Below the pieces are notes generated by a model that was given only the letters and a program-made list of their open reading frames with translations, was not told where the DNA came from and ran no database searches. A DNA stretch of 64,000 nucleotides from Deltaproteobacteria bacterium (GTDB taxonomy: Bacteria > Myxococcota_A > Polyangia > DRWM01 > JAAZOP01): the NCBI GenBank assembly GCA_016218765.1, contig JACRCZ010000009.1:18372-82371 (forward strand), read 5' to 3'. Positions 1-64,000 of this stretch are shown here, piece after piece (position 1 is the stretch's first letter; the number at the start of each line of letters is the position of its first letter). Both the position numbers and the translations under genes were made by a program.

Positions 1-126
1 CCGTCGGCGCCGGCCGCCGGGAAGCCCGCGGCGAAGTCTCGCCACGGGCTCTACTTCTTCCTCCTGTTCTGGCTTCCGCTGATCGCGCTGTTCATCTTCG
101 CGATCCTGAAGGGCCGGGAGAGCTAG
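1..126 (+). CDS. C-terminal fragment of a protein with a terminal transmembrane helix (5' end outside window)
   Basis: Open frame from base 1: ...KSRHGLYFFLLFWLPLIALFIFAILKGRES*; hydrophobic helix then charged tail. Confidence 0.6.
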   Translation, partial: PSAPAAGKPAAKSRHGLYFFLLFWLPLIALFIFAILKGRES

Positions 127-136
127 CCCGACCGGG

Positions 137-2644
<2,508 letters not shown>

Positions 2645-3018
2645 CGTGGACCTCCCTTTCTGCGATTCACGACCGGACGCCCCGTGCGCCGGTAACCCAT
2701 CCGAAAGCCCGCCCCCGATTGCCGCGGACCGTGCTCCCATGCAGGCGGAATGTCAAGCGTTGCGGCGGCCGGCCACGCCCGGCCCCTTCCGCGCCGTCCT
2801 CCGCGAAGCGCGCCCGCCGAACGCTTGGTTGGGGGTCACCGGCGGCCACGTCGCTGCCTCGGGCGCGCGGAGTGTTGCATCCGACCACGTTGAAAGGCCG
2901 CGCGGGAAGCCCGGAACGACGCCTGGGGACTCGTGCGGCCGATATGGGGTCGCGCCGCGACGACGGCAGACCGGCGGGCGCCCGTTCCGTACGGCGCGCG
3001 GAGCGACGCCAAGGAGGT

Positions 3019-5127
<2,109 letters not shown>

Positions 5128-5198
5128 GGCCCTTGCCTCCTCCTCGAACCGCTTGGATCGGATCCCGCTCTCCGCCGCCCCGGCGAAGTCGGGATTGG

Positions 5199-5214
5199 GT
5201 TCGTCTAGACGAAC
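5199..5214. promoter_or_regulatory. Perfect 16-bp palindrome, candidate operator
   Basis: GTTCGTCTAGACGAAC, self-complementary, between divergent hppA and receiver gene. Confidence 0.5.
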
Positions 5215-5332
5215 GACGGCTGAATGTCAAACCGCTGCGCCCGGCCGTCGAGCAATTCGTGCAGACTTTCTCAACAGGGCGGGGTTGCATCCCGCCCCGC
5301 GCCGTGTTCCACTCGGCTGTCCGGAGCGGAGA

Positions 5333-5728
5333 ATGCCGCGCGTACTGCTCACCGACGATGAGGTCCTGTTCGTCGACTCGATGGCCAAGGTGCTTCGCCG
5401 CCGGGGCCTCGACGTGGACGTCGCCTACGACGGCGCCGGCGCCCTCGCCGCCGTCGCTCGCGAGCGCTTCGACGTCGTCGTCCTCGACCTGCGCATGCCG
5501 CGCATGGACGGGCTGGAGGCGCTGGCGGCGATCCGGCGCCGCGATCCCCAGGTGTGCGTCATCCTGCTCACCGGTCACGCCGACGTCGAATGCGTCCAGG
5601 CGGCGCTGCGCGGCGGCGCGGACCACTACCTGCTCAAGCCCTGCTCCATCGACGACCTCGCCGCGGCCATCGAGGACGGCTGCGAGCGCACCGGACTGGC
5701 CCGCGAGGCCGCGCGCACCTGCGGCTGA
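5333..5728 (+). CDS. Stand-alone response regulator receiver protein
   Basis: MPRVLLTDDEVLFVDSMAKVLRRRG...VVVLDLRMPRMDG...LLTGHA...LLKP. Confidence 0.88.
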   Translation: MPRVLLTDDEVLFVDSMAKVLRRRGLDVDVAYDGAGALAAVARERFDVVVLDLRMPRMDGLEALAAIRRRDPQVCVILLTGHADVECVQAALRGGADHYLLKPCSIDDLAAAIEDGCERTGLAREAARTCG

Positions 5729-5730
5729 GG

Positions 5731-8310
5731 CTACAGCCGGTACTTCCCCGCCAGGAACGCGCGCACGACCTGATCCACCATGCCGTCGTCGACCATCGCC
5801 ACATCGAGCTGCCGCATGAACTGCAGGAGCCGTCCCAGCACGTCCAGGTGCGCGCGGATCTTCTCCCGGTCCGCCTTGGAGAACCGCGCGGTCACCAGGT
5901 CGCCGCGCGATTCCACCGAGAAACCGTGCTCGCGCAGGATCGCGGCGATCGCGGCGACCCGCCGGCTGCGCCGCGCCTCGTCCGCCGCCCCGCCGTGGAA
6001 GCGGAAGCTGATGTAGTTCTTGTCCGCGGTCAGCCCGCAGTAGGTGTCCACCGCGCTGAAGTGGTAGCCGACCCGGGCGGCGTAGTTGAGGTAACGGTCC
6101 GAGACGATGGCGTAGCACGGGTCCCGGAACGTCCGCTCCTCCTCCGGGTTCTCCATCGCGTGCCGCGCCATGATCGACAGGAGCCCCTTGACGTCGATCG
6201 GCCGCGGCCCGAACCGCGGGATGCCGGGGTCGAGCATCCCGCCCAGCAGCGCCGCCAGCGGCACCGACGTGATGTGCCGCCGCTTCACCGTGCGCCCGTG
6301 CGACGGCGGCGCCAGGCCCCCGCCCAGGTCCACGACGTACAGGTCGATCGGCAGGAACACGTCGAGCTTGTAGCTCGCCGCGCGGAAGTCCCCCAGCTCG
6401 GCCCCCATGCCGAACATCTCCTCGTACGACTTCTCGTGGATGTACCGCGCCACGTCGTGCAACGTGCGGCACTCCGCGATCGTGAAGTCGGGCGAGCGCG
6501 GGTCGGACAGGCGGAGCGGGACCACCACCTCCGCCACCCGCTCCAGCAGGCGGAACGTCGGCGAGGCCCGCACCCGCGCCTCCCGCGCCGCCGCGGCGCG
6601 TCCCTCCGCGCCCTTCGCCTCCAGCCCGGGAACCAGGCCCTCGTACACCCTGCGCCGCGCGGCATCCACGGTGACGATCGTCCCCGGCGCGAGCCGCGCC
6701 GTCGCCTCCCGCGCCCCCAGCAGCGCGGGCACCCGGAGCTCGCGCGCCAGGGACGCCATGTGCCCCGTCGTCCCACCGACGTCCGTCACCACCGCCGCAG
6801 CCCGCGTCAGCGCCCGCACGAAACGGGGCGACGACCGCTTCGCGACGAGCACGCCGCCGGCCGGGAACCCGTCGAGGTCGCCGTTCTCGTCGAGGTGTAC
6901 GACGGGTCCCGAGCCGACCCCCGGGCAGGCGACCTCCCCGCCGGCCAGCAGCACCACGTGCCCGGGCAGCGGCGGCGTCTCCTCGGACGCGCCGGCCGCC
7001 AGCCGCAACGGCCGCGACTGGAGGATGAACGGCCGCCGCTCGCGGTCCAGCGCCCACTCCACGTCCTGCGGGCAGCCGAAGTGCGCCTCCAGCACCAGCG
7101 CCAGCCGTGCCAGCTCCACCGCCTCGGCGTCCGCGAGGCAGGGCTCTCCCCCGGCGCCGCTCTCGCGCCGCACGCCCGGGTGCGGCTCGCGCGCCGACAC
7201 GCGCAGCGCCTCCGCGGGGACGCTGCCGTCCACGAGCGACGAGCCCAGGCCGTGGACCGCATGGACCAGCACGTCCCGCGCGTCGGCCCGGCTCGGATCG
7301 ACGGAGTACGCCACGCCCGCCGCGGCCGCGTCGACCATCGCCACGAACCCGACCGCCATCGTCGCCGTGTCGGAGAGCGCGCACATCGCCGTCCGGTAGT
7401 GCACCGCCCCCGGCGCGTGCAGGCTGGCCACGACCTCCAGGTAGGCCGGCAGCAGGTCCGCCTCCCCCACGCCCAGCACCGTCGCGAACTGGCCCGCGAA
7501 CGACATCTCCGTGTCCTCGCCGGGAGCGCTCGACCGCACCGCCACCCGGACCGTCCGCCCGCAGCGCCGGCAGAGGTCGCCGTAGGCCTCCGCGATCGCC
7601 GCCCGCAGCGGCTCGGGCACCGTCGCCCCGAGCACCCGCCGCCGGATCCGTCCCGAAAGCTCGTCCGACGCGCCGGCGCAGGACAGGCCCTGGTACTCCT
7701 TCTCCACCAGGTCATCGATCCCGTTCTCGCGGAACAGCAGCCGGCACGCCTCGGCCGTGACCGCGAAGCCGTCCGGCGTCGGCAGCCCGACGTTGTTCCG
7801 GACCTCGCCCAGGTTGGCCATCTTCCCGCCCGCGCTCGCCCCGTCGCCCGCCCCGAGGCCGGCCAGCGGCACGACCAGCGCTCCCCCGCGCTCCGTCCCG
7901 GCCGACTCCTCGCCCAGCCGCGCGTGCAGCGCGGCGCCGATCGCGTCCAGCCGTCCCGGCAGCGCCGGGTAGCGCCCCTGCGCGATCGCGTTCAGGCTGG
8001 CCTGCATGCGGTGCACGTCCGCGACCAGCCGCACCGCCGTGCGCTTGACGAACGCGGGGTCGACGGGCTCGGCGCGCAGGAGCTTCTGCTCCAGGTCCGT
8101 CATGCCTTCCAGGAAGTCGTGGTTCGCCCCCAAGAGCGTGCGGAACTCGGCGTAGCACTGCTTGAAACGCACGAGCTGTGCGCTCGTTTCCCGCCGGTCG
8201 CCGCGGCGCAGCCCGATGACCTCCAGGAAGGTCAGGAGCAGGCGCCACAGGCGTGCGAACAGGGCGGCGACGGCGCGGCCGGCCCGGCCCGGGATGCCGC
8301 CTGCCCTCAT
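5731..8310 (-). CDS. PPDK/PEP-synthase-like phosphotransferase (helical N-term, ATP-grasp, His swivel) with non-canonical C-terminal domain; paralog 1
   Basis: KMANLGEVRNNVGLPTPDGFAVT; VVTDVGGTTGHMASLARELRVPALLG; C-term CRTLHDVARYIHEK...SDRYLNYAARVGYHFSAVDTYCG. Confidence 0.85.
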   Translation of the reverse strand: MRAGGIPGRAGRAVAALFARLWRLLLTFLEVIGLRRGDRRETSAQLVRFKQCYAEFRTLLGANHDFLEGMTDLEQKLLRAEPVDPAFVKRTAVRLVADVHRMQASLNAIAQGRYPALPGRLDAIGAALHARLGEESAGTERGGALVVPLAGLGAGDGASAGGKMANLGEVRNNVGLPTPDGFAVTAEACRLLFRENGIDDLVEKEYQGLSCAGASDELSGRIRRRVLGATVPEPLRAAIAEAYGDLCRRCGRTVRVAVRSSAPGEDTEMSFAGQFATVLGVGEADLLPAYLEVVASLHAPGAVHYRTAMCALSDTATMAVGFVAMVDAAAAGVAYSVDPSRADARDVLVHAVHGLGSSLVDGSVPAEALRVSAREPHPGVRRESGAGGEPCLADAEAVELARLALVLEAHFGCPQDVEWALDRERRPFILQSRPLRLAAGASEETPPLPGHVVLLAGGEVACPGVGSGPVVHLDENGDLDGFPAGGVLVAKRSSPRFVRALTRAAAVVTDVGGTTGHMASLARELRVPALLGAREATARLAPGTIVTVDAARRRVYEGLVPGLEAKGAEGRAAAAREARVRASPTFRLLERVAEVVVPLRLSDPRSPDFTIAECRTLHDVARYIHEKSYEEMFGMGAELGDFRAASYKLDVFLPIDLYVVDLGGGLAPPSHGRTVKRRHITSVPLAALLGGMLDPGIPRFGPRPIDVKGLLSIMARHAMENPEEERTFRDPCYAIVSDRYLNYAARVGYHFSAVDTYCGLTADKNYISFRFHGGAADEARRSRRVAAIAAILREHGFSVESRGDLVTARFSKADREKIRAHLDVLGRLLQFMRQLDVAMVDDGMVDQVVRAFLAGKYRL

Positions 8311-8314
8311 CGGC

Positions 8315-8710
8315 CTACGCCCCGCCCCCGCCCCGCGCCGCGCGGCTTCGCGCGGCCGCAGCCTCGATGCGCGCGACGAGGTCGGGGATCGGATGCGGCT
8401 TGAGCAGGTAGGCCGCGGCGCCCGTGCGCAGTCCGTCCCGCTCGTCGACCACCGACCGGTGTCCGGTGAGCAGGATCACCTCCGTCGCCGGCGACCGCCG
8501 CTTGATCTCCGACAGCACGTCCAGCCCGTCGCGGTCCGGCATCTTCACGTCCAGCACCACGGCGTCGAACGCGCGCTCCGCGACCCGTCCCAGCGCCGCC
8601 TCGCCGCCCTCCGCCACCGTGACCTCGAAGCCGCGCCGCCGCAGCACCTTCGCCAGCGCCGTCGTGAACTCCCGCTCGTCGTCCACCAGCAGCACGCCAA
8701 GCCCCGTCAC
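8315..8710 (-). CDS. Response regulator receiver protein
   Basis: [27 protein letters not shown]...VVLDVKMPDRDGLDV...LLTGH...LLKP; GTG start overlaps kinase stop. Confidence 0.85.
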   Translation of the reverse strand: MTGLGVLLVDDEREFTTALAKVLRRRGFEVTVAEGGEAALGRVAERAFDAVVLDVKMPDRDGLDVLSEIKRRSPATEVILLTGHRSVVDERDGLRTGAAAYLLKPHPIPDLVARIEAAAARSRAARGGGGA

Positions 8711-10374
8711 GGCGGGCTCCCGGCCGGCGCCTGCACCGGCAGTGCGACCGTGAACGTCGTGCCCCCGCCTTCGGCGCTGTCGACGGCGATCGTTCCGCCC
8801 AGCTCCTGCACGAGGCCGTAGCATATCGCGAGCCCCAGGCCGGTGCCACGTCCCACGGGCTTGGTGGTGAAGAACGGCTGGAAGATGCGCGCCAGGTTCT
8901 CGGGCGGGATCCCCGGCCCGTTGTCCCGCACCCGCAGGACCACGCGGCCGCCCTCGAGCCGCGACGACACCAGCACCCGCGCGTCCCGGCGCCCGGCCGT
9001 CGCGTCCAGCGCGTTGTTCACGACGTTCATCACGATCTGCTGCAGGTGCGCCGGCGTGCACTCGATGGGCGGCAGCGTGCCGAAGTCGGTGTCCAGCGTC
9101 ACCTCATCGACCCGCGCCCGCGCCCGCGCCACGACGCACAGCTCGCCCAGGAACGCCGCGACGTCGATCCGCTCCGGCTGCGCGTCCACCCGGCGCGAGA
9201 ACTTGAGCAGCCCCTGCGTGATCACCTTGCAGCGCGCCACCTGCTCGCCGATCTTCCCGGCCGACTCGAGGATCTCGCGGCGGTCCTCCTCCGGAATCGG
9301 CGGCGTCCCGCCCAGGTCCTGGATCCAGGTCCGCAGCGTATCGATCGTCGCCAGCGGGTTGTTGATCTCGTGCGCCAGCCCGGCGGACATCTCGCCCACC
9401 GCCGCCACGCGGCCCGTGGCCACCAGGCGCTGCGCCATCGCGTCCTTCTCCTGGTCCGCCTGCCGGATGCGCCGCACCTGCCGCCGCGCCACCGCGAGCG
9501 CCAGCACCACCGCCCCCACCGCCCCCAGGAGCCAGATGCCGATCCCGAGCAGCGACGCGTCGAAGAGCGGCGCGAACACGTCGCCCAGCTCCTGCCGGTA
9601 CACCAGCAGCCAGCGCGGGTGCTCCAGCCACGCCGTCGTCACCAGATACCGCGTCCCCCCGATCTCCTCCTCCCCCCCCCGCGTGCCCTCGTGCCACGCG
9701 GGCCGGCCCAGCCCCGCCGGCGCCAGGAGCTGCCCGTGCGCCCCCTTCGTCTGGTACAGGCCCGCCTCGTTGACGATGAACGTCTCGCCCGTGCGCCCGC
9801 TGCGCGAGACGTTGACCAGCCGCTCGAAGTAGTCCGCGCTCACGGTGGCCCGCAGGATCCAGAAGTCGTCGGCCTCCCGCCGCAGCACCGCGATGACGAA
9901 GTGCGGCACGCCGCGGTAGCCCAGGAACACGTCGCTCACGTACACCCCCCGCTCGACGACCTCGGTGAACCACGGGGCGTCGCGGTAGTTCCGCCCCGCC
10001 AGATCGAACGGACCCACGTACTGCACGTGGTCGCCCCGCGAGTCGATGACCCCGATGTCGCTCAACACCTCGGGCTGCTGCCGGATCACCCGGAAGACCC
10101 GGTCCAACTCGCCCTCGCGCAGCTCCGCCTTCGTGTAGCGCTCCGTGATCGCCCGCAGCTCGGCCTCCCGCGCCGCCAGGAACTGCTCCAGCGCCTCCCG
10201 CTGGTGCCGCAGCGACAGCGCGTGCTGGTCGACCACGATCGCCCGGTTGAGCCGGAAGAAGAGCCAGGAGTTCGCCGCGCTGACGACCAGCAGCGGCACC
10301 ACCGAAACGAGCGCCATGCGCAGCACGAGGCTGCGCCGCAGCTTGCGGTAGTCTCCCGCCGGATGTCCGGACAT
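8707..10374 (-). CDS. Membrane sensor histidine kinase with extracytoplasmic Cache-like domain
   Basis: N-terminal [24 protein letters not shown]-box, [37 protein letters not shown]. Confidence 0.9.
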
Positions 10375-11624
10375 CAGGCCGGACCCGAGGCGGACCCGTC
10401 CGGCGCCTCGTCCCCGTCCTCGGGCCGCCGCACCGCGGTTTCGATCGCCAGCGCCAGCCGATCCGGGGAGATGGGCTTGAGCAGGAAGTCGACGGCCCCC
10501 AGGCCCATCGCGTCCAGCCCCGCCGCCGGCGTCCCGTGCCCGGTCAGCATCACCGCCGGCACCCCATGCCCCCGGTCGCGCATCCGTGCGAGCACCTGCA
10601 GTCCGTCCAGCCCCGGCATCTTGAGGTCCAGCACGACGACGTCGAACTCCCCCCGCTCGGCCGCCGCCAGCCCCGCTTCACCGTCCGCCGCGCACGTCAC
10701 GTCGATGTCCCGCCGCCCCAGCACCTTCACCAGCGCCTCGCGAAACGCGTCGTCGTCATCGACCAGCAGCGCCCGCGTCCGCCGCCCCCCGCTCTCCCGC
10801 CCCCGTTCCGCCCTCCGTCTCCCCGCCCCCGCCTCCACGTTCACCGCCTCGTCCACCCCATCCTCGGCCTCGTCGTTCCCGCTCTCCCCATCCCGATTCC
10901 GTGTTCCTGGGTCCCCGTTCCGTGCTCCTGGTTCCGTGTTCCTAGTTCCTAGTTCCTTGTTCCCATTCCCATTCCCATTCCCATTCCCCGTTCCCCCCGC
11001 CCTCAGCCGCCGCAGCATCTCCCGCCCGCTCTTCCTCCACCGCTTGAAGATCCTCACCGGCCCCCCGTCGGCCGCCGGACTCACCTCCACCTCCACCCAG
11101 GTCGCCGGCAAGAGCAGGCCGTGCAGCATCCCCGCGACGCCCAGGAGGATCATCAGCTTCCCCGTGATCAAGAGCCAGGGTCCGGCCAGGAAGGCCAGGC
11201 AGGCGATGACGGCGCCCGCCGCGACCTCCGACCAGCGGATCTCCCGCCGCGTGTGCAGCGCGCGCACGTGGGTCCGCGGCACGACGTCCACGCGCGTGAC
11301 CGAGTAGGGGTCGAGCGCAGCTTCCCCCGTGGGCGGGATCACGGCCCGCACGCGGACCAGCGAGCGTGCCGTCACGAACAGGCTGACCGCCTCCTCCTCG
11401 GGCTCCTCGAGCACCGAGCGGGCGAGTCGCAGGTGGCTGTGGGCGACGTGGTGCTCGGCCAGGAACGGCTCGTCCTCCGGGAGCGCCTCGCGCGCCGCGG
11501 CCCGGAACAGGGCGACGGTTTCTTCGGCCAGACGGCTCTGGAAGCGGCGTCCGGTGAGGTCCCCGCGTTCGCGCTTGCCGTGGAGCTCGCGGATCGCGCG
11601 CCGGGCGGCCTCCACGTCAGTCAT
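10374..11624 (-). CDS. Membrane-anchored protein with C-terminal receiver domain and repeat-encoded linker
   Basis: TM segment SEVAAGAVIACLAFLAGPWLLITGKLMILLGVAGML; linker GNGNGNGNKELGTRNTEPGARNGDPGTRN; receiver RALLVDDDDAFREALVKVLGRRD...VVLDLKMPGLDG. Confidence 0.8.
   Translation of the reverse strand: MTDVEAARRAIRELHGKRERGDLTGRRFQSRLAEETVALFRAAAREALPEDEPFLAEHHVAHSHLRLARSVLEEPEEEAVSLFVTARSLVRVRAVIPPTGEAALDPYSVTRVDVVPRTHVRALHTRREIRWSEVAAGAVIACLAFLAGPWLLITGKLMILLGVAGMLHGLLLPATWVEVEVSPAADGGPVRIFKRWRKSGREMLRRLRAGGTGNGNGNGNGNKELGTRNTEPGARNGDPGTRNRDGESGNDEAEDGVDEAVNVEAGAGRRRAERGRESGGRRTRALLVDDDDAFREALVKVLGRRDIDVTCAADGEAGLAAAERGEFDVVVLDLKMPGLDGLQVLARMRDRGHGVPAVMLTGHGTPAAGLDAMGLGAVDFLLKPISPDRLALAIETAVRRPEDGDEAPDGSASGPA
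10919..11000. repeat. Degenerate short tandem repeat (7-mers GGAACNN and 6-mers GGGAAT on minus strand), in-frame inside CDS
   Basis: Minus strand: GGGAAT x4 then GGAACAA GGAACTA GGAACTA GGAACAC GGAACCA GGAGCAC GGAACGG. Confidence 0.85.
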
Positions 11625-11820
11625 CGTACGGGTATTCTCCCGGCGCGACGGCCCGCGCGTGCAGCGTGGGCACGAAGGAGATGACCAGGGCCAGGACGAG
11701 CACGAAGGCGACGACGAACGCGAACCACGGGTCCCACGCGGCGATGGTCGAGTCGTACAGCAGCCAGAGCAGGAAACCGTACAGGACGATGTTGCAGACG
11801 ATCTGCCACAGCTTGCTCAT
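11617..11820 (-). CDS. Small membrane protein (67 aa)
   Basis: MSKLWQIVCNIVLYGFLLWLLYDSTIAAWDPWFAFVVAFVLVLALVISFVPTLHARAVAPGEYPYDD; overlaps next gene start. Confidence 0.7.
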   Translation of the reverse strand: MSKLWQIVCNIVLYGFLLWLLYDSTIAAWDPWFAFVVAFVLVLALVISFVPTLHARAVAPGEYPYDD

Positions 11821-11829
11821 CGTCCCCTC

Positions 11830-11937
11830 CTACATCCGGCCCTTGAGCCAGATCTCGTACACCACGCCCGCCGTGCCCAGGGAGATCGCCAGCAGCAGCA
11901 GCCAGAAGCCGAGCATCGAGTTCAGGATGCGTTTCAT
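11830..11937 (-). CDS. Very small membrane protein (35 aa)
   Basis: MKRILNSMLGFWLLLLAISLGTAGVVYEIWLKGRM; start overlaps stop of TauE gene. Confidence 0.6.
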   Translation of the reverse strand: MKRILNSMLGFWLLLLAISLGTAGVVYEIWLKGRM

Positions 11938-13055
11938 GTCGAACCTCCCGCCGTGGCCGCCGCCGGCGCGCCCGGCACCACCTCGTCCTCGACCGGCGTC
12001 AACAACGGCGCCGCCCACTCGGGCACCCAGCTCCCGTGCCGCGCGCGGTAGGCGAAGACCACGAGGCACAAGATGAAGAGGCAGAGGAAGATCATCTCGC
12101 CCAGCGTCAGCATCACCGCCAGCAGCGAGAGCAGCTCCACGGACTGTCCGGTGAGCACGTAGGCCAGTCGCAGCGCAGCGCCGCAGGTGGCCAGGATCAG
12201 CGAGTAGCTGAGCACGAAGCGGATCGCCGGACCGCGGACGTAGGCCGTGGCGATGCTGCCCACCTGCGCCCCGAACAAGGCGCCCGAGAGCATGAACAGC
12301 ACGGCCATCATGTCGACGTGGCCTTCCATCGAATGCCGCAGCGCGCCGTACCCGCCGGAGAAGACGATCTCCACCAGGTCCGTGCCCACCGCGATGTGCG
12401 TCGAGGAGCCCACCAGGTAGACCAGGGCCGGGACGCGGATGAACCCGCCCCCGACTCCGAGGAAGCCGGCGAGGATGCCCGTCACCATGCCGACCAGCAC
12501 GATCACCCACATCGAGACGACGACGCGCGCCGTGCGGCAGCGGACGATCGGGGCCAGGGGGATGCGCTGGAAGAACTTCGGCAGGGAGCTGGTCTGCAGC
12601 TCGCGGTCGACCGCCTTGCCCGCCTTCGTCATCTCCTTCAGCTTCTTGTGCGCACGATGGGTCTCGATCTGCGTGTACAGGAACAGCCCGAACATGATCA
12701 CCACCGAGGCGATCAGCAGCACCACGGTCGCGATGCCGGTCTTCTTGAAGTACACCAGCAGCCGCACCCCCAGCTCCACGCCCAGCATCGTGCCGGCGAC
12801 CATGCTCAAGGCCAGGGTCCAGTCGATGTTGCCGAGCTGCCGGTGCCGCACGGTCGAGACGACGCCCTTTCCCGCGATGTGCGTCATGTCGATGCCGGAG
12901 GCCATGTACCCCGGGAACCCGAACACGATCAGCGCCGGCGTCACCATGTAGCCGCCGCCCACGCCGATGAACCCGCCCACGATGCCCACCGTGAAGCCGA
13001 TGAACACCAGGAGGAAGATCGGCGCCTCGATCCCGGCAATGGGGAAGTCGAACAT
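11934..13055 (-). CDS. TauE/SafE family permease (paralog 1)
   Basis: GIVGGFIGVGGGYMVTPALIVFGFPGYMASGIDMTHI...GFLGVGGGFIRVPALVYLVGSSTHIAVGTDLVEI. Confidence 0.9.
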   Translation of the reverse strand: MFDFPIAGIEAPIFLLVFIGFTVGIVGGFIGVGGGYMVTPALIVFGFPGYMASGIDMTHIAGKGVVSTVRHRQLGNIDWTLALSMVAGTMLGVELGVRLLVYFKKTGIATVVLLIASVVIMFGLFLYTQIETHRAHKKLKEMTKAGKAVDRELQTSSLPKFFQRIPLAPIVRCRTARVVVSMWVIVLVGMVTGILAGFLGVGGGFIRVPALVYLVGSSTHIAVGTDLVEIVFSGGYGALRHSMEGHVDMMAVLFMLSGALFGAQVGSIATAYVRGPAIRFVLSYSLILATCGAALRLAYVLTGQSVELLSLLAVMLTLGEMIFLCLFILCLVVFAYRARHGSWVPEWAAPLLTPVEDEVVPGAPAAATAGGST

Positions 13056-13068
13056 CCGCCCGCTCCTT

Positions 13069-13626
13069 TCAGTGCCCCACGTGGTGCTGGAGGCGCTTGA
13101 TCTTGAGCCCCAACAGGTCCGTGAACCCCTCGGCCATGTACCCCAGCGTCACCCCGAGCAGGAGCACGATGACCACGTTCCAGACCGCCCCCCCCGGATA
13201 CGTCTCGATCCCCTTGTGCTTGAACGTGTCCTTGTACTTGAACCCCTTGGCGGACTTGATCTGCCACGGCACCCGCACCTCGAGTCGTCCCGCGACGAGC
13301 GCGACCCGCTTGCCGTCCTTCACCTCCTTCGAGGAGATGACCCCGTTGGCCCAGCGCGGCAGGAGGTCGCCTTTCTTCACCGGCACCGCCTGGAGCCCCG
13401 TGATCTCCTTGACGTCGGCGATCTCCAGGGATGCCGGGCGCTCCTTCGTCGCGTCGTGGAACGAGTCCGCGTTCACGGCGTAGCCGTCGCTGGCCGCGCG
13501 ATGGTAGTACCAGGACTCCATCTGCCCCGACACGAAGCTGTGGACGACGACCCCGATCACTCCGCCGGCCGCCAGTGTCCAGAACGCGAACTTGATTGCA
13601 GCTCGACCCCTCGTCTGCACCGCCAA
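13069..13626 (-). CDS. Uncharacterised protein with N- and C-terminal TM helices, upstream of TauE
   Basis: IKFAFWTLAAGGVIGVVVHSFVSGQ ... VVIVLLLGVTLGYMAEGFTDLLGLKIKRLQHHVGH; TTG/GTG start uncertain. Confidence 0.65.
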   Translation of the reverse strand: MAVQTRGRAAIKFAFWTLAAGGVIGVVVHSFVSGQMESWYYHRAASDGYAVNADSFHDATKERPASLEIADVKEITGLQAVPVKKGDLLPRWANGVISSKEVKDGKRVALVAGRLEVRVPWQIKSAKGFKYKDTFKHKGIETYPGGAVWNVVIVLLLGVTLGYMAEGFTDLLGLKIKRLQHHVGH

Positions 13627-13683
13627 GACTCCACCTCCACCCCCCCGGGGAAACGTCCCGGGCCATCGATCATCCGGGCGCCG

Positions 13684-14130
13684 TCAGCGACCCGATTCCT
13701 GGACCTTCGCGAGCACCCGCAGCCGCTGTTTGGCCCAGCGGCGCCGCGCCAAGGCCTTCGCGACCTCCAGGCCCAGCTCGTCCGGCAGGGCCGGGGCGCG
13801 CAGCACCGAATGGACGCCCGCGCGCACCGCCTGCACCGCGTCCTCCACCGCCGGATCCGGGGAAACCACCACGATCTCCGCGGTCGGCGACCGGTCGCGG
13901 ATCCGCTCCAGGAGGGCCATCTGCGCGTCGTCGAGCACGGCCGCGGCGACGACGAAGACGTCCACGGCCTGCGCGAACGCCTCGTCCCAGTCCGCGACCT
14001 CGCGCGGCGAGGCCGCCGCGACCGGCGAGCCCGCGCGTGCCAGACCACGCGCCACGCGGCCGGCCTCCGCCGCATCCGGAGAGACCACGATAATGCGCGG
14101 CTCCGGGGGGGCCGATGCCTCGCGGCTCAC
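13684..14130 (-). CDS. Degenerate (pseudo) receiver-domain protein
   Basis: PRIIVVSPDAAEAGRVARGLARAG...VFVVAAAVLDDAQMALLERIRDRSPTAEIVVVSPDP...VLRAPAL; acidic pocket and phospho-Asp missing; start approximate. Confidence 0.6.
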   Translation of the reverse strand: MSREASAPPEPRIIVVSPDAAEAGRVARGLARAGSPVAAASPREVADWDEAFAQAVDVFVVAAAVLDDAQMALLERIRDRSPTAEIVVVSPDPAVEDAVQAVRAGVHSVLRAPALPDELGLEVAKALARRRWAKQRLRVLAKVQESGR

Positions 14131-14290
14131 GACCGCGTGCACCGACCCCCCCGAAACCGCGGCGGCCTCCCCGGCCGAACCCTTCGGGCCTCCGAACGCC
14201 GCGCCCTCGCGCAGGCGGTCGAGGCCGTTCCTTCCCGTTCTGGGACCCTCACCCCTCCGGTTTCGGGTCGCTGCCACGGAGGGTCCGGCG

Positions 14291-14307
14291 AAGCAAGCCG
14301 GATGCCA
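14291..14307 (-). promoter_or_regulatory. Candidate sigma54 (-24/-12) promoter
   Basis: Minus strand TGGCATC-CGGC-TTGCTT; correct GG/GC spacing. Confidence 0.55.
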
Positions 14308-14520
14308 CGTCACGAGCCCTGGAATTCCGTGGCCTTTCCGGCAGGCAGGCTCGAGTGCGCCTGCGACGCTTGATCCCACCCGCGCGGCGCCCGCGCGGCT
14401 CGGCCATCCCGATGAGGGCGTGGGATCACGGTCTTGCGCCCGTTCGGGGCCGGTGGGTCGTTCTGTCCGACTTGCGCCCGCCGGAGCCGCCTCGTCCGCC
14501 CACCCCCGTCGGGCCGCACC

Positions 14521-15894
14521 CTACTCGTCCGAAGGGCGGTCGGGCTTGCGCAGCTTGCGGTACAGCGTCCGGCGGTTGATTCCCAGGATCCGTGCGACCT
14601 GGGACTGGTTGCCCTTGCACTCGCGCATGAGCTGCTGGATGTAGCGCGACTCCATCTCCTCCAGCGAAACGGCGCCGGCCGGCTGCCGGCCCTTCTCCGT
14701 CAAGACCTCTTCGGGGAGGTCGCGCAGCTGGATCAGCCCCGCCTTGCGCAGGATCACCGCCCGCTCCACCACGTTCTCGAGCTGCCGCACGTTGCCGGGC
14801 CACGAGTAGCCGACCAGGGCATCGAGCGCGTCCGGCCGCACGCCATCCACGTGGTACTCGGCGTTGTGCTTGCGGATGAAGTGGTAGACCAGCGGTGCGA
14901 TGTCCTCGCGCCGGTCGCGCAGGTCCGGGACGACGAGCGGAATCACCGAAAGGCGGTAGAAGAGGTCCTCGCGGAACTTCCCGCCGGCGACCAGGGCGCG
15001 CAGGTCCTTGTTCGTCGCGGAGATCAATCGCACGTTGAGCACGCGCTCGTCGACCTCGCCCACGCGCCGGAACCGGCGTTCCTGCAGGAAGCGCAGGAGC
15101 TTGCCCTGCACGGCCGGCGACAGATCCCCCACCTCGTCCAGAAACAACGTCCCGCCCTCGGCCAGCTCGATCAGCCCCTGCTTGTCCGCGATGGCGCCCG
15201 TGAACGAGCCCCTCCGGTGCCCGAACAGCTCGCTCTCGATCAACGTCTCCGGGATGGCGTTGACGTCGACCGGCACGAACGGCCGTTCGTGGCGCGGGCT
15301 CAGGTCGTGGATCACCCGCGCCAGAAGCTCCGTGCCCGTGCCCGACGCACCGGACACCAGCACGGTGCCGGTGGAGGCGGCGACCTGCCGGGCCATCTCG
15401 AGCAGCGAACCCATCTGCTCGCTGCGGAACACGATCGGGAAGAACGGCTCGGCGCCCCCCGCCGACGCACCGCGCGCCTCCTGCCACTCGCGCACGCGCG
15501 CCGCCGCGGCCGCGGCGATCTCCACCAGATCGTCGATGTTGAACGGCTTGGCGATGTAGTGGTACGCGCCCTCGCGCATCGCCTGGACCGCGAACTCGAT
15601 CGTGCCGAACGCCGTCATCAGGATCACCGGCTGGTGCAGGCTGCGCGCCATGGCCCGCCGCAGGACGTCCATCCCGTCGGCCCCGGGCATGCGCACGTCC
15701 GAGAGCACCAGGTCGAACGCGCCCTCCTCCAGGCGCGCCAGCGCCTCCGTCCCGTCGCGCGCCTCGATCACGTCGTAGCCCTCGTCGCGCAAGACCCGCG
15801 TCAGGAGATCGCGCATCTCCCCGTCGTCCTCGGCCAAGAGCACCCGCACCGGAGACGCCGCGCGTTCCCGGACCTGGGGCGTGGCATCCGTCAT
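14521..15894 (-). CDS. NtrC-family sigma54 response regulator with altered Walker A
   Basis: VRVLLAEDDGEMRDLLTRVLRDEGYDV; ELFGHRRGSFTGAIADKQG; GGTLFLDEVGDLS; C-term HTH NQSQVARILGINRRTLYRKLRK; Walker A reads GASGTGTE. Confidence 0.9.
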   Translation of the reverse strand: MTDATPQVRERAASPVRVLLAEDDGEMRDLLTRVLRDEGYDVIEARDGTEALARLEEGAFDLVLSDVRMPGADGMDVLRRAMARSLHQPVILMTAFGTIEFAVQAMREGAYHYIAKPFNIDDLVEIAAAAAARVREWQEARGASAGGAEPFFPIVFRSEQMGSLLEMARQVAASTGTVLVSGASGTGTELLARVIHDLSPRHERPFVPVDVNAIPETLIESELFGHRRGSFTGAIADKQGLIELAEGGTLFLDEVGDLSPAVQGKLLRFLQERRFRRVGEVDERVLNVRLISATNKDLRALVAGGKFREDLFYRLSVIPLVVPDLRDRREDIAPLVYHFIRKHNAEYHVDGVRPDALDALVGYSWPGNVRQLENVVERAVILRKAGLIQLRDLPEEVLTEKGRQPAGAVSLEEMESRYIQQLMRECKGNQSQVARILGINRRTLYRKLRKPDRPSDE

Positions 15895-17690
15895 CGCTCC
15901 ACCTCCGACTCCTCGGGACCCTCCTGCGCGCGGCGGAGGACGATCGTGAACGTCGTCCCCTCGCCTACCCGGCTGTGCACGTCGATCCGCCCGCCGTGCT
16001 GCCGCACGATCCGCCGCACGATCGCCAGTCCCAGCCCCGTCCCTTCCCCCTGGGGTTTCGTCGTGAAGAACGGCTCGAAGATCCGCGGCAGGTCCTGCTC
16101 GGGGATCCCCGGCCCCGTGTCCATGACGCGCAGGTACGCCCCCGGCTGCCCTCCCGCACGCCGTACCTGCTCCCGGCCCGCCTCCGGTGCCGTCGTGTCC
16201 TCCGGGCCCGCCTCCACGGTCAGCTTCCCCCCGTCGACCATGGCCTGGTAGGCGTTGACCACCAGGTTCAGGAGCGCGTGCTCCAGGAGGTGCGGATCCC
16301 CCTCCACCGGCGGCGTGCCCGACGCGATCCGCGTCTCGACCGCGACCTTCCGCATCATCCCCGCCGCCATCTCCAGCGCCTGCGCGACGACGCGGCCCAG
16401 GTCGACCCTCCGGAGCTGCGGCTCGGTCGGCCGCGCGAAGTCCAGCACGCGGCGGATCATCGCCGCCAGCCGCTGCGACTGCCGCACGATCTTCTCCAGG
16501 ACCTCCCGCCGCGGGTCCCCGGCGTCCAGCTTGCGCATCAGGACCTGCGCGTTGCCCGAGATCACGTTGAGCGGCGTGCCGAACTCGTGCGCGATGCCCG
16601 TCGCGAGCTGGCCCAGGAGCGCGCTCTTCTCCGCCTGCAGGAGCCCGGCCTCCGACACCGCGAGCCGCGACTCCAGCTCGTCGAACGCGCGCACCAGATC
16701 GGCGTACTCCACCGTCCCCAGCTCCCCGGCCGGAACCGCCAGCGGCTTCCGTTCGCCCGCGCCCTCGTCGCGCAGCGCGTCCCGGATCCGCAGCAGCGGC
16801 CGCAGCAGCCGGCGACTCGTCCACGCCCCCAGCCCCGCCACCGCCACGAGCGCGAAGAGAATCGACCAGGTGACGACGAGGTAGCGGTCCCGGAGCCCGA
16901 TCACCGCCTCGCCGATGTCCGCGCTGACGATCGCCGCGAGCTGCCCGCCCGGCACCGGCTGGACGAACCCCAGCCGCTCCTTGTCCGTCACCCGGCTCCG
17001 GTAGCGGATCGGACCGCTGCCGCCGTCGCGGAACAGCCGCACCGGCGGGTTGGTCGCGATGTCCTCGGCCCGGCCCGCCAGCCCGAGGTCCGAGTAGAAC
17101 AGCGGCCGGCCCTGCCGATCGACCACGTAGACCCGGCGGTCGACCGCGGCGCCCAGGCTCGCCGTCAGCTCCTCGTGCAGCCCCTCGGGCCGCAGCACGC
17201 CCACGACCGCCCCGCCACCGGCACCGCTCACCCGCGCGGCGATCAGCACCGTGGGCGGCAGCCCCGCCACCCAGCCGCCGACCGGCGTCACCAGCGTCGA
17301 CCTTTCCCACCCCGGACAGGCCAGGATTCCGCCGTAGCCGCCGTCACGGCCGACGCGAGCGGCGTCCACTTGCGAGGCGATCAGCACGCCGTCCGCGCCG
17401 ACGAGCTCCCAGCGCACGTCGCTCGTCGCCGCCGGCAGCTCCGCCCCGCCCTTGCTCGCCGCCAGCGTCGCCTCCGCCCGCGTCGCACGCAGGAACCGAT
17501 CGAGGTAGTGCGCAGCGAGGATCGCGATCTGGCGGTTGGTCGTCTGGATCTCCCCCTCCACCCGCTCCACGTCGTCGCGGTACCCCAGGAAGATGAGCAC
17601 GCCGAGCGGCAGGAACGGCACGACGGCGACAAGTCCGAGCGAGCGGAGGAGAATACCGCGAATCGATGCCCGGGGAGAGCGGTCGCTCAT
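15891..17690 (-). CDS. Membrane sensor histidine kinase
   Basis: TM helices; [60 protein letters not shown]. Confidence 0.9.
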   Translation of the reverse strand: MSDRSPRASIRGILLRSLGLVAVVPFLPLGVLIFLGYRDDVERVEGEIQTTNRQIAILAAHYLDRFLRATRAEATLAASKGGAELPAATSDVRWELVGADGVLIASQVDAARVGRDGGYGGILACPGWERSTLVTPVGGWVAGLPPTVLIAARVSGAGGGAVVGVLRPEGLHEELTASLGAAVDRRVYVVDRQGRPLFYSDLGLAGRAEDIATNPPVRLFRDGGSGPIRYRSRVTDKERLGFVQPVPGGQLAAIVSADIGEAVIGLRDRYLVVTWSILFALVAVAGLGAWTSRRLLRPLLRIRDALRDEGAGERKPLAVPAGELGTVEYADLVRAFDELESRLAVSEAGLLQAEKSALLGQLATGIAHEFGTPLNVISGNAQVLMRKLDAGDPRREVLEKIVRQSQRLAAMIRRVLDFARPTEPQLRRVDLGRVVAQALEMAAGMMRKVAVETRIASGTPPVEGDPHLLEHALLNLVVNAYQAMVDGGKLTVEAGPEDTTAPEAGREQVRRAGGQPGAYLRVMDTGPGIPEQDLPRIFEPFFTTKPQGEGTGLGLAIVRRIVRQHGGRIDVHSRVGEGTTFTIVLRRAQEGPEESEVER

Positions 17691-17962
17691 GTCCGATCCG
17701 TTCGATCGTCCCCCCCGCCGCGCCTGCGCCCCTCGGGTCCCGACCCCGCAGCGGCGATTCCTTGTGGCGACACTGGATCACGGCGGCCTTCCGGTCAAGC
17801 CCGACCGGCGCCTCGGGTTCCGGGGAACGGTCCGGCCGTGATTCGTGCTTCAGCGGCCCGCGGGTTGTTGCTTGAATCCACGGAGAGTCCATGCTATGCG
17901 GTGAAACTCAACAATCGGGGGGACGGCCCGGGGGGGCTGCGTTCGCGCGGGGAAGAGGGCTC

Positions 17963-18310
17963 ATGAATCAGGCGATGAATCGTCGGAAGGGGCGTACGCT
18001 GGGTACGATGGCGAGAGTGCTCGCCCGATGGAGGCATCTGGTCTTTCTCGGCTGTGTCCTCGTCGCCTCGACGGCCCAGGCCGCCGGCGGCGGGAAGCCC
18101 GCGACCAAGCTCGTGCAGGTCATCGACACGCGGCGGATGGACGACGGGATCACCCGCTGGGTCGCCGACCTCTACAACGACAACCTCTGGCTCTACGGTC
18201 TGGTGGTCGTGGGCGTCATGGCCGTGATCGGCCTCGCGCTCGGCCTCGTCTTCGATCGTCTCGTCGGCCTGCTCGGGATCAACCTGGGCAAGCTCGACCA
18301 CCACGAGTAG
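17963..18310 (+). CDS. Small membrane protein with LYNDNLWLY motif, TauE partner (paralog A)
   Basis: WVADLYNDNLWLYGLVVVGVMAVIGLALGLVFDRLVGLLGINLGKLDHHE; immediately upstream of TauE; start could be 18008. Confidence 0.7.
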   Translation: MNQAMNRRKGRTLGTMARVLARWRHLVFLGCVLVASTAQAAGGGKPATKLVQVIDTRRMDDGITRWVADLYNDNLWLYGLVVVGVMAVIGLALGLVFDRLVGLLGINLGKLDHHE

Positions 18311-18321
18311 GAGGGATCGCC

Positions 18322-19362
18322 ATGGATGCGTTCAACGTCCTCCTGCCCGTGGCGGGGATCGAGTTCAACGTCCTCTTGCTGCTGCTCATCGGCTTCACGG
18401 TGGGCGTGTGCGGCGGGTTCTTCGGCATCGGCGGTGCGTGGATCGTGACGCCGGCGCTGAACATCTTCGGCTTCCCGATGCCGTATGCCATCGGCACCGA
18501 CCTGGCGCACATGGGCGGCAAGTCCATCGTCTCCACCATCCGCCACGGCAAGTTCGGCAACGTCGACGTCCGGCTCGCCGTGTCGATGATTATCGGCACG
18601 ACGGTGGGCATGGAAGGCGGCGCGCAGCTCGTGCTCAAGCTCGAGTCGATGGGATTGGCGGAGTCGCTGATCCGCAAGCTGTACATCGGCTTCCTGGCGC
18701 TCATCGGCAGCTACGTGCTGTACGACTACCTCTCGCACGTCAGCCGGCAGAAGAAGGCGGCGAAGTCGGGCGACAAGGCCGCCGTCGTCGGGCCCACGGT
18801 CGCGCAGAAGCTCCAGCGCCTGCGCATCCCCCCGATGATCCACTTCAAGGCCTCGAACATCACCTGCTCGCTCTGGCTGCCCGTCTTCATCGGCCTCCTG
18901 ACCGGCGTCGTCGCCGCCGTGCTCGGCGTCGGCGGCGGCTTCATCCGCATGCCCGCGCTGATCTACCTCGTCGGCTGCCCCACCGCGGTGGCGGTGGGGA
19001 CGGACCTGTTCGAGGTGATGATTACCGGGGCGTACGGCTCGTTCACCTACGGCATCAAGGGCCGCGTCGATCTCATCGCCGCCGCCTGGATGCTGCTCGG
19101 CGCGGCCGTCGGCGCCCAGATGGGCACGATCGCCATCAAGTACGTGCGCGGCTACTCCATCCGGCTGCTCTTCGCCGTCACCATCTTCGTGGCCTGCGCC
19201 TCGGTGCTGCTCAAGCAGCTCGAATTCCAGATCGCCTCGTCGGTGTTGATCCTCGCCGCCGGCATCGGCATCTCCGCGATCATCCTGCTCTGGCTGATCC
19301 GCGGCATCGTCCAGGAGCGCGCCTCGCGCCGCGCCGCCACGGGCGGCGGCGCGATCGGGTAG
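18322..19362 (+). CDS. TauE/SafE family permease (paralog 2)
   Basis: GFTVGVCGGFFGIGGAWIVTPALNIFGFPMPYAIGTDLAHMGGKSIVSTIRHGKFGNVDV...LGVGGGFIRMPALIYLVGCPTAVAVGTDLFE. Confidence 0.92.
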   Translation: MDAFNVLLPVAGIEFNVLLLLLIGFTVGVCGGFFGIGGAWIVTPALNIFGFPMPYAIGTDLAHMGGKSIVSTIRHGKFGNVDVRLAVSMIIGTTVGMEGGAQLVLKLESMGLAESLIRKLYIGFLALIGSYVLYDYLSHVSRQKKAAKSGDKAAVVGPTVAQKLQRLRIPPMIHFKASNITCSLWLPVFIGLLTGVVAAVLGVGGGFIRMPALIYLVGCPTAVAVGTDLFEVMITGAYGSFTYGIKGRVDLIAAAWMLLGAAVGAQMGTIAIKYVRGYSIRLLFAVTIFVACASVLLKQLEFQIASSVLILAAGIGISAIILLWLIRGIVQERASRRAATGGGAIG

Positions 19363-19372
19363 GGAGGCGACG

Positions 19373-19666
19373 ATGAACAACGTCACCCGCATGTTGGTTC
19401 CCGCACTCCTCCTCCTGGGTGCCCTCGGCTGCGCGCGTCCCAAGGTCGTGCAGGGGACCGTCGTGGCGGTGGAGGAGGGGGCGCACGGCATCGTGGTGCG
19501 CGACGAGCTGCCGCCCAACGCCGAGCTGCGCTTCGATCTGGCCGAGGCCGAGCTGAACGCCAAGCCCGAGCCCGGCGACGTCGTGCGCATCGCCTACGAC
19601 GAGGACGGCACGACCCTCCGCGCCACCCGCGTCATGCGCCTCCCCAAACCGAAGCCCCCCAAGTAG
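19373..19666 (+). CDS. Small putative lipoprotein
   Basis: MNNVTRMLVPALLLLGALGCARPKVVQGTVVAVEEG; lipobox LGALGC. Confidence 0.65.
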   Translation: MNNVTRMLVPALLLLGALGCARPKVVQGTVVAVEEGAHGIVVRDELPPNAELRFDLAEAELNAKPEPGDVVRIAYDEDGTTLRATRVMRLPKPKPPK

Positions 19667-19672
19667 CGGCGA

Positions 19673-22159
19673 CTAGAACCGCTCCATCTCGTCCGCCAGA
19701 AACGCTTTCGCGAAGAACACCGGGCTGTCGTCCGTCTCCATGAGCATGTCGAGCTGGCGCGCGCACAACGTGAGCCGGCCGAGCTGCACGAGGCGCCCGA
19801 GAACCACCTCGCGGTCGTACTTCTCCAGCCGCGCGAAGAGCATGTCCCCGCGGCAGGAGACCTTGAAGTCCAGGCTGCCCAGCACCTGCGAGAGGAACTC
19901 GCAGCGGCGGCCGCGCCGCACCTCGCCCGCCCCGCCGCCCTGGAACCGGAAGTGGATGTAGTTCTTGTTGATGCTGGCGCCGCACCAGGTGTCGACGGTG
20001 TTGTAGTGGTAGCCCGCCTTGGTGCTGAAGTTCATGTAGCGGTCGGAGATGGTCGCGAAGCTGAAACGGCCCACGCCGCGCTCGGCCGCCGGCGGCGTCA
20101 CCATCGCCTCGCCCAGGACGGTGAGGAACCCGCCGCCGGAGACGGCGCGCGGCTTGTCCCACCGGATGCGCGGGTCCTGGAAGCCCTTGAGGAAGGCCGT
20201 CAGCGGCACCGACCGGATCTCATCGATGTACACTTTCCCGGTCCCCGCCACGCCGTCCGCGAACCCGCCGCCCAGGTCGAAGACGTGGATCACGAACGGC
20301 AGCTTGCCTTCCAGCTCGGCCGACGCGAGGCCCGCGTGCGCCGCCTTGTCGGCGAGGTGGAACATCGAGTCGAACAGCTTCTCGTGGACGAAGCGCGTGA
20401 TGTCGTGGAGCGACCGGCACCCGGCCGGGGTGAACTCGCGCGAGGCGGGGTCGACGAGGTTGAGCGGCGTGATCAGCTCGGCCATGCACCGCAGCTTGAG
20501 CAGCGCCGGCGTCACCACCGCGGGACCACCCGTCGCGCAGGTGCGCAGCACCGCCTCATCGCGCCCGTCCCACACCATCCTCCGCGTCGCGTCGACGGTC
20601 ACCTGCCGTCCGTCACGCAGCGCCGCGGTGGCGCCGGGGAGGCCCACGATCGCCGGGATGCCGAACTCGCGCGCCAGGATCGACATGTGCCCCGTCGGCG
20701 AGCCCGCGTCCGTCACGATCGCCGCGCAGCGGGTCATGACCTGCGAGAAGCGCGGCGACGAGTGCGGGGCGATGAGCACCGCGCCCTGCGGCACGTGGTC
20801 CAGGTCCTGCTCCGATTGCACCAGGACCGCCGGCCCCGCCCCGCAGCCGTGGCACGCCGTTCGCCCCCCCGTGAGCAGCGGCTCCCCCGCCGGCGGCAAC
20901 GACGGCTCCCGGCTCGCCTCCGCCACCCGCGGCGCCGTCAGCATCGGCCGGCATTGCAGCACGAACAGCTCGTCCCGCTCCGAAATCGCCCACTCGATGT
21001 CCTGCGGCGACCCGAAATGCTCCTCCGCCCGCCGCGCCACCCGCACCAGCTCCCCAAGTTCCCCTGTCGCCAGGTGCGCCGAGCGGACCTCCGCCTCCTT
21101 CCCCGGCCGGATCGTCAGGTCCTCGCCGCTCACCGAGCCTCCCGCCAGGCCGTCCGACAGGCCCGACACCGTGCTCACCAGCACTTCGTCCGCCTTCTCG
21201 TCGTCGAACCCGCGCGAGAAGAGGATGCCGCTGCACCGCGGGGCGACCATGCGCAGGCAGCCCACGGCCATCGCCGTGTCCGCCGACGAGAGCCCGTGCC
21301 CCAGCCGGTACGCCACGGCGCTCAGCCCGAACACGCTCGACAGCACCGAGCGGTATGCGTCCAGGAGCCAGCCGCGGCCCACGTTCAACTCCGTGTAGTA
21401 CTGCCCCGCGTGCGAGGTCCCGATGCGGTCCTCCTTGACCGTCGAGGAACGCATCGCGACGAGGATCTCGCCGCCCCCGGCCAGCTTGTCGAAGGCCTCG
21501 TGGATCGCGCGGTCGATGTCCGAGGGCACGGGGGCGTCGAGCACCGCGGACTGCATCTTGCGGCAGGCCTCCGCCGCGACCTTCGTCCCGTACGTCTCGA
21601 GCATCTCCTCCAGCCGCTCGATCCCCTTGCGCAGGTCGTTCTCCGCGATGAAGCGCTGGTACGCGGTCGTGGTGATGACGAAGCCGTCCGGGACGTTGAA
21701 CCCCAGCGCGCGCCGTACCTCCCCCAGGTTCGCGATCTTCGTCCCCGCGACCTGCGCGTCCGCCTGCGTGAGGCTTCCCACGTCGATCACGATCGGCCCG
21801 GGCGGCACGTCCAGCCGCCCCGCGCATTCGTCCTCGAACCGCACGTTGAGCGCGCGCAGCACGTCGTACAGGCCGCCGTACTTCCCGCCCGTCATGCGGT
21901 TCAGGTTCTTGACCATGACGAACACGTCCATGATCGCCCGGCGGACCTGTCGCACGACGGCGTTGAAGGAGAACGGCACGCGTCCCGACAGCCGGTCCTC
22001 GACGTCCGCGATCGTCTGCAGCGTCGCGTCGTTCGCCGCCAGGATCTCCCGGAACTGCTCGTACAGCACCCGCAGCTCCGCCGCCGTGCGCTGCGCCTGT
22101 TCTTCCTTCTTGCGCGTCCGCGCCGCCTTCCCGAACTTCGCCTTGAGCCGCTCGAACAT
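19673..22159 (-). CDS. PPDK/PEP-synthase-like phosphotransferase with non-canonical C-terminal domain; paralog 2
   Basis: AGTKIANLGEVRRALGFNVPDGFVITT; AAIVTDAGSPTGHMSILAREFGIPAIVG; CRSLHDITRFVHEK...SDRYMNFSTKAGYHYNTVDTWCGASINKNYIHFRFQGG. Confidence 0.85.
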   Translation of the reverse strand: MFERLKAKFGKAARTRKKEEQAQRTAAELRVLYEQFREILAANDATLQTIADVEDRLSGRVPFSFNAVVRQVRRAIMDVFVMVKNLNRMTGGKYGGLYDVLRALNVRFEDECAGRLDVPPGPIVIDVGSLTQADAQVAGTKIANLGEVRRALGFNVPDGFVITTTAYQRFIAENDLRKGIERLEEMLETYGTKVAAEACRKMQSAVLDAPVPSDIDRAIHEAFDKLAGGGEILVAMRSSTVKEDRIGTSHAGQYYTELNVGRGWLLDAYRSVLSSVFGLSAVAYRLGHGLSSADTAMAVGCLRMVAPRCSGILFSRGFDDEKADEVLVSTVSGLSDGLAGGSVSGEDLTIRPGKEAEVRSAHLATGELGELVRVARRAEEHFGSPQDIEWAISERDELFVLQCRPMLTAPRVAEASREPSLPPAGEPLLTGGRTACHGCGAGPAVLVQSEQDLDHVPQGAVLIAPHSSPRFSQVMTRCAAIVTDAGSPTGHMSILAREFGIPAIVGLPGATAALRDGRQVTVDATRRMVWDGRDEAVLRTCATGGPAVVTPALLKLRCMAELITPLNLVDPASREFTPAGCRSLHDITRFVHEKLFDSMFHLADKAAHAGLASAELEGKLPFVIHVFDLGGGFADGVAGTGKVYIDEIRSVPLTAFLKGFQDPRIRWDKPRAVSGGGFLTVLGEAMVTPPAAERGVGRFSFATISDRYMNFSTKAGYHYNTVDTWCGASINKNYIHFRFQGGGAGEVRRGRRCEFLSQVLGSLDFKVSCRGDMLFARLEKYDREVVLGRLVQLGRLTLCARQLDMLMETDDSPVFFAKAFLADEMERF

Positions 22160-22194
22160 CGCCAAGCCCGCCTCCCCCCGACTATAATCCACCC

Positions 22195-22219
22195 CCGTTC
22201 CCCGTTCCCCATTCCCCGG
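22195..22219. repeat. Short 7-mer repeat (CGTTCCC/CATTCCC), same family as 10.9 kb
   Basis: CCGTTCCCCGTTCCCCATTCCCCGG. Confidence 0.6.
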
Positions 22220-22239
22220 GTGCGCCTTCCCCTCGCCAA

Positions 22240-23412
22240 TCACGTCCGCCCCGGCTCCAGCGTCGCGAACGCCGCCAGCGCGTCGGTGACCTCGATGCCG
22301 TGGTCGGACCACGGACGCTTGAGGTCGCGCACGATCCGGCTGGCCTTCGCGGGCCGCAGGCGCTGGGCGAAATAGCGCAGCCCGCGCCCCACCTCCGGAT
22401 CGCCCACCTTCGCCTCGACCAGCTCGACAATCTTCCCCTCGCGCTCCAGCAGGAAATCCGCCTCGTGTCCTTCCTTGTCCCGCACGTACCACAGGCGGCA
22501 GCGGTAGCCGTCGCGGTCTTCCCAGAAGTGCAGGCGGCGCAGGAGGCTCGCGGCCACGAAGTTCTCGAACCGCGCCCCGTCGTCGCCGACGACGTCCCCG
22601 CTGTCGAAGAAGTACACCTTGGGCGGCTTCTGGATCGCGCGCGGCAGGCTCCGCGTCCACGGATAGACCGCGAAGCAGAGGTACATCCGCTCGAGACTCT
22701 CCAGCCACTTGCGCAGCGTCACCGGGCTCACCTGGAGGTCCCCGGCGATGTGCGACAGCACCACCGGGCTGCCCACGCGCTGCCGCAACGCGTCCACGAA
22801 CAACTCGAGTTTCGCCATCTCGCGAATCGCTTCCATGTCGCGCAGGTCGTCGCGCAGGACGCGTGCGAAACGCTCGCGCCGCCAGCGCCGCGCCTCCCGT
22901 TCGTCGTTTCCCAGGAACGGCTCGGGAAACGGCCCAACCGTCAGGAACCGCCGCAGCGCCTCCTCCGGGGCTATGCCCCGCGGGATCTCGTCCAGGCCGA
23001 ACGGATGCAGCCTCCAGTAGTGGTACCGACCCTGCAAGGAGTCTCCCCCCCGCCGGTACACGTCCAGCCGCGCGCTGCCGGTGACGACGAAGCGGTGCTT
23101 GCCGGCGGTGGTGTCCCACAGGCCCTTGATCCACCGCTTCCAGCCGGGATACTTGTGCAGCTCGTCCAGGGCCAGCAGGCGATCCGCGTCCCGCCACCGG
23201 CGGCCCAGCAGCGCGCGCCGGTCGTCCTCCGCGTCCCAGCTGAAGTACGCCCCCCCGGGGAAGATGGCCGGCCCGCCCTCCAGCGGCTCCGTCGGCCGCG
23301 GGTCTCCCACCAGGTACCGGGCCAGCGTCGTCTTGCCCGACTGCCGCGGTCCGCCGATGAACACCATCTTCCGCCGCAGGTCGCGCACCACGTCCCCGGC
23401 AATGTAGCGCAT
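22240..23412 (-). CDS. AAA_14/DUF4143 family ATPase
   Basis: MVFIGGPRQSGKTTLARYLVGD Walker A; LLALDELHKYPGWKRWIKGLWD; C-terminal nuclease-like region GHEADFLLEREGKIVELVEAKVG. Confidence 0.85.
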   Translation of the reverse strand: MRYIAGDVVRDLRRKMVFIGGPRQSGKTTLARYLVGDPRPTEPLEGGPAIFPGGAYFSWDAEDDRRALLGRRWRDADRLLALDELHKYPGWKRWIKGLWDTTAGKHRFVVTGSARLDVYRRGGDSLQGRYHYWRLHPFGLDEIPRGIAPEEALRRFLTVGPFPEPFLGNDEREARRWRRERFARVLRDDLRDMEAIREMAKLELFVDALRQRVGSPVVLSHIAGDLQVSPVTLRKWLESLERMYLCFAVYPWTRSLPRAIQKPPKVYFFDSGDVVGDDGARFENFVAASLLRRLHFWEDRDGYRCRLWYVRDKEGHEADFLLEREGKIVELVEAKVGDPEVGRGLRYFAQRLRPAKASRIVRDLKRPWSDHGIEVTDALAAFATLEPGRT

Positions 23413-23418
23413 GCGACC

Positions 23419-23446
23419 ATCCTATACCGCACTGGAAATCGGTCAA
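23419..23446 (-). promoter_or_regulatory. Candidate sigma70-type promoter positioned for a leaderless transcript
   Basis: Minus strand TTGACC-N16-TAGGAT, then 6 nt to ATG at 23412. Confidence 0.45.
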
Positions 23447-23537
23447 GTCCGTTTTCCAGCGCGGTGGAAAACAGCCGCTCCCTGTTGCCGCGGGCGGCTC
23501 GCGCCGCGGGCCGCTCGGGCCTCGGCCCTGCTGCGGA

Positions 23538-23662
23538 TGCTCGATCCGGACCTCGCCCGGTTCTTCCCCGACTCCCGCTCCGTCAACGACGCCTTGCACG
23601 CCCTCGTGGCGCTTGGCAGCGCACGGCCGAAGCGCCGAGCCCGGGGCCGCCGGGCCGCCTGA
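23538..23662 (+). pseudogene. Possible small ORF or truncated gene remnant
   Basis: MLDPDLARFFPDSRSVNDALHALVALGSARPKRRARGRRAA; GC3-biased codons but short and isolated. Confidence 0.3.
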
Positions 23663-23894
23663 CCAGGGCCGTGGGGCAGGGCTTCCGCTCGCCCCGCCAA
23701 GTCGCAAGTTCGTGCCGAGCGTCGGGACGCCAGCCGTTCACGTAACCACATGCAATAACTCGGTTACGTACTGGATCCACTCCCGATGGGCTTGATCTTG
23801 CTCGAGTCATATGCTACGAATGCCTTGCTTTATGTAGTAGAAACGACAGTTATAGCCTTGCCTTCTGGCCGATCCTGCGGCACCCTGGCCCATC

Positions 23895-25226
23895 ATGTGG
23901 AGGAGAATCGAGAACGATCTGCTCGCCTGGAAGGACGACCCCCGACGAAGGGTCCTGCTGGTCAGGGGAGCCCGACAGGTCGGTAAGACGTTCTCCATCC
24001 GCCAGCTCGGCAAAACCTTCCCCCACTTCCTCGAGGTGAACTTCGAGGAGAACAAGGACGTGGCGGCCTTCTTCCAGGGGTCCCTCGATCCGGCGCGTCT
24101 GGTCGAGAAGCTCTCGGCCTATTTCGCTGTTCCGGTCATCCCCCGCCAGACGCTCCTCTTCCTCGACGAGATCCAGGCATGCCCGAACGCTCTGGCCTCC
24201 CTTCGATTTTTCCACGAGAAGATGCCGGGGCTGCATGTCGTGGGCGCGGGCTCCCTCCTGGAGCTGGCCATGGAGCAGATCCCCTCCCTCGGCGTGGGCC
24301 GACTCGGCTCCCTCTTCATGCACCCCATGTGCTTCAGCGAGTTCCTCGCCGCCACGGGCGGCGAAGGCTTGGCTCGCGTCGTCGAGCCGGCGGACCCGGA
24401 GCATCCGGTGGACGCCCCGTTCCACGCGCGGCTCCTGGACGTGCTGAGGACCTACCTTCTGGTGGGAGGCATGCCGGCCGCCGTAGCGACCTACGCCGAG
24501 CAGCGGTACCTCCCCACTTGCTTCAAGGTCCTCGACGATCTCGTCCTGACCCTGGAGGACGACTTCGCGAAGTACAGGAAACGGTCTCCCGTCGCGCGGC
24601 TCGTCGAGGTGTTTCGCTCGATCGCCGGCCAGACCGGAGGCAAGTTCAAGTTTTCCCGCGTCGGCTCGGGAGCCCCTTCCGGCCCGCTCAAGGACGCCTT
24701 GATGCTCCTCGTGCGCGCGGGGCTGGCGCACCGGGTCGTCCACACCGACGCGCGCGGCATCCCGCTCGGCGCCCAGACGGACGACAGGAAGTTCAAGGTC
24801 CTCCTGTTCGATCTCGGCGTCCACCAGCGGATGCTCGGCCTCGACGTCCCTGCCTTCCTTGCCGCGAGCGACATCGATCTGGTCAACAAGGGAAGCCTGG
24901 CGGAGCTCTTCGTCGGGCTGGAGCTTGTCGCCAACGGCCCGTCGCACCGGAGGCCCGGCCTGTACTACTGGCACCGGGAAGCGCGGGCCAGCAACGCCGA
25001 GGTGGACTACGTCGTCCAGCGCGGCTCCGCGATCGTCCCCGTGGAGGTCAAGGCGGGCACCCGAGGCGGCATGCAGAGCATGCGCATCTTCATGGATGAG
25101 CGCCGGCTGGGGTCCGGCGTCCGCGTCTCGATGGAGAACTTCTCCAGGCTCGAACGGATCGAGGTCCTCCCCCTCTACGCGGCCGGAAGGCTCGCGCAAT
25201 CGCCGCTGCGGGCGCCGGAGACCTGA
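23895..25226 (+). CDS. AAA_14/DUF4143 family ATPase
   Basis: VLLVRGARQVGKTFSIRQLGK; TLLFLDEIQACPNALASLRFFHEK; NAEVDYVVQRGSAIVPVEVKAG. Confidence 0.93.
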   Translation: MWRRIENDLLAWKDDPRRRVLLVRGARQVGKTFSIRQLGKTFPHFLEVNFEENKDVAAFFQGSLDPARLVEKLSAYFAVPVIPRQTLLFLDEIQACPNALASLRFFHEKMPGLHVVGAGSLLELAMEQIPSLGVGRLGSLFMHPMCFSEFLAATGGEGLARVVEPADPEHPVDAPFHARLLDVLRTYLLVGGMPAAVATYAEQRYLPTCFKVLDDLVLTLEDDFAKYRKRSPVARLVEVFRSIAGQTGGKFKFSRVGSGAPSGPLKDALMLLVRAGLAHRVVHTDARGIPLGAQTDDRKFKVLLFDLGVHQRMLGLDVPAFLAASDIDLVNKGSLAELFVGLELVANGPSHRRPGLYYWHREARASNAEVDYVVQRGSAIVPVEVKAGTRGGMQSMRIFMDERRLGSGVRVSMENFSRLERIEVLPLYAAGRLAQSPLRAPET

Positions 25227-25427
25227 CGGCAGCCGCATCAGCGCGCGCAAGGCCTCGCCCGCGCAGCGGAGGAAGCATGAGCAGGGTTGATGTCGCGAAA
25301 TTGCCCGAGGGACACGTCGACCGCCGCCGTGGCGTCGCGAAGCGACGACCTCGGGCTGAGGGGCGGCCGTCGAATGGGTGGTGGAGTTCGGGGCCGCCGA
25401 AGGGCGCTCGACCGGCGTGGTGTCCAC

Positions 25428-25994
25428 ATGGTTTGGTGGATAGTGGGGCTGTGTGCCCTCCTGCTCGCAGAATGCGGGCGGTCCGGAGGACGTGCGGGGT
25501 CCGGGCGACCTTCCGCTTCGGTTGACGCGAACCGTTTCGGGGCGGGCGCCGACCGCGTCCCGGAAGATCGTTGCGTAGGATCGTGCCGGTCTGGCGCGGA
25601 GATGAGGGAAGAGACCATCCTGTTGCCCTGCCCGTGTCCCCCCGGCGCGGCGCGCGTTTCCGAACTTCCCCGCGTTCCTGGCGGTGACCAGCATGAACAG
25701 TGGCTCTGCGGACGAGTAAGCGCGCACGGAATGGCCGTTACGTTCTACCTCAAGGAGGGAGGTCGGCTCGTGGGGGTGGACTTGCTCGGCGATACCCTGC
25801 TGAGGTCCGAGAGCCGTTCGGGGGCTCCGGCCATGGACGTCGGGCCGATGGAGCTGGACCCATGGTTGCACGCCAAGCCCGCGACGTGCTCTCCCTACTT
25901 TTGCGACGGGGCGTGCGCCACGGTTCGAGGCACGACGATTGCGGATTCTTGGGAGAGCGTGGTCGCACAGGAGGTCGTCTTCATCCTCGAGTAG
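25428..25994 (+). CDS. Putative lipoprotein, Cys-rich
   Basis: MVWWIVGLCALLLAECGRSGGRAG...; lipobox-like LLAEC. Confidence 0.5.
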   Translation: MVWWIVGLCALLLAECGRSGGRAGSGRPSASVDANRFGAGADRVPEDRCVGSCRSGAEMREETILLPCPCPPGAARVSELPRVPGGDQHEQWLCGRVSAHGMAVTFYLKEGGRLVGVDLLGDTLLRSESRSGAPAMDVGPMELDPWLHAKPATCSPYFCDGACATVRGTTIADSWESVVAQEVVFILE

Positions 25995-26078
25995 CCGGGC
26001 GGCAGAGGTCGCACTCGCGGACGGCGAGTTCGACACCGGATGTACGGCCGCCGCCCGTTCCGGCTTCGCACGATTGCG

Positions 26079-26119
26079 CCCCCCACGCCCCCCACCCCCC
26101 ACCCCGCCCCCCTCCCCAC
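26079..26119 (-). other. G-rich tract with G-quadruplex potential
   Basis: Plus strand CCCCCCACGCCCCCCACCCCCCACCCCGCCCCCCTCCCC: six C-runs of at least 4, giving G-runs on the minus strand. Confidence 0.55.
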
Positions 26120-26222
26120 GCCGGCTTCCGCCCCCTCCACCGTTGACAAGATCCACAGTCCAGAGGATCATCGCCCCTGCTGCGGTCTAGTGGGGCGGTG
26201 CGCCGCACGAAGGAGCGAGATC

Positions 26223-26516
26223 ATGAAGCGATCCGTCCAGGGTTTGGTCGTCGCCATCCTCGCGCTGCTTCCCTCGCTCGCCGCCGCCGGCGGCGAAGGC
26301 CTCGAGGTCCCGGAGGCGATGGGTAAAAAAGTCCCACTCGAGGACCTCTCCGGCATCAACCTCTGGGCCGGGCAGCTCTACAACGACAACCTCTGGCTCT
26401 ACGCCGTCGTCTGTACCGTGGTCATGGGCGTCGTCGGCGTCACCATCGCCTTCGGCACCGACCTCATCCTCAAAGCCATCGGCATGGAAGTCCACAAGAT
26501 CGAGCACAAGGAGTAG
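26223..26516 (+). CDS. Small membrane protein with LYNDNLWLY motif, TauE partner (paralog B)
   Basis: Signal-like N-term; INLWAGQLYNDNLWLYAVVCTVVMGVVGVTIAFGTDLILKAIGMEVHKIEHKE. Confidence 0.78.
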   Translation: MKRSVQGLVVAILALLPSLAAAGGEGLEVPEAMGKKVPLEDLSGINLWAGQLYNDNLWLYAVVCTVVMGVVGVTIAFGTDLILKAIGMEVHKIEHKE

Positions 26517-26522
26517 ACGGCC

Positions 26523-27572
26523 ATGTTCGACATCTACCTTCCCATCGCCGGCGTCGAGTTCAACCTCCTCATCCTCCTCTGCATCGGGCTCACCGTCGGC
26601 GTCCTCGGCGGCTTCTTCGGCGTCGGCGGCGCCTGGGTCGTTACCCCAGCCCTCAACATCTTCGGCTTCCCCATGGCCTACGCCATCGGCACCGACCTCG
26701 CCCACATCTTCGGCAAGTCCATCGTGGCCACCAAGAAACACGGCAAGATGGGCAACGTCGACGTCAAGATGGGCCTCATCTCCATCGTCGGCTCCGTCAT
26801 CGGCGTCGAGATCGGCGCGCAGATCGTCATGTGGCTCACCGCCAAGGGTCTCGCCGGACCCGTCGTCCGCTACTCCTACATGGCCCTCCTCTTCGGCCTC
26901 GGCCTCTTCATGCTCTGGGACTACTTCACCAAGGACAAGCGCGCCGCCGCGAAAGCCGCCAAGGACGCCGCGGCGGGCATCGTCCCCGGCCAGAAGCCGA
27001 AGAAGTCCGGCTGGAACCTCCCCCCCATGATCCACTTCCCCGTCTCCGGCGTCACGATCTCCCTCTGGACCGTCGTTCTCGTCTTCCTCCTCACCGGCCT
27101 CCTCTCCGGCTTCCTCGGCGTCGGCGGCGGCTTCATCCGCATGCCCGCCCTGATCTACCTCATCGGCTGCCCGACCGCCGTCGCCGTCGGCACCGACCTC
27201 TTCAGCGTCGTCTTCTCCGGCGCCTACGGCTGCTTCACCTACGCCGTGAAGGGCCGCGTCGAGATCATCGCCGCCCTCCTCATGCTGATCGGCGCCTCGA
27301 TCGGCGCGCAGATCGGCGTCACCGCGGTCAAGTACATCCACGGCTACGGCATCCGCCTGCTCTTCGCCATCATGGTCATCCTCGCCGGCTCGTCCGTCGC
27401 CCTGAAGCAATTCCACGCCACGACCGCCGCCGCGTACCTCGTCATGATCTCCGCCGTCTCCATGTGCGTTATCATCGTCATCCAGATGTCCCGCGGCTTC
27501 TCGCGGGAGAAGGCGGCCAAGGCCGTCGAGGCCGCCAAGAACGCCGCGGCGGCCAAGAGCCCCGCGGGCTGA
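26523..27572 (+). CDS. TauE/SafE family permease (paralog 3)
   Basis: GLTVGVLGGFFGVGGAWVVTPALNIFGFPMAYAIGTDLAHIFGKSIVATKKHGKMGNVDV. Confidence 0.93.
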   Translation: MFDIYLPIAGVEFNLLILLCIGLTVGVLGGFFGVGGAWVVTPALNIFGFPMAYAIGTDLAHIFGKSIVATKKHGKMGNVDVKMGLISIVGSVIGVEIGAQIVMWLTAKGLAGPVVRYSYMALLFGLGLFMLWDYFTKDKRAAAKAAKDAAAGIVPGQKPKKSGWNLPPMIHFPVSGVTISLWTVVLVFLLTGLLSGFLGVGGGFIRMPALIYLIGCPTAVAVGTDLFSVVFSGAYGCFTYAVKGRVEIIAALLMLIGASIGAQIGVTAVKYIHGYGIRLLFAIMVILAGSSVALKQFHATTAAAYLVMISAVSMCVIIVIQMSRGFSREKAAKAVEAAKNAAAAKSPAG

Positions 27573-27612
27573 CCGGTGTTCCGGCCCGGGGGGTCGGGAG
27601 CGGATCGCCACC

Positions 27613-30225
27613 ATGGGCCTGTTCCAGAGGATGTTCGGCAAGGGGAGCGACGAACACCTCGCCGCGCTCCGCCGCATTCGCGAGAAATTCTCCCTCTTCC
27701 GCTCGCTGCTCGATCACCAGAACCGCGTCCTCAAGGACATCGGCCAGCTCGAGGTCCGCTCGCGCCGCAACCTGCCCATCGAGGCCGCCGACGTCGTCGC
27801 CGTCGAGGAAGCCGTCGCGGGCCTCGTCGAGCAGATGGTCGAGCTGGGCGGCGACTCGTACGCCGTCCTGCGCGAGCGTCTTTCCGAGGTGCGTCGCGAG
27901 ATCCGGGCCGACGCCGCGGGGACCCGGCGCGTCGCGCCCGACGAGTTCGTGATCCCCTACGATCGCCTGGGACGCGAGCGCGCCCCGTCCGTCGGCAACA
28001 AGAACGCGAACCTCGGCGAGCTGCGCTCGCGCCTCGGCCTTCCCGTCCCCGACGGCTTCGCCGTCAGCGCCTGGGGCTTCCATCGCTTCCTCGAAGCCAA
28101 CGCGCTGCGCGAGAAGATCGACGCCCTGCTGCGCGAGGCCGGGCCGGCGGGACCGGGCGAGCGCGACGCCGCGGCCGGCCGGGTCCGCTCGCTGGTCGTC
28201 GCCAGCCCCGTGCCCGACGACCTGCGCGCCGCGATCACGGACGCCTTCGAGAAGCTGTCCGCGCGCTGCCGCGACCACCGCTTCGCCGTGCGCTCCAGTG
28301 CCATCGATGAGGACGGCGCGCTCTCCTTCGCCGGCCAGTTCGTCACCCTGCTCAACGTCGGCCGCGACAACCTCCTCGAGTCGTACAAGCACGTCCTGGC
28401 CAGCACGTTCACCCCCGCCTCGGTGCACTTCGCGCGCGGCCGCGGGGCCGAGCAGTTCGAGTCCCCCATGGGCGTGGGCTGCCTCGCGCTCGTCGATGCC
28501 GCCGCCAGCGGCGTCCTCTACACCCGCGACCCGCTCGACCCCGACGCCCCGCGCATGCTCGTCAACGCCATCCGCGGCCTGGGCGCGTACCTCGTCGACG
28601 GCGTCCTCACCCCCGACGTCTTCCACGTCTCCCGCGACGACCGCTCCGTCGCCCTCGTCCGCGTCGCCAAGAAGACCGTCCAGCTCGTACCTCAGCCCGG
28701 CGGCGGCGTCGCCGAGGCCCCCGTGCCCCAGGCCGATCAGGAACGCCCCGCCGCCTCCGACGACCAGCTCCGCATGCTCGCGGGCTTCGCCCTGCGCGTC
28801 GAGGAGCACTACGGCGTCCCACAGGACATCGAGTGGGCGATCGACCACGACGGCCGCCTCTTCCTCCTTCAGGCCCGCCCCCTGCGCCTCGTTCGTCGCC
28901 GGACCCCGGCGCCGGCGCCCCCGGAGCTCCACGGCCGCGCGCTCGCCGGCGGCGGCACCTGCATCTGTCCGGGCGCCGGCGCCGGTCCGGTCTTCCACGT
29001 CCGCTCCCCGGGCGACATCCATCTCGTGCCCGACGGCGCCGTCGTCGTCGCGGAGAACCCCTCCCCCAGGCTCATCGCCATCATGCACCGCGCCGCCGCC
29101 CTCGTGACCCGCGTCGGCGGCGCCGCGAGCCACATGGCTACCCTCGCCCGCGAGGCCGGCATCCCCACCGTGGCCGGGATCGAACGGGCCGGCGAGCTGC
29201 CGGACGGAATGGAGATCACCGTCGACGCCACCGCGGGGACCCTCTACGAGGGGCCGCAGCGCGAGCTGGTCGACGCCCGCCGCCGTGAGACCGAGCCGCA
29301 GGCGGACGACGCCGGCGCCGCCCCCAGTCCCCTGCGCCGCACCGTCGAACGCATCGCGCACCTCAACCTCATCAGCCCGGGCGATCCCGAGTTCCGCGCC
29401 GAGCGTTGCCGCACCCTCCACGACATCACCCGCTTCATCCACCAGCGCGCCATGGAGGAGATGTTCGGCACCGCCCGCGCCACCGCGCACAAGGACCGCA
29501 TCGGCCTCCGCCTGAAGACGGACATCCCGCTCGCGGTCGACGTCATCCGCCTCGACGAGGAACACGCCGGCGCGGCGCGGCGCGGCAAGGTCGCCGAGGC
29601 CGAGCTGGACTCGGTCCCGATGCAGGCCCTGTGGAGCGGCATCAAGGAGGAAGGCTGGCCGTCGCGCCCCGTCCCCGCGGACCTGAAGGGCTTCCTGGCC
29701 GTGATGGGCACGAACATCACCGAGGGCAACCAGCCGCAGTTCTCGGAGAGCAGCTACGCCTTCGTCAGTCGCGAGTACATGCTCTTCAACATCCGCATGG
29801 GCTACCACTACGCCACGATCGAGGCGCTGCTCACGGCCGAGCCGAGCGCGAACTACGTCCGCATGCAGTTCAAGGAGGGCGGGGCGCCGCTCGAGCGCCG
29901 CGTGCGCCGCATCCGCCTCATCTGCGACCTCCTGCGCCGGATGGGTTTCGAGACCTCCAGCCAGGCCGACTTCATGGACGCGACGCTTGCCTACCAGGAC
30001 GCCGACACGCTTGCCCACCGCCTCCGCCTGCTCGGCCGCGTGAACATCATGACCAAACAGCTCGACATGGCCCTCTCCAACGACTCCGTGACACAATGGT
30101 ACACGGACGATTTCAGCCGGCGGCTGGGTCTCGAGTCCGCGCCCGCCGGCCGGACGGGCGCGCGGCCCGGCGGCGACGTGCCGATCGCGAAGCTGCCGCC
30201 GGAGAGGGAAGGGGGCGCGTCGTGA
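27613..30225 (+). CDS. PPDK/PEP-synthase-like phosphotransferase with non-canonical C-terminal domain; paralog 3
   Basis: GNKNANLGELRSRLGLPVPDGFAVS; AALVTRVGGAASHMATLAREAGIPTVAG; CRTLHDITRFIHQR...SREYMLFNIRMGYHYATIEALLT. Confidence 0.86.
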   Translation: MGLFQRMFGKGSDEHLAALRRIREKFSLFRSLLDHQNRVLKDIGQLEVRSRRNLPIEAADVVAVEEAVAGLVEQMVELGGDSYAVLRERLSEVRREIRADAAGTRRVAPDEFVIPYDRLGRERAPSVGNKNANLGELRSRLGLPVPDGFAVSAWGFHRFLEANALREKIDALLREAGPAGPGERDAAAGRVRSLVVASPVPDDLRAAITDAFEKLSARCRDHRFAVRSSAIDEDGALSFAGQFVTLLNVGRDNLLESYKHVLASTFTPASVHFARGRGAEQFESPMGVGCLALVDAAASGVLYTRDPLDPDAPRMLVNAIRGLGAYLVDGVLTPDVFHVSRDDRSVALVRVAKKTVQLVPQPGGGVAEAPVPQADQERPAASDDQLRMLAGFALRVEEHYGVPQDIEWAIDHDGRLFLLQARPLRLVRRRTPAPAPPELHGRALAGGGTCICPGAGAGPVFHVRSPGDIHLVPDGAVVVAENPSPRLIAIMHRAAALVTRVGGAASHMATLAREAGIPTVAGIERAGELPDGMEITVDATAGTLYEGPQRELVDARRRETEPQADDAGAAPSPLRRTVERIAHLNLISPGDPEFRAERCRTLHDITRFIHQRAMEEMFGTARATAHKDRIGLRLKTDIPLAVDVIRLDEEHAGAARRGKVAEAELDSVPMQALWSGIKEEGWPSRPVPADLKGFLAVMGTNITEGNQPQFSESSYAFVSREYMLFNIRMGYHYATIEALLTAEPSANYVRMQFKEGGAPLERRVRRIRLICDLLRRMGFETSSQADFMDATLAYQDADTLAHRLRLLGRVNIMTKQLDMALSNDSVTQWYTDDFSRRLGLESAPAGRTGARPGGDVPIAKLPPEREGGAS

Positions 30226-30800
30226 GCGATGCGGGTGCCGGAGCGCCGGAGCCACGGGGGCAGGGAGCGCGGCCGATGACGTCCAAGCGCGCGGGCGAGA
30301 TCATGATCCCCCTCGATCGGTTTCCGCACATTCCGTACTGGTTCACGTTGCGCCAGGCCATGGCCGAGCTGAGCGGTGTGGGGCCTGACCAGACCCTGCG
30401 CTGCCCCTGCGGCATCGTCCTGGTCTTCAGCGCGCAGAACCAGCTCCTGGGCATGCTTCGCGCCCAGGACATCCTCGGCGGCCTGCGCCCGCGCCTCACC
30501 TCCAGCGCCGCCGAGAACCGCGCCGACCGCGCCTTCGACGTCGCCGTCGACCCCAACCTGTTCCGCTTCTACGAGTACGAGCGCGCCGTCGGGAAGCTGC
30601 CCGAGCAGATCGAGCGTCCGGTCGTGGACTTCATGCAGCCGCTCGCGACGACGGTCAACGTCGATGACGATCTCCTGCAGACCGCGTACCTCATGATCCA
30701 CGAGGGTCTCGATCAGGTCCCCGTCCTGGAGGGCGAGCGCATCGTCGGCCTCGTCTCCGCCCTGGACGCCCTGCGCCACATCGCCCGCCTGGTCGTGTGA
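30222..30800 (+). CDS. CBS-domain-like protein
   Basis: PVVDFMQPLATTVNVDDDLLQTAYLMIHEGLDQVPVLEGERIVGLVSALDALRHIA; GTG start overlaps upstream stop. Confidence 0.75.
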   Translation: MSDAGAGAPEPRGQGARPMTSKRAGEIMIPLDRFPHIPYWFTLRQAMAELSGVGPDQTLRCPCGIVLVFSAQNQLLGMLRAQDILGGLRPRLTSSAAENRADRAFDVAVDPNLFRFYEYERAVGKLPEQIERPVVDFMQPLATTVNVDDDLLQTAYLMIHEGLDQVPVLEGERIVGLVSALDALRHIARLVV

Positions 30801-30817
30801 TTGCGAGAATAACGTCG

Positions 30818-31363
30818 TCAGGGTCCGGCGGCGCGCACACGCCGGAACGCGGCCGCCACGTGCTGCCGGACGCTTTCTCGGATCGCGTCCACCACGCCCA
30901 TCGTGGCAAGGCGCTCCAGCAGCACCGCCTGTTCGACCAGTCCCGCCCGGACCGCGCCGTCGAGGAACCGCCAGTCCTTCTCTCGCCCGGCCGCGCACTT
31001 CGACAGGACCAGGTCGTGGATCTCCGGGCACCAGCCGATTGCGTTCCGCGTGTTGCGGTTCTGGATGCGCACCAGCCGGTCGGCCCATCCCTCGGGCAAC
31101 GTCGCCGTCTCCGGCCCGACCCCCTGGGCGTAGTACCCGAACGTGTCGTGGAACGGCGAGCCCTCGCCGATCGATCCATCGATGAGATCCGCGCGATCCG
31201 GATGGTTCCGCGGGTACACGTCCGCCTCGGTCGAGACGAGCAGCTCGGGAGGCGCGGCGGGGAACTGGCCCAGGACCGCCTGCGAGCCGACGATGATGAT
31301 CTCCTCGTCGTCGGCGATGACCGCCGACGCTCGGATGATGTGCTCGAGCTGCTCCCTGGTCAT
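30818..31363 (-). CDS. DUF6036-like nucleotidyltransferase-fold protein
   Basis: MTREQLEHIIRASAVIADDEEIIIVGSQAVLGQFPAAPPELLVSTEADVYPRNHPDRADLIDGSIGEGSPFHDTFGYYAQGV. Confidence 0.7.
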   Translation of the reverse strand: MTREQLEHIIRASAVIADDEEIIIVGSQAVLGQFPAAPPELLVSTEADVYPRNHPDRADLIDGSIGEGSPFHDTFGYYAQGVGPETATLPEGWADRLVRIQNRNTRNAIGWCPEIHDLVLSKCAAGREKDWRFLDGAVRAGLVEQAVLLERLATMGVVDAIRESVRQHVAAAFRRVRAAGP

Positions 31364-31698
31364 GTCGCGCCCGATTCCAGGCGCTCGCGCACCTCGCGCC
31401 ACAGACCCCAACGCTCGCGCGGCGACACGACGAAGCTGAACGGCGACGTCTGTCGCAAGCGGCGGCCCGCTTCGCTCTCATCGACCAGCACCCGCAGCAA
31501 TTCCCCGCGAGGACCGCGCAAGAGCCCCATCCAGAGCTCTGCGTACTCGCCGTGCAGCGCTCCGCTCGCTCGCCAGGCCACGACACGCTCCGCCGCTCGC
31601 GACACGATCGCCCCGTCACGCGCGAGCTCCGCCGCTACGCGCCTGTGCAACTCCAGGCTCCGTTCCTCGGCAAGCCGATGCGGGTCAAACCCGGTCAC
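31360..31698 (-). CDS. Small hypothetical protein, partner of the DUF6036 gene
   Basis: 112 aa, 4-bp ATGA overlap with downstream gene. Confidence 0.6.
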   Translation of the reverse strand: MTGFDPHRLAEERSLELHRRVAAELARDGAIVSRAAERVVAWRASGALHGEYAELWMGLLRGPRGELLRVLVDESEAGRRLRQTSPFSFVVSPRERWGLWREVRERLESGAT

Positions 31699-31772
31699 GG
31701 CGGCATTCTAGCATCGGGCGCAGGAAGTGGCACCGGGGCCCGCGTGCCGCCGTCCGCACTTCCCGCCCTCCT

Positions 31773-33263
31773 CTACCGCGCCACCGCCATCCCCATCGCC
31801 GGCCAGATCACCCCGACGAACAGCGCCAGGACGCCCAGCAGGAGCGCCGTCATCGGCAGCCCCACCAGCAGGAACTCGCGTGCCGTGAACTGCCGGCTGG
31901 CGTAGGCGATCGCGTTGGGCGCCGCGCCGACGAGGAGCACGAACGGCATCCCCGCCGCGACCAGGATCGCGAACAGGATCACGTCCGGCGCCACGCCCAG
32001 GTACGGGGCGGCGACCAGCGCCACGGGCAGCGACACGGAGATCGCCGCCACGTTCATCGTCAGGTTCGTCATGACCAGCACGATCGAGGCCACCGTCAGC
32101 ACGAACACCACCAGCGGCGCGCCCTCCAGCAGCGCCAGCCACTGCATCGCGAGCCAGTGCGCCGCTCCCGTCTCCCACAGGCACAGGCCGATGCTGGTGG
32201 CGCCCCCGAACATGAGGATGATGTTCCACGAGGTCCCCTCCAGGTCCTCGATGCCCAGCACGTTCAGCACGAAGAGCAGCAGCGCCGCGCCGGCCAGGAT
32301 CGCGCTCTGGTCCATCTCCCCCAGCGGCGGGACCAGCGCCCGCAGCGCGAACAGCACGAAGGCGCCGGCCACGACCAGCAACGTCCGGATCTCCCGCGAC
32401 GAGATCGGACCCAGGCTTCCGTGCAGCCTTCTGGCGCGGTCGCGCAACCCCGGGATCGTCTTGCGCTCGGGCCGGAACACCAGCAGCAGGAACAGCCAGA
32501 CCAAGAGCGTCATCGCCAGCCCGATCGGCAGCATGTACCAGGAAAGCTCGAAGAAGCCGACCGTCCGGCCGGTGAAATGGCGGAAGAAGCCGACCGAGAC
32601 GGCGGCCCGCGCGGAGCCGAGCAGCGTGATCACGCTCCCCGCGCCGGCGGCAAACGCCATCCCGATGAACAGGGCCTTCCCGAACCGGGTCGGCCGGTCG
32701 TCGTCCGTGTACAACGAGTGCACCGCGAGGAACAGCGGGTACACCGTCGCCGCGACCGCCGCGTGCGCCATCACCAGCGTCAGCCCCATCGTGAGGAGCA
32801 GGCATCCGAGCAGGATCCGCGGGGTGCGCTCGCCGACCAGGAGCAGCGTGCGGTAGGCGATGCGCCGCGTCAGCCCGGTCTTGGTGAAGGCCATGCCGAT
32901 CGCCAGCGCGGCGAAGATGAACCACACCCCCGGGTCCATGAAGTCGGTGAAGGCCGTGCGGGCGTCGCGGATCGAAAACAGCCCCTGTCCCGCCGCGACC
33001 GCGATGCTCGTAACCCCGATCGGCAGCACCTCGGTCATCCACCAGCACAGGGCGAGGAGGAACAGCGCGAGCGAGGCCTTGGCCTCATGTCCCAGGGCGA
33101 ACGCCCGGCCGTGGGGATCGATGGCGTCGGGCCACGCGGGCGAGAGGTAGACGCCTGCGAACAGCGCGACGCCCAGGAGCAGGAACCCCAGCCGCCGGAG
33201 GTCGAATCCCCGCCAGCCCCCGCGCAGATCCCGGGTGCTTCTCTCCGGCATCATGCCCGCCAC
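31773..33263 (-). CDS. SLC13/DASS family anion:Na+ symporter
   Basis: LLALCWWMTEVLPIGVTSIAVAAG; MTNLTMNVAAISVSLPVALVAAPYLG; about 12 hydrophobic segments. Confidence 0.88.
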   Translation of the reverse strand: MAGMMPERSTRDLRGGWRGFDLRRLGFLLLGVALFAGVYLSPAWPDAIDPHGRAFALGHEAKASLALFLLALCWWMTEVLPIGVTSIAVAAGQGLFSIRDARTAFTDFMDPGVWFIFAALAIGMAFTKTGLTRRIAYRTLLLVGERTPRILLGCLLLTMGLTLVMAHAAVAATVYPLFLAVHSLYTDDDRPTRFGKALFIGMAFAAGAGSVITLLGSARAAVSVGFFRHFTGRTVGFFELSWYMLPIGLAMTLLVWLFLLLVFRPERKTIPGLRDRARRLHGSLGPISSREIRTLLVVAGAFVLFALRALVPPLGEMDQSAILAGAALLLFVLNVLGIEDLEGTSWNIILMFGGATSIGLCLWETGAAHWLAMQWLALLEGAPLVVFVLTVASIVLVMTNLTMNVAAISVSLPVALVAAPYLGVAPDVILFAILVAAGMPFVLLVGAAPNAIAYASRQFTAREFLLVGLPMTALLLGVLALFVGVIWPAMGMAVAR

Positions 33264-33316
33264 TCCCGTGCCGGCGAGAATGCCGCGCCGCCGTGCAACC
33301 TGTCAACGCCGGCCGA

Positions 33317-33352
33317 AGGAAGAAACCGCCGATGAACACCGATGGACACCGC
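33317..33352. repeat. Dispersed 10-bp-unit repeat (CGATGAACAC CGATGGACAC CG)
   Basis: AGGAAGAAACCGCCGATGAACACCGATGGACACCG; related inverted copy at 45543-45566. Confidence 0.55.
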
Positions 33353-33415
33353 TGGGGGACCACATTATGCTCGACAAACGTGTCGAAGGGGTTCCCCGCA
33401 CCCGGGGGTGCGACC

Positions 33416-35164
33416 GTGCCGGCGGGTCCGTCGCCGGATGCGCGGGGACGCACCGACTTCGGCCGCCTGCGGACGAAGCTCCGGTGGCAGCTCCTCGTCG
33501 CCTACGTCACGCCGCTGCTGCTCCTCGCCGCCTACTTCCACTACGCCTACGTCGACATGATGCAGGAGTCGATCCGCCGCCACCTGGTGTCCGTCGCCGA
33601 GAACCAGCGCAACACGGTCGACCTGTTCCTGCGCGAGCGCGTCTCGGGCGTCCGCCGCGCGCTCTACTCCGGCATGCTCACCTTTCCGCCCGGTCCGGGA
33701 GTCATGGACCGGCTGCTGGAGGAGATGCGCACCGCCAGCCGGACCTTCGTCGACGTCGGCCTGTTCAGTCCCGACGGCAAGCTCGTCGCCTACGCCGGTC
33801 CCGAGACGTCGCTCGTCGGCCGCGACTACTCCAGCCAGGCGTGGTTCAGGCGCCTCCGCGAGGAACCGCAGGACTCCGTGATCAGCGACGTCTACCTCGG
33901 CTTCCGCGGCAAGCCCCACTTCATCGTCGCCGTCCGCCAGTCCACCGATCACGCCGGCTGGGTGCTGCGCGCCAGCGTCGATCCCGAGTCGTTCGCCGAG
34001 TTCGTCGCCAGCTCGTACCTGCTCGCGGACGCGGAGGCGTTCATCGTCAACGTCGCCGGGCAGCGGCAGACGCTGCGGGACCCCGGGACCGCGGCCTCCG
34101 AGCTCGTGGCGGTGGGGGCACGCACGGCGGAGACCGTGGCGTCCGAGGCGACGACGGGCGGGACGGAATTCCTGCGCGTCGCCGCCTGGCTCACCGAGCA
34201 CGAGTGGGCGCTGGTGGTGCAGGTCCCGCGCGATCGGGCCTACGCGCCCATCGCACAGACGCGGTTGATCGTGGGCGCCATGGTCCTGGTCGCGCTGCTG
34301 GTCATCGTCGGCGTCGTGCTGCGCGGCACCCGCAAGCTCGTCGCGCAGCTCGAGGCCGCGATCGAGGCCCAGGAGAGCCTGCGCCACCAGCTCTTCAACG
34401 CGGCCAAGCTCGCCTCGGTCGGCGAGATGGCCGCGGGCGTCGCCCACGAGATCAACAACCCGCTGGCCATCGTCTACGAGGAAGCCTCCATGATGACCGA
34501 CATGCTCGACCCCGAGCTGGGGGGCAAGCCCGACCTCGACGACTTCAAGGAACGGCTCGACGCCATCCGCGACGCGGTCAAGCGCGGCCGGACCATCACC
34601 GGGAAACTCCTCGCGTTCGCCCGCCGCCACGACCCGGATCCGGAGCCTTCGGACCTGAACCTGCTCGTGTCCCGCGTCCTGGCGGTCAAGGAGCACGAAT
34701 ACGAGCTGGCCAACATCGAGGTCGTGCGCGAGTTCACCCCGGACCTGCCGCGGGTCATGGTCAACCGCAACCTCCTGGACCAGGTCGTGCTGAACCTCCT
34801 CAACAACGCCCACGACGCGATCGTCGCGCGCGGCTGCCGCGGCCGCCTCAGCCTGCGCACCACCCGCCGCGAGGACGGAGCCACGCTCGAGATCGGCGAC
34901 AACGGCTGCGGCATGACGCCCGAGGTCATGGCGAAGATCTTCTTCCCCTTCTTCACGACGAAGGGCGTGGGCAAGGGGACCGGGCTCGGGCTGTCGATCA
35001 GCCACGGGATCATCGAGTCGTTCGGCGGACGCATCGACGTCAAGAGCCGGGTCGACGAGGGCTCGACGTTCACCATCTTCCTCCCCGCCGCAGCCGCCGA
35101 CGCGCGTGCCGGCGGCAAGGCGGAGCTGGACGGCAGGCGCGGGGGCGCGGAGGTCGGAACATGA
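33416..35164 (+). CDS. Membrane sensor histidine kinase with Cache-like sensor (paralog of 8707-10374)
   Basis: [63 protein letters not shown]; conservative GTG start chosen downstream of the repeat. Confidence 0.88.
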   Translation: MPAGPSPDARGRTDFGRLRTKLRWQLLVAYVTPLLLLAAYFHYAYVDMMQESIRRHLVSVAENQRNTVDLFLRERVSGVRRALYSGMLTFPPGPGVMDRLLEEMRTASRTFVDVGLFSPDGKLVAYAGPETSLVGRDYSSQAWFRRLREEPQDSVISDVYLGFRGKPHFIVAVRQSTDHAGWVLRASVDPESFAEFVASSYLLADAEAFIVNVAGQRQTLRDPGTAASELVAVGARTAETVASEATTGGTEFLRVAAWLTEHEWALVVQVPRDRAYAPIAQTRLIVGAMVLVALLVIVGVVLRGTRKLVAQLEAAIEAQESLRHQLFNAAKLASVGEMAAGVAHEINNPLAIVYEEASMMTDMLDPELGGKPDLDDFKERLDAIRDAVKRGRTITGKLLAFARRHDPDPEPSDLNLLVSRVLAVKEHEYELANIEVVREFTPDLPRVMVNRNLLDQVVLNLLNNAHDAIVARGCRGRLSLRTTRREDGATLEIGDNGCGMTPEVMAKIFFPFFTTKGVGKGTGLGLSISHGIIESFGGRIDVKSRVDEGSTFTIFLPAAAADARAGGKAELDGRRGGAEVGT

Positions 35165-35661
35165 CGCGGAAGATCAAGCTGCTGATCGTCGACGACGAGG
35201 AGCGTTTCCTCCGTACCCTGGCGCAACGCCTCACGCTGCGCGACTTCGACGTCACGCCCGTCGGCAACGGCGCGCAGGCGGTCGAGATCGCCCGCGAACA
35301 GGCGTTCGACCTGGCCATCGTCGACCTCAAGATGCCCGGCATCGGCGGCGAGAAGGTCCTGGAGCTGCTCAAGAAGCAGGACCCGCACATCGAGGTCGTC
35401 ATCCTGACCGGGCACGGGACGATCGATTCCGCCGTCGAGTGCACCAAGCTCGGCTCGTACCACTACCTCCAGAAGCCCTGCGAGACCGAGGAGCTGCTCG
35501 ACGTGCTCAAGAACGCCTACTGGCGACGAGTCCAGAGCAAGCTGCGCGTCGACGAGGACCGCCTGAGCGCGCTGCTCGACTCCGCCACGAGCGAGTCGCC
35601 CTTGTCGATCCTCCGCAAGCTGCGCGAGCTGGAGGAGTCCGGCAAGCCGCCCGGGAAATAG
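35161..35661 (+). CDS. Response regulator receiver protein
   Basis: IKLLIVDDEERFLRTLAQRLTLRDFDV...LAIVDLKMPGIGGEKV...ILTGHGT...LQKPCE. Confidence 0.9.
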   Translation: MTRKIKLLIVDDEERFLRTLAQRLTLRDFDVTPVGNGAQAVEIAREQAFDLAIVDLKMPGIGGEKVLELLKKQDPHIEVVILTGHGTIDSAVECTKLGSYHYLQKPCETEELLDVLKNAYWRRVQSKLRVDEDRLSALLDSATSESPLSILRKLRELEESGKPPGK

Positions 35662-35686
35662 CCGGGGGAAGGGGGAGCGTCGGGAG

Positions 35687-37084
<1,398 letters not shown>

Positions 37085-37222
37085 GCCGAAGTTCCGTCCG
37101 CGAAACAACGTTTCACGACACCCGTTCCGTCTTCGCAACCCCGGCCCGCGAAACCTTGCCGGGTTTCAGGCGGAAGGACGCCCCGGCTCCCGCCCCCTCC
37201 CCGTGGGGCGTGGAGCCGTTCC

Positions 37223-37254
37223 CTCTGCGTCTCTGCGTCTCTGCGCCCCTGCGC
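37223..37254. repeat. Short tandem repeat, 4 x 8 bp (CTCTGCGT)
   Basis: CTCTGCGT CTCTGCGT CTCTGCGC CCCTGCGC. Confidence 0.85.
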
Positions 37255-37307
37255 GACATTCCCTCCGGCCCCGTTCCCCCCCCGGCATGCCCCCACTTCC
37301 CCCCCCT

Positions 37308-37323
37308 TGGCCCGGAACTCGCT
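37308..37323 (+). promoter_or_regulatory. Candidate sigma54 promoter for the NifX/Hmc-like operon
   Basis: TGGCCCG-GAAC-TCGCT, conserved GG and GC at correct spacing, 42 bp upstream of GTG 37365. Confidence 0.45.
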
Positions 37324-37364
37324 CTGCGGCGCGGACGCGGGGGCCGGGGGGCGGAGGCTCGGGA

Positions 37365-37721
37365 GTGAAGGTCGCCATCCCGCGTTTCGCCGAACAGGTT
37401 GCGCCCTGTTTCGAGTACTCCGCGACAATCACGATCTTCGCGATCCGCCGCCGCGAGGTCGTCGAGCAGCAGGACTTCCGGCTCCAGAGCCGCGACGCGC
37501 TCGATCGCGTGCGGCTCCTGCGCGACCAGCGGGTCGATACGCTGATCTGCGGCGGCCTGCACGAGCGGGTCGAGCAGATGCTGTGCGCCTCCGGCATCCG
37601 GGTCATCTCCTGGGTCGCCGGCGGCGTCGATGAGCTGCTCCATCGATACCTCGAAGGACGTCTGACGGCGGGAGGGGGCCGGCCGGGCCAGGCGCCCGGC
37701 GCCGGCAGGGAAGGAGTCTGA
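37365..37721 (+). CDS. NifX/NifB-type dinitrogenase iron-molybdenum cofactor-like domain protein
   Basis: VKVAIPRFAEQVAPCFEYSATITIFAIRRREVVEQQDF...VDTLICGGLHERVEQMLCASGIRVISWVAGGVDELLHRYLEG. Confidence 0.8.
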   Translation: MKVAIPRFAEQVAPCFEYSATITIFAIRRREVVEQQDFRLQSRDALDRVRLLRDQRVDTLICGGLHERVEQMLCASGIRVISWVAGGVDELLHRYLEGRLTAGGGRPGQAPGAGREGV

Positions 37722-37724
37722 GCC

Positions 37725-39095
37725 TTGGCCCAGCAGAGCGGCAGGTACAGCTACTACGAAGAGACCCGGGCGCTCGAAGTCACCGACCGTCCGCGCAAGT
37801 TCCTCGAGGCGTTCGCCGCGGTCCTCGAGCACTCCAGCTACGGCATCGCCCTGGACGCGTACGCGCGTGTCGGCGCCAAGTGCAGCCGGTGCGCGGCGAG
37901 CTGCCAGCTCTACCAGGCGACCGGGGATCCCCGGGACATCCCCTGCCGCCGCTCGGAGCTGCTCCTGCGCGTCTACCGGCGCTACTTCACGTACGGCGGG
38001 ATGCTGCGCGCGCGGCTGTTCGCCGACTTCGCGCTCGACGACGCGGCCATCGACCGGATGGCCGAGGAGTTCTACCGCTGCACGGCGTGCCGACGCTGTA
38101 AGCTCACGTGCCCGTTCGGCGTCGATCACGGCCTCGTCACCCACCTGGCGCGCTACCTGCTGGCCGAGGTCGGCGTCGTTCCCAAGGCGCTCGTGGTCTC
38201 CGTTCGCGAGCAGCTCGCGGGCGTCGGCAACACCTCGGGCATCCCCGCGGCCGCGCTGCGCGACACCTGCGAGTTCCTCCACGACGAGCTCCAGGAGACG
38301 TACGGCGCCGATGTGCCGTTCCCGATCGACGTCGAAGGCGCGGAGCACGTGTTCTTCCCCGCGGTCTCCGACTACCTCCTGGAGCCCGACACCCTCATGG
38401 GCAACGCCGCCGTGATGCACGTCACGGGCGGCTCGTGGACGATCGGCACGGGCAACTTCGACGGCATCAACTACGGGCTGTTCTACAGCGACCGCATGAT
38501 GGAGCGGATTTGCAAGCGGGTGGGGGCCGAGGTGCGCCGCCTCAAGGGCCGCAAGGTGCTGGTCGGCGAGTGCGGCCACGCCACCCGCTCGGCCTGGCTC
38601 CTGCCCAACTTCCTCGGCGCCGACGCCCCGCCCGCCGTCGCCTTCCTCCAGTACACGTACCGCGCGCTCGCCGCGGGGAAGATCCCGCTCAAGCGGGAGA
38701 AGATCGCGGAGCGGCTCACCTACCACGACCCGTGCAACCTCGCGCGGGCCGGCAGGATCACGGAGGAGCCGCGGGAGATCCTCCAGGCGATCAGCGCCGA
38801 GTACGTCGAGATGACGCCGAACCGGTCGGAGAACTACTGCTGCGGCGGGGGCGGCGGCACGGTGTCGATCGACGAGATCCGCGCCTTCCGCACCAGGAAG
38901 ATGGGCAAGGCCAAGGCCGACCAGATCCGCGCCACCGGCGCGAAGCTCGTCGTGGCCCCCTGCGCCAACTGCAAGAAGCAGCTCAAGGAAGTCTGCGAGG
39001 ACAACGGCCTGGAGGACGTCCGCGTCGTCGGCCTGCACGACCTCCTCCTCAAGTGCATCGACTTCGGCGCCGCCGGCGGCAAGGGGAAGGAGTAG
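37725..39095 (+). CDS. HmcF/TmcB/DsrK-like iron-sulfur protein (heterodisulfide-reductase-like)
   Basis: CSRCAASC; CTACRRCKLTCPFGVDHG; GECGHATRSAW; DPCNLAR; NYCCGGGGG; TTG start. Confidence 0.85.
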   Translation: MAQQSGRYSYYEETRALEVTDRPRKFLEAFAAVLEHSSYGIALDAYARVGAKCSRCAASCQLYQATGDPRDIPCRRSELLLRVYRRYFTYGGMLRARLFADFALDDAAIDRMAEEFYRCTACRRCKLTCPFGVDHGLVTHLARYLLAEVGVVPKALVVSVREQLAGVGNTSGIPAAALRDTCEFLHDELQETYGADVPFPIDVEGAEHVFFPAVSDYLLEPDTLMGNAAVMHVTGGSWTIGTGNFDGINYGLFYSDRMMERICKRVGAEVRRLKGRKVLVGECGHATRSAWLLPNFLGADAPPAVAFLQYTYRALAAGKIPLKREKIAERLTYHDPCNLARAGRITEEPREILQAISAEYVEMTPNRSENYCCGGGGGTVSIDEIRAFRTRKMGKAKADQIRATGAKLVVAPCANCKKQLKEVCEDNGLEDVRVVGLHDLLLKCIDFGAAGGKGKE

Positions 39096-39103
39096 CTGAC
39101 ACC

Positions 39104-39805
39104 ATGGACGCCTGGCTGGACTGGGCCCGCGGGCCCGCGTTCGTCTTCTCGTTCGTGTTCCTGCTCCTGGGCCTCCTGCGCCACGTCGCGCTCACGGCGT
39201 GGGAGGTCGCGCACGTCTGGCGCCGCGCCGGCGACAGGAAGCTGCCGCTGGGCAAGCTCCTGCGTGCGACCCTCTTGTGGCTCGTCCCGTTCACCCGGCT
39301 GCGCCACCGCTTCTGGTTCGGCCTGACCTCCCTCGTCTTCCACGTCTGCATCCTCGTCGTGCCGGTCTTCCTCGCCGGCCACGTCGCCCTGTGGGCCCGG
39401 GGCCTCGGCCTCTCCTGGCCGGCCATCCCCAACGCCGTCGCCGATGCCCTGACGCTCCTCGCGGTCGTCACCGCCGTCCTGCTCCTCGGCCAGCGCGTCT
39501 TCTCCCGCGCCACGCGCTCGCTGTCCCGGGTCCAGGACTTCGCGTTGCCTCCGCTCGTCGCCGTCCCCTTCGCCACCGGTTTCCTCATGATGCATCCCGG
39601 CTGGAACCCCTTCGACTTCCAGGCGACCTTCTTCGTCCACGTCATGAGCGCCAACCTCCTCTTCGTGCTCACGCCGCTCACCAAGCTCAGCCACATGATC
39701 CTCATGCCCTCGACCCAGCTCGTCGCCGAGCTGGCCTGGCACTGGCCCGTCGATTCGGGCTCCGCCGTCGGCCGTGCGCTGGGGAAGGAGGGAGAGCCGG
39801 TATGA
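39104..39805 (+). CDS. HmcE/TmcC-like membrane subunit (narI-like cytochrome b type)
   Basis: Multiple TM helices with LRHVALTAW, FHVCILVVPVFLAGHVALW, FVHVMSANLLFVLTPLTKLSHM. Confidence 0.75.
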   Translation: MDAWLDWARGPAFVFSFVFLLLGLLRHVALTAWEVAHVWRRAGDRKLPLGKLLRATLLWLVPFTRLRHRFWFGLTSLVFHVCILVVPVFLAGHVALWARGLGLSWPAIPNAVADALTLLAVVTAVLLLGQRVFSRATRSLSRVQDFALPPLVAVPFATGFLMMHPGWNPFDFQATFFVHVMSANLLFVLTPLTKLSHMILMPSTQLVAELAWHWPVDSGSAVGRALGKEGEPV

Positions 39806-40662
39806 CCGTCCCCAAGGCGATCCTCAACGACACCACCCGCTGCACCGGCTGCGAGAAGTGCGTCGCCGCCTGCAAGCGGGAGAACGGCCTGGGCCGCGAC
39901 CTCCCGCGCCGCTGGAAGCTGTGCATCGATGACCTCTCGTCCACGCGTCTGACGACCATCCAGCGCCGCGAGGACGGCCGGCCCGTGCGCCGCATGTGCC
40001 TGCACTGCCTCGAGCCCGCCTGCGTCTCGGCCTGCATCGTCGGCGCCCTCCGGAAGCGCCCCGACGGCCCCGTCGTCTACGACCGCGACCGCTGCATGGG
40101 CTGCCGCTACTGCATGATGGCCTGTCCCTTCGGCGTCCCGCGCTACGAGTGGGAAGAGCCCGTCCCGTACGTCAAGAAGTGCGTCCTCTGCCACCACCGC
40201 CTCGACCAGGGCAAGGTTCCCGCCTGCGTCGAGGCTTGCCCCGAGAAGGCGACGATCTTCGGCGACCGCGACGAGCTGCTGGCCGAGGCCGAGCGGCGCG
40301 TCCGCGGCGAGCCCGGGCGCTATCGCCCCGACGTTTTCGGGCGCGACGAGGTCGGCGGAACGTCCGTCCTCTACGTGTCCGATCTCGACCTGGGCTTCCT
40401 GGCCTGGAAGCCCGAGCTCGGGGCCGAGGCGCTGCCGGACCTCACCTGGGCGGCGCTGGGCAAGGTGCCGACGATCGTCCTGGTGATGGGCGGCCTCATG
40501 ACCGGCGCCTGGTGGCTCGTCGGCCGGCGCAACAAGCTCGCCGCCGAGGCCGCCGCGGCGAAGGAGAAGGAAGCGGCCGCGGCGAAGGAGAAGGGCGCCG
40601 GCGGCGGCGACCCGCCGTCCGCCGCTCCGCCGGCCGCCGCGCCGGAAGGGAGGAAGCCGTGA
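39802..40662 (+). CDS. HmcB-like 4Fe-4S ferredoxin subunit with C-terminal TM
   Basis: CTGCEKCVAACKREN; CLHCLEPACVSACIVGAL; CMGCRYCMMACPFGVPRY; CVLCHHRLDQGKVPACVEACPEKA. Confidence 0.9.
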   Translation: MTVPKAILNDTTRCTGCEKCVAACKRENGLGRDLPRRWKLCIDDLSSTRLTTIQRREDGRPVRRMCLHCLEPACVSACIVGALRKRPDGPVVYDRDRCMGCRYCMMACPFGVPRYEWEEPVPYVKKCVLCHHRLDQGKVPACVEACPEKATIFGDRDELLAEAERRVRGEPGRYRPDVFGRDEVGGTSVLYVSDLDLGFLAWKPELGAEALPDLTWAALGKVPTIVLVMGGLMTGAWWLVGRRNKLAAEAAAAKEKEAAAAKEKGAGGGDPPSAAPPAAAPEGRKP

Positions 40663-42644
40663 CCCGACGCCTCACCGCGGTCAAGACCGCTCTCTGGCTC
40701 CTCGCCGGCGTGCTCGGCGTGCTCACCGCCGTCCGCTTCCTCCGCGGGCTGGGAGCGACCACCGCCCTCACCGACACGGCCCCCTGGGGCTTCTGGATCG
40801 CGTTCGACGTCATGAGCGGCGTGGCCCTGGCCGCCGGCGGCTTCGTCGTCGCGGCGACCGTCTACGTCTTCGGGCGCGAGCGCTACCGCGCCTTCGCCCG
40901 CCCGGCGATCCTCACCGCCTTCCTGGGCTACGCCGCCGTCGCCGTCGGCCTGCTCTACGACCTCGGCCTGCCCTGGCACATCCTGAACCCCGTCGCCCAT
41001 CCCCAGCACCACTCGGTCCTCTTCGAGGTCGCGATGTGCGTGATGCTCTACCTCACGGTGCTGTTCCTCGAGTTCAGCCCCGTCATCCTGGAGCACCCGC
41101 GCCTCCAGCGCCCGCTGCTCGCGCGCGTCCACCGCGCGCTCCAGAAGGTCACGATCCCGCTCGTCATCGCCGGCATCGTGCTCTCCACCCTGCACCAGTC
41201 CTCGCTGGGCTCGCTGTTCCTCATCGCGCCCTACCGCCTGCACCCGCTCTGGTACAGCCCGTACCTGTGGGTCCTCTTCTTCGTCTCCGCCGTGGCGCTC
41301 GGACTGGCGATGGTCATGGCCGAGTCGTTCTTCTCGGCGTGGCTCTTCGGCCACAAGCCACGGCGCGAGCTCCTGGGCAACCTGGGGCGCGCGGCCTCGG
41401 TCGTCCTGCTGCTCTACGCCGCGCTGCGCCTGGGCGACCTCGCGGCCCGGGGCAAGCTCGACCTCGCCCTGCAGCCCACGGGCCACGCGGCATTGTTCTG
41501 GTTCGAGCTGGGGGTGAGCGCGCTCCTGCCCGCCGTGCTGCTCCAGTCCGGCCGCGTGCGCGCCGGTTCCGGCGGGCTCTTCGGCTCGGCCGCGCTGATC
41601 GTGCTGGGGATGATCGGCTACCGCTTCGACGTGTGCATCGTCGCCTTCGCCCGGCCGGAGGACATGCCGTACTTCCCGAGCTGGACGGAGATCGCGGTGA
41701 GCGTCGGGATCGTCGCCGCCGCGATGCTCGTCTTCATCTTCTTCGTCGAGCACCTGCGCGTCTACCCGCCGGAGGAGCACGGGCCGGCGGAGCCGCGCCC
41801 GCGCCCGGACCCCGGTACCGTGCGCCCGCTGCTCGCCGGCCCCGCCGCCGCGCCCCGCCGCTACTCGCTGGTCGCCGTCCTCGGCGCCGCGCTCGCCGTC
41901 GCCCTCCTCCCCGCCGGGGCCCTCTTCGGCGACCAGGTCGCGCGAACGCCCGTCGCCGGTCCGCGGACGCTGGACGCGATCCGCGTGGCGGTCGACGGCC
42001 GGCCCGACGACCTGGTCCTGGCCGCGGAGCCGGCGCGGCAGGCCCCGGACGGCATGCCCGCCCGCGCGCTGCTGCTCGACGCCGATCGCGACGGCCGCAC
42101 CGTGCTCTTCGACCACGACGCGCACGTCGAGCGCGCGGGCGGCGAGACGTCCTGCGGGAGCTGCCACCACCAGAACCTCCCCTTCGATCGCGCCTCGTCC
42201 TGCGGCTCGTGCCACGCCGACATGTTCCTCGTCTCCGACACCTTCCGGCACGAGAGCCACGTCGGGCATCTCGGCGGCAACGCGGGCTGCGCGCGGTGCC
42301 ACGACGGCGGCGAGGGGGCGAAGACGCGGGAGAAGGCCCGGGCCTGCGACGACTGTCATTCCGACATGCTGGTCCCCGGCGCGGTCGTCCGTCCGCGCCC
42401 CGGCGGGCTCGACGGCCGGGCCGTAGGCTACATGGACGCGGTGCACGGGTTGTGCGTGGCCTGCCACGAGCGGGAGGTCGCCCTGCGGCCCGGCGAGCTT
42501 CCGGCGAGCCTCGCCGACTGCGGTACGTGCCACGGGCGCGAGGACCCGGCGCGGCTGCGGCGGCTCGGCCCCTACGCCGCCGCGGACGTCCGCCGCGCCG
42601 CGCCGCCGCCGGGAGCGGCCGCGGTTCCGGGGCCGTCCGAATGA
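40659..42644 (+). CDS. NrfD/HmcC-like polytopic membrane subunit fused to C-terminal hexaheme cytochrome c
   Basis: NrfD-type TM region, then six CxxCH: CGSCH, CGSCH, CARCH, CDDCH, CVACH, CGTCH; GTG start. Confidence 0.9.
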   Translation: MTRRLTAVKTALWLLAGVLGVLTAVRFLRGLGATTALTDTAPWGFWIAFDVMSGVALAAGGFVVAATVYVFGRERYRAFARPAILTAFLGYAAVAVGLLYDLGLPWHILNPVAHPQHHSVLFEVAMCVMLYLTVLFLEFSPVILEHPRLQRPLLARVHRALQKVTIPLVIAGIVLSTLHQSSLGSLFLIAPYRLHPLWYSPYLWVLFFVSAVALGLAMVMAESFFSAWLFGHKPRRELLGNLGRAASVVLLLYAALRLGDLAARGKLDLALQPTGHAALFWFELGVSALLPAVLLQSGRVRAGSGGLFGSAALIVLGMIGYRFDVCIVAFARPEDMPYFPSWTEIAVSVGIVAAAMLVFIFFVEHLRVYPPEEHGPAEPRPRPDPGTVRPLLAGPAAAPRRYSLVAVLGAALAVALLPAGALFGDQVARTPVAGPRTLDAIRVAVDGRPDDLVLAAEPARQAPDGMPARALLLDADRDGRTVLFDHDAHVERAGGETSCGSCHHQNLPFDRASSCGSCHADMFLVSDTFRHESHVGHLGGNAGCARCHDGGEGAKTREKARACDDCHSDMLVPGAVVRPRPGGLDGRAVGYMDAVHGLCVACHEREVALRPGELPASLADCGTCHGREDPARLRRLGPYAAADVRRAAPPPGAAAVPGPSE

Positions 42645-43786
42645 AGGACGTCCGCCGCTGGATCCGCGTCCACCTGTGGGACGAGGTCCCGGTGCGGATC
42701 TGCGTCATCGATCGCGACTTCCGCATCGTCACCGCTAACCGCGCCTTCGGCCGGGAGCTGGGACGCTGGTACCGCCGCCCGTGCCACGTCGTCCTGCGCG
42801 GTCGCGACGCCCCGTGCTCGCCGTGCTCCGCGGTGGCGTGCTTCCGGGACGGCCGCATCCGCAACGTCGAGGAGCAGGGGGTGCCGCGCGACGGCGCCCC
42901 CACGTGGTACTACTGCCAGATGATCCCGATGGTCCGTCCCAACGGGGCCATTCCCTACATCGTCGAGATGTCGACCGACATCACCGCGATCAAGCGCCTC
43001 GAGCACGGGAAGATCGAGGCGGAGCGCCTAGCCGCCGTGGGCCAGACGGTCGCCGGGCTCGCCCACGGCATCAAAAACGTCCTCATGGGCCTGGACGGGG
43101 GCATGTACGTCGTCCGCTCGGGCCTGGAGCGCGGCGACGCGGGGCGCATCGCGCAGGGCTGGCAGATGCTCGAGGGCAACGTCGCGCGGATCGGCACCTT
43201 CGTGCGGGACTTCCTCGAGTTCGCCCGCGGGCGCGTGCCCCGCGTGCAGCTCGTCGAGCCCAACGCGGTCGTGCGCGACGTCGTCGCCTCCTTCGCGGAG
43301 GCGGCCCGCCGGGCCGGAATCGCCCTGCGCGCGGACCTCGAGCCCGACGTCGGGTCGGCGATGATGGATCCCGACGGCCTGCACACCTGCCTCGCCAACC
43401 TCGTCTCCAACGCCCTGGACGCCTGCCAGGTCAGCGACAAGGCCCGCCGGCACGTCTGGGTCACCACCGCGGACCGCGCCGGCGTGCTGGTGATCGAGGT
43501 CTCCGACGACGGCGCGGGCATGGACTACGATGTCCAGAAGAAGGCCTTCTCCACCTTCTTCAGCACCAAGGCCGTCGGCAAGGGCACCGGACTCGGCCTG
43601 CTCACCACGCGCAAGATCGCACAGGAACACGGCGGCCGGGTGTCCTTCGAGACGAGGGAAGGGAAAGGCTCCGTGGTCCGACTCGAGTTCCCCCGCGACC
43701 GGCTGCCCCGGCTCGAGCCCGAGGCCGCGACGGACGCCGGGACCACCGCCGCGCCGCGCCCGCCGCGCCGCGCCTCCGGGAGGTGA
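42641..43786 (+). CDS. PAS-domain histidine kinase with Cys-rich PAS
   Basis: CHVVLRGRDAPCSPCSAVACF; GLAHGIKNVLMGLDGGMYVV; STFFSTKAVGKGTGLGLLTTRKIA. Confidence 0.88.
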   Translation: MKDVRRWIRVHLWDEVPVRICVIDRDFRIVTANRAFGRELGRWYRRPCHVVLRGRDAPCSPCSAVACFRDGRIRNVEEQGVPRDGAPTWYYCQMIPMVRPNGAIPYIVEMSTDITAIKRLEHGKIEAERLAAVGQTVAGLAHGIKNVLMGLDGGMYVVRSGLERGDAGRIAQGWQMLEGNVARIGTFVRDFLEFARGRVPRVQLVEPNAVVRDVVASFAEAARRAGIALRADLEPDVGSAMMDPDGLHTCLANLVSNALDACQVSDKARRHVWVTTADRAGVLVIEVSDDGAGMDYDVQKKAFSTFFSTKAVGKGTGLGLLTTRKIAQEHGGRVSFETREGKGSVVRLEFPRDRLPRLEPEAATDAGTTAAPRPPRRASGR

Positions 43787-43790
43787 CGCC

Positions 43791-44315
43791 ATGGTTGAGC
43801 CCGCGGACAAGCTGATCCTGGTCGTCGATGACGAGCCGAACGTGCGCGAGTACCTGCGCGCGATCCTCGAGGACGCCGGCTTCCGGGTGCTCGTCGCCGG
43901 CGACGGCGAGGAAGCGCTCCGGCTCATCAAGTCGAAGAAGCCGGACTTCATCTCGCTCGACCTCGTCATGCCGCGCAAGTCGGGCCACCGCCTGCTCTAC
44001 GAGCTGCGGCGCAGCAAGGAGCTGTCCCGCATCCCCGTCCTGGTCGTCACCGCCCACGCCCGGGACGACCTCGGCAAGAACGACATCAAGGACCTGCTCG
44101 ACAACCGCATCATGTCCGGACCGGGCACCTACCTCGAGAAGCCGGTCAACCCCCGGACCTACGTCGATGCCATCCGCCGCGCCCTGGGCCTCCCCCTGTC
44201 GCCGCCGGCCGACGAACGCGTCGATCTGGCCGAACAGATCCGCAAGGGCCTGACCGGAGCCAGCCCCGACGCGCTGCGGCAGGCGTTGCAGGCGTTGCAG
44301 AAGAAGGGCGGCTGA
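43791..44315 (+). CDS. Response regulator receiver protein
   Basis: KLILVVDDEPNVREYLRAILEDAGFRV...FISLDLVMPRKSG...LEKPV. Confidence 0.9.
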   Translation: MVEPADKLILVVDDEPNVREYLRAILEDAGFRVLVAGDGEEALRLIKSKKPDFISLDLVMPRKSGHRLLYELRRSKELSRIPVLVVTAHARDDLGKNDIKDLLDNRIMSGPGTYLEKPVNPRTYVDAIRRALGLPLSPPADERVDLAEQIRKGLTGASPDALRQALQALQKKGG

Positions 44316-44365
44316 ACGGTGCGGTGGAGCGGTAGAGCGGTGGCGGGGACCCTGGGAGGCGAATC

Positions 44366-44767
44366 ATGTCCACGGTACCGAAGAAAGTGCTGGTTGTTGA
44401 CGATGAGCCCGATGTGGTGACGTACCTGGAGACGCTGCTCCGGGACAACGGCTACGCCACGATCGGGGCGGCGAACGGCCAGGAGGGGATGGAGAAGCTG
44501 CGCGCGGAGCGCCCCGACCTCGTCTGCCTCGACATCACGATGCCGGTCGAGTCCGGCATCCGCTTCTACCGCGACCTCCGGTCCGATCCCGCGCTGTCCG
44601 GGATCCCGGTGATCGTGGTCACCGCGGTGACCGGCCATGGTGCGGACCCGGCCCCCTTCCGCAACTTCCTCGGCACCCGCAGGCAGTTCCCCCCGCCCGA
44701 GGGCTTCTTCTCCAAGCCGATCGACCGCGACAAATTCCTCGCCGCCGTCAAGAGCGTCCTGGGCTGA
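44366..44767 (+). CDS. Response regulator receiver protein
   Basis: KVLVVDDEPDVVTYLETLLRDNGY...LVCLDITMPVESG...FSKPID. Confidence 0.9.
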   Translation: MSTVPKKVLVVDDEPDVVTYLETLLRDNGYATIGAANGQEGMEKLRAERPDLVCLDITMPVESGIRFYRDLRSDPALSGIPVIVVTAVTGHGADPAPFRNFLGTRRQFPPPEGFFSKPIDRDKFLAAVKSVLG

Positions 44768-44785
44768 CCGGCCGTCACACGCGCT

Positions 44786-45187
44786 CTACCAGACCACCTC
44801 GACACACGAATCGCGGATCCGCGCGTCACGGGTCACCAGCGGCAGCCCCAGGTGCAGTGCGGTAGCCGTAATGATCCGGTCCGGCATGTCGGGAACCTGG
44901 TTGCGCGACACTCGCGGCAACGCATCGGCAACGCCCCGATCAAGCGGTGCGAGCTCGAAGCCGGACTCGGAGTCGTCCAGGTGGTGGAGGACACGGTGGC
45001 GAACCACCGCGGGAAGCCGGCCCTTTTCGGTCAGGTAGACGAGTTCCACCAAGCAAATGGTCGGCAGGTGCAGGGGGGATCCTTCGCCAACAGCGGAGCG
45101 CATGCGCTCCCGTGCGGTGCTCGAGAGCAGGGGCGACCCGAGGACGAACCACACCATGGAGTGAGTCTCAAGCACCAATCCGGCCAT
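44786..45187 (-). CDS. PIN-domain toxin (VapC-like)
   Basis: MAGLVLETHSMVWFVLGSPLLS...LPTICLVELVYLTEKGRL...MPDRIITATALHLGLPLVTRDARIRDS. Confidence 0.85.
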   Translation of the reverse strand: MAGLVLETHSMVWFVLGSPLLSSTARERMRSAVGEGSPLHLPTICLVELVYLTEKGRLPAVVRHRVLHHLDDSESGFELAPLDRGVADALPRVSRNQVPDMPDRIITATALHLGLPLVTRDARIRDSCVEVVW

Positions 45188-45411
45188 CAGATGTCCTCGC
45201 GCGGGAAGTCTCCCCACATCTCGCGACGCGCCTGCGCGATGTCCTCTTCCGTGATGTCGATCCCCAGGTCCGCGCACAGTCCTTCCGGGCTTCGCAACGG
45301 CTTCTTCCCGCGGGCTCGCGCCCGCACGAACTCCACGAAGTCGAGCACCTCCTGCTGCTTCTCCGGCGGCAGTTCCTTGGCCCGCTCGGCGATCATCTCC
45401 CACGTCGTCAT
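45187..45411 (-). CDS. DUF2281/VapB-like antitoxin
   Basis: MTTWEMIAERAKELPPEKQQEVLDFVEFVRAR...; overlaps PIN gene start. Confidence 0.75.
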   Translation of the reverse strand: MTTWEMIAERAKELPPEKQQEVLDFVEFVRARARGKKPLRSPEGLCADLGIDITEEDIAQARREMWGDFPREDI

Positions 45412-45628
45412 GTCACGCCTCCTGCCCGCGCCACACCCTGCCAGTGTAGGCCCGGGGCGGCGCCCCTTCAACCGCCGACTTGGTCTCTTGGGGACGTCGT
45501 CCGTCGCGCCGCTCTGGCCCGGTCCCCCGTTCCCCCGGAATCGGTGTCCTTCGGTGGTTTCTTCCCTCCGCCCTTCCGCCCTCCTCCCCGTGTGACGTAT
45601 GCTCCGCGGAACCCTGGAGGTGAACGCC

Positions 45629-48190
45629 ATGCGCCCTGTCCGCTCCTACCTGGTCCATCCCAACCTGCCGGAGAGGCTGCGGCCCCTCGAGAAGATCGCC
45701 GTCAACCTCCGCTGGTCGTGGGACCACGAGACGATCAGCCTCTTCCGCCGCATCGATCCCGCGCTGTGGGAGAAGACCGAGCACAACCCCGTGCGCATCC
45801 TCCAGACCGCCCCGCAGGAGCGCCTGGACGAGCTCGGGCGCGACGAGGCGTTTCTCGCGCACATGGAGCGCGTCGAACGCAGCCTCGAGCTGTACCTCGC
45901 GGGGAACAACACCTGGTACGCCCGCACGCACGGCAAGGCCGACCGGCCGCTCGTCGCCTACTTCTCCATGGAGTTCGGCATCACCGAGTGCCTCCCGATC
46001 TACTCCGGCGGGCTGGGGATGCTGGCCGGCGACCACCTCAAGTCCGCCAGCGAGCTCGGCCTGCCGCTGGTCGGGGTCGGCCTCCTGTACCAGAAGGGCT
46101 ACTTCCGCCAGCACCTCGACGCCGAGGGCTGGCAGCAGGAGCGGTATCCGACCAACGACTTCCACAACCTGCCCGTGCAGCTCGTACGCGAAGCCTCGGG
46201 CGCTCCGCTCCGCATCCGCCTCGACCTGGCCGGGCGCACCGCCCTGGTGCAGGTCTGGCGCGTCCAGGTCGGCCGCGTCGCCCTCTTCCTCCTGGACACC
46301 AACGTTCCCGAGAACCCGCGCGACATCCAGGACATCACCGACGAGCTGTACGGCGGCGACAGCGAAACGCGCATCCGGCAGGAGGTCGTCCTCGGCATCG
46401 GCGGAATGCGCACCCTCCTGGCGCTCGACCTGCGCGCCCGCGTCTACCACATGAACGAAGGCCACTCCGCGTTCGTGGCCCTCGAGCGCCTCGGACGGCT
46501 GATGCAGGCGCACGGGCTCACCCTGCGCCAGGCCTGGGAGATCGTGCGCGCGACCACCGTGTTCACGACCCACACCCCGGTCCCCGCCGGCATCGATGTC
46601 TTCCAGCCCGCGCTCGTCCAGCAGTACCTCGGCTCGTACCTGGAGAACCTCGGCGCCAGCCGCGATCTGCTGCTGGACCAGGGACGACTCCATCCCGGGG
46701 ACCGCACCGAGCCGCTCAACATGGCGGTGACGGCGCTGCGGCTGTCGGGATGGGTCAACGGCGTCAGCCGCCTCCACGGCAAGGTCGCGCGCGCCATGTG
46801 GCACGACGTCTGGCCGGCCGTGCCGGTCGACGAGCTGCCGATCGCGCACGTCACCAACGGCATCCACCCCGGTTCCTGGATCTCCGACGACATGCGTACG
46901 CTGTACGACCGCTACCTCGGGCCGCGCTGGTCCGAGGAGCCGGGCGACACGCGCGTCTGGCAGGCCGTACACCAGATTCCCGGCGAGGAGCTGTGGCGTA
47001 CGCACGAGCGGCGCCGCGAGCGTCTGGTCGCCTTCGCCCGCCGCCGGCTGGCGCAGCAGCTCCGCAACCGCGGCGCCGGGCGGGACGAGCTGGCGCAGGC
47101 CGAGGAGGTGCTGAACCCCGAGGCGCTGACCATCGGCTTCGCGCGCCGCTTCGCCACCTACAAGCGGGCGACGCTGATCCTGCGGGACGCCGATCGGCTG
47201 GGGTACATCCTCAACGATCCGACGCGACCGGTGCAGCTCATCTTCGCCGGCAAGGCCCATCCCAGGGACGACGAGGGCAAGCGGTTCATCCGCGACATCG
47301 TCCAGTTCGCCGCCCGCCCCGAGTTCCGCCGGCACATCGTCTTCATCGAGGACTACGACGCCTCCGTCGCCCGCTACCTCGTCCAGGGCGCCGACGTCTG
47401 GCTCAACACCCCCCGCCGCCCCCGCGAGGCCAGCGGCACCAGCGGCATGAAGGCCCTCTTCAACGGCGTGCTCAATCTGTCGATCCTCGACGGCTGGTGG
47501 GACGAGGCGTACTCGCCGCGCGCCGGATGGGCCATCGGCGGCGGCGAGGAATACTCCGACCTCGAGCTGGGGGACCGGTCGGAGGCGGGAGCGCTGTACC
47601 AGCGGATCGAGCGCGAGGTCGTGCCGCTGTTCTACGAGCGGGGCAGCGACCATCTGCCGCGCGGCTGGATCGAACGGATGAAGACGGCCATGGAGGATCT
47701 TTGTCCGGTCTTCAACACCAACCGCATGGTGTGGCAGTACCTCACCGAGGCGTACCTGCCGGGGCGGCGCAGCCGCGAGACGCTCGAAGCCGACGACTAC
47801 CGCCGGGCCCGCGGCCTGGCCGCGTGGCGGGCCCGGGCCTACAAGGCATGGCCGGAGGTGGCTGTCGTCCGCGTCGCTGCCGACGTGCCGGATGAGCCCC
47901 GCGTGGGCTCCTCCTTCCCCGTCCGGGCCTGGGTCCACGCCCCCGGCCTGGCGGCCGCCGATCTCGCCGTGCAGGTCGTCCTGGGCGGCCTGGACGACCG
48001 GCAGCAGCTCGTCCCCCGCGAGAACCTCCCCATGGAAGCCGCCGGCACCGCCGACGACGGAACCCTCGCGTTCTCCGCCGCCGTCCCCTGCCGCTCCAGC
48101 GGCATGCAGGCCCTCGCCGTCCGCGTCCTTCCCCGCCACGAGGACCTCACCCACCCCCAGCAGACCGGTCTCGTCGTCTGGGCTTCCTGA
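45629..48190 (+). CDS. glgP: Alpha-glucan (glycogen/maltodextrin) phosphorylase
   Basis: AYFSMEFGITECLPIYSGGLGMLAGDHLKSASELGLPLVGVGLLY; EASGTSGMKALFNGVLNLSILDGWW; SD GGAGG before ATG 45629. Confidence 0.93.
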   Translation: MRPVRSYLVHPNLPERLRPLEKIAVNLRWSWDHETISLFRRIDPALWEKTEHNPVRILQTAPQERLDELGRDEAFLAHMERVERSLELYLAGNNTWYARTHGKADRPLVAYFSMEFGITECLPIYSGGLGMLAGDHLKSASELGLPLVGVGLLYQKGYFRQHLDAEGWQQERYPTNDFHNLPVQLVREASGAPLRIRLDLAGRTALVQVWRVQVGRVALFLLDTNVPENPRDIQDITDELYGGDSETRIRQEVVLGIGGMRTLLALDLRARVYHMNEGHSAFVALERLGRLMQAHGLTLRQAWEIVRATTVFTTHTPVPAGIDVFQPALVQQYLGSYLENLGASRDLLLDQGRLHPGDRTEPLNMAVTALRLSGWVNGVSRLHGKVARAMWHDVWPAVPVDELPIAHVTNGIHPGSWISDDMRTLYDRYLGPRWSEEPGDTRVWQAVHQIPGEELWRTHERRRERLVAFARRRLAQQLRNRGAGRDELAQAEEVLNPEALTIGFARRFATYKRATLILRDADRLGYILNDPTRPVQLIFAGKAHPRDDEGKRFIRDIVQFAARPEFRRHIVFIEDYDASVARYLVQGADVWLNTPRRPREASGTSGMKALFNGVLNLSILDGWWDEAYSPRAGWAIGGGEEYSDLELGDRSEAGALYQRIEREVVPLFYERGSDHLPRGWIERMKTAMEDLCPVFNTNRMVWQYLTEAYLPGRRSRETLEADDYRRARGLAAWRARAYKAWPEVAVVRVAADVPDEPRVGSSFPVRAWVHAPGLAAADLAVQVVLGGLDDRQQLVPRENLPMEAAGTADDGTLAFSAAVPCRSSGMQALAVRVLPRHEDLTHPQQTGLVVWAS

Positions 48191-48191
48191 A

Positions 48192-48216
48192 GCTGTTGAC
48201 AGGAGGTCCCAACAGC
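48192..48216 (+). promoter_or_regulatory. Hairpin in rplM leader
   Basis: GCTGTTG-N11-CAACAGC between glgP stop and rplM. Confidence 0.4.
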
Positions 48217-48279
48217 GCTAAACACCCGCGTTCTGCCGTGCCGAGCGGCCTTGGCCGGGGCGGCGAGGAGTCGGGTCCG

Positions 48280-48717
48280 ATGCTGAGCAAGACCTATCAG
48301 CCCAAGCCGGGTGACGTCGAACGCAAATGGTACGTCGTCGACGCTTCCGGCCAGACGCTTGGGAGGCTCGCCTCCCGCATCGCCGCCGTCCTGCGCGGCA
48401 AGCACAAGGCGTCCTTCGCGCCCCACCTGGACGTCGGCGACTTCGTCATCGTCACCAACGCCCACAAGGTCGCCGTCACCGGGCGCAAGGAGAAGCTGAA
48501 GCCGTACCGCACCCATTCCAACTACCCGGGCGGGCTCACCACCCGGATGCTGGGAGACGTCCGCAAGCGCCACCCCGACCGCATCCTGCGCGAGGCCGTG
48601 CGCGGCATGCTGCCCCATACCACCCTCGGCCGGAAGCAGATCCTCAAGCTCAAGCTCTACGCCGGCTCCGATCATCCGCACGTGGCCCAGAAGCCCGTGC
48701 CGCTCCCCAGCGTGTAA
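48280..48717 (+). CDS. rplM: Ribosomal protein L13
   Basis: KWYVVDASGQTLGRLASRIAAVLRGKHK...VTGRKEKLKPYRTHSNYPGG...AVRGMLPHTTLGRKQ. Confidence 0.97.
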   Translation: MLSKTYQPKPGDVERKWYVVDASGQTLGRLASRIAAVLRGKHKASFAPHLDVGDFVIVTNAHKVAVTGRKEKLKPYRTHSNYPGGLTTRMLGDVRKRHPDRILREAVRGMLPHTTLGRKQILKLKLYAGSDHPHVAQKPVPLPSV

Positions 48718-48729
48718 GGGAGGAGAGCG

Positions 48730-49128
48730 ATGCCCAGCGACGTCCAGCGTTGGCAAACCACCGGCAAGCGCAAGACCGCCATCGCCAGGGTCCTGCTCGT
48801 GCCCGGCACAGGCACCATCACCGTCAACAAGCGCACGCTGGAGGACTACTTCCCGCGCCTGCCGCTACGCACCGTCCTGCGCCGCCCGCTGGCGCTGGCC
48901 GAGTGCGAGGCGTTGTACGACGTGATCGCGAACGTGCGCGGCGGAGGTCCGACGGGGCAGGCCGAAGCGATCCGCCACGGCATCGCGCGCGCCCTGGTCC
49001 TGGCCGATGCCGCCCGCCGCCCCACGATCAAGAAGGCCGGCCTGCTCACCCGCGACGCCCGGAAGAAGGAGCGCAAGAAGTACGGCCAGCCGGGCGCCCG
49101 CAAGCGCTTCCAGTACAGCAAGCGGTAA
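48730..49128 (+). CDS. rpsI: Ribosomal protein S9
   Basis: TGKRKTAIARVLLVPGTG...GGGPTGQAEAIRHGIARAL...RDARKKERKKYGQPGARKRFQYSKR. Confidence 0.98.
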   Translation: MPSDVQRWQTTGKRKTAIARVLLVPGTGTITVNKRTLEDYFPRLPLRTVLRRPLALAECEALYDVIANVRGGGPTGQAEAIRHGIARALVLADAARRPTIKKAGLLTRDARKKERKKYGQPGARKRFQYSKR

Positions 49129-49153
49129 GAGGTTCTCGGTCGAAAACCGAGAT

Positions 49154-50845
49154 CTACCTGATCCTGGCCACGCGCACCCGCAACGCGGCCGTCTCCGAAC
49201 CGGTCACGCGCACGGACAGCACCGGGCTCGTCCCGTCGGCCTCCAGCAGCACCAGCTCGTTGCCCGTCGCGGGGAGCTCGCCGTCCGCGGTCGCGAGCGT
49301 CACGGTGTGCGGGCCTTCGAGGTTGAACATGCCCAGGAAGTCGCCGTACGGGTCCAGGCCGCGGTTGTTGCCGGTGACGGGATCGACGGACCGCGGCAGG
49401 TAGGTGAAGCGGTCCTCGACCGGCAGCGGGTCGCCGGCCCCGTCCGTGCGGCCCGTCAGGAGCAGCGCCGTGTACCAGTCGAAGAGGATGTCGTCGATCG
49501 GGATCCCGACGGTCGCGGCGAAGTTGGCCCGGCCTTCCAGCGACGAGTCGATCGTCTCGTGCGCCCAGGCCACCGCGCCCAGGTCGGTGATCGAGCCGTC
49601 CGCCTCCACGCGCTCGCCGCCCGCGCGATCCCACATGTAGCGGATGAAGAGGTAGGCCGCCCCGCGGAGCATCCCGTCGCGGGCCGTGTCGTAGCCCGCC
49701 CCGCTGCGCAGGATCTCGATCGCGCCGTACTGGTCCGATTCCTCCAGGCCGATCTGCTGGATGAAGAAGATGCCGCGCCCGTAGCCGGCGACGTCCTCCC
49801 CGACCTCGGCCCAGCCCTCCAGGATGTACGCGTTGTCGTCGCCCCGGCCCCCGCCCAGGGTCACCTTGTGGTGGAAGTAGATCAGGTGCTGCAGCTCGTG
49901 GGAGATCGTGTCGAGGATCGAGGAGGGGCGCGCCATGCGCGGGTCGAGCATCGACGGGGGAGTCGCGTAGAGGACCTCCTGCTCGTTCGAGTAGGGACAG
50001 CCGAGCGGCAGGGCCGCCGAATCGAACAGGTCGCAGGGGTAGAAGTAGGCCATCGCCCCCGTCTCGTACACGATCGGCGACCAGAGCACGTTGACCACCC
50101 CGTCGGTGTCAATGTCCGACTCCTCGCCGAAATACTCGCGCTCCCGCGGCAGCACCGTGTCGTCGAAACCGGCCATCACCTCCGCGAGGGTCGCGGCGTC
50201 GGGCGGCTCACCGCCGGCCGTCGTGCGGTCGATCCACGCGGCGATGTCGTCGCCCACGGCGATGCACTCGGCGTCGATCGTCACCACGCCCGCCGAGGGG
50301 TCATCGATGCGGAAGTCGCGGCGGTCGCCGACGAGCGGCGTCGGCAGCGGGTCACGCGCGATGCGGGCCGCGCCCTCGCGGAGCGCCCGCGCCAGCTCCG
50401 GCTCCAGCGCCGAGAAGTCCGGGCCGGGCCGCAGCCAGGGTGCGCCCTCGGTCTTTGCTGCGCCGTCCTCCGCCCGCGACGCCGCCGCGCCGGTCGCCGT
50501 CAGCTCGTAGCTCACCGCCCCGTTGATCCACGCGGCCGAGTAGAGCACCAGTCCGAACTGCCGGTCGTCGCCCGGCGTCGCCAGGTCCGCCGCGAAGGCG
50601 CCGTCCGGGTCCGCGGTCAGCTCCACCACCTCGCCCAGGGCGAGATCCAGCGGCGGCGGCCCCGAGTCCTCCTCTTCGACCTCGTCCGCCGCCTCGGGCG
50701 TGTCGTCGACGTCCGGCAGGACCTCCTCGCCGTCCGGCGCGATGTCGCCTCCGTCGGCCGTGTCGCCGCTCCCCCCGTCGGAGCCGCAGGCCCCCGCGAG
50801 CATCCACACCACGAGCCACAACCCGATGCCGACGATTCGCGACAT
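49154..50845 (-). CDS. Lipoprotein zinc metallopeptidase-like (HExxH, M30-like)
   Basis: Lipobox MLAGAC; ISHELQHLIYFHHK; ILEGWAEVGEDVAGY. Confidence 0.75.
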   Translation of the reverse strand: MSRIVGIGLWLVVWMLAGACGSDGGSGDTADGGDIAPDGEEVLPDVDDTPEAADEVEEEDSGPPPLDLALGEVVELTADPDGAFAADLATPGDDRQFGLVLYSAAWINGAVSYELTATGAAASRAEDGAAKTEGAPWLRPGPDFSALEPELARALREGAARIARDPLPTPLVGDRRDFRIDDPSAGVVTIDAECIAVGDDIAAWIDRTTAGGEPPDAATLAEVMAGFDDTVLPREREYFGEESDIDTDGVVNVLWSPIVYETGAMAYFYPCDLFDSAALPLGCPYSNEQEVLYATPPSMLDPRMARPSSILDTISHELQHLIYFHHKVTLGGGRGDDNAYILEGWAEVGEDVAGYGRGIFFIQQIGLEESDQYGAIEILRSGAGYDTARDGMLRGAAYLFIRYMWDRAGGERVEADGSITDLGAVAWAHETIDSSLEGRANFAATVGIPIDDILFDWYTALLLTGRTDGAGDPLPVEDRFTYLPRSVDPVTGNNRGLDPYGDFLGMFNLEGPHTVTLATADGELPATGNELVLLEADGTSPVLSVRVTGSETAALRVRVARIR

Positions 50846-50966
50846 GCCCGGTCCTCCAAGACCCGGCGGCGCGCCTGGCCTCCGGGACGAAGCGGGACGA
50901 TACGGCGAAAGCGGGGAGGGCGCCAGGGGGAGGGGGCGGAGGGCGCGGAGACCGGATTCACCGCTG

Positions 50967-51028
50967 ACCCTTCGACAAGCTCAGGGTGCGGGCCGACGCT
51001 GAGGGCGCTGAGACAAACGCTGAGAGGG
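50967..51028. repeat. Composite short-repeat patch (imperfect palindrome ACCCTTCGACAAGCTCAGGGT plus CGCTGAGGG-type units)
   Basis: ACCCT/AGGGT arms at 50967-50987; ACGCTGAGG, GCGCTGAGA, ACGCTGAGA at 50996-51028. Confidence 0.65.
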
Positions 51029-51199
51029 GGGGGCTGGGTGCGGGGGACGTGCCGGGACGTCTTGCTCGCGGGCGCAGAGCCCCCACTCGGGACACGCCGC
51101 GCTGAAGCCGATGCAGGTCGTTCCCGGGACGCCGGAGCAGTCGGGCGTGCCGGCGAGGATGCAGTACTTGCAGCCGAGATGGGGCGGACCGCCGGTCAA
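50981..51199 (-). CDS. Putative small Cys-rich protein translationally coupled to rtcA
   Basis: TTG overlaps rtcA TGA (TTGA): MTGGPPHLGCKYCILAGTPDCSGVPGTTCIGFSAACPEWGLCAREQDVP...; six Cys, GC3-biased codons. Confidence 0.45.
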   Translation of the reverse strand: MTGGPPHLGCKYCILAGTPDCSGVPGTTCIGFSAACPEWGLCAREQDVPARPPHPAPPSQRLSQRPQRRPAP

Positions 51200-52218
51200 G
51201 CGGCCCCCACGCGCACCTCGACGACGTCCTCGCCGGCCTCCGTCACGCCCACGTCCACCTCGAGGAACCGCCGGAGCACCTCGATGTTCGTCAGCGTGTG
51301 GCGCGAGAGGCGCACGGTGCGGAAACGCCCGCCACCGGCCTGAGCCAGCGGCAGCAGGAGCTGGTCCGACAGGTACGGGCCCACCGGGACGCCGGTGCCG
51401 AGGTACCGGCGCGCCGCGTCCGCCGCTTGCCGCCCGACGACCTCGGCCGCCACGCCCCGCTCGCCGAACGCCGTGAACACTTCCGTCACGTGCTCGCTCT
51501 CCACCTCGACCAGCACCACGTTCCCCGGACCACGCGAGTTCCGTACCTCTTCCAGCTGCAGATCGTCCGGGCCGCACCCCAGCCGCGCCGCGATCGCGTC
51601 CAGCTCGCGCCGGCCGACTTCCCGCGGCAGGGAGGCGACGAGCGCGCGCGCCGAAGTCCGCCGCACGGCCCCGCGCTCGAGCAGCTCCAGCGGCTCCAGC
51701 TTCACCGCCGGTCGTACCTCGACCTCGAAGGCGCCGCCGCCTGCCGGGTAGAACCCCGGCCGCACGAGCCGCGCCTCGACCGCCGGACCCATCCGCCCCA
51801 GCAGCGGCAAGTAGGCGCGCTCCAGGAAGTCGAACGGCGGCGCGTACGGGTTGTGCGTGCCGCCCTCGAGCACCAGCGTCGACGGCCCACCGGCCGTGCA
51901 CAGCGCCGGCAGCACGGTCTGGAGCACCAGGGTCGTGCTGCCCGCCGTGCCGACCGCCAGCGCGTAGCGTCCGGGCCGCACCGAGCTGGGCCGGAACGTG
52001 ATCGTCACCGCGCCGATCGCCGCGCCCTCGACCTCGGCCCCGCCGATGCGCACCGCGGCGTCCAGCGCCGTGAGGTGCTGGCGCAGGAGGCCCGGCCTGG
52101 GCCGCCCCGCCCGGATGTGTTCGATGCGGAACGGCGCCCCGGTGACCAGCGACAGGGCGAGCGACGTGCGCAGCACCTGCCCGCCGCCTTCGCCCATGGA
52201 TCCGTCGATGACCAGCAC
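51196..52218 (-). CDS. rtcA: RNA 3'-terminal phosphate cyclase
   Basis: VLVIDGSMGEGGGQVLRTSLALSLVTGAPFRIEHIRAGRPRPGLLRQHLTAL; FYPAGGGAFEVEVRP; DQLLLPLAQAGGGRF; LTNIEVLRRFL. Confidence 0.96.
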   Translation of the reverse strand: MLVIDGSMGEGGGQVLRTSLALSLVTGAPFRIEHIRAGRPRPGLLRQHLTALDAAVRIGGAEVEGAAIGAVTITFRPSSVRPGRYALAVGTAGSTTLVLQTVLPALCTAGGPSTLVLEGGTHNPYAPPFDFLERAYLPLLGRMGPAVEARLVRPGFYPAGGGAFEVEVRPAVKLEPLELLERGAVRRTSARALVASLPREVGRRELDAIAARLGCGPDDLQLEEVRNSRGPGNVVLVEVESEHVTEVFTAFGERGVAAEVVGRQAADAARRYLGTGVPVGPYLSDQLLLPLAQAGGGRFRTVRLSRHTLTNIEVLRRFLEVDVGVTEAGEDVVEVRVGAA

Positions 52219-52238
52219 GAGTCCGACATTCTAGCGCG

Positions 52239-52298
52239 AAAAGGGGCCGACGAGGTTCGCCGAGACGTTGACCTGTAGTCCCGGCAGCATTCGGCCCC
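52239..52298 (-). ncRNA. Candidate Y-like structured RNA or attenuator between rsr and rtcA
   Basis: Minus strand GGGGCCGA-AUGCU-GCCGGGAC-UACAGGUCAAC-GUCUCGGC-GAACCUCG-UCGGCCCC-UUUU: two coaxial 8-bp stems, closing 5'/3' stem, U-tract. Confidence 0.4.
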
Positions 52299-52309
52299 GC
52301 GTTCCTCCT

Positions 52310-53866
52310 TCACAGGGGCACGGCGTCGACCGCCCCCACCCAGTGCCGCGCGTCCAGCCGCCCGGCGGCGAAGTCGGCCACGACGTCGAACACGGCGTCC
52401 GAGAACCCGCCGACGTTGAGCACGTCGTGGCGCTCCTGTGCCTGCGTCGTCCCGTACGGCTGCAGGTCGATGCACACCAGCTTCGCCCCCGCCCGGCGGG
52501 CGGCGAGCGCGTTCCACTCGCGCAGCAGCGCCGTGCCGCGCCCGCCGCCCGCATCGACCCACGACTGGTTGTCGGACACGAAAAGTACCAGGTCGACCGC
52601 CTCCTTCCGCTCGTTGAGCCGCGCCAGCGGCGCCGAGCAATTGGTGCCGCCGCCGCCGACCGCCGCGAGCCTCGCGGCGTTCGTCATCACGCTGTCCCGC
52701 GGATTCGGCTCCACGTCCACCACCTCGTTCTCGAACGCCAGCACCTCCGCCCGCGGGTTGGCCCGCAGCACCGACGCCGCCATCAGCGCCGCGACGTCCA
52801 CGCACCGCACCGCCGTCGTCGCACCCTTGCGCACGCCGGTGAGCGGCGAGCGCATCGAGCCCGAGACGTCCGGACAGACGACGACCCGCCCCTCGAGCGC
52901 CGGCACGTTGGCCGTCGCTGCTTCCAGCGCGTCCTGCAGCGCCTCGCGCACCACCGCCGGCACGCCGGTGCCCGCGCTCATGGCGTAGGCCGCCAGGAGC
53001 TGGTACGGGAACGCCTTCGCCCGCCGCACCTCCTGCGGGTCGCCGAGCTTGCCGGCGACCTTCCGCGTCACCGCCTCGTCCTCGAACACGCCGTGCCGCG
53101 CGAACGTGTTGAGGTTCATCCGCGTCGTTTGCCACGACGCCCGCTCCGCGATCCCGCACCAGGCCTTGCGGTCCAGCGGGAGCGCCGTGAGCATCAGGAA
53201 CGGCACGTCCGGCGCCTCCCGCGTTCGGCCCGCCTTGAAGTCCTCGAACCGCCGCACGACGTCCGGCAGCGCGGCCGCGTCGTGCTCCCGGCCCAGCAGG
53301 TAGCCGTAGAGCGCGGAGCGCTCCGGCGTCACCGGGCGCGGGTGCACCATGCGGATCACGTCCGCCAGCGACGGGCTTGCACCCACCGACGCACGGAACA
53401 GCTCCTCCTCCGTCCGCTCCTGGAGCCAGTTCCGCACCAGCCGCCGCGGATGCGTGCCCAGCGACTTGCGACCGGCGATGCCCGAGCGCACGACCTGGAC
53501 GTAGTTGCGCAGCATCTTCCCGTCGTCCACGACCCGCGGGAAGATCGCGTCCAGCAACTCCGGCTTGCGCGCCGTCAGCACGGCCGCCAGCACGGCCGGC
53601 GCGTCCTTCATCCGACCCCGCTGCCGCGCGTGGACCGCCGCCCGCGCCACGAACTCGGGCTCGACCTCGTTCGTCGCCGCGAGCAGCTCCTCGAGCTGCC
53701 GCTCCGCGGTCGCGTAGAACGCCCCGCCGAAGCACCCGGTCGAGGCGAGCTGCGCGAGGCGGTGCTTCGGCGTGTACGCGTACGCCGGCGCCCCCTCGCG
53801 GTTGCGCGCGTCCGCCCGCGGAACGAGCTTGCCGACCGGCGTTCGGAACAGGCCCTTGTTCGCCAT
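52310..53866 (-). CDS. rsr: Ro60/Rsr-type TROVE-vWA RNA-binding protein
   Basis: TROVE-like helical N-term; vWA MIDAS VVVCPDVSGSMRSP; GGGGTNCSAPLARLNERKEAVDLVLFVSDNQSW. Confidence 0.93.
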   Translation of the reverse strand: MANKGLFRTPVGKLVPRADARNREGAPAYAYTPKHRLAQLASTGCFGGAFYATAERQLEELLAATNEVEPEFVARAAVHARQRGRMKDAPAVLAAVLTARKPELLDAIFPRVVDDGKMLRNYVQVVRSGIAGRKSLGTHPRRLVRNWLQERTEEELFRASVGASPSLADVIRMVHPRPVTPERSALYGYLLGREHDAAALPDVVRRFEDFKAGRTREAPDVPFLMLTALPLDRKAWCGIAERASWQTTRMNLNTFARHGVFEDEAVTRKVAGKLGDPQEVRRAKAFPYQLLAAYAMSAGTGVPAVVREALQDALEAATANVPALEGRVVVCPDVSGSMRSPLTGVRKGATTAVRCVDVAALMAASVLRANPRAEVLAFENEVVDVEPNPRDSVMTNAARLAAVGGGGTNCSAPLARLNERKEAVDLVLFVSDNQSWVDAGGGRGTALLREWNALAARRAGAKLVCIDLQPYGTTQAQERHDVLNVGGFSDAVFDVVADFAAGRLDARHWVGAVDAVPL

Positions 53867-53929
53867 TGCCCGCCTTCCCTTCTCCGGCCCGCAGCCCCGG
53901 GCCACGTCTTCGTCTCGCCCCAAGGACAG

Positions 53930-53945
53930 TGCGCGGCCCGTGCCA
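53930..53945 (-). promoter_or_regulatory. Sigma54 promoter of rsr-rtcA operon
   Basis: Minus strand TGGCACG-GGCC-GCGCA, perfect -24 element and conserved -12 GC; 64 bp upstream of rsr ATG; divergent from rtcR. Confidence 0.65.
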
Positions 53946-54046
53946 GGGACTCGAAACGACCAGGTCCCCGGTCTCCCGCGGCGCCGTCCGGAACGGGTAC
54001 CGCCGGAACTCTCCGGACCGACAGCAAGGATCCGGCGATCGCGAGC

Positions 54047-54074
54047 CGGCGACCGCCGGGCGGCGACCGCCGGC
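54047..54074. repeat. Tandem 14-bp direct repeat, candidate RtcR upstream activating site
   Basis: CGGCGACCGCCGGG CGGCGACCGCCGGC in rtcR-rsr intergenic. Confidence 0.45.
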
Positions 54075-54144
54075 CCCCGGCCGCTCTTGCCGCCCTCCCT
54101 CTCCTGCCGTATCCTGACGGCTAAGTCCGTAGCCGGAGGGATAG

Positions 54145-55761
54145 ATGCGGCGCAAGACGGTGATGATCGGCCTCCTGGGCTCGGTGCTCGACGCCGGACC
54201 CGCCGGAACGGCGCGCTGGGAGAAGTGGCGCCCGACGGTCGCGCTCTGCCGTCACCCCGACCTGCTCATCGATCGCTTCGAGCTGCTCCACCCGTCGCGC
54301 ATCGCGTCGCTGGCCCGCATCGTGGAGGCGGACATGCGGTCGGTGGCGCCTGAGACCGAGGTCCGCGCCACGCCGTTCGAGCTGAAGGACCCGTGGGACT
54401 TCGAGGAGGTCTTCGCGGCGCTGCACGACTTCGCCCGCGCCTATCCGTTCGACCCGGAGCGCGAGGACTACCTGGTGCACATCACGACCGGCACCCACGT
54501 GGCGCAGATCTGCCTCTTCCTCCTCACCGAGTCCCGCCACTTCCCGGCCCGCCTCGTCCAGACCGCGCCGCCCGCCGGGCGCTCCCGCGGCGGCCCCGGC
54601 ACCTACCGCGTCATCGATCTCGACCTCTCCCGCTACGATCGCATCGCGTCGCGCTTCCGGGTCGAGCGCGACGAGGCGTTGGTCTCGCTCAAGTCGGGCA
54701 TCGCCACGCGCAACGCCGCGTTCAACGCGCTCATCGAGCGCGTGGAGCGGGTGGCCGTGCGTTCCACCGCGCCCATCCTGCTCCAGGGTCCCACCGGCGC
54801 CGGCAAGACCGTGTTGGCCCGACGGATCTACGAGGTCAAGAAGGCCCGGCGCCTGGTCGAGGGCCCGCTGGTCGAGGTCAACTGCGCGACGCTGCGGGGT
54901 GACGCGGCCATGTCGACCCTCTTCGGCCACGTGCGCGGCGCTTTCACCGGCGCCCTGCGCGACCGCCCCGGCCTCCTGCTCGCCGCCCACAAGGGCCTCC
55001 TGCTCCTCGACGAGATCGGCGAGCTGGGCCCGGACGAGCAGGCGATGCTGTTGCGGGCGCTGGAGGACCGCCGCTTCCTGCCGTTGGGCGCCGACCGCGA
55101 CGTCGGCAGCGAGTTCCAGCTCATCGCCGGCACCAACCGCGACCTCGCCGCGGCCGTCGCTCGCGGGACCTTCCGCGAGGATCTTCTCGCGCGCATCGAC
55201 CTGTGGACCTTCCATCTCCCCGGCCTGCGCGAGCGGCCCGAGGACGTCGAGCCGAACCTCGGGTACGAGCTGGACGAGTTCGCGAGGCGGACCGGGCAGC
55301 GGGTGGGGTTCAACGCCGAGGCGCGGGCGCGGTTCCTCGCGTTCGCCGCCGACCCGGGCGCCCCGTGGCCGGCGAACTTCCGCGAGTTCAACGCCGCCGT
55401 GACTCGCATGGCCACGCTCGCGGCGGGAGGGCGCATCACGGCAGCCGTGGTGGACGACGAGGTCGCGCGGCTCCAAGCCGGCTGGCGTCGCCGCGCCGCG
55501 GTTCCGCCCACCGGCCCGGGCGCCGACGTCCTGCCCTCGCGCATCGCCGCCGATCTCGATCGCTTCGACGCCATGCAGCTCGCCGAGGTCGTCCGCGTCT
55601 GTCGCGGCTGCCGCTCGCTGTCCGAGGCGGGGCGCGAGCTCTTCGCCGCATCGCGCCGCCGCAAGGCCTCGCCGAACGACGCCGATCGCCTCCGCAAGTA
55701 CCTCGCCCGCTTCGGCCTGCGCTGGGACGAGCTTCGCGCCCCGGCACCTCCGGACCCATGA
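54145..55761 (+). CDS. rtcR: RtcR: CARF-type N-terminus plus sigma54 AAA+ activator
   Basis: MRRKTVMIGLLGSVLDAG; HITTGTHVAQICLFLLTES; GPTGAGKTVLARRIYEVKK; GHVRGAFTGALRDRPGLLLAAHKGLLLLDEIGEL. Confidence 0.96.
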   Translation: MRRKTVMIGLLGSVLDAGPAGTARWEKWRPTVALCRHPDLLIDRFELLHPSRIASLARIVEADMRSVAPETEVRATPFELKDPWDFEEVFAALHDFARAYPFDPEREDYLVHITTGTHVAQICLFLLTESRHFPARLVQTAPPAGRSRGGPGTYRVIDLDLSRYDRIASRFRVERDEALVSLKSGIATRNAAFNALIERVERVAVRSTAPILLQGPTGAGKTVLARRIYEVKKARRLVEGPLVEVNCATLRGDAAMSTLFGHVRGAFTGALRDRPGLLLAAHKGLLLLDEIGELGPDEQAMLLRALEDRRFLPLGADRDVGSEFQLIAGTNRDLAAAVARGTFREDLLARIDLWTFHLPGLRERPEDVEPNLGYELDEFARRTGQRVGFNAEARARFLAFAADPGAPWPANFREFNAAVTRMATLAAGGRITAAVVDDEVARLQAGWRRRAAVPPTGPGADVLPSRIAADLDRFDAMQLAEVVRVCRGCRSLSEAGRELFAASRRRKASPNDADRLRKYLARFGLRWDELRAPAPPDP

Positions 55762-55912
55762 GTTGACCCGGACGATCGACCGACAACCAGCAACTCCTCC
55801 AGACATCCCGCTCCCACCCCCCGCGTGCACGTCTCCCCGCCTCGTGCTACCCTCCGCGCGGATGGTCGAAGCCGGCGGCCGGGCTGTGGAGCACGGGGCC
55901 GAGGAGGAAGAC

Positions 55913-58018
55913 ATGGGCCGAACGAACCGGTGGGGATTCCTGGTCGCGTCGCTCGCCGTGACGGTGATGCTCGGCTGTTCGCCTTCCGGAGGCGACGACG
56001 TGCGCCCGGACGTCGTCGAGGCCCGCGACGGCACGGACGGCGACATCGTCGGGCCGCCGCCCCCGGACGCCGACGGGGACACGATCTCCGATGCCGACGA
56101 GGGACGGGCGACGGGCGACGACTTCGACACCGACGGCACGCCCGACTACCTCGATTCCGACAGCGACGACGACACCATCCCCGACTCGCTCGAGGCGGGC
56201 GACCTCGATCCGCGCACCCCTCCGGGCGACGCGGACGGCGACCACGACCCGAACTTCCGCGACATCGATTCCGACGGCAACGGGATCTTCGACATGGCGG
56301 AGAGCATCGAGGACCTCGACCGCGACGGCGCGTACGACTTCGCCGACCAGGACGACGACGGCGACGGCATCGGCGACATCGATGAGATCGCCGCCAATCC
56401 CGCGCTGCCGCCCGACTTCGACACCGACGGCACGCCCGACTACCGCGACTTCGATTCCGACGCCGACACCATCTCCGACCGCGAGGAGGCGACCTCGGAC
56501 GTCGACGCCGACACGATCCCCGACCGCTTCGACTCCGACACCGACGCCGACGGCTGGACGGACGCCGAGGAGGCCGGCGACGCCGACGTGGCGACCTCCG
56601 CGGTCGACACCGACCTGGACGGGGCGCCGGACTACCGCGACCACGACAGCGACGCCGACGGGCTGCTCGACAGCCTGGAGCGCGAGGCGGGCACGAGCCG
56701 TACCGACACCGACTCCGACGACGACGGGACGGACGACATGGTCGAGTACGCGGCCGGGACGGATCCGCTGCTCCCCACCGACAACCCGCGCGCGCGCGGC
56801 GACTTCGTCTTCATCGAGCGGTACAACGACCCGGCGGAGCCGCCGGTCCCGCCGTACGACCCCGACCCGCTGGAGGACACGCTGATCTTCTCCACCAACA
56901 TCCAGTTCGCGGACGTCTACTTCCTGGTCGATTGCACCGGCTCGATGGGCGGCGAAATCGCCAACCTGCGCAGCTCGATTTCCGGCACCGTCATCCCCGG
57001 CCTGGTCGCGGCGATTCCGGACGTCTGGATCGGCGTCGGCCATTTCGACGACCTGCCGATCGGGGGCTACGGCGGGTCCGGCGACTGGGGCTACCGGAAC
57101 CTGCAGGACCTGACGGTCGACCGCGCGGCGGCCCAGACCGCCGCCAACAACCTGCCGGGCAACTACGGCGCGGACGGGCCGGAGAGCGACATCGTCGGGT
57201 TGTACGCGCTGGCCACCGGGGACCACACCCGGACACTGCCGGCGATCCCGGCGCCCGTGTGCGGGGCCGGGACGTGGGGCTACCCCTGCTTCCGGGACGG
57301 CGCCGTGCCCATCGTGATCGTGATCACCGACTGGCCGATGCACAACGGGCCCAACCCGTCCTACAACTACGGCGCCGACGCCGCGTTCGCCCCGTCGTAT
57401 ACGGAGACCATCGCGGCGCTCAACGCCCGTTCGATGCGCGTCATCGGCGTCAGCTCCGACGACTACGGCTCCGGTGCCCGCGCCGACCTGGAGGCGGTCG
57501 CCGTCGCCACCGGCGCCGTCGACATCGGCGGCACCCCGCTGGTCTACGACATCCCGGGCACCGGCACTGGCCTGGGCGACCAGGTCATCAACGCCGTCCA
57601 GACCCTGGCCACCTCGGTCCCCCTGCGCATCGACGCCGTCCCCGTCGACGGCAGCGACGAGCCGGCCGGTCCGACGCCGGTCAACGCGCCGGCGGAGTTC
57701 ATCGACTACATCGAGGCCAACGCGTCCGGCGAATCGATCACCGACCCGGTCTCCGGCGTGGTCCGCGTCTGCACCGTCACCGACCCCCTGCCGCTCGACG
57801 AGACCGGCGACGGCCATCCGGACTACTTCCCGCGGGTCCTGCCCGGCACCTCCGTGTGCTTCGACATCCACGCCAAGCAGAACTGGACCGTGCCTGCGAC
57901 CCGCGAGCCGCAGATGTTCCGCGCCACGATCCAGGTCATGGGCGACGGCATCACCATCCTCGACGAGCGCGAGATCTTCTTCCTCGTTCCCCCCGAAATC
58001 GGCGAGATCCTCGGCTAG
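55913..58018 (+). CDS. Lipoprotein with thrombospondin type-3-like Asp-rich repeats and vWA-like domain
   Basis: Lipobox VMLGC; repeated DxDxDG motifs; VYFLVDCTGSMGGEIANLRSSI. Confidence 0.85.
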   Translation: MGRTNRWGFLVASLAVTVMLGCSPSGGDDVRPDVVEARDGTDGDIVGPPPPDADGDTISDADEGRATGDDFDTDGTPDYLDSDSDDDTIPDSLEAGDLDPRTPPGDADGDHDPNFRDIDSDGNGIFDMAESIEDLDRDGAYDFADQDDDGDGIGDIDEIAANPALPPDFDTDGTPDYRDFDSDADTISDREEATSDVDADTIPDRFDSDTDADGWTDAEEAGDADVATSAVDTDLDGAPDYRDHDSDADGLLDSLEREAGTSRTDTDSDDDGTDDMVEYAAGTDPLLPTDNPRARGDFVFIERYNDPAEPPVPPYDPDPLEDTLIFSTNIQFADVYFLVDCTGSMGGEIANLRSSISGTVIPGLVAAIPDVWIGVGHFDDLPIGGYGGSGDWGYRNLQDLTVDRAAAQTAANNLPGNYGADGPESDIVGLYALATGDHTRTLPAIPAPVCGAGTWGYPCFRDGAVPIVIVITDWPMHNGPNPSYNYGADAAFAPSYTETIAALNARSMRVIGVSSDDYGSGARADLEAVAVATGAVDIGGTPLVYDIPGTGTGLGDQVINAVQTLATSVPLRIDAVPVDGSDEPAGPTPVNAPAEFIDYIEANASGESITDPVSGVVRVCTVTDPLPLDETGDGHPDYFPRVLPGTSVCFDIHAKQNWTVPATREPQMFRATIQVMGDGITILDEREIFFLVPPEIGEILG

Positions 58019-58044
58019 CACGCCCCCCGGCGGCCGCTGCTCTC

Positions 58045-58167
58045 CCCGGGGCGGAAGCCCCGGGACAGCACGACAACGTCCGCTGCGCGGGCTGGCTGGA
58101 AGGGAACGCGTCCTCTTGAAGCCTGCGCAGCAGGCTTCGTGGTGCAGCCGGCGCCTTCAGGCGCCGG
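58045..58167. repeat. Cluster of three perfect GC-rich hairpins
   Basis: CCCGGGGC-GGAA-GCCCCGGG; GAAGCCTGC-GCA-GCAGGCTTC; CCGGCGCC-TTCA-GGCGCCGG. Confidence 0.75.
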
Positions 58168-58744
58168 TCGGCGCCTTCCGCGCGGCCGCCGCCGCCCGCT
58201 TCCGCTCGCGCTCCTTCTGCTGCACCTGCTCCCCGGCCATCCCGCCGAGGTAGGCGATGCCGAGGCACAGCACCGCGGACGCGACGAGCATCGCGGTCGA
58301 GACGCCGCGGTTGCGGTAGACGAAGTGCTCCAGCAGCCAGTTCGCCGGCGCCGCGACCAGCGCGGCGAGGAACGGCTCGCGGACGAGGTACCCCTTGGAG
58401 TACCGCCCCAGGACGAAGCCGGCCGCGAAGTAGACGGCCGCCGCCAGGAGGATCATCGCCGACCAGAAGCCGACCATGTTCGGCGAGCGGCCGCCGAGCA
58501 TCGCCGACGACAGGAACGGGACGAGCGCCAGCCCGACCACGGCCTGGAGGCCGATGATGATTGCCGCGCCCAGTCCGGCCGCCGGCCACGAGATGGACGG
58601 CTTGTTCATCGCGTCGAAGCCGTACATCGACTCCTGCGACGGAGCCGGCGCACCCGCGGCAACCAGCTCCGCTCCGCACTTCACGCACCGCGCCGCCCCC
58701 GCCGCGTTCTCCGCTCCGCACTTGGCACATTTGTTCTGGACCAT
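58157..58744 (-). CDS. Zinc-ribbon membrane protein
   Basis: CAKCGAENAAGAARCVKCGAEL then about five TM helices. Confidence 0.75.
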   Translation of the reverse strand: MVQNKCAKCGAENAAGAARCVKCGAELVAAGAPAPSQESMYGFDAMNKPSISWPAAGLGAAIIIGLQAVVGLALVPFLSSAMLGGRSPNMVGFWSAMILLAAAVYFAAGFVLGRYSKGYLVREPFLAALVAAPANWLLEHFVYRNRGVSTAMLVASAVLCLGIAYLGGMAGEQVQQKERERKRAAAAARKAPTGA

Positions 58745-59008
58745 CGTCGCTCTCCTCCCATGGCGGCCCGTGGGCCGCAGAGCGCGCGCGCCGGGAAGGT
58801 GGTTGGGCCGAATCACTGCCGGCCCCGCCCGGCGTGCTCCCCGCCATCATCCGTGCGAGAGGCCCCGAAAGCAAGGAAGGGATCGACGCGCGCGACCGGC
58901 CGGGGAGCCGCTTCGGGCTCCTCCCCACCTCTCCAGCCGGCCTCCCCACCTCTCCCCGTCCGGTCCGGAGAAGGCCGACGCGTCTTCCCAAGCCGTGGGA
59001 CAAGCAGC

Positions 59009-60259
59009 TCAGAACATGGAAAACCCGACCAGGACCACGTGCGTGTCGGCGATGTTGTAGGCCGCGGCGGCGGGGATGAACCGGTAGCCGGCGCTGAAGC
59101 CGCCGAGCGTCACGTCGGCGCCGACGATCAGGCCGACCCCGTGCCGGCCGAGATCGTCCGGCGTCGGCCCGGACACCAGCCGGCAGACCGCTCCGGGCGC
59201 CGAAGGATCGCAGGCGGGATCCCCGGAGTACAGCGCCGGTCCGCTCGGGTCCCGCCCGAGGTACTCGTAGCGCACGCCGGCGGCGAAGCGCAGGTGCAGC
59301 GGCATCGGCCACCGCGCGAGCAGCAGCCGGTACTGCAGCTCCAATCCCAGATCGATGCCGATGTCCTCCACCGTCAGCCGGCCCGGACCGACGGTCGCAC
59401 TCGGCGCGTCCAGCCGCAGCTCGTGCACCCCCTCGCCCCCGTTGACGCCGAAGCCCACCACGATCCCGAGCTGATCCCAGAGCGACACCCCCAGCTCGAA
59501 CAGCGCTCCCCCCGTGCCGTCGGGCATCCCCCCCCACTGGTAGTAGCCGCGCAGCCCCAGCACGGGCAGCAGCGCCATCGGCCGGGGCTGCAGGCTCTCC
59601 GGCTCGAGCAGCCGGGCCACCCCCACCACGCCCGTACCCCAGTCGACCAGCCCCACGATCCGTCCGGAGGCGTCGAGCACCGGAGCGCCGCCGTACGTCT
59701 GCGCCCCCGCCATCCCCAGGGTGAAGCGCGAGGCCGACGCCGACGTCACCGTCGTCTCGACCAGCTCGAACCGCTCCTCCCCGTCGTCGTCGGTCGCCGT
59801 GTCCAGCGTGTACACCCGGTCGCCCAGCCGCGGCGGATCCGCCGCGAGCTCCAGCGGCCTTCCGTCCAGCGGTCGTTCGAGCGTCAGGACGAAGAACCCG
59901 TAATCGACGTTCCAGACGACCGAGCGGCGTACGTCCGCGGCGTCGGCCTCCGACTCCGGGTGCTCGACGGAGTGCACCCGGATCGTTCGGCCCGCGTCCG
60001 CCCCCGGCTCGGGGAACACGACCGTGCGGTCGTCGCGGACGAGCAGGCCGTAGCCCGAAGCCCACGGCGTGTCGTACTCGACGACGGCCTCCAGGACGCG
60101 CTGGAGCTCGATGGCCGGCGCGCCCGCCGCCGTCGGCTCGTCCGTCGCTTCCGTCGCCGCCGTCGCGACCTGGGCGGCGGCGGGCCTCGAAGCCGACGCG
60201 GCCACGAGCACCAACGCGGCCAACCCGAGGACCATCGGCGAGCGTGTCGGAATCATCAT
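59009..60259 (-). CDS. Degenerate trypsin-like domain fused to outer-membrane beta-barrel-like domain
   Basis: Signal peptide; QTYGGAPVLDASGRIVGLVDW (GNSGGP position); C-terminus ...ADTHVVLVGFSMF; SD AGGAGG. Confidence 0.6.
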   Translation of the reverse strand: MMIPTRSPMVLGLAALVLVAASASRPAAAQVATAATEATDEPTAAGAPAIELQRVLEAVVEYDTPWASGYGLLVRDDRTVVFPEPGADAGRTIRVHSVEHPESEADAADVRRSVVWNVDYGFFVLTLERPLDGRPLELAADPPRLGDRVYTLDTATDDDGEERFELVETTVTSASASRFTLGMAGAQTYGGAPVLDASGRIVGLVDWGTGVVGVARLLEPESLQPRPMALLPVLGLRGYYQWGGMPDGTGGALFELGVSLWDQLGIVVGFGVNGGEGVHELRLDAPSATVGPGRLTVEDIGIDLGLELQYRLLLARWPMPLHLRFAAGVRYEYLGRDPSGPALYSGDPACDPSAPGAVCRLVSGPTPDDLGRHGVGLIVGADVTLGGFSAGYRFIPAAAAYNIADTHVVLVGFSMF

Positions 60260-60333
60260 CGGTTCCTCCTGACCCCACGCACCGATAGGGCGTATCGCGT
60301 CCGCCGTCAACTTGGCTCCGGTCGACTTGTCGC

Positions 60334-60405
60334 AACCGAACCGCGGGCTTGAGCCCGCGGCTGGGCTTGCGGAGTCAGCCGCGCCCTGAAGGGCGCGGTT
60401 CGGTT
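60334..60405. repeat. Composite palindromic element (outer 12-bp arms, two inner hairpins)
   Basis: AACCGAACCGCG...CGCGGTTCGGTT; CCGCGGGC-TTGA-GCCCGCGG; CCGCGCCC-TGAA-GGGCGCGG. Confidence 0.8.
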
Positions 60406-60431
60406 TCCGCCGACCCGCGGGTCGTTGCGAA

Positions 60432-61256
60432 CTACTTGTTCCTCTCCCACAGGAGGCGCAGGCCGGTCAGCGTCAGGTGCTCGTCGACCTCGTCGATCGT
60501 CGCCGAGCCTTCGGCGATGAGCCCGGCGAGTCCGCCCGTGGCCAGGACGCGGGCCGGGAATCCCAGCTCCGCCCGCAGGCGTTCGACCAGGCCATCGACC
60601 AGCGCGACGTAGCCGAAGTAGATGCCGGACTGCAGCGAGTGCACGGTGTTCTTGCCGACCGCGTTCTTCGGCTTGCGGATCTCGACGCGGAAGAGCTTCG
60701 CGGCGCGGGTGAAGAGCGCGTTGGCGGCGGTGTCGAGACCGGGGGCGATGGCGCCGCCCAGGTAGGCGCCGTCGGGGGCGATGCAGTCGAAGGTGGCGGC
60801 GGTGCCGAGATCAACGACGATGCAGCCGCCGCGGACACGGTCGTGCGCCGCCACGGCGTTGACGAAGCGGTCGGCGCCGACCTCGCGAGGATCGTCCAGG
60901 CGGATGGCGATCCCCGTGCGGATGCCGGGCCCGACGCAGAGGGGGGCGCGGCCCAGGACGCGGTTGCCGAGGCGCTCGAAGGTGACGGTCAGCGCCGGGA
61001 CGACGGACGCGACGGCCAGACCCTCCAGGTCGGCGAAGGCCAGTCCTTCGGCGGCGAGCAGTCCGCGCAGCGAGACGGCCAGCTCGTCGGCCGTGGCGTC
61101 GGGGATGGTCCGCAGCCTCCAGTCGTGGCGCAGCGTCGGACCGACGAAGAGGCCGAGGCAGATGTTCGTGTTGCCCACGTCGGCGACGAGCAGCGGCGCG
61201 CGCGCCTCCGGGCTCGCGGCGCCGGGCGGCGCGGCGGTGCGTTCGTCGGGGCTCAC
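60432..61256 (-). CDS. coaX: Type III pantothenate kinase
   Basis: LLVADVGNTNICLGLF; CVGPGIRTGIAIRLDDPREVGADRFVNAVAAHDRVRGGCIVVDLGTAATFDCIAPDGAYLGGAIAPGL. Confidence 0.95.
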   Translation of the reverse strand: MSPDERTAAPPGAASPEARAPLLVADVGNTNICLGLFVGPTLRHDWRLRTIPDATADELAVSLRGLLAAEGLAFADLEGLAVASVVPALTVTFERLGNRVLGRAPLCVGPGIRTGIAIRLDDPREVGADRFVNAVAAHDRVRGGCIVVDLGTAATFDCIAPDGAYLGGAIAPGLDTAANALFTRAAKLFRVEIRKPKNAVGKNTVHSLQSGIYFGYVALVDGLVERLRAELGFPARVLATGGLAGLIAEGSATIDEVDEHLTLTGLRLLWERNK

Positions 61257-61265
61257 GGGGACCTC

Positions 61266-61790
61266 CTACGGCGCCGGCGGCGCGTTGTTGGCGCGGTACC
61301 AGGCGATGAAGTCCGAGACGTCGCGCCGCAGCCGCGCCTGCACCTCGCGGATCGTGTACGGCGCCTCGGGCATGTCGGGCGGCGGGTTGGGCTGGAACCG
61401 GAAGTGCTGGTCCGTGAACACGCGGAGCATCAGGCTCTGCTGCGTGTCCTTGCGCTCGACCATCACCACTCGCGGCATCTCGTCCGGCGCGGCCTGGATC
61501 GGCACGCGGTCGCCGATCCGCTCCCGATCCTGCGCGGTGAGGAACTCGACCGCGACGGGCAGATTCGTGCCCACGACGTCCACGGTCCACTCCGTCCGGT
61601 CCGGCAGCAGTACCGTGACGAAGGTCGCCGTCTCCACGCTCTTGGCGGCCAGCGCCTGCACGACCGTGTCCAGCGCCACGGCCTGGTCCAGCGGCCGCTC
61701 CTCGATGTCGTGTTCCACGCCGCCCGGGCCGCAGCCGAGCAGCGCGAGAGCCAAGGTCGTTCCGAGTCCCGAGCCGATCCGCATCGCCAT
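61266..61790 (-). CDS. Putative lipoprotein
   Basis: MAMRIGSGLGTTLALALLGCGPGGVEHD; lipobox LALLGC. Confidence 0.65.
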   Translation of the reverse strand: MAMRIGSGLGTTLALALLGCGPGGVEHDIEERPLDQAVALDTVVQALAAKSVETATFVTVLLPDRTEWTVDVVGTNLPVAVEFLTAQDRERIGDRVPIQAAPDEMPRVVMVERKDTQQSLMLRVFTDQHFRFQPNPPPDMPEAPYTIREVQARLRRDVSDFIAWYRANNAPPAP

Positions 61791-61837
61791 GCTCCTCTCC
61801 CGCCCCTCCCGCACTTCTCGCCCTCCCCGCACTTCCC

Positions 61838-63664
61838 CTACCGGCGCCGTCGGCGCGCGCGCGGCCTGCATGCGAGCACGCCGAGGAAGGACAGCGCAGC
61901 GGCGATCGACGCCCCCGTGCCTTGCGCCTCGGCCCCGCAGGAACAGCCCCCGCCGCCGTCGCCGTCCGTTCCGGCGTCGCCGCCGGCGTCGCCGCCGGCG
62001 TCGCCCGAGTCGGTCCCGCCGTCGCCCCCTCCGGCGCGCAGCTCGAACCACGTGCTGGCCGGCCGTCCGTCGATGATCCCGTCGTTGGCCCAGACGCGCC
62101 AGTCGTAGCGGTGCGGCGGGAGCGCGGAGGGCACCTGCCAGGACGTCTGCCCGCCCGCGCCTTCCGCGACCGGTCCGGACCGCAGCACTTCCGCGCCGCC
62201 GAACGTCCCGTCGGCGTCGAACTCGAAGAAGTAGGTGAGCGGGTCGCCGTCCGGATCCGTCGCGTTGTCCACGACGAGCGTGGGCCGCGGGTCGAAGGTG
62301 TTGACGCGGTCGGGCGAGACGATGGTCGGGGCGCCCGGCGGCGCGTTGGGCACGACCGTGAGCGTGAAGGTCTGGTCGACCGTCCCGCCGTCGTCGTCCA
62401 CGACGCGCACGACGAGCTCGTGGTCGCCGACGACTTCGTCCGTTTCCGGCGGTGTCCATTCCAGCGTCCAGTCGGCGCCGACGAGCATGCCGTCGGGCTT
62501 GGTGGGAACGGTGAGCGTCAGTTCGTCGGCGGCGGCGGGATCGGTCGCGGTCACCGTGTAGGTCCACTCGAAGCCGCGCAGCAGCTCCAGCGCGGCGGGG
62601 GTCGAGGTGATTTCCGGGTTGGCGTTGGTCACGGTGATTTCGCGCCGGCGATCGGACACGTTGGTCCCGTCGCTGGCCTGGATGCCGATTTCCGCGGTGG
62701 CGGGACCATCGAGGGCGGCCGCGGAGAACGTCGCCGTCAGCTCGGTGCCGTCGTCGTACGCGCCGTCGCCGTCCAGGTCCCAGGCCACCGTCGTCGGATC
62801 GCCCTCGCGGTCCTCGACCGTCACGGCGAGCGCCAGCTCGCCGCCCTCCGGGACCTCGAACGTCGTCGCCGGATCCCAGCGCACGATTGGCGCGCCCGCC
62901 AGGCCCCAATTCACCACCAGGGCCAGATCGCCCCCGTCCATGTCCTCGGTGGCGCCCGCGATGTCCGCGACCAGGGTCTCCATCTGCGTCTGCACGGTGG
63001 CCCGGCTGCGGCCCTGCCAGGCGAAGACGAGGAAGCCGACCGTGTCGCCCGCCGGGATCGTGACGCTGAAGTCCACCGTCGTCTCGCCCGAGCCGGCCCG
63101 CTGTCCGGTCGGCGTGACCGTCGCCCCGTCGCCGAAGTACGCGTGCCCCAGCGACGGGTCTCCGGAGCCGTCCGTGTCGTCGGTCCCGAACCAGTAGTCG
63201 TCGGTGGCGACGAGCGTGTCGCCCGAGGATGTCGCGTAGATCGACTCGCTGCCGTCCGAGCCGAGGTTGCAGTAGTACTGCACGGTCACCGTCTGGCTCG
63301 TCGTGCCGCTGTTCTCGATCGTGTCGTGGTAGCGGCAGTAGTCCCCGCCCGTGGCGGGCACGTAGGCGCGGCGGATGACGCGCAGGTTGCTGCCCATGAG
63401 CGAGGTCGCCATGGTCACGTGGCGGCCGTCGGTGGACAACGTGCCCGGGACCGAGCCGGCGCTGTAGGGCGCGCCGCCGATGCGCAGCAGGTAGCAGCCG
63501 TCGTAGGCGTCGCCGCCGCCGTCGAGCAGGCTGCCGTCCGTCGTGTCCTGGATGTCGAACAGCAGGCCCCCCTCGGAGGTGAGGTTGATCGCGGCCGCGG
63601 CGGGTGCGGCCTGGACGGCCAGGACGAGGCCCGCGACGCTCCCCCAACCGAGCAGACGCTTCAT
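61838..63664 (-). CDS. Secreted protein with Ig/PKD-like repeats and MYXO-CTERM-like anchor
   Basis: Signal peptide [25 protein letters not shown]; Ig-like region; C-term [38 protein letters not shown]. Confidence 0.8.
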
Positions 63665-64000
63665 GTCGAGTCCCCTTTCCGGCTTGCGCCCTGCGCGACG
63701 CGCGTTCCCCCGGCGCGGTGGCCGATGGTGGAGTCTACCGGGGCAGGGCGGGGCGCGCAACGCCCGGACGCTCGCGTGTCGCTCGCGTGGCCCGAAACCG
63801 GCCGATCTCGCCAAGCCGGGTTCGGACCGAGAACCGATGACCAAGGACCAGGAACCCTGGGGTAATGAGCCGGGACATCGTGGACCACCGTTCGGTGCTC
63901 GCTGATCGGAAGCACGTTGCCAAGTAGTTGGGGGAGCGGGCCGAGCTGATCGAGCAGGATGGTCGGGAAGAGGGCGACGTCGCGGCGGAGTTGGGGGAGG

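Follow-up and report, generated by a model that had tools for sequence, protein, structure and literature searches.

In the window (the whole 64,000-nucleotide stretch of DNA that was analysed), the gene encoding the Ro60-like protein Rsr and the gene encoding the RNA 3'-terminal phosphate cyclase RtcA follow each other on the minus strand, and a divergent rtcR lies upstream of rsr. The 91-nt gap between the rsr stop codon (ending at 52310) and the rtcA start codon (52218) houses a hairpin that begins 11 nt past the rsr stop and is probably a Y RNA. The features of the locus are as follows.

54145..55761, plus strand: rtcR, divergent sigma54 activator upstream of rsr (PF06956, 4.8e-81, and a sigma54 activation domain)
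53930..53945, minus strand: candidate promoter of the sigma54 (-24/-12) type for the rsr-Y-rtcA operon, TGGCAC-N5-GCGCA, lying some 65 nt ahead of the rsr ATG
52310..53866, minus strand: rsr, Ro60/TROVE protein (PF25045 vWA_Ro60, 3.9e-19, and TROVE)
52243..52298, minus strand: probable Y RNA of the YrlB type, without a tRNA-like domain (covariance model R1, 50.0 bits; RF02565 below threshold in the same register)
52291..52298, minus strand: 5' strand of the outer stem, expected to bind Rsr, with its partner at 52243-52250 (compensatory change in 7 of 8 pairs; 98% of cells paired)
52287..52292, minus strand: conserved GAAUGC at the base of the internal loop (invariant or nearly so in 27 tRNA-less and 18 tRNA-bearing Y RNAs)
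52274..52285, minus strand: inner helix, 5' strand (GCCGGGAC), together with the conserved UACA that opens the loop (two-sided change in 5 of 7 pairs)
52259..52266, minus strand: inner helix, 3' strand (GUCUCGGC; RNAfold and covariation)
52243..52254, minus strand: conserved 3' element CUCGUC (consensus CUUGUC), leading into the outer stem's 3' strand (consensus of alignment A2 and R1 alignment)
52239..52242, minus strand: UUUU past the stem (read from the sequence; UUU in the sister species)
52231..52290, minus strand: mini-ORF of 19 codons that overlaps the RNA and was dismissed as a gene (relatives keep neither its frame nor its stop)
51196..52218, minus strand: rtcA, RNA 3'-terminal phosphate cyclase (PF01137, 2.7e-74)

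The rsr-rtcA operon and its intergenic hairpin

The Pfam matches on either side of the gap bear out the placement between Ro60/rsr and rtcA that had been proposed in an earlier note on this DNA. The ATG at 53866 is the likely start of rsr, while the open frame reaches back to a TTG at 53923, and the best PDB match of the protein is the Rsr of Deinococcus radiodurans (2NVO, E=2.8e-29). The divergent rtcR adjoins rsr and rtcA, an arrangement expected of an RtcR RNA-repair operon. The candidate sigma54 promoter has two mismatches and an imperfect -12 half, and chance matches of such quality are common; its weight comes from its position and from the sister species, which has the same TTGGCACGGGCCGCGCA-like stretch. 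The sole rtcB detected in the organism lies away from this operon, on another contig (G000:C100:78953-80260). On the minus strand just after rtcA (51060-51195), one frame reads as the Cys-rich stretch CKYCILAGTPDCSGVPGTTCIGFSAACPEWGLC, for which the sister species shows no evident counterpart. A single copy of TTCGACAAGCTCAGG, which we take to be a dispersed repeat of many environmental genomes, is found at 50971-50985.

As read from the sequence, the hairpin spans 56 nt, both ends of the closing pair included (52298-52243). The layout of the minus strand from 52298 to 52239 is GGGGCCGA-AUGCU-GCCGGGAC-(11 nt)-GUCUCGGC-(8 nt)-UCGGCCCC-UUUU, an exact match to the two stems, internal loop and U-tract that had been described earlier with no strand given. 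Both helices are present in the minimum free energy and centroid structures of RNAfold. The energy of the hairpin, -33.6 kcal/mol vs a shuffled mean of -32.8 (z = -0.24), matches that of shuffles in such GC-rich DNA, and thus the fold alone is no evidence for an RNA. The inner helix contains a G.U pair between G at 52281 and U at 52263, which is kept in 24 of the 27 tRNA-less relatives described below. This pair occupies the fourth position of the inner helix (A2 columns 21/50) and is conserved in both classes of Y RNA (58 of 73 helices). It is possibly a recognition feature.

Homology and covariation with bacterial Y RNAs

The hairpin RNA carries the Y RNA signature CGAAUGC-n-GGACUACA. A search for the motif CGAATGC-N(2-9)-GRAYTACA gave one match in the window, with 0 expected, and the variant CGAATGC-N(3-8)-GAYTAC has a single match in the whole 5.9-Mb genome. 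The same motif is found beside rsr in Ro60 relatives from Acidobacteriota, Planctomycetota, Myxococcota and phages. Loci with CGAAUGC-n-GRAYUACA fall into two classes, a long one with a T-loop and a permuted tRNA-like body (YrlA type) and a short one without these. Our hairpin belongs with the short tRNA-less type of 55-75 nt, represented by YrlB and many relatives, and not with the YrlA type of 90-150 nt, which removes the concern that it is too short for a Y RNA.

At gathering thresholds, no Rfam family matched anywhere in the window. In a permissive scan, the YrlB model RF02565 aligned to the hairpin over its full length with 22 bits (E 0.43 over 3.5 kb), far from its gathering score of 97 bits. 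The cmscan alignment places model positions 1-78 on 52303-52241, and CGAAUGC, GCCGGGA and UAC are common to both. Thus, comparison with the Rfam models, as the earlier note had suggested, gave agreement with YrlB in register at a score well under the cut-off. Some tRNA-less relatives match RF02565 more clearly (L020, 1.8e-5; L004, 0.005).

A covariance model, R1, represents 27 short tRNA-less Y RNAs from other genera and from viral contigs, with the genus of the window left out (alignment A2). R1 scored the hairpin at 50.0 bits in the window (E=1.2e-13). Against the whole 5.9-Mb genome, the hairpin was recovered at E=1.1e-11, and the runner-up reached 16 bits (E=1.2). Among 294 genomes of the class, 27 had an R1 match at E<=1e-3, all 27 encode a vWA_Ro60 protein, and most of the matches lie close to its gene. 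Weak matches of about 25 bits in two distant genomes (G058 and G019) were treated as noise.

Covariation across the 27 relatives in A2, the check that had been set for the Y RNA reading, is strong in both helices. In the alignment, 94.3% of cells are paired vs 63.6% after shuffling, with slid controls at 37-52%, and compensatory two-sided changes number 111 cells vs 31.6 in shuffles. The covariation score is 0.723 vs 0.177 +/- 0.021 for shuffled alignments and 0.08-0.17 for slid partners, and 0 of 500 shuffles scored as high. Further, RNAalifold applied to A2 recovers the two helices of the hairpin unaided. Candidates entered A2 on the strength of their 5' motif and outer stem, and pairing in that stem therefore partly reflects the choice; neither the inner helix nor the 3' CUUGUC element served as a criterion, which gives both independent weight. 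The hairpin adjoins rsr and combines a closing stem and the elements GAAUGC and GRAYUACA, which both classes share, with a covarying structure, as expected of a Y RNA.

Some Ro60-bearing genomes and contigs have more than one Y RNA candidate. Six R1 matches, which are Y RNA candidates, are scattered over the chromosome of a genome of the same class with two Ro60 genes (G252:C1). A large viral contig (L044:6002-6967) has up to eight motif-bearing tRNA-less candidates arrayed beside Ro60, and tRNA-less candidates occur in pairs or triplets at L035, L037 and L039. Tandem arrays downstream of rsr at L020:5625-6379 and L026:5537-6125 mix tRNA-like with tRNA-less Y RNAs. Large tRNA gene clusters lie upstream of rsr at L016, L019 and L020.

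Absence of a tRNA-like domain and alternative readings

The hairpin caps in an 11-nt loop, and the T-arm, acceptor and D-arm domain is absent; a search of the rsr locus for a T-arm found none. R1 is insufficient to exclude YrlA, as it scores some YrlA RNAs weakly (14.8 bits for L023), and hence the Rfam YrlA model RF02553 and a dedicated model of the tRNA-bearing type, R2, were used. The best RF02553 scores were 23 bits in the genome of the window (G000), 26 in its sister species (G003), 20 in G005 and below 21 in G100, whereas most carriers of YrlA score about 50-75. With R2, full-length YrlA RNAs score 83 bits or more in named loci, and carrier genomes give values of up to 109. In the same four genomes, the best R2 matches besides the short Y RNAs had 22-29 bits and were tRNA-like stretches; the top match in G000 and in G003 was the short Y RNA itself, aligned with the domain deleted (40.9 bits for the RNA of the window). 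The four genomes are 71-83% complete. G000 and G003 are metagenome-assembled genomes (MAGs) of 80-83% completeness, their rsr contigs (82 and 77 kb) were included whole in the genome-wide searches, and both rsr neighbourhoods are intact. Most other Ro60-bearing genomes of the class carry YrlA. In G005, two intact short tRNA-less RNAs lie between rsr and rtcA; similarly, G100 has two after rsr, also intact, with rtcB downstream. No tRNA-like form was detected in either genome.

The sister species (G003/L015) has an Rsr that is 93% identical and a Y RNA identical at 53 of 56 nt (94.6%). Two of the three differences convert the closing pair from G-C to C-G, a compensatory change, and the third is a base of the internal loop. 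The rsr gene and the Y RNA are intact in this species, while rtcA is a pseudogene whose fragments are joined by large internal deletions (L015:5690-5955, G003:C44); in the MAG, these deletions sit within the 77-kb contig. As Rsr and the RNA persist where rtcA is gutted, the RNA is kept with Rsr and not with rtcA.

These observations bear on what else the hairpin could be. An intrinsic terminator or attenuator that tunes the ratio of rsr to rtcA and yields no separate RNA product would also look like a GC-rich stem with UUUU behind it, placed between genes of one operon, and in several relatives too a T-run ends the stem. This reading, raised earlier as an alternative, is improbable: the conserved elements sit in the internal loop and the inner helix rather than in the terminator features, and elsewhere the same RNA stands beside rsr with different downstream genes, such as an ORF followed by rtcB in L093. 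In the sister species the U-run is only UUU, and persistence of the RNA, with its swapped closing pair, beside a wrecked rtcA weakens the attenuator further. Termination could nonetheless be a second role of a Y RNA. It is less probable still that the hairpin is a degenerate leftover without function, derived from a larger YrlA-type RNA by deletion of the tRNA-like domain. YrlA-type RNAs do occur in relatives within the class, and R2 does align to the hairpin in just this way; yet two species retain the RNA at 94.6% identity with a compensatory pair, the tRNA-less forms are a conserved class of their own, and G005 and G100 likewise have only such forms, two each and intact.

The least credible reading is that the segment codes for a 19-residue leader peptide, MLPGLQVNVSANLVGPFSR. 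An ATG does follow an AGGAGG located 13 nt upstream, and the stop lies 12 nt ahead of the rtcA start, but this Shine-Dalgarno spacing is overlong and the ATG falls inside the invariant RNA element GAAUGC. Conservation at the peptide level, looked for in the 27 relatives, was absent: they give unrelated peptides and several in-frame stops, and a 1-nt deletion in the sister species shifts the frame ahead of the stop. The mini-ORF mentioned in the earlier note was therefore set aside.

A probable short Y RNA, seemingly on its own, and its proposed role

The Y RNA reading of the earlier note is supported by homology (R1) and covariation, and it can be narrowed to a YrlB-type RNA without the tRNA-like domain. 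We conclude, with a probability of about 0.82, that 52298-52243 on the minus strand is a short YrlB-type Y RNA in a predicted RtcR/sigma54 rsr-Y-rtcA operon and would gate Rsr rather than tether it to PNPase. Its identity as a Y RNA is argued from comparative sequence data, namely homology, covariation and linkage to rsr.

Bacterial Rsr binds the conserved stem of Y RNAs, and a T-arm-like hairpin region binds the KH/S1 domains of PNPase (PMC6181284, PMC8394870). In the rsr-yrlBA-rtcBA operon of Salmonella, RtcR senses tRNA fragments with a 2',3'-cyclic phosphate and turns the operon on (PMC7790460). The hairpin resembles the YrlB (RF02565) of this operon in size class, in its position after rsr, in the outer stem with the GAAUGC loop and in the inner GCCGGGAY helix followed by UAC. 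However, Salmonella has yrlA alongside and rtcB in the operon, whereas here the hairpin is alone and rtcB is on another contig. Salmonella YrlB is annotated, and its role is not addressed in the literature cited here. YrlA (RF02553) shares with the hairpin the motifs GAAUGC and GRAYUACA, the conserved G.U pair, the outer stem and the 3' element CUUGUC; its domain of T-arm, acceptor and D-arm is wholly missing here. In D. radiodurans, Rsr, Y RNA and PNPase form RYPER. Here too, an Rsr orthologue is encoded with a Y RNA, but the T-arm-like hairpin that binds PNPase in RYPER (PMC6181284) has no counterpart. Assembly of RYPER by the known route is not expected, since the hairpin lacks the PNPase-holding part.

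By analogy with these systems, RNA damage would activate RtcR, and the rsr-Y-rtcA operon would be transcribed and its transcript processed. Rsr would then bind and stabilize the hairpin through the outer stem and its internal loop of GAAUGC / CUCGUC, and the bound hairpin may cover or gate the RNA-binding surface of the Rsr ring. A small G.U-containing hairpin caps the RNA in place of the permuted tRNA-like domain of YrlA. Most likely, this Y RNA gates or stabilizes Rsr, with no tethering of PNPase by the known route.

The possibility that the tRNA-like domain is missing for want of PNPase was rejected. A domain search found only S1-domain matches in G000 and full PNPase in G003 and G005; with the enzyme present in the sister species, its lack fails to explain the missing domain, and its absence from G000 is most likely due to incompleteness of the MAG.

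The surprising part is that the short Y RNA is alone, the YrlB-type kind itself being already known. Judging from the two MAGs of the genus, at 80-83% completeness, the hairpin seems to be the only Y RNA of this bacterium. We give an even chance to the broader proposal that only tRNA-less Y RNAs serve Ro60 in this genus and, independently of it, in two or more further lineages (G005 and G100), giving a Ro60 RNP without the known PNPase tether. To our knowledge, the published generalization is that no species lacks a tRNA-like Y RNA; such lineages, if real, would go against it. R1 also finds tRNA-less Y RNAs well past the Rfam cut-off for YrlB, in several phyla and in viral contigs. An operon with such a hairpin as its only detectable Y RNA may allow the Rsr-binding and gating role to be studied without the tRNA mimic, and the sole hairpin suggests that Rsr can be useful without RYPER.
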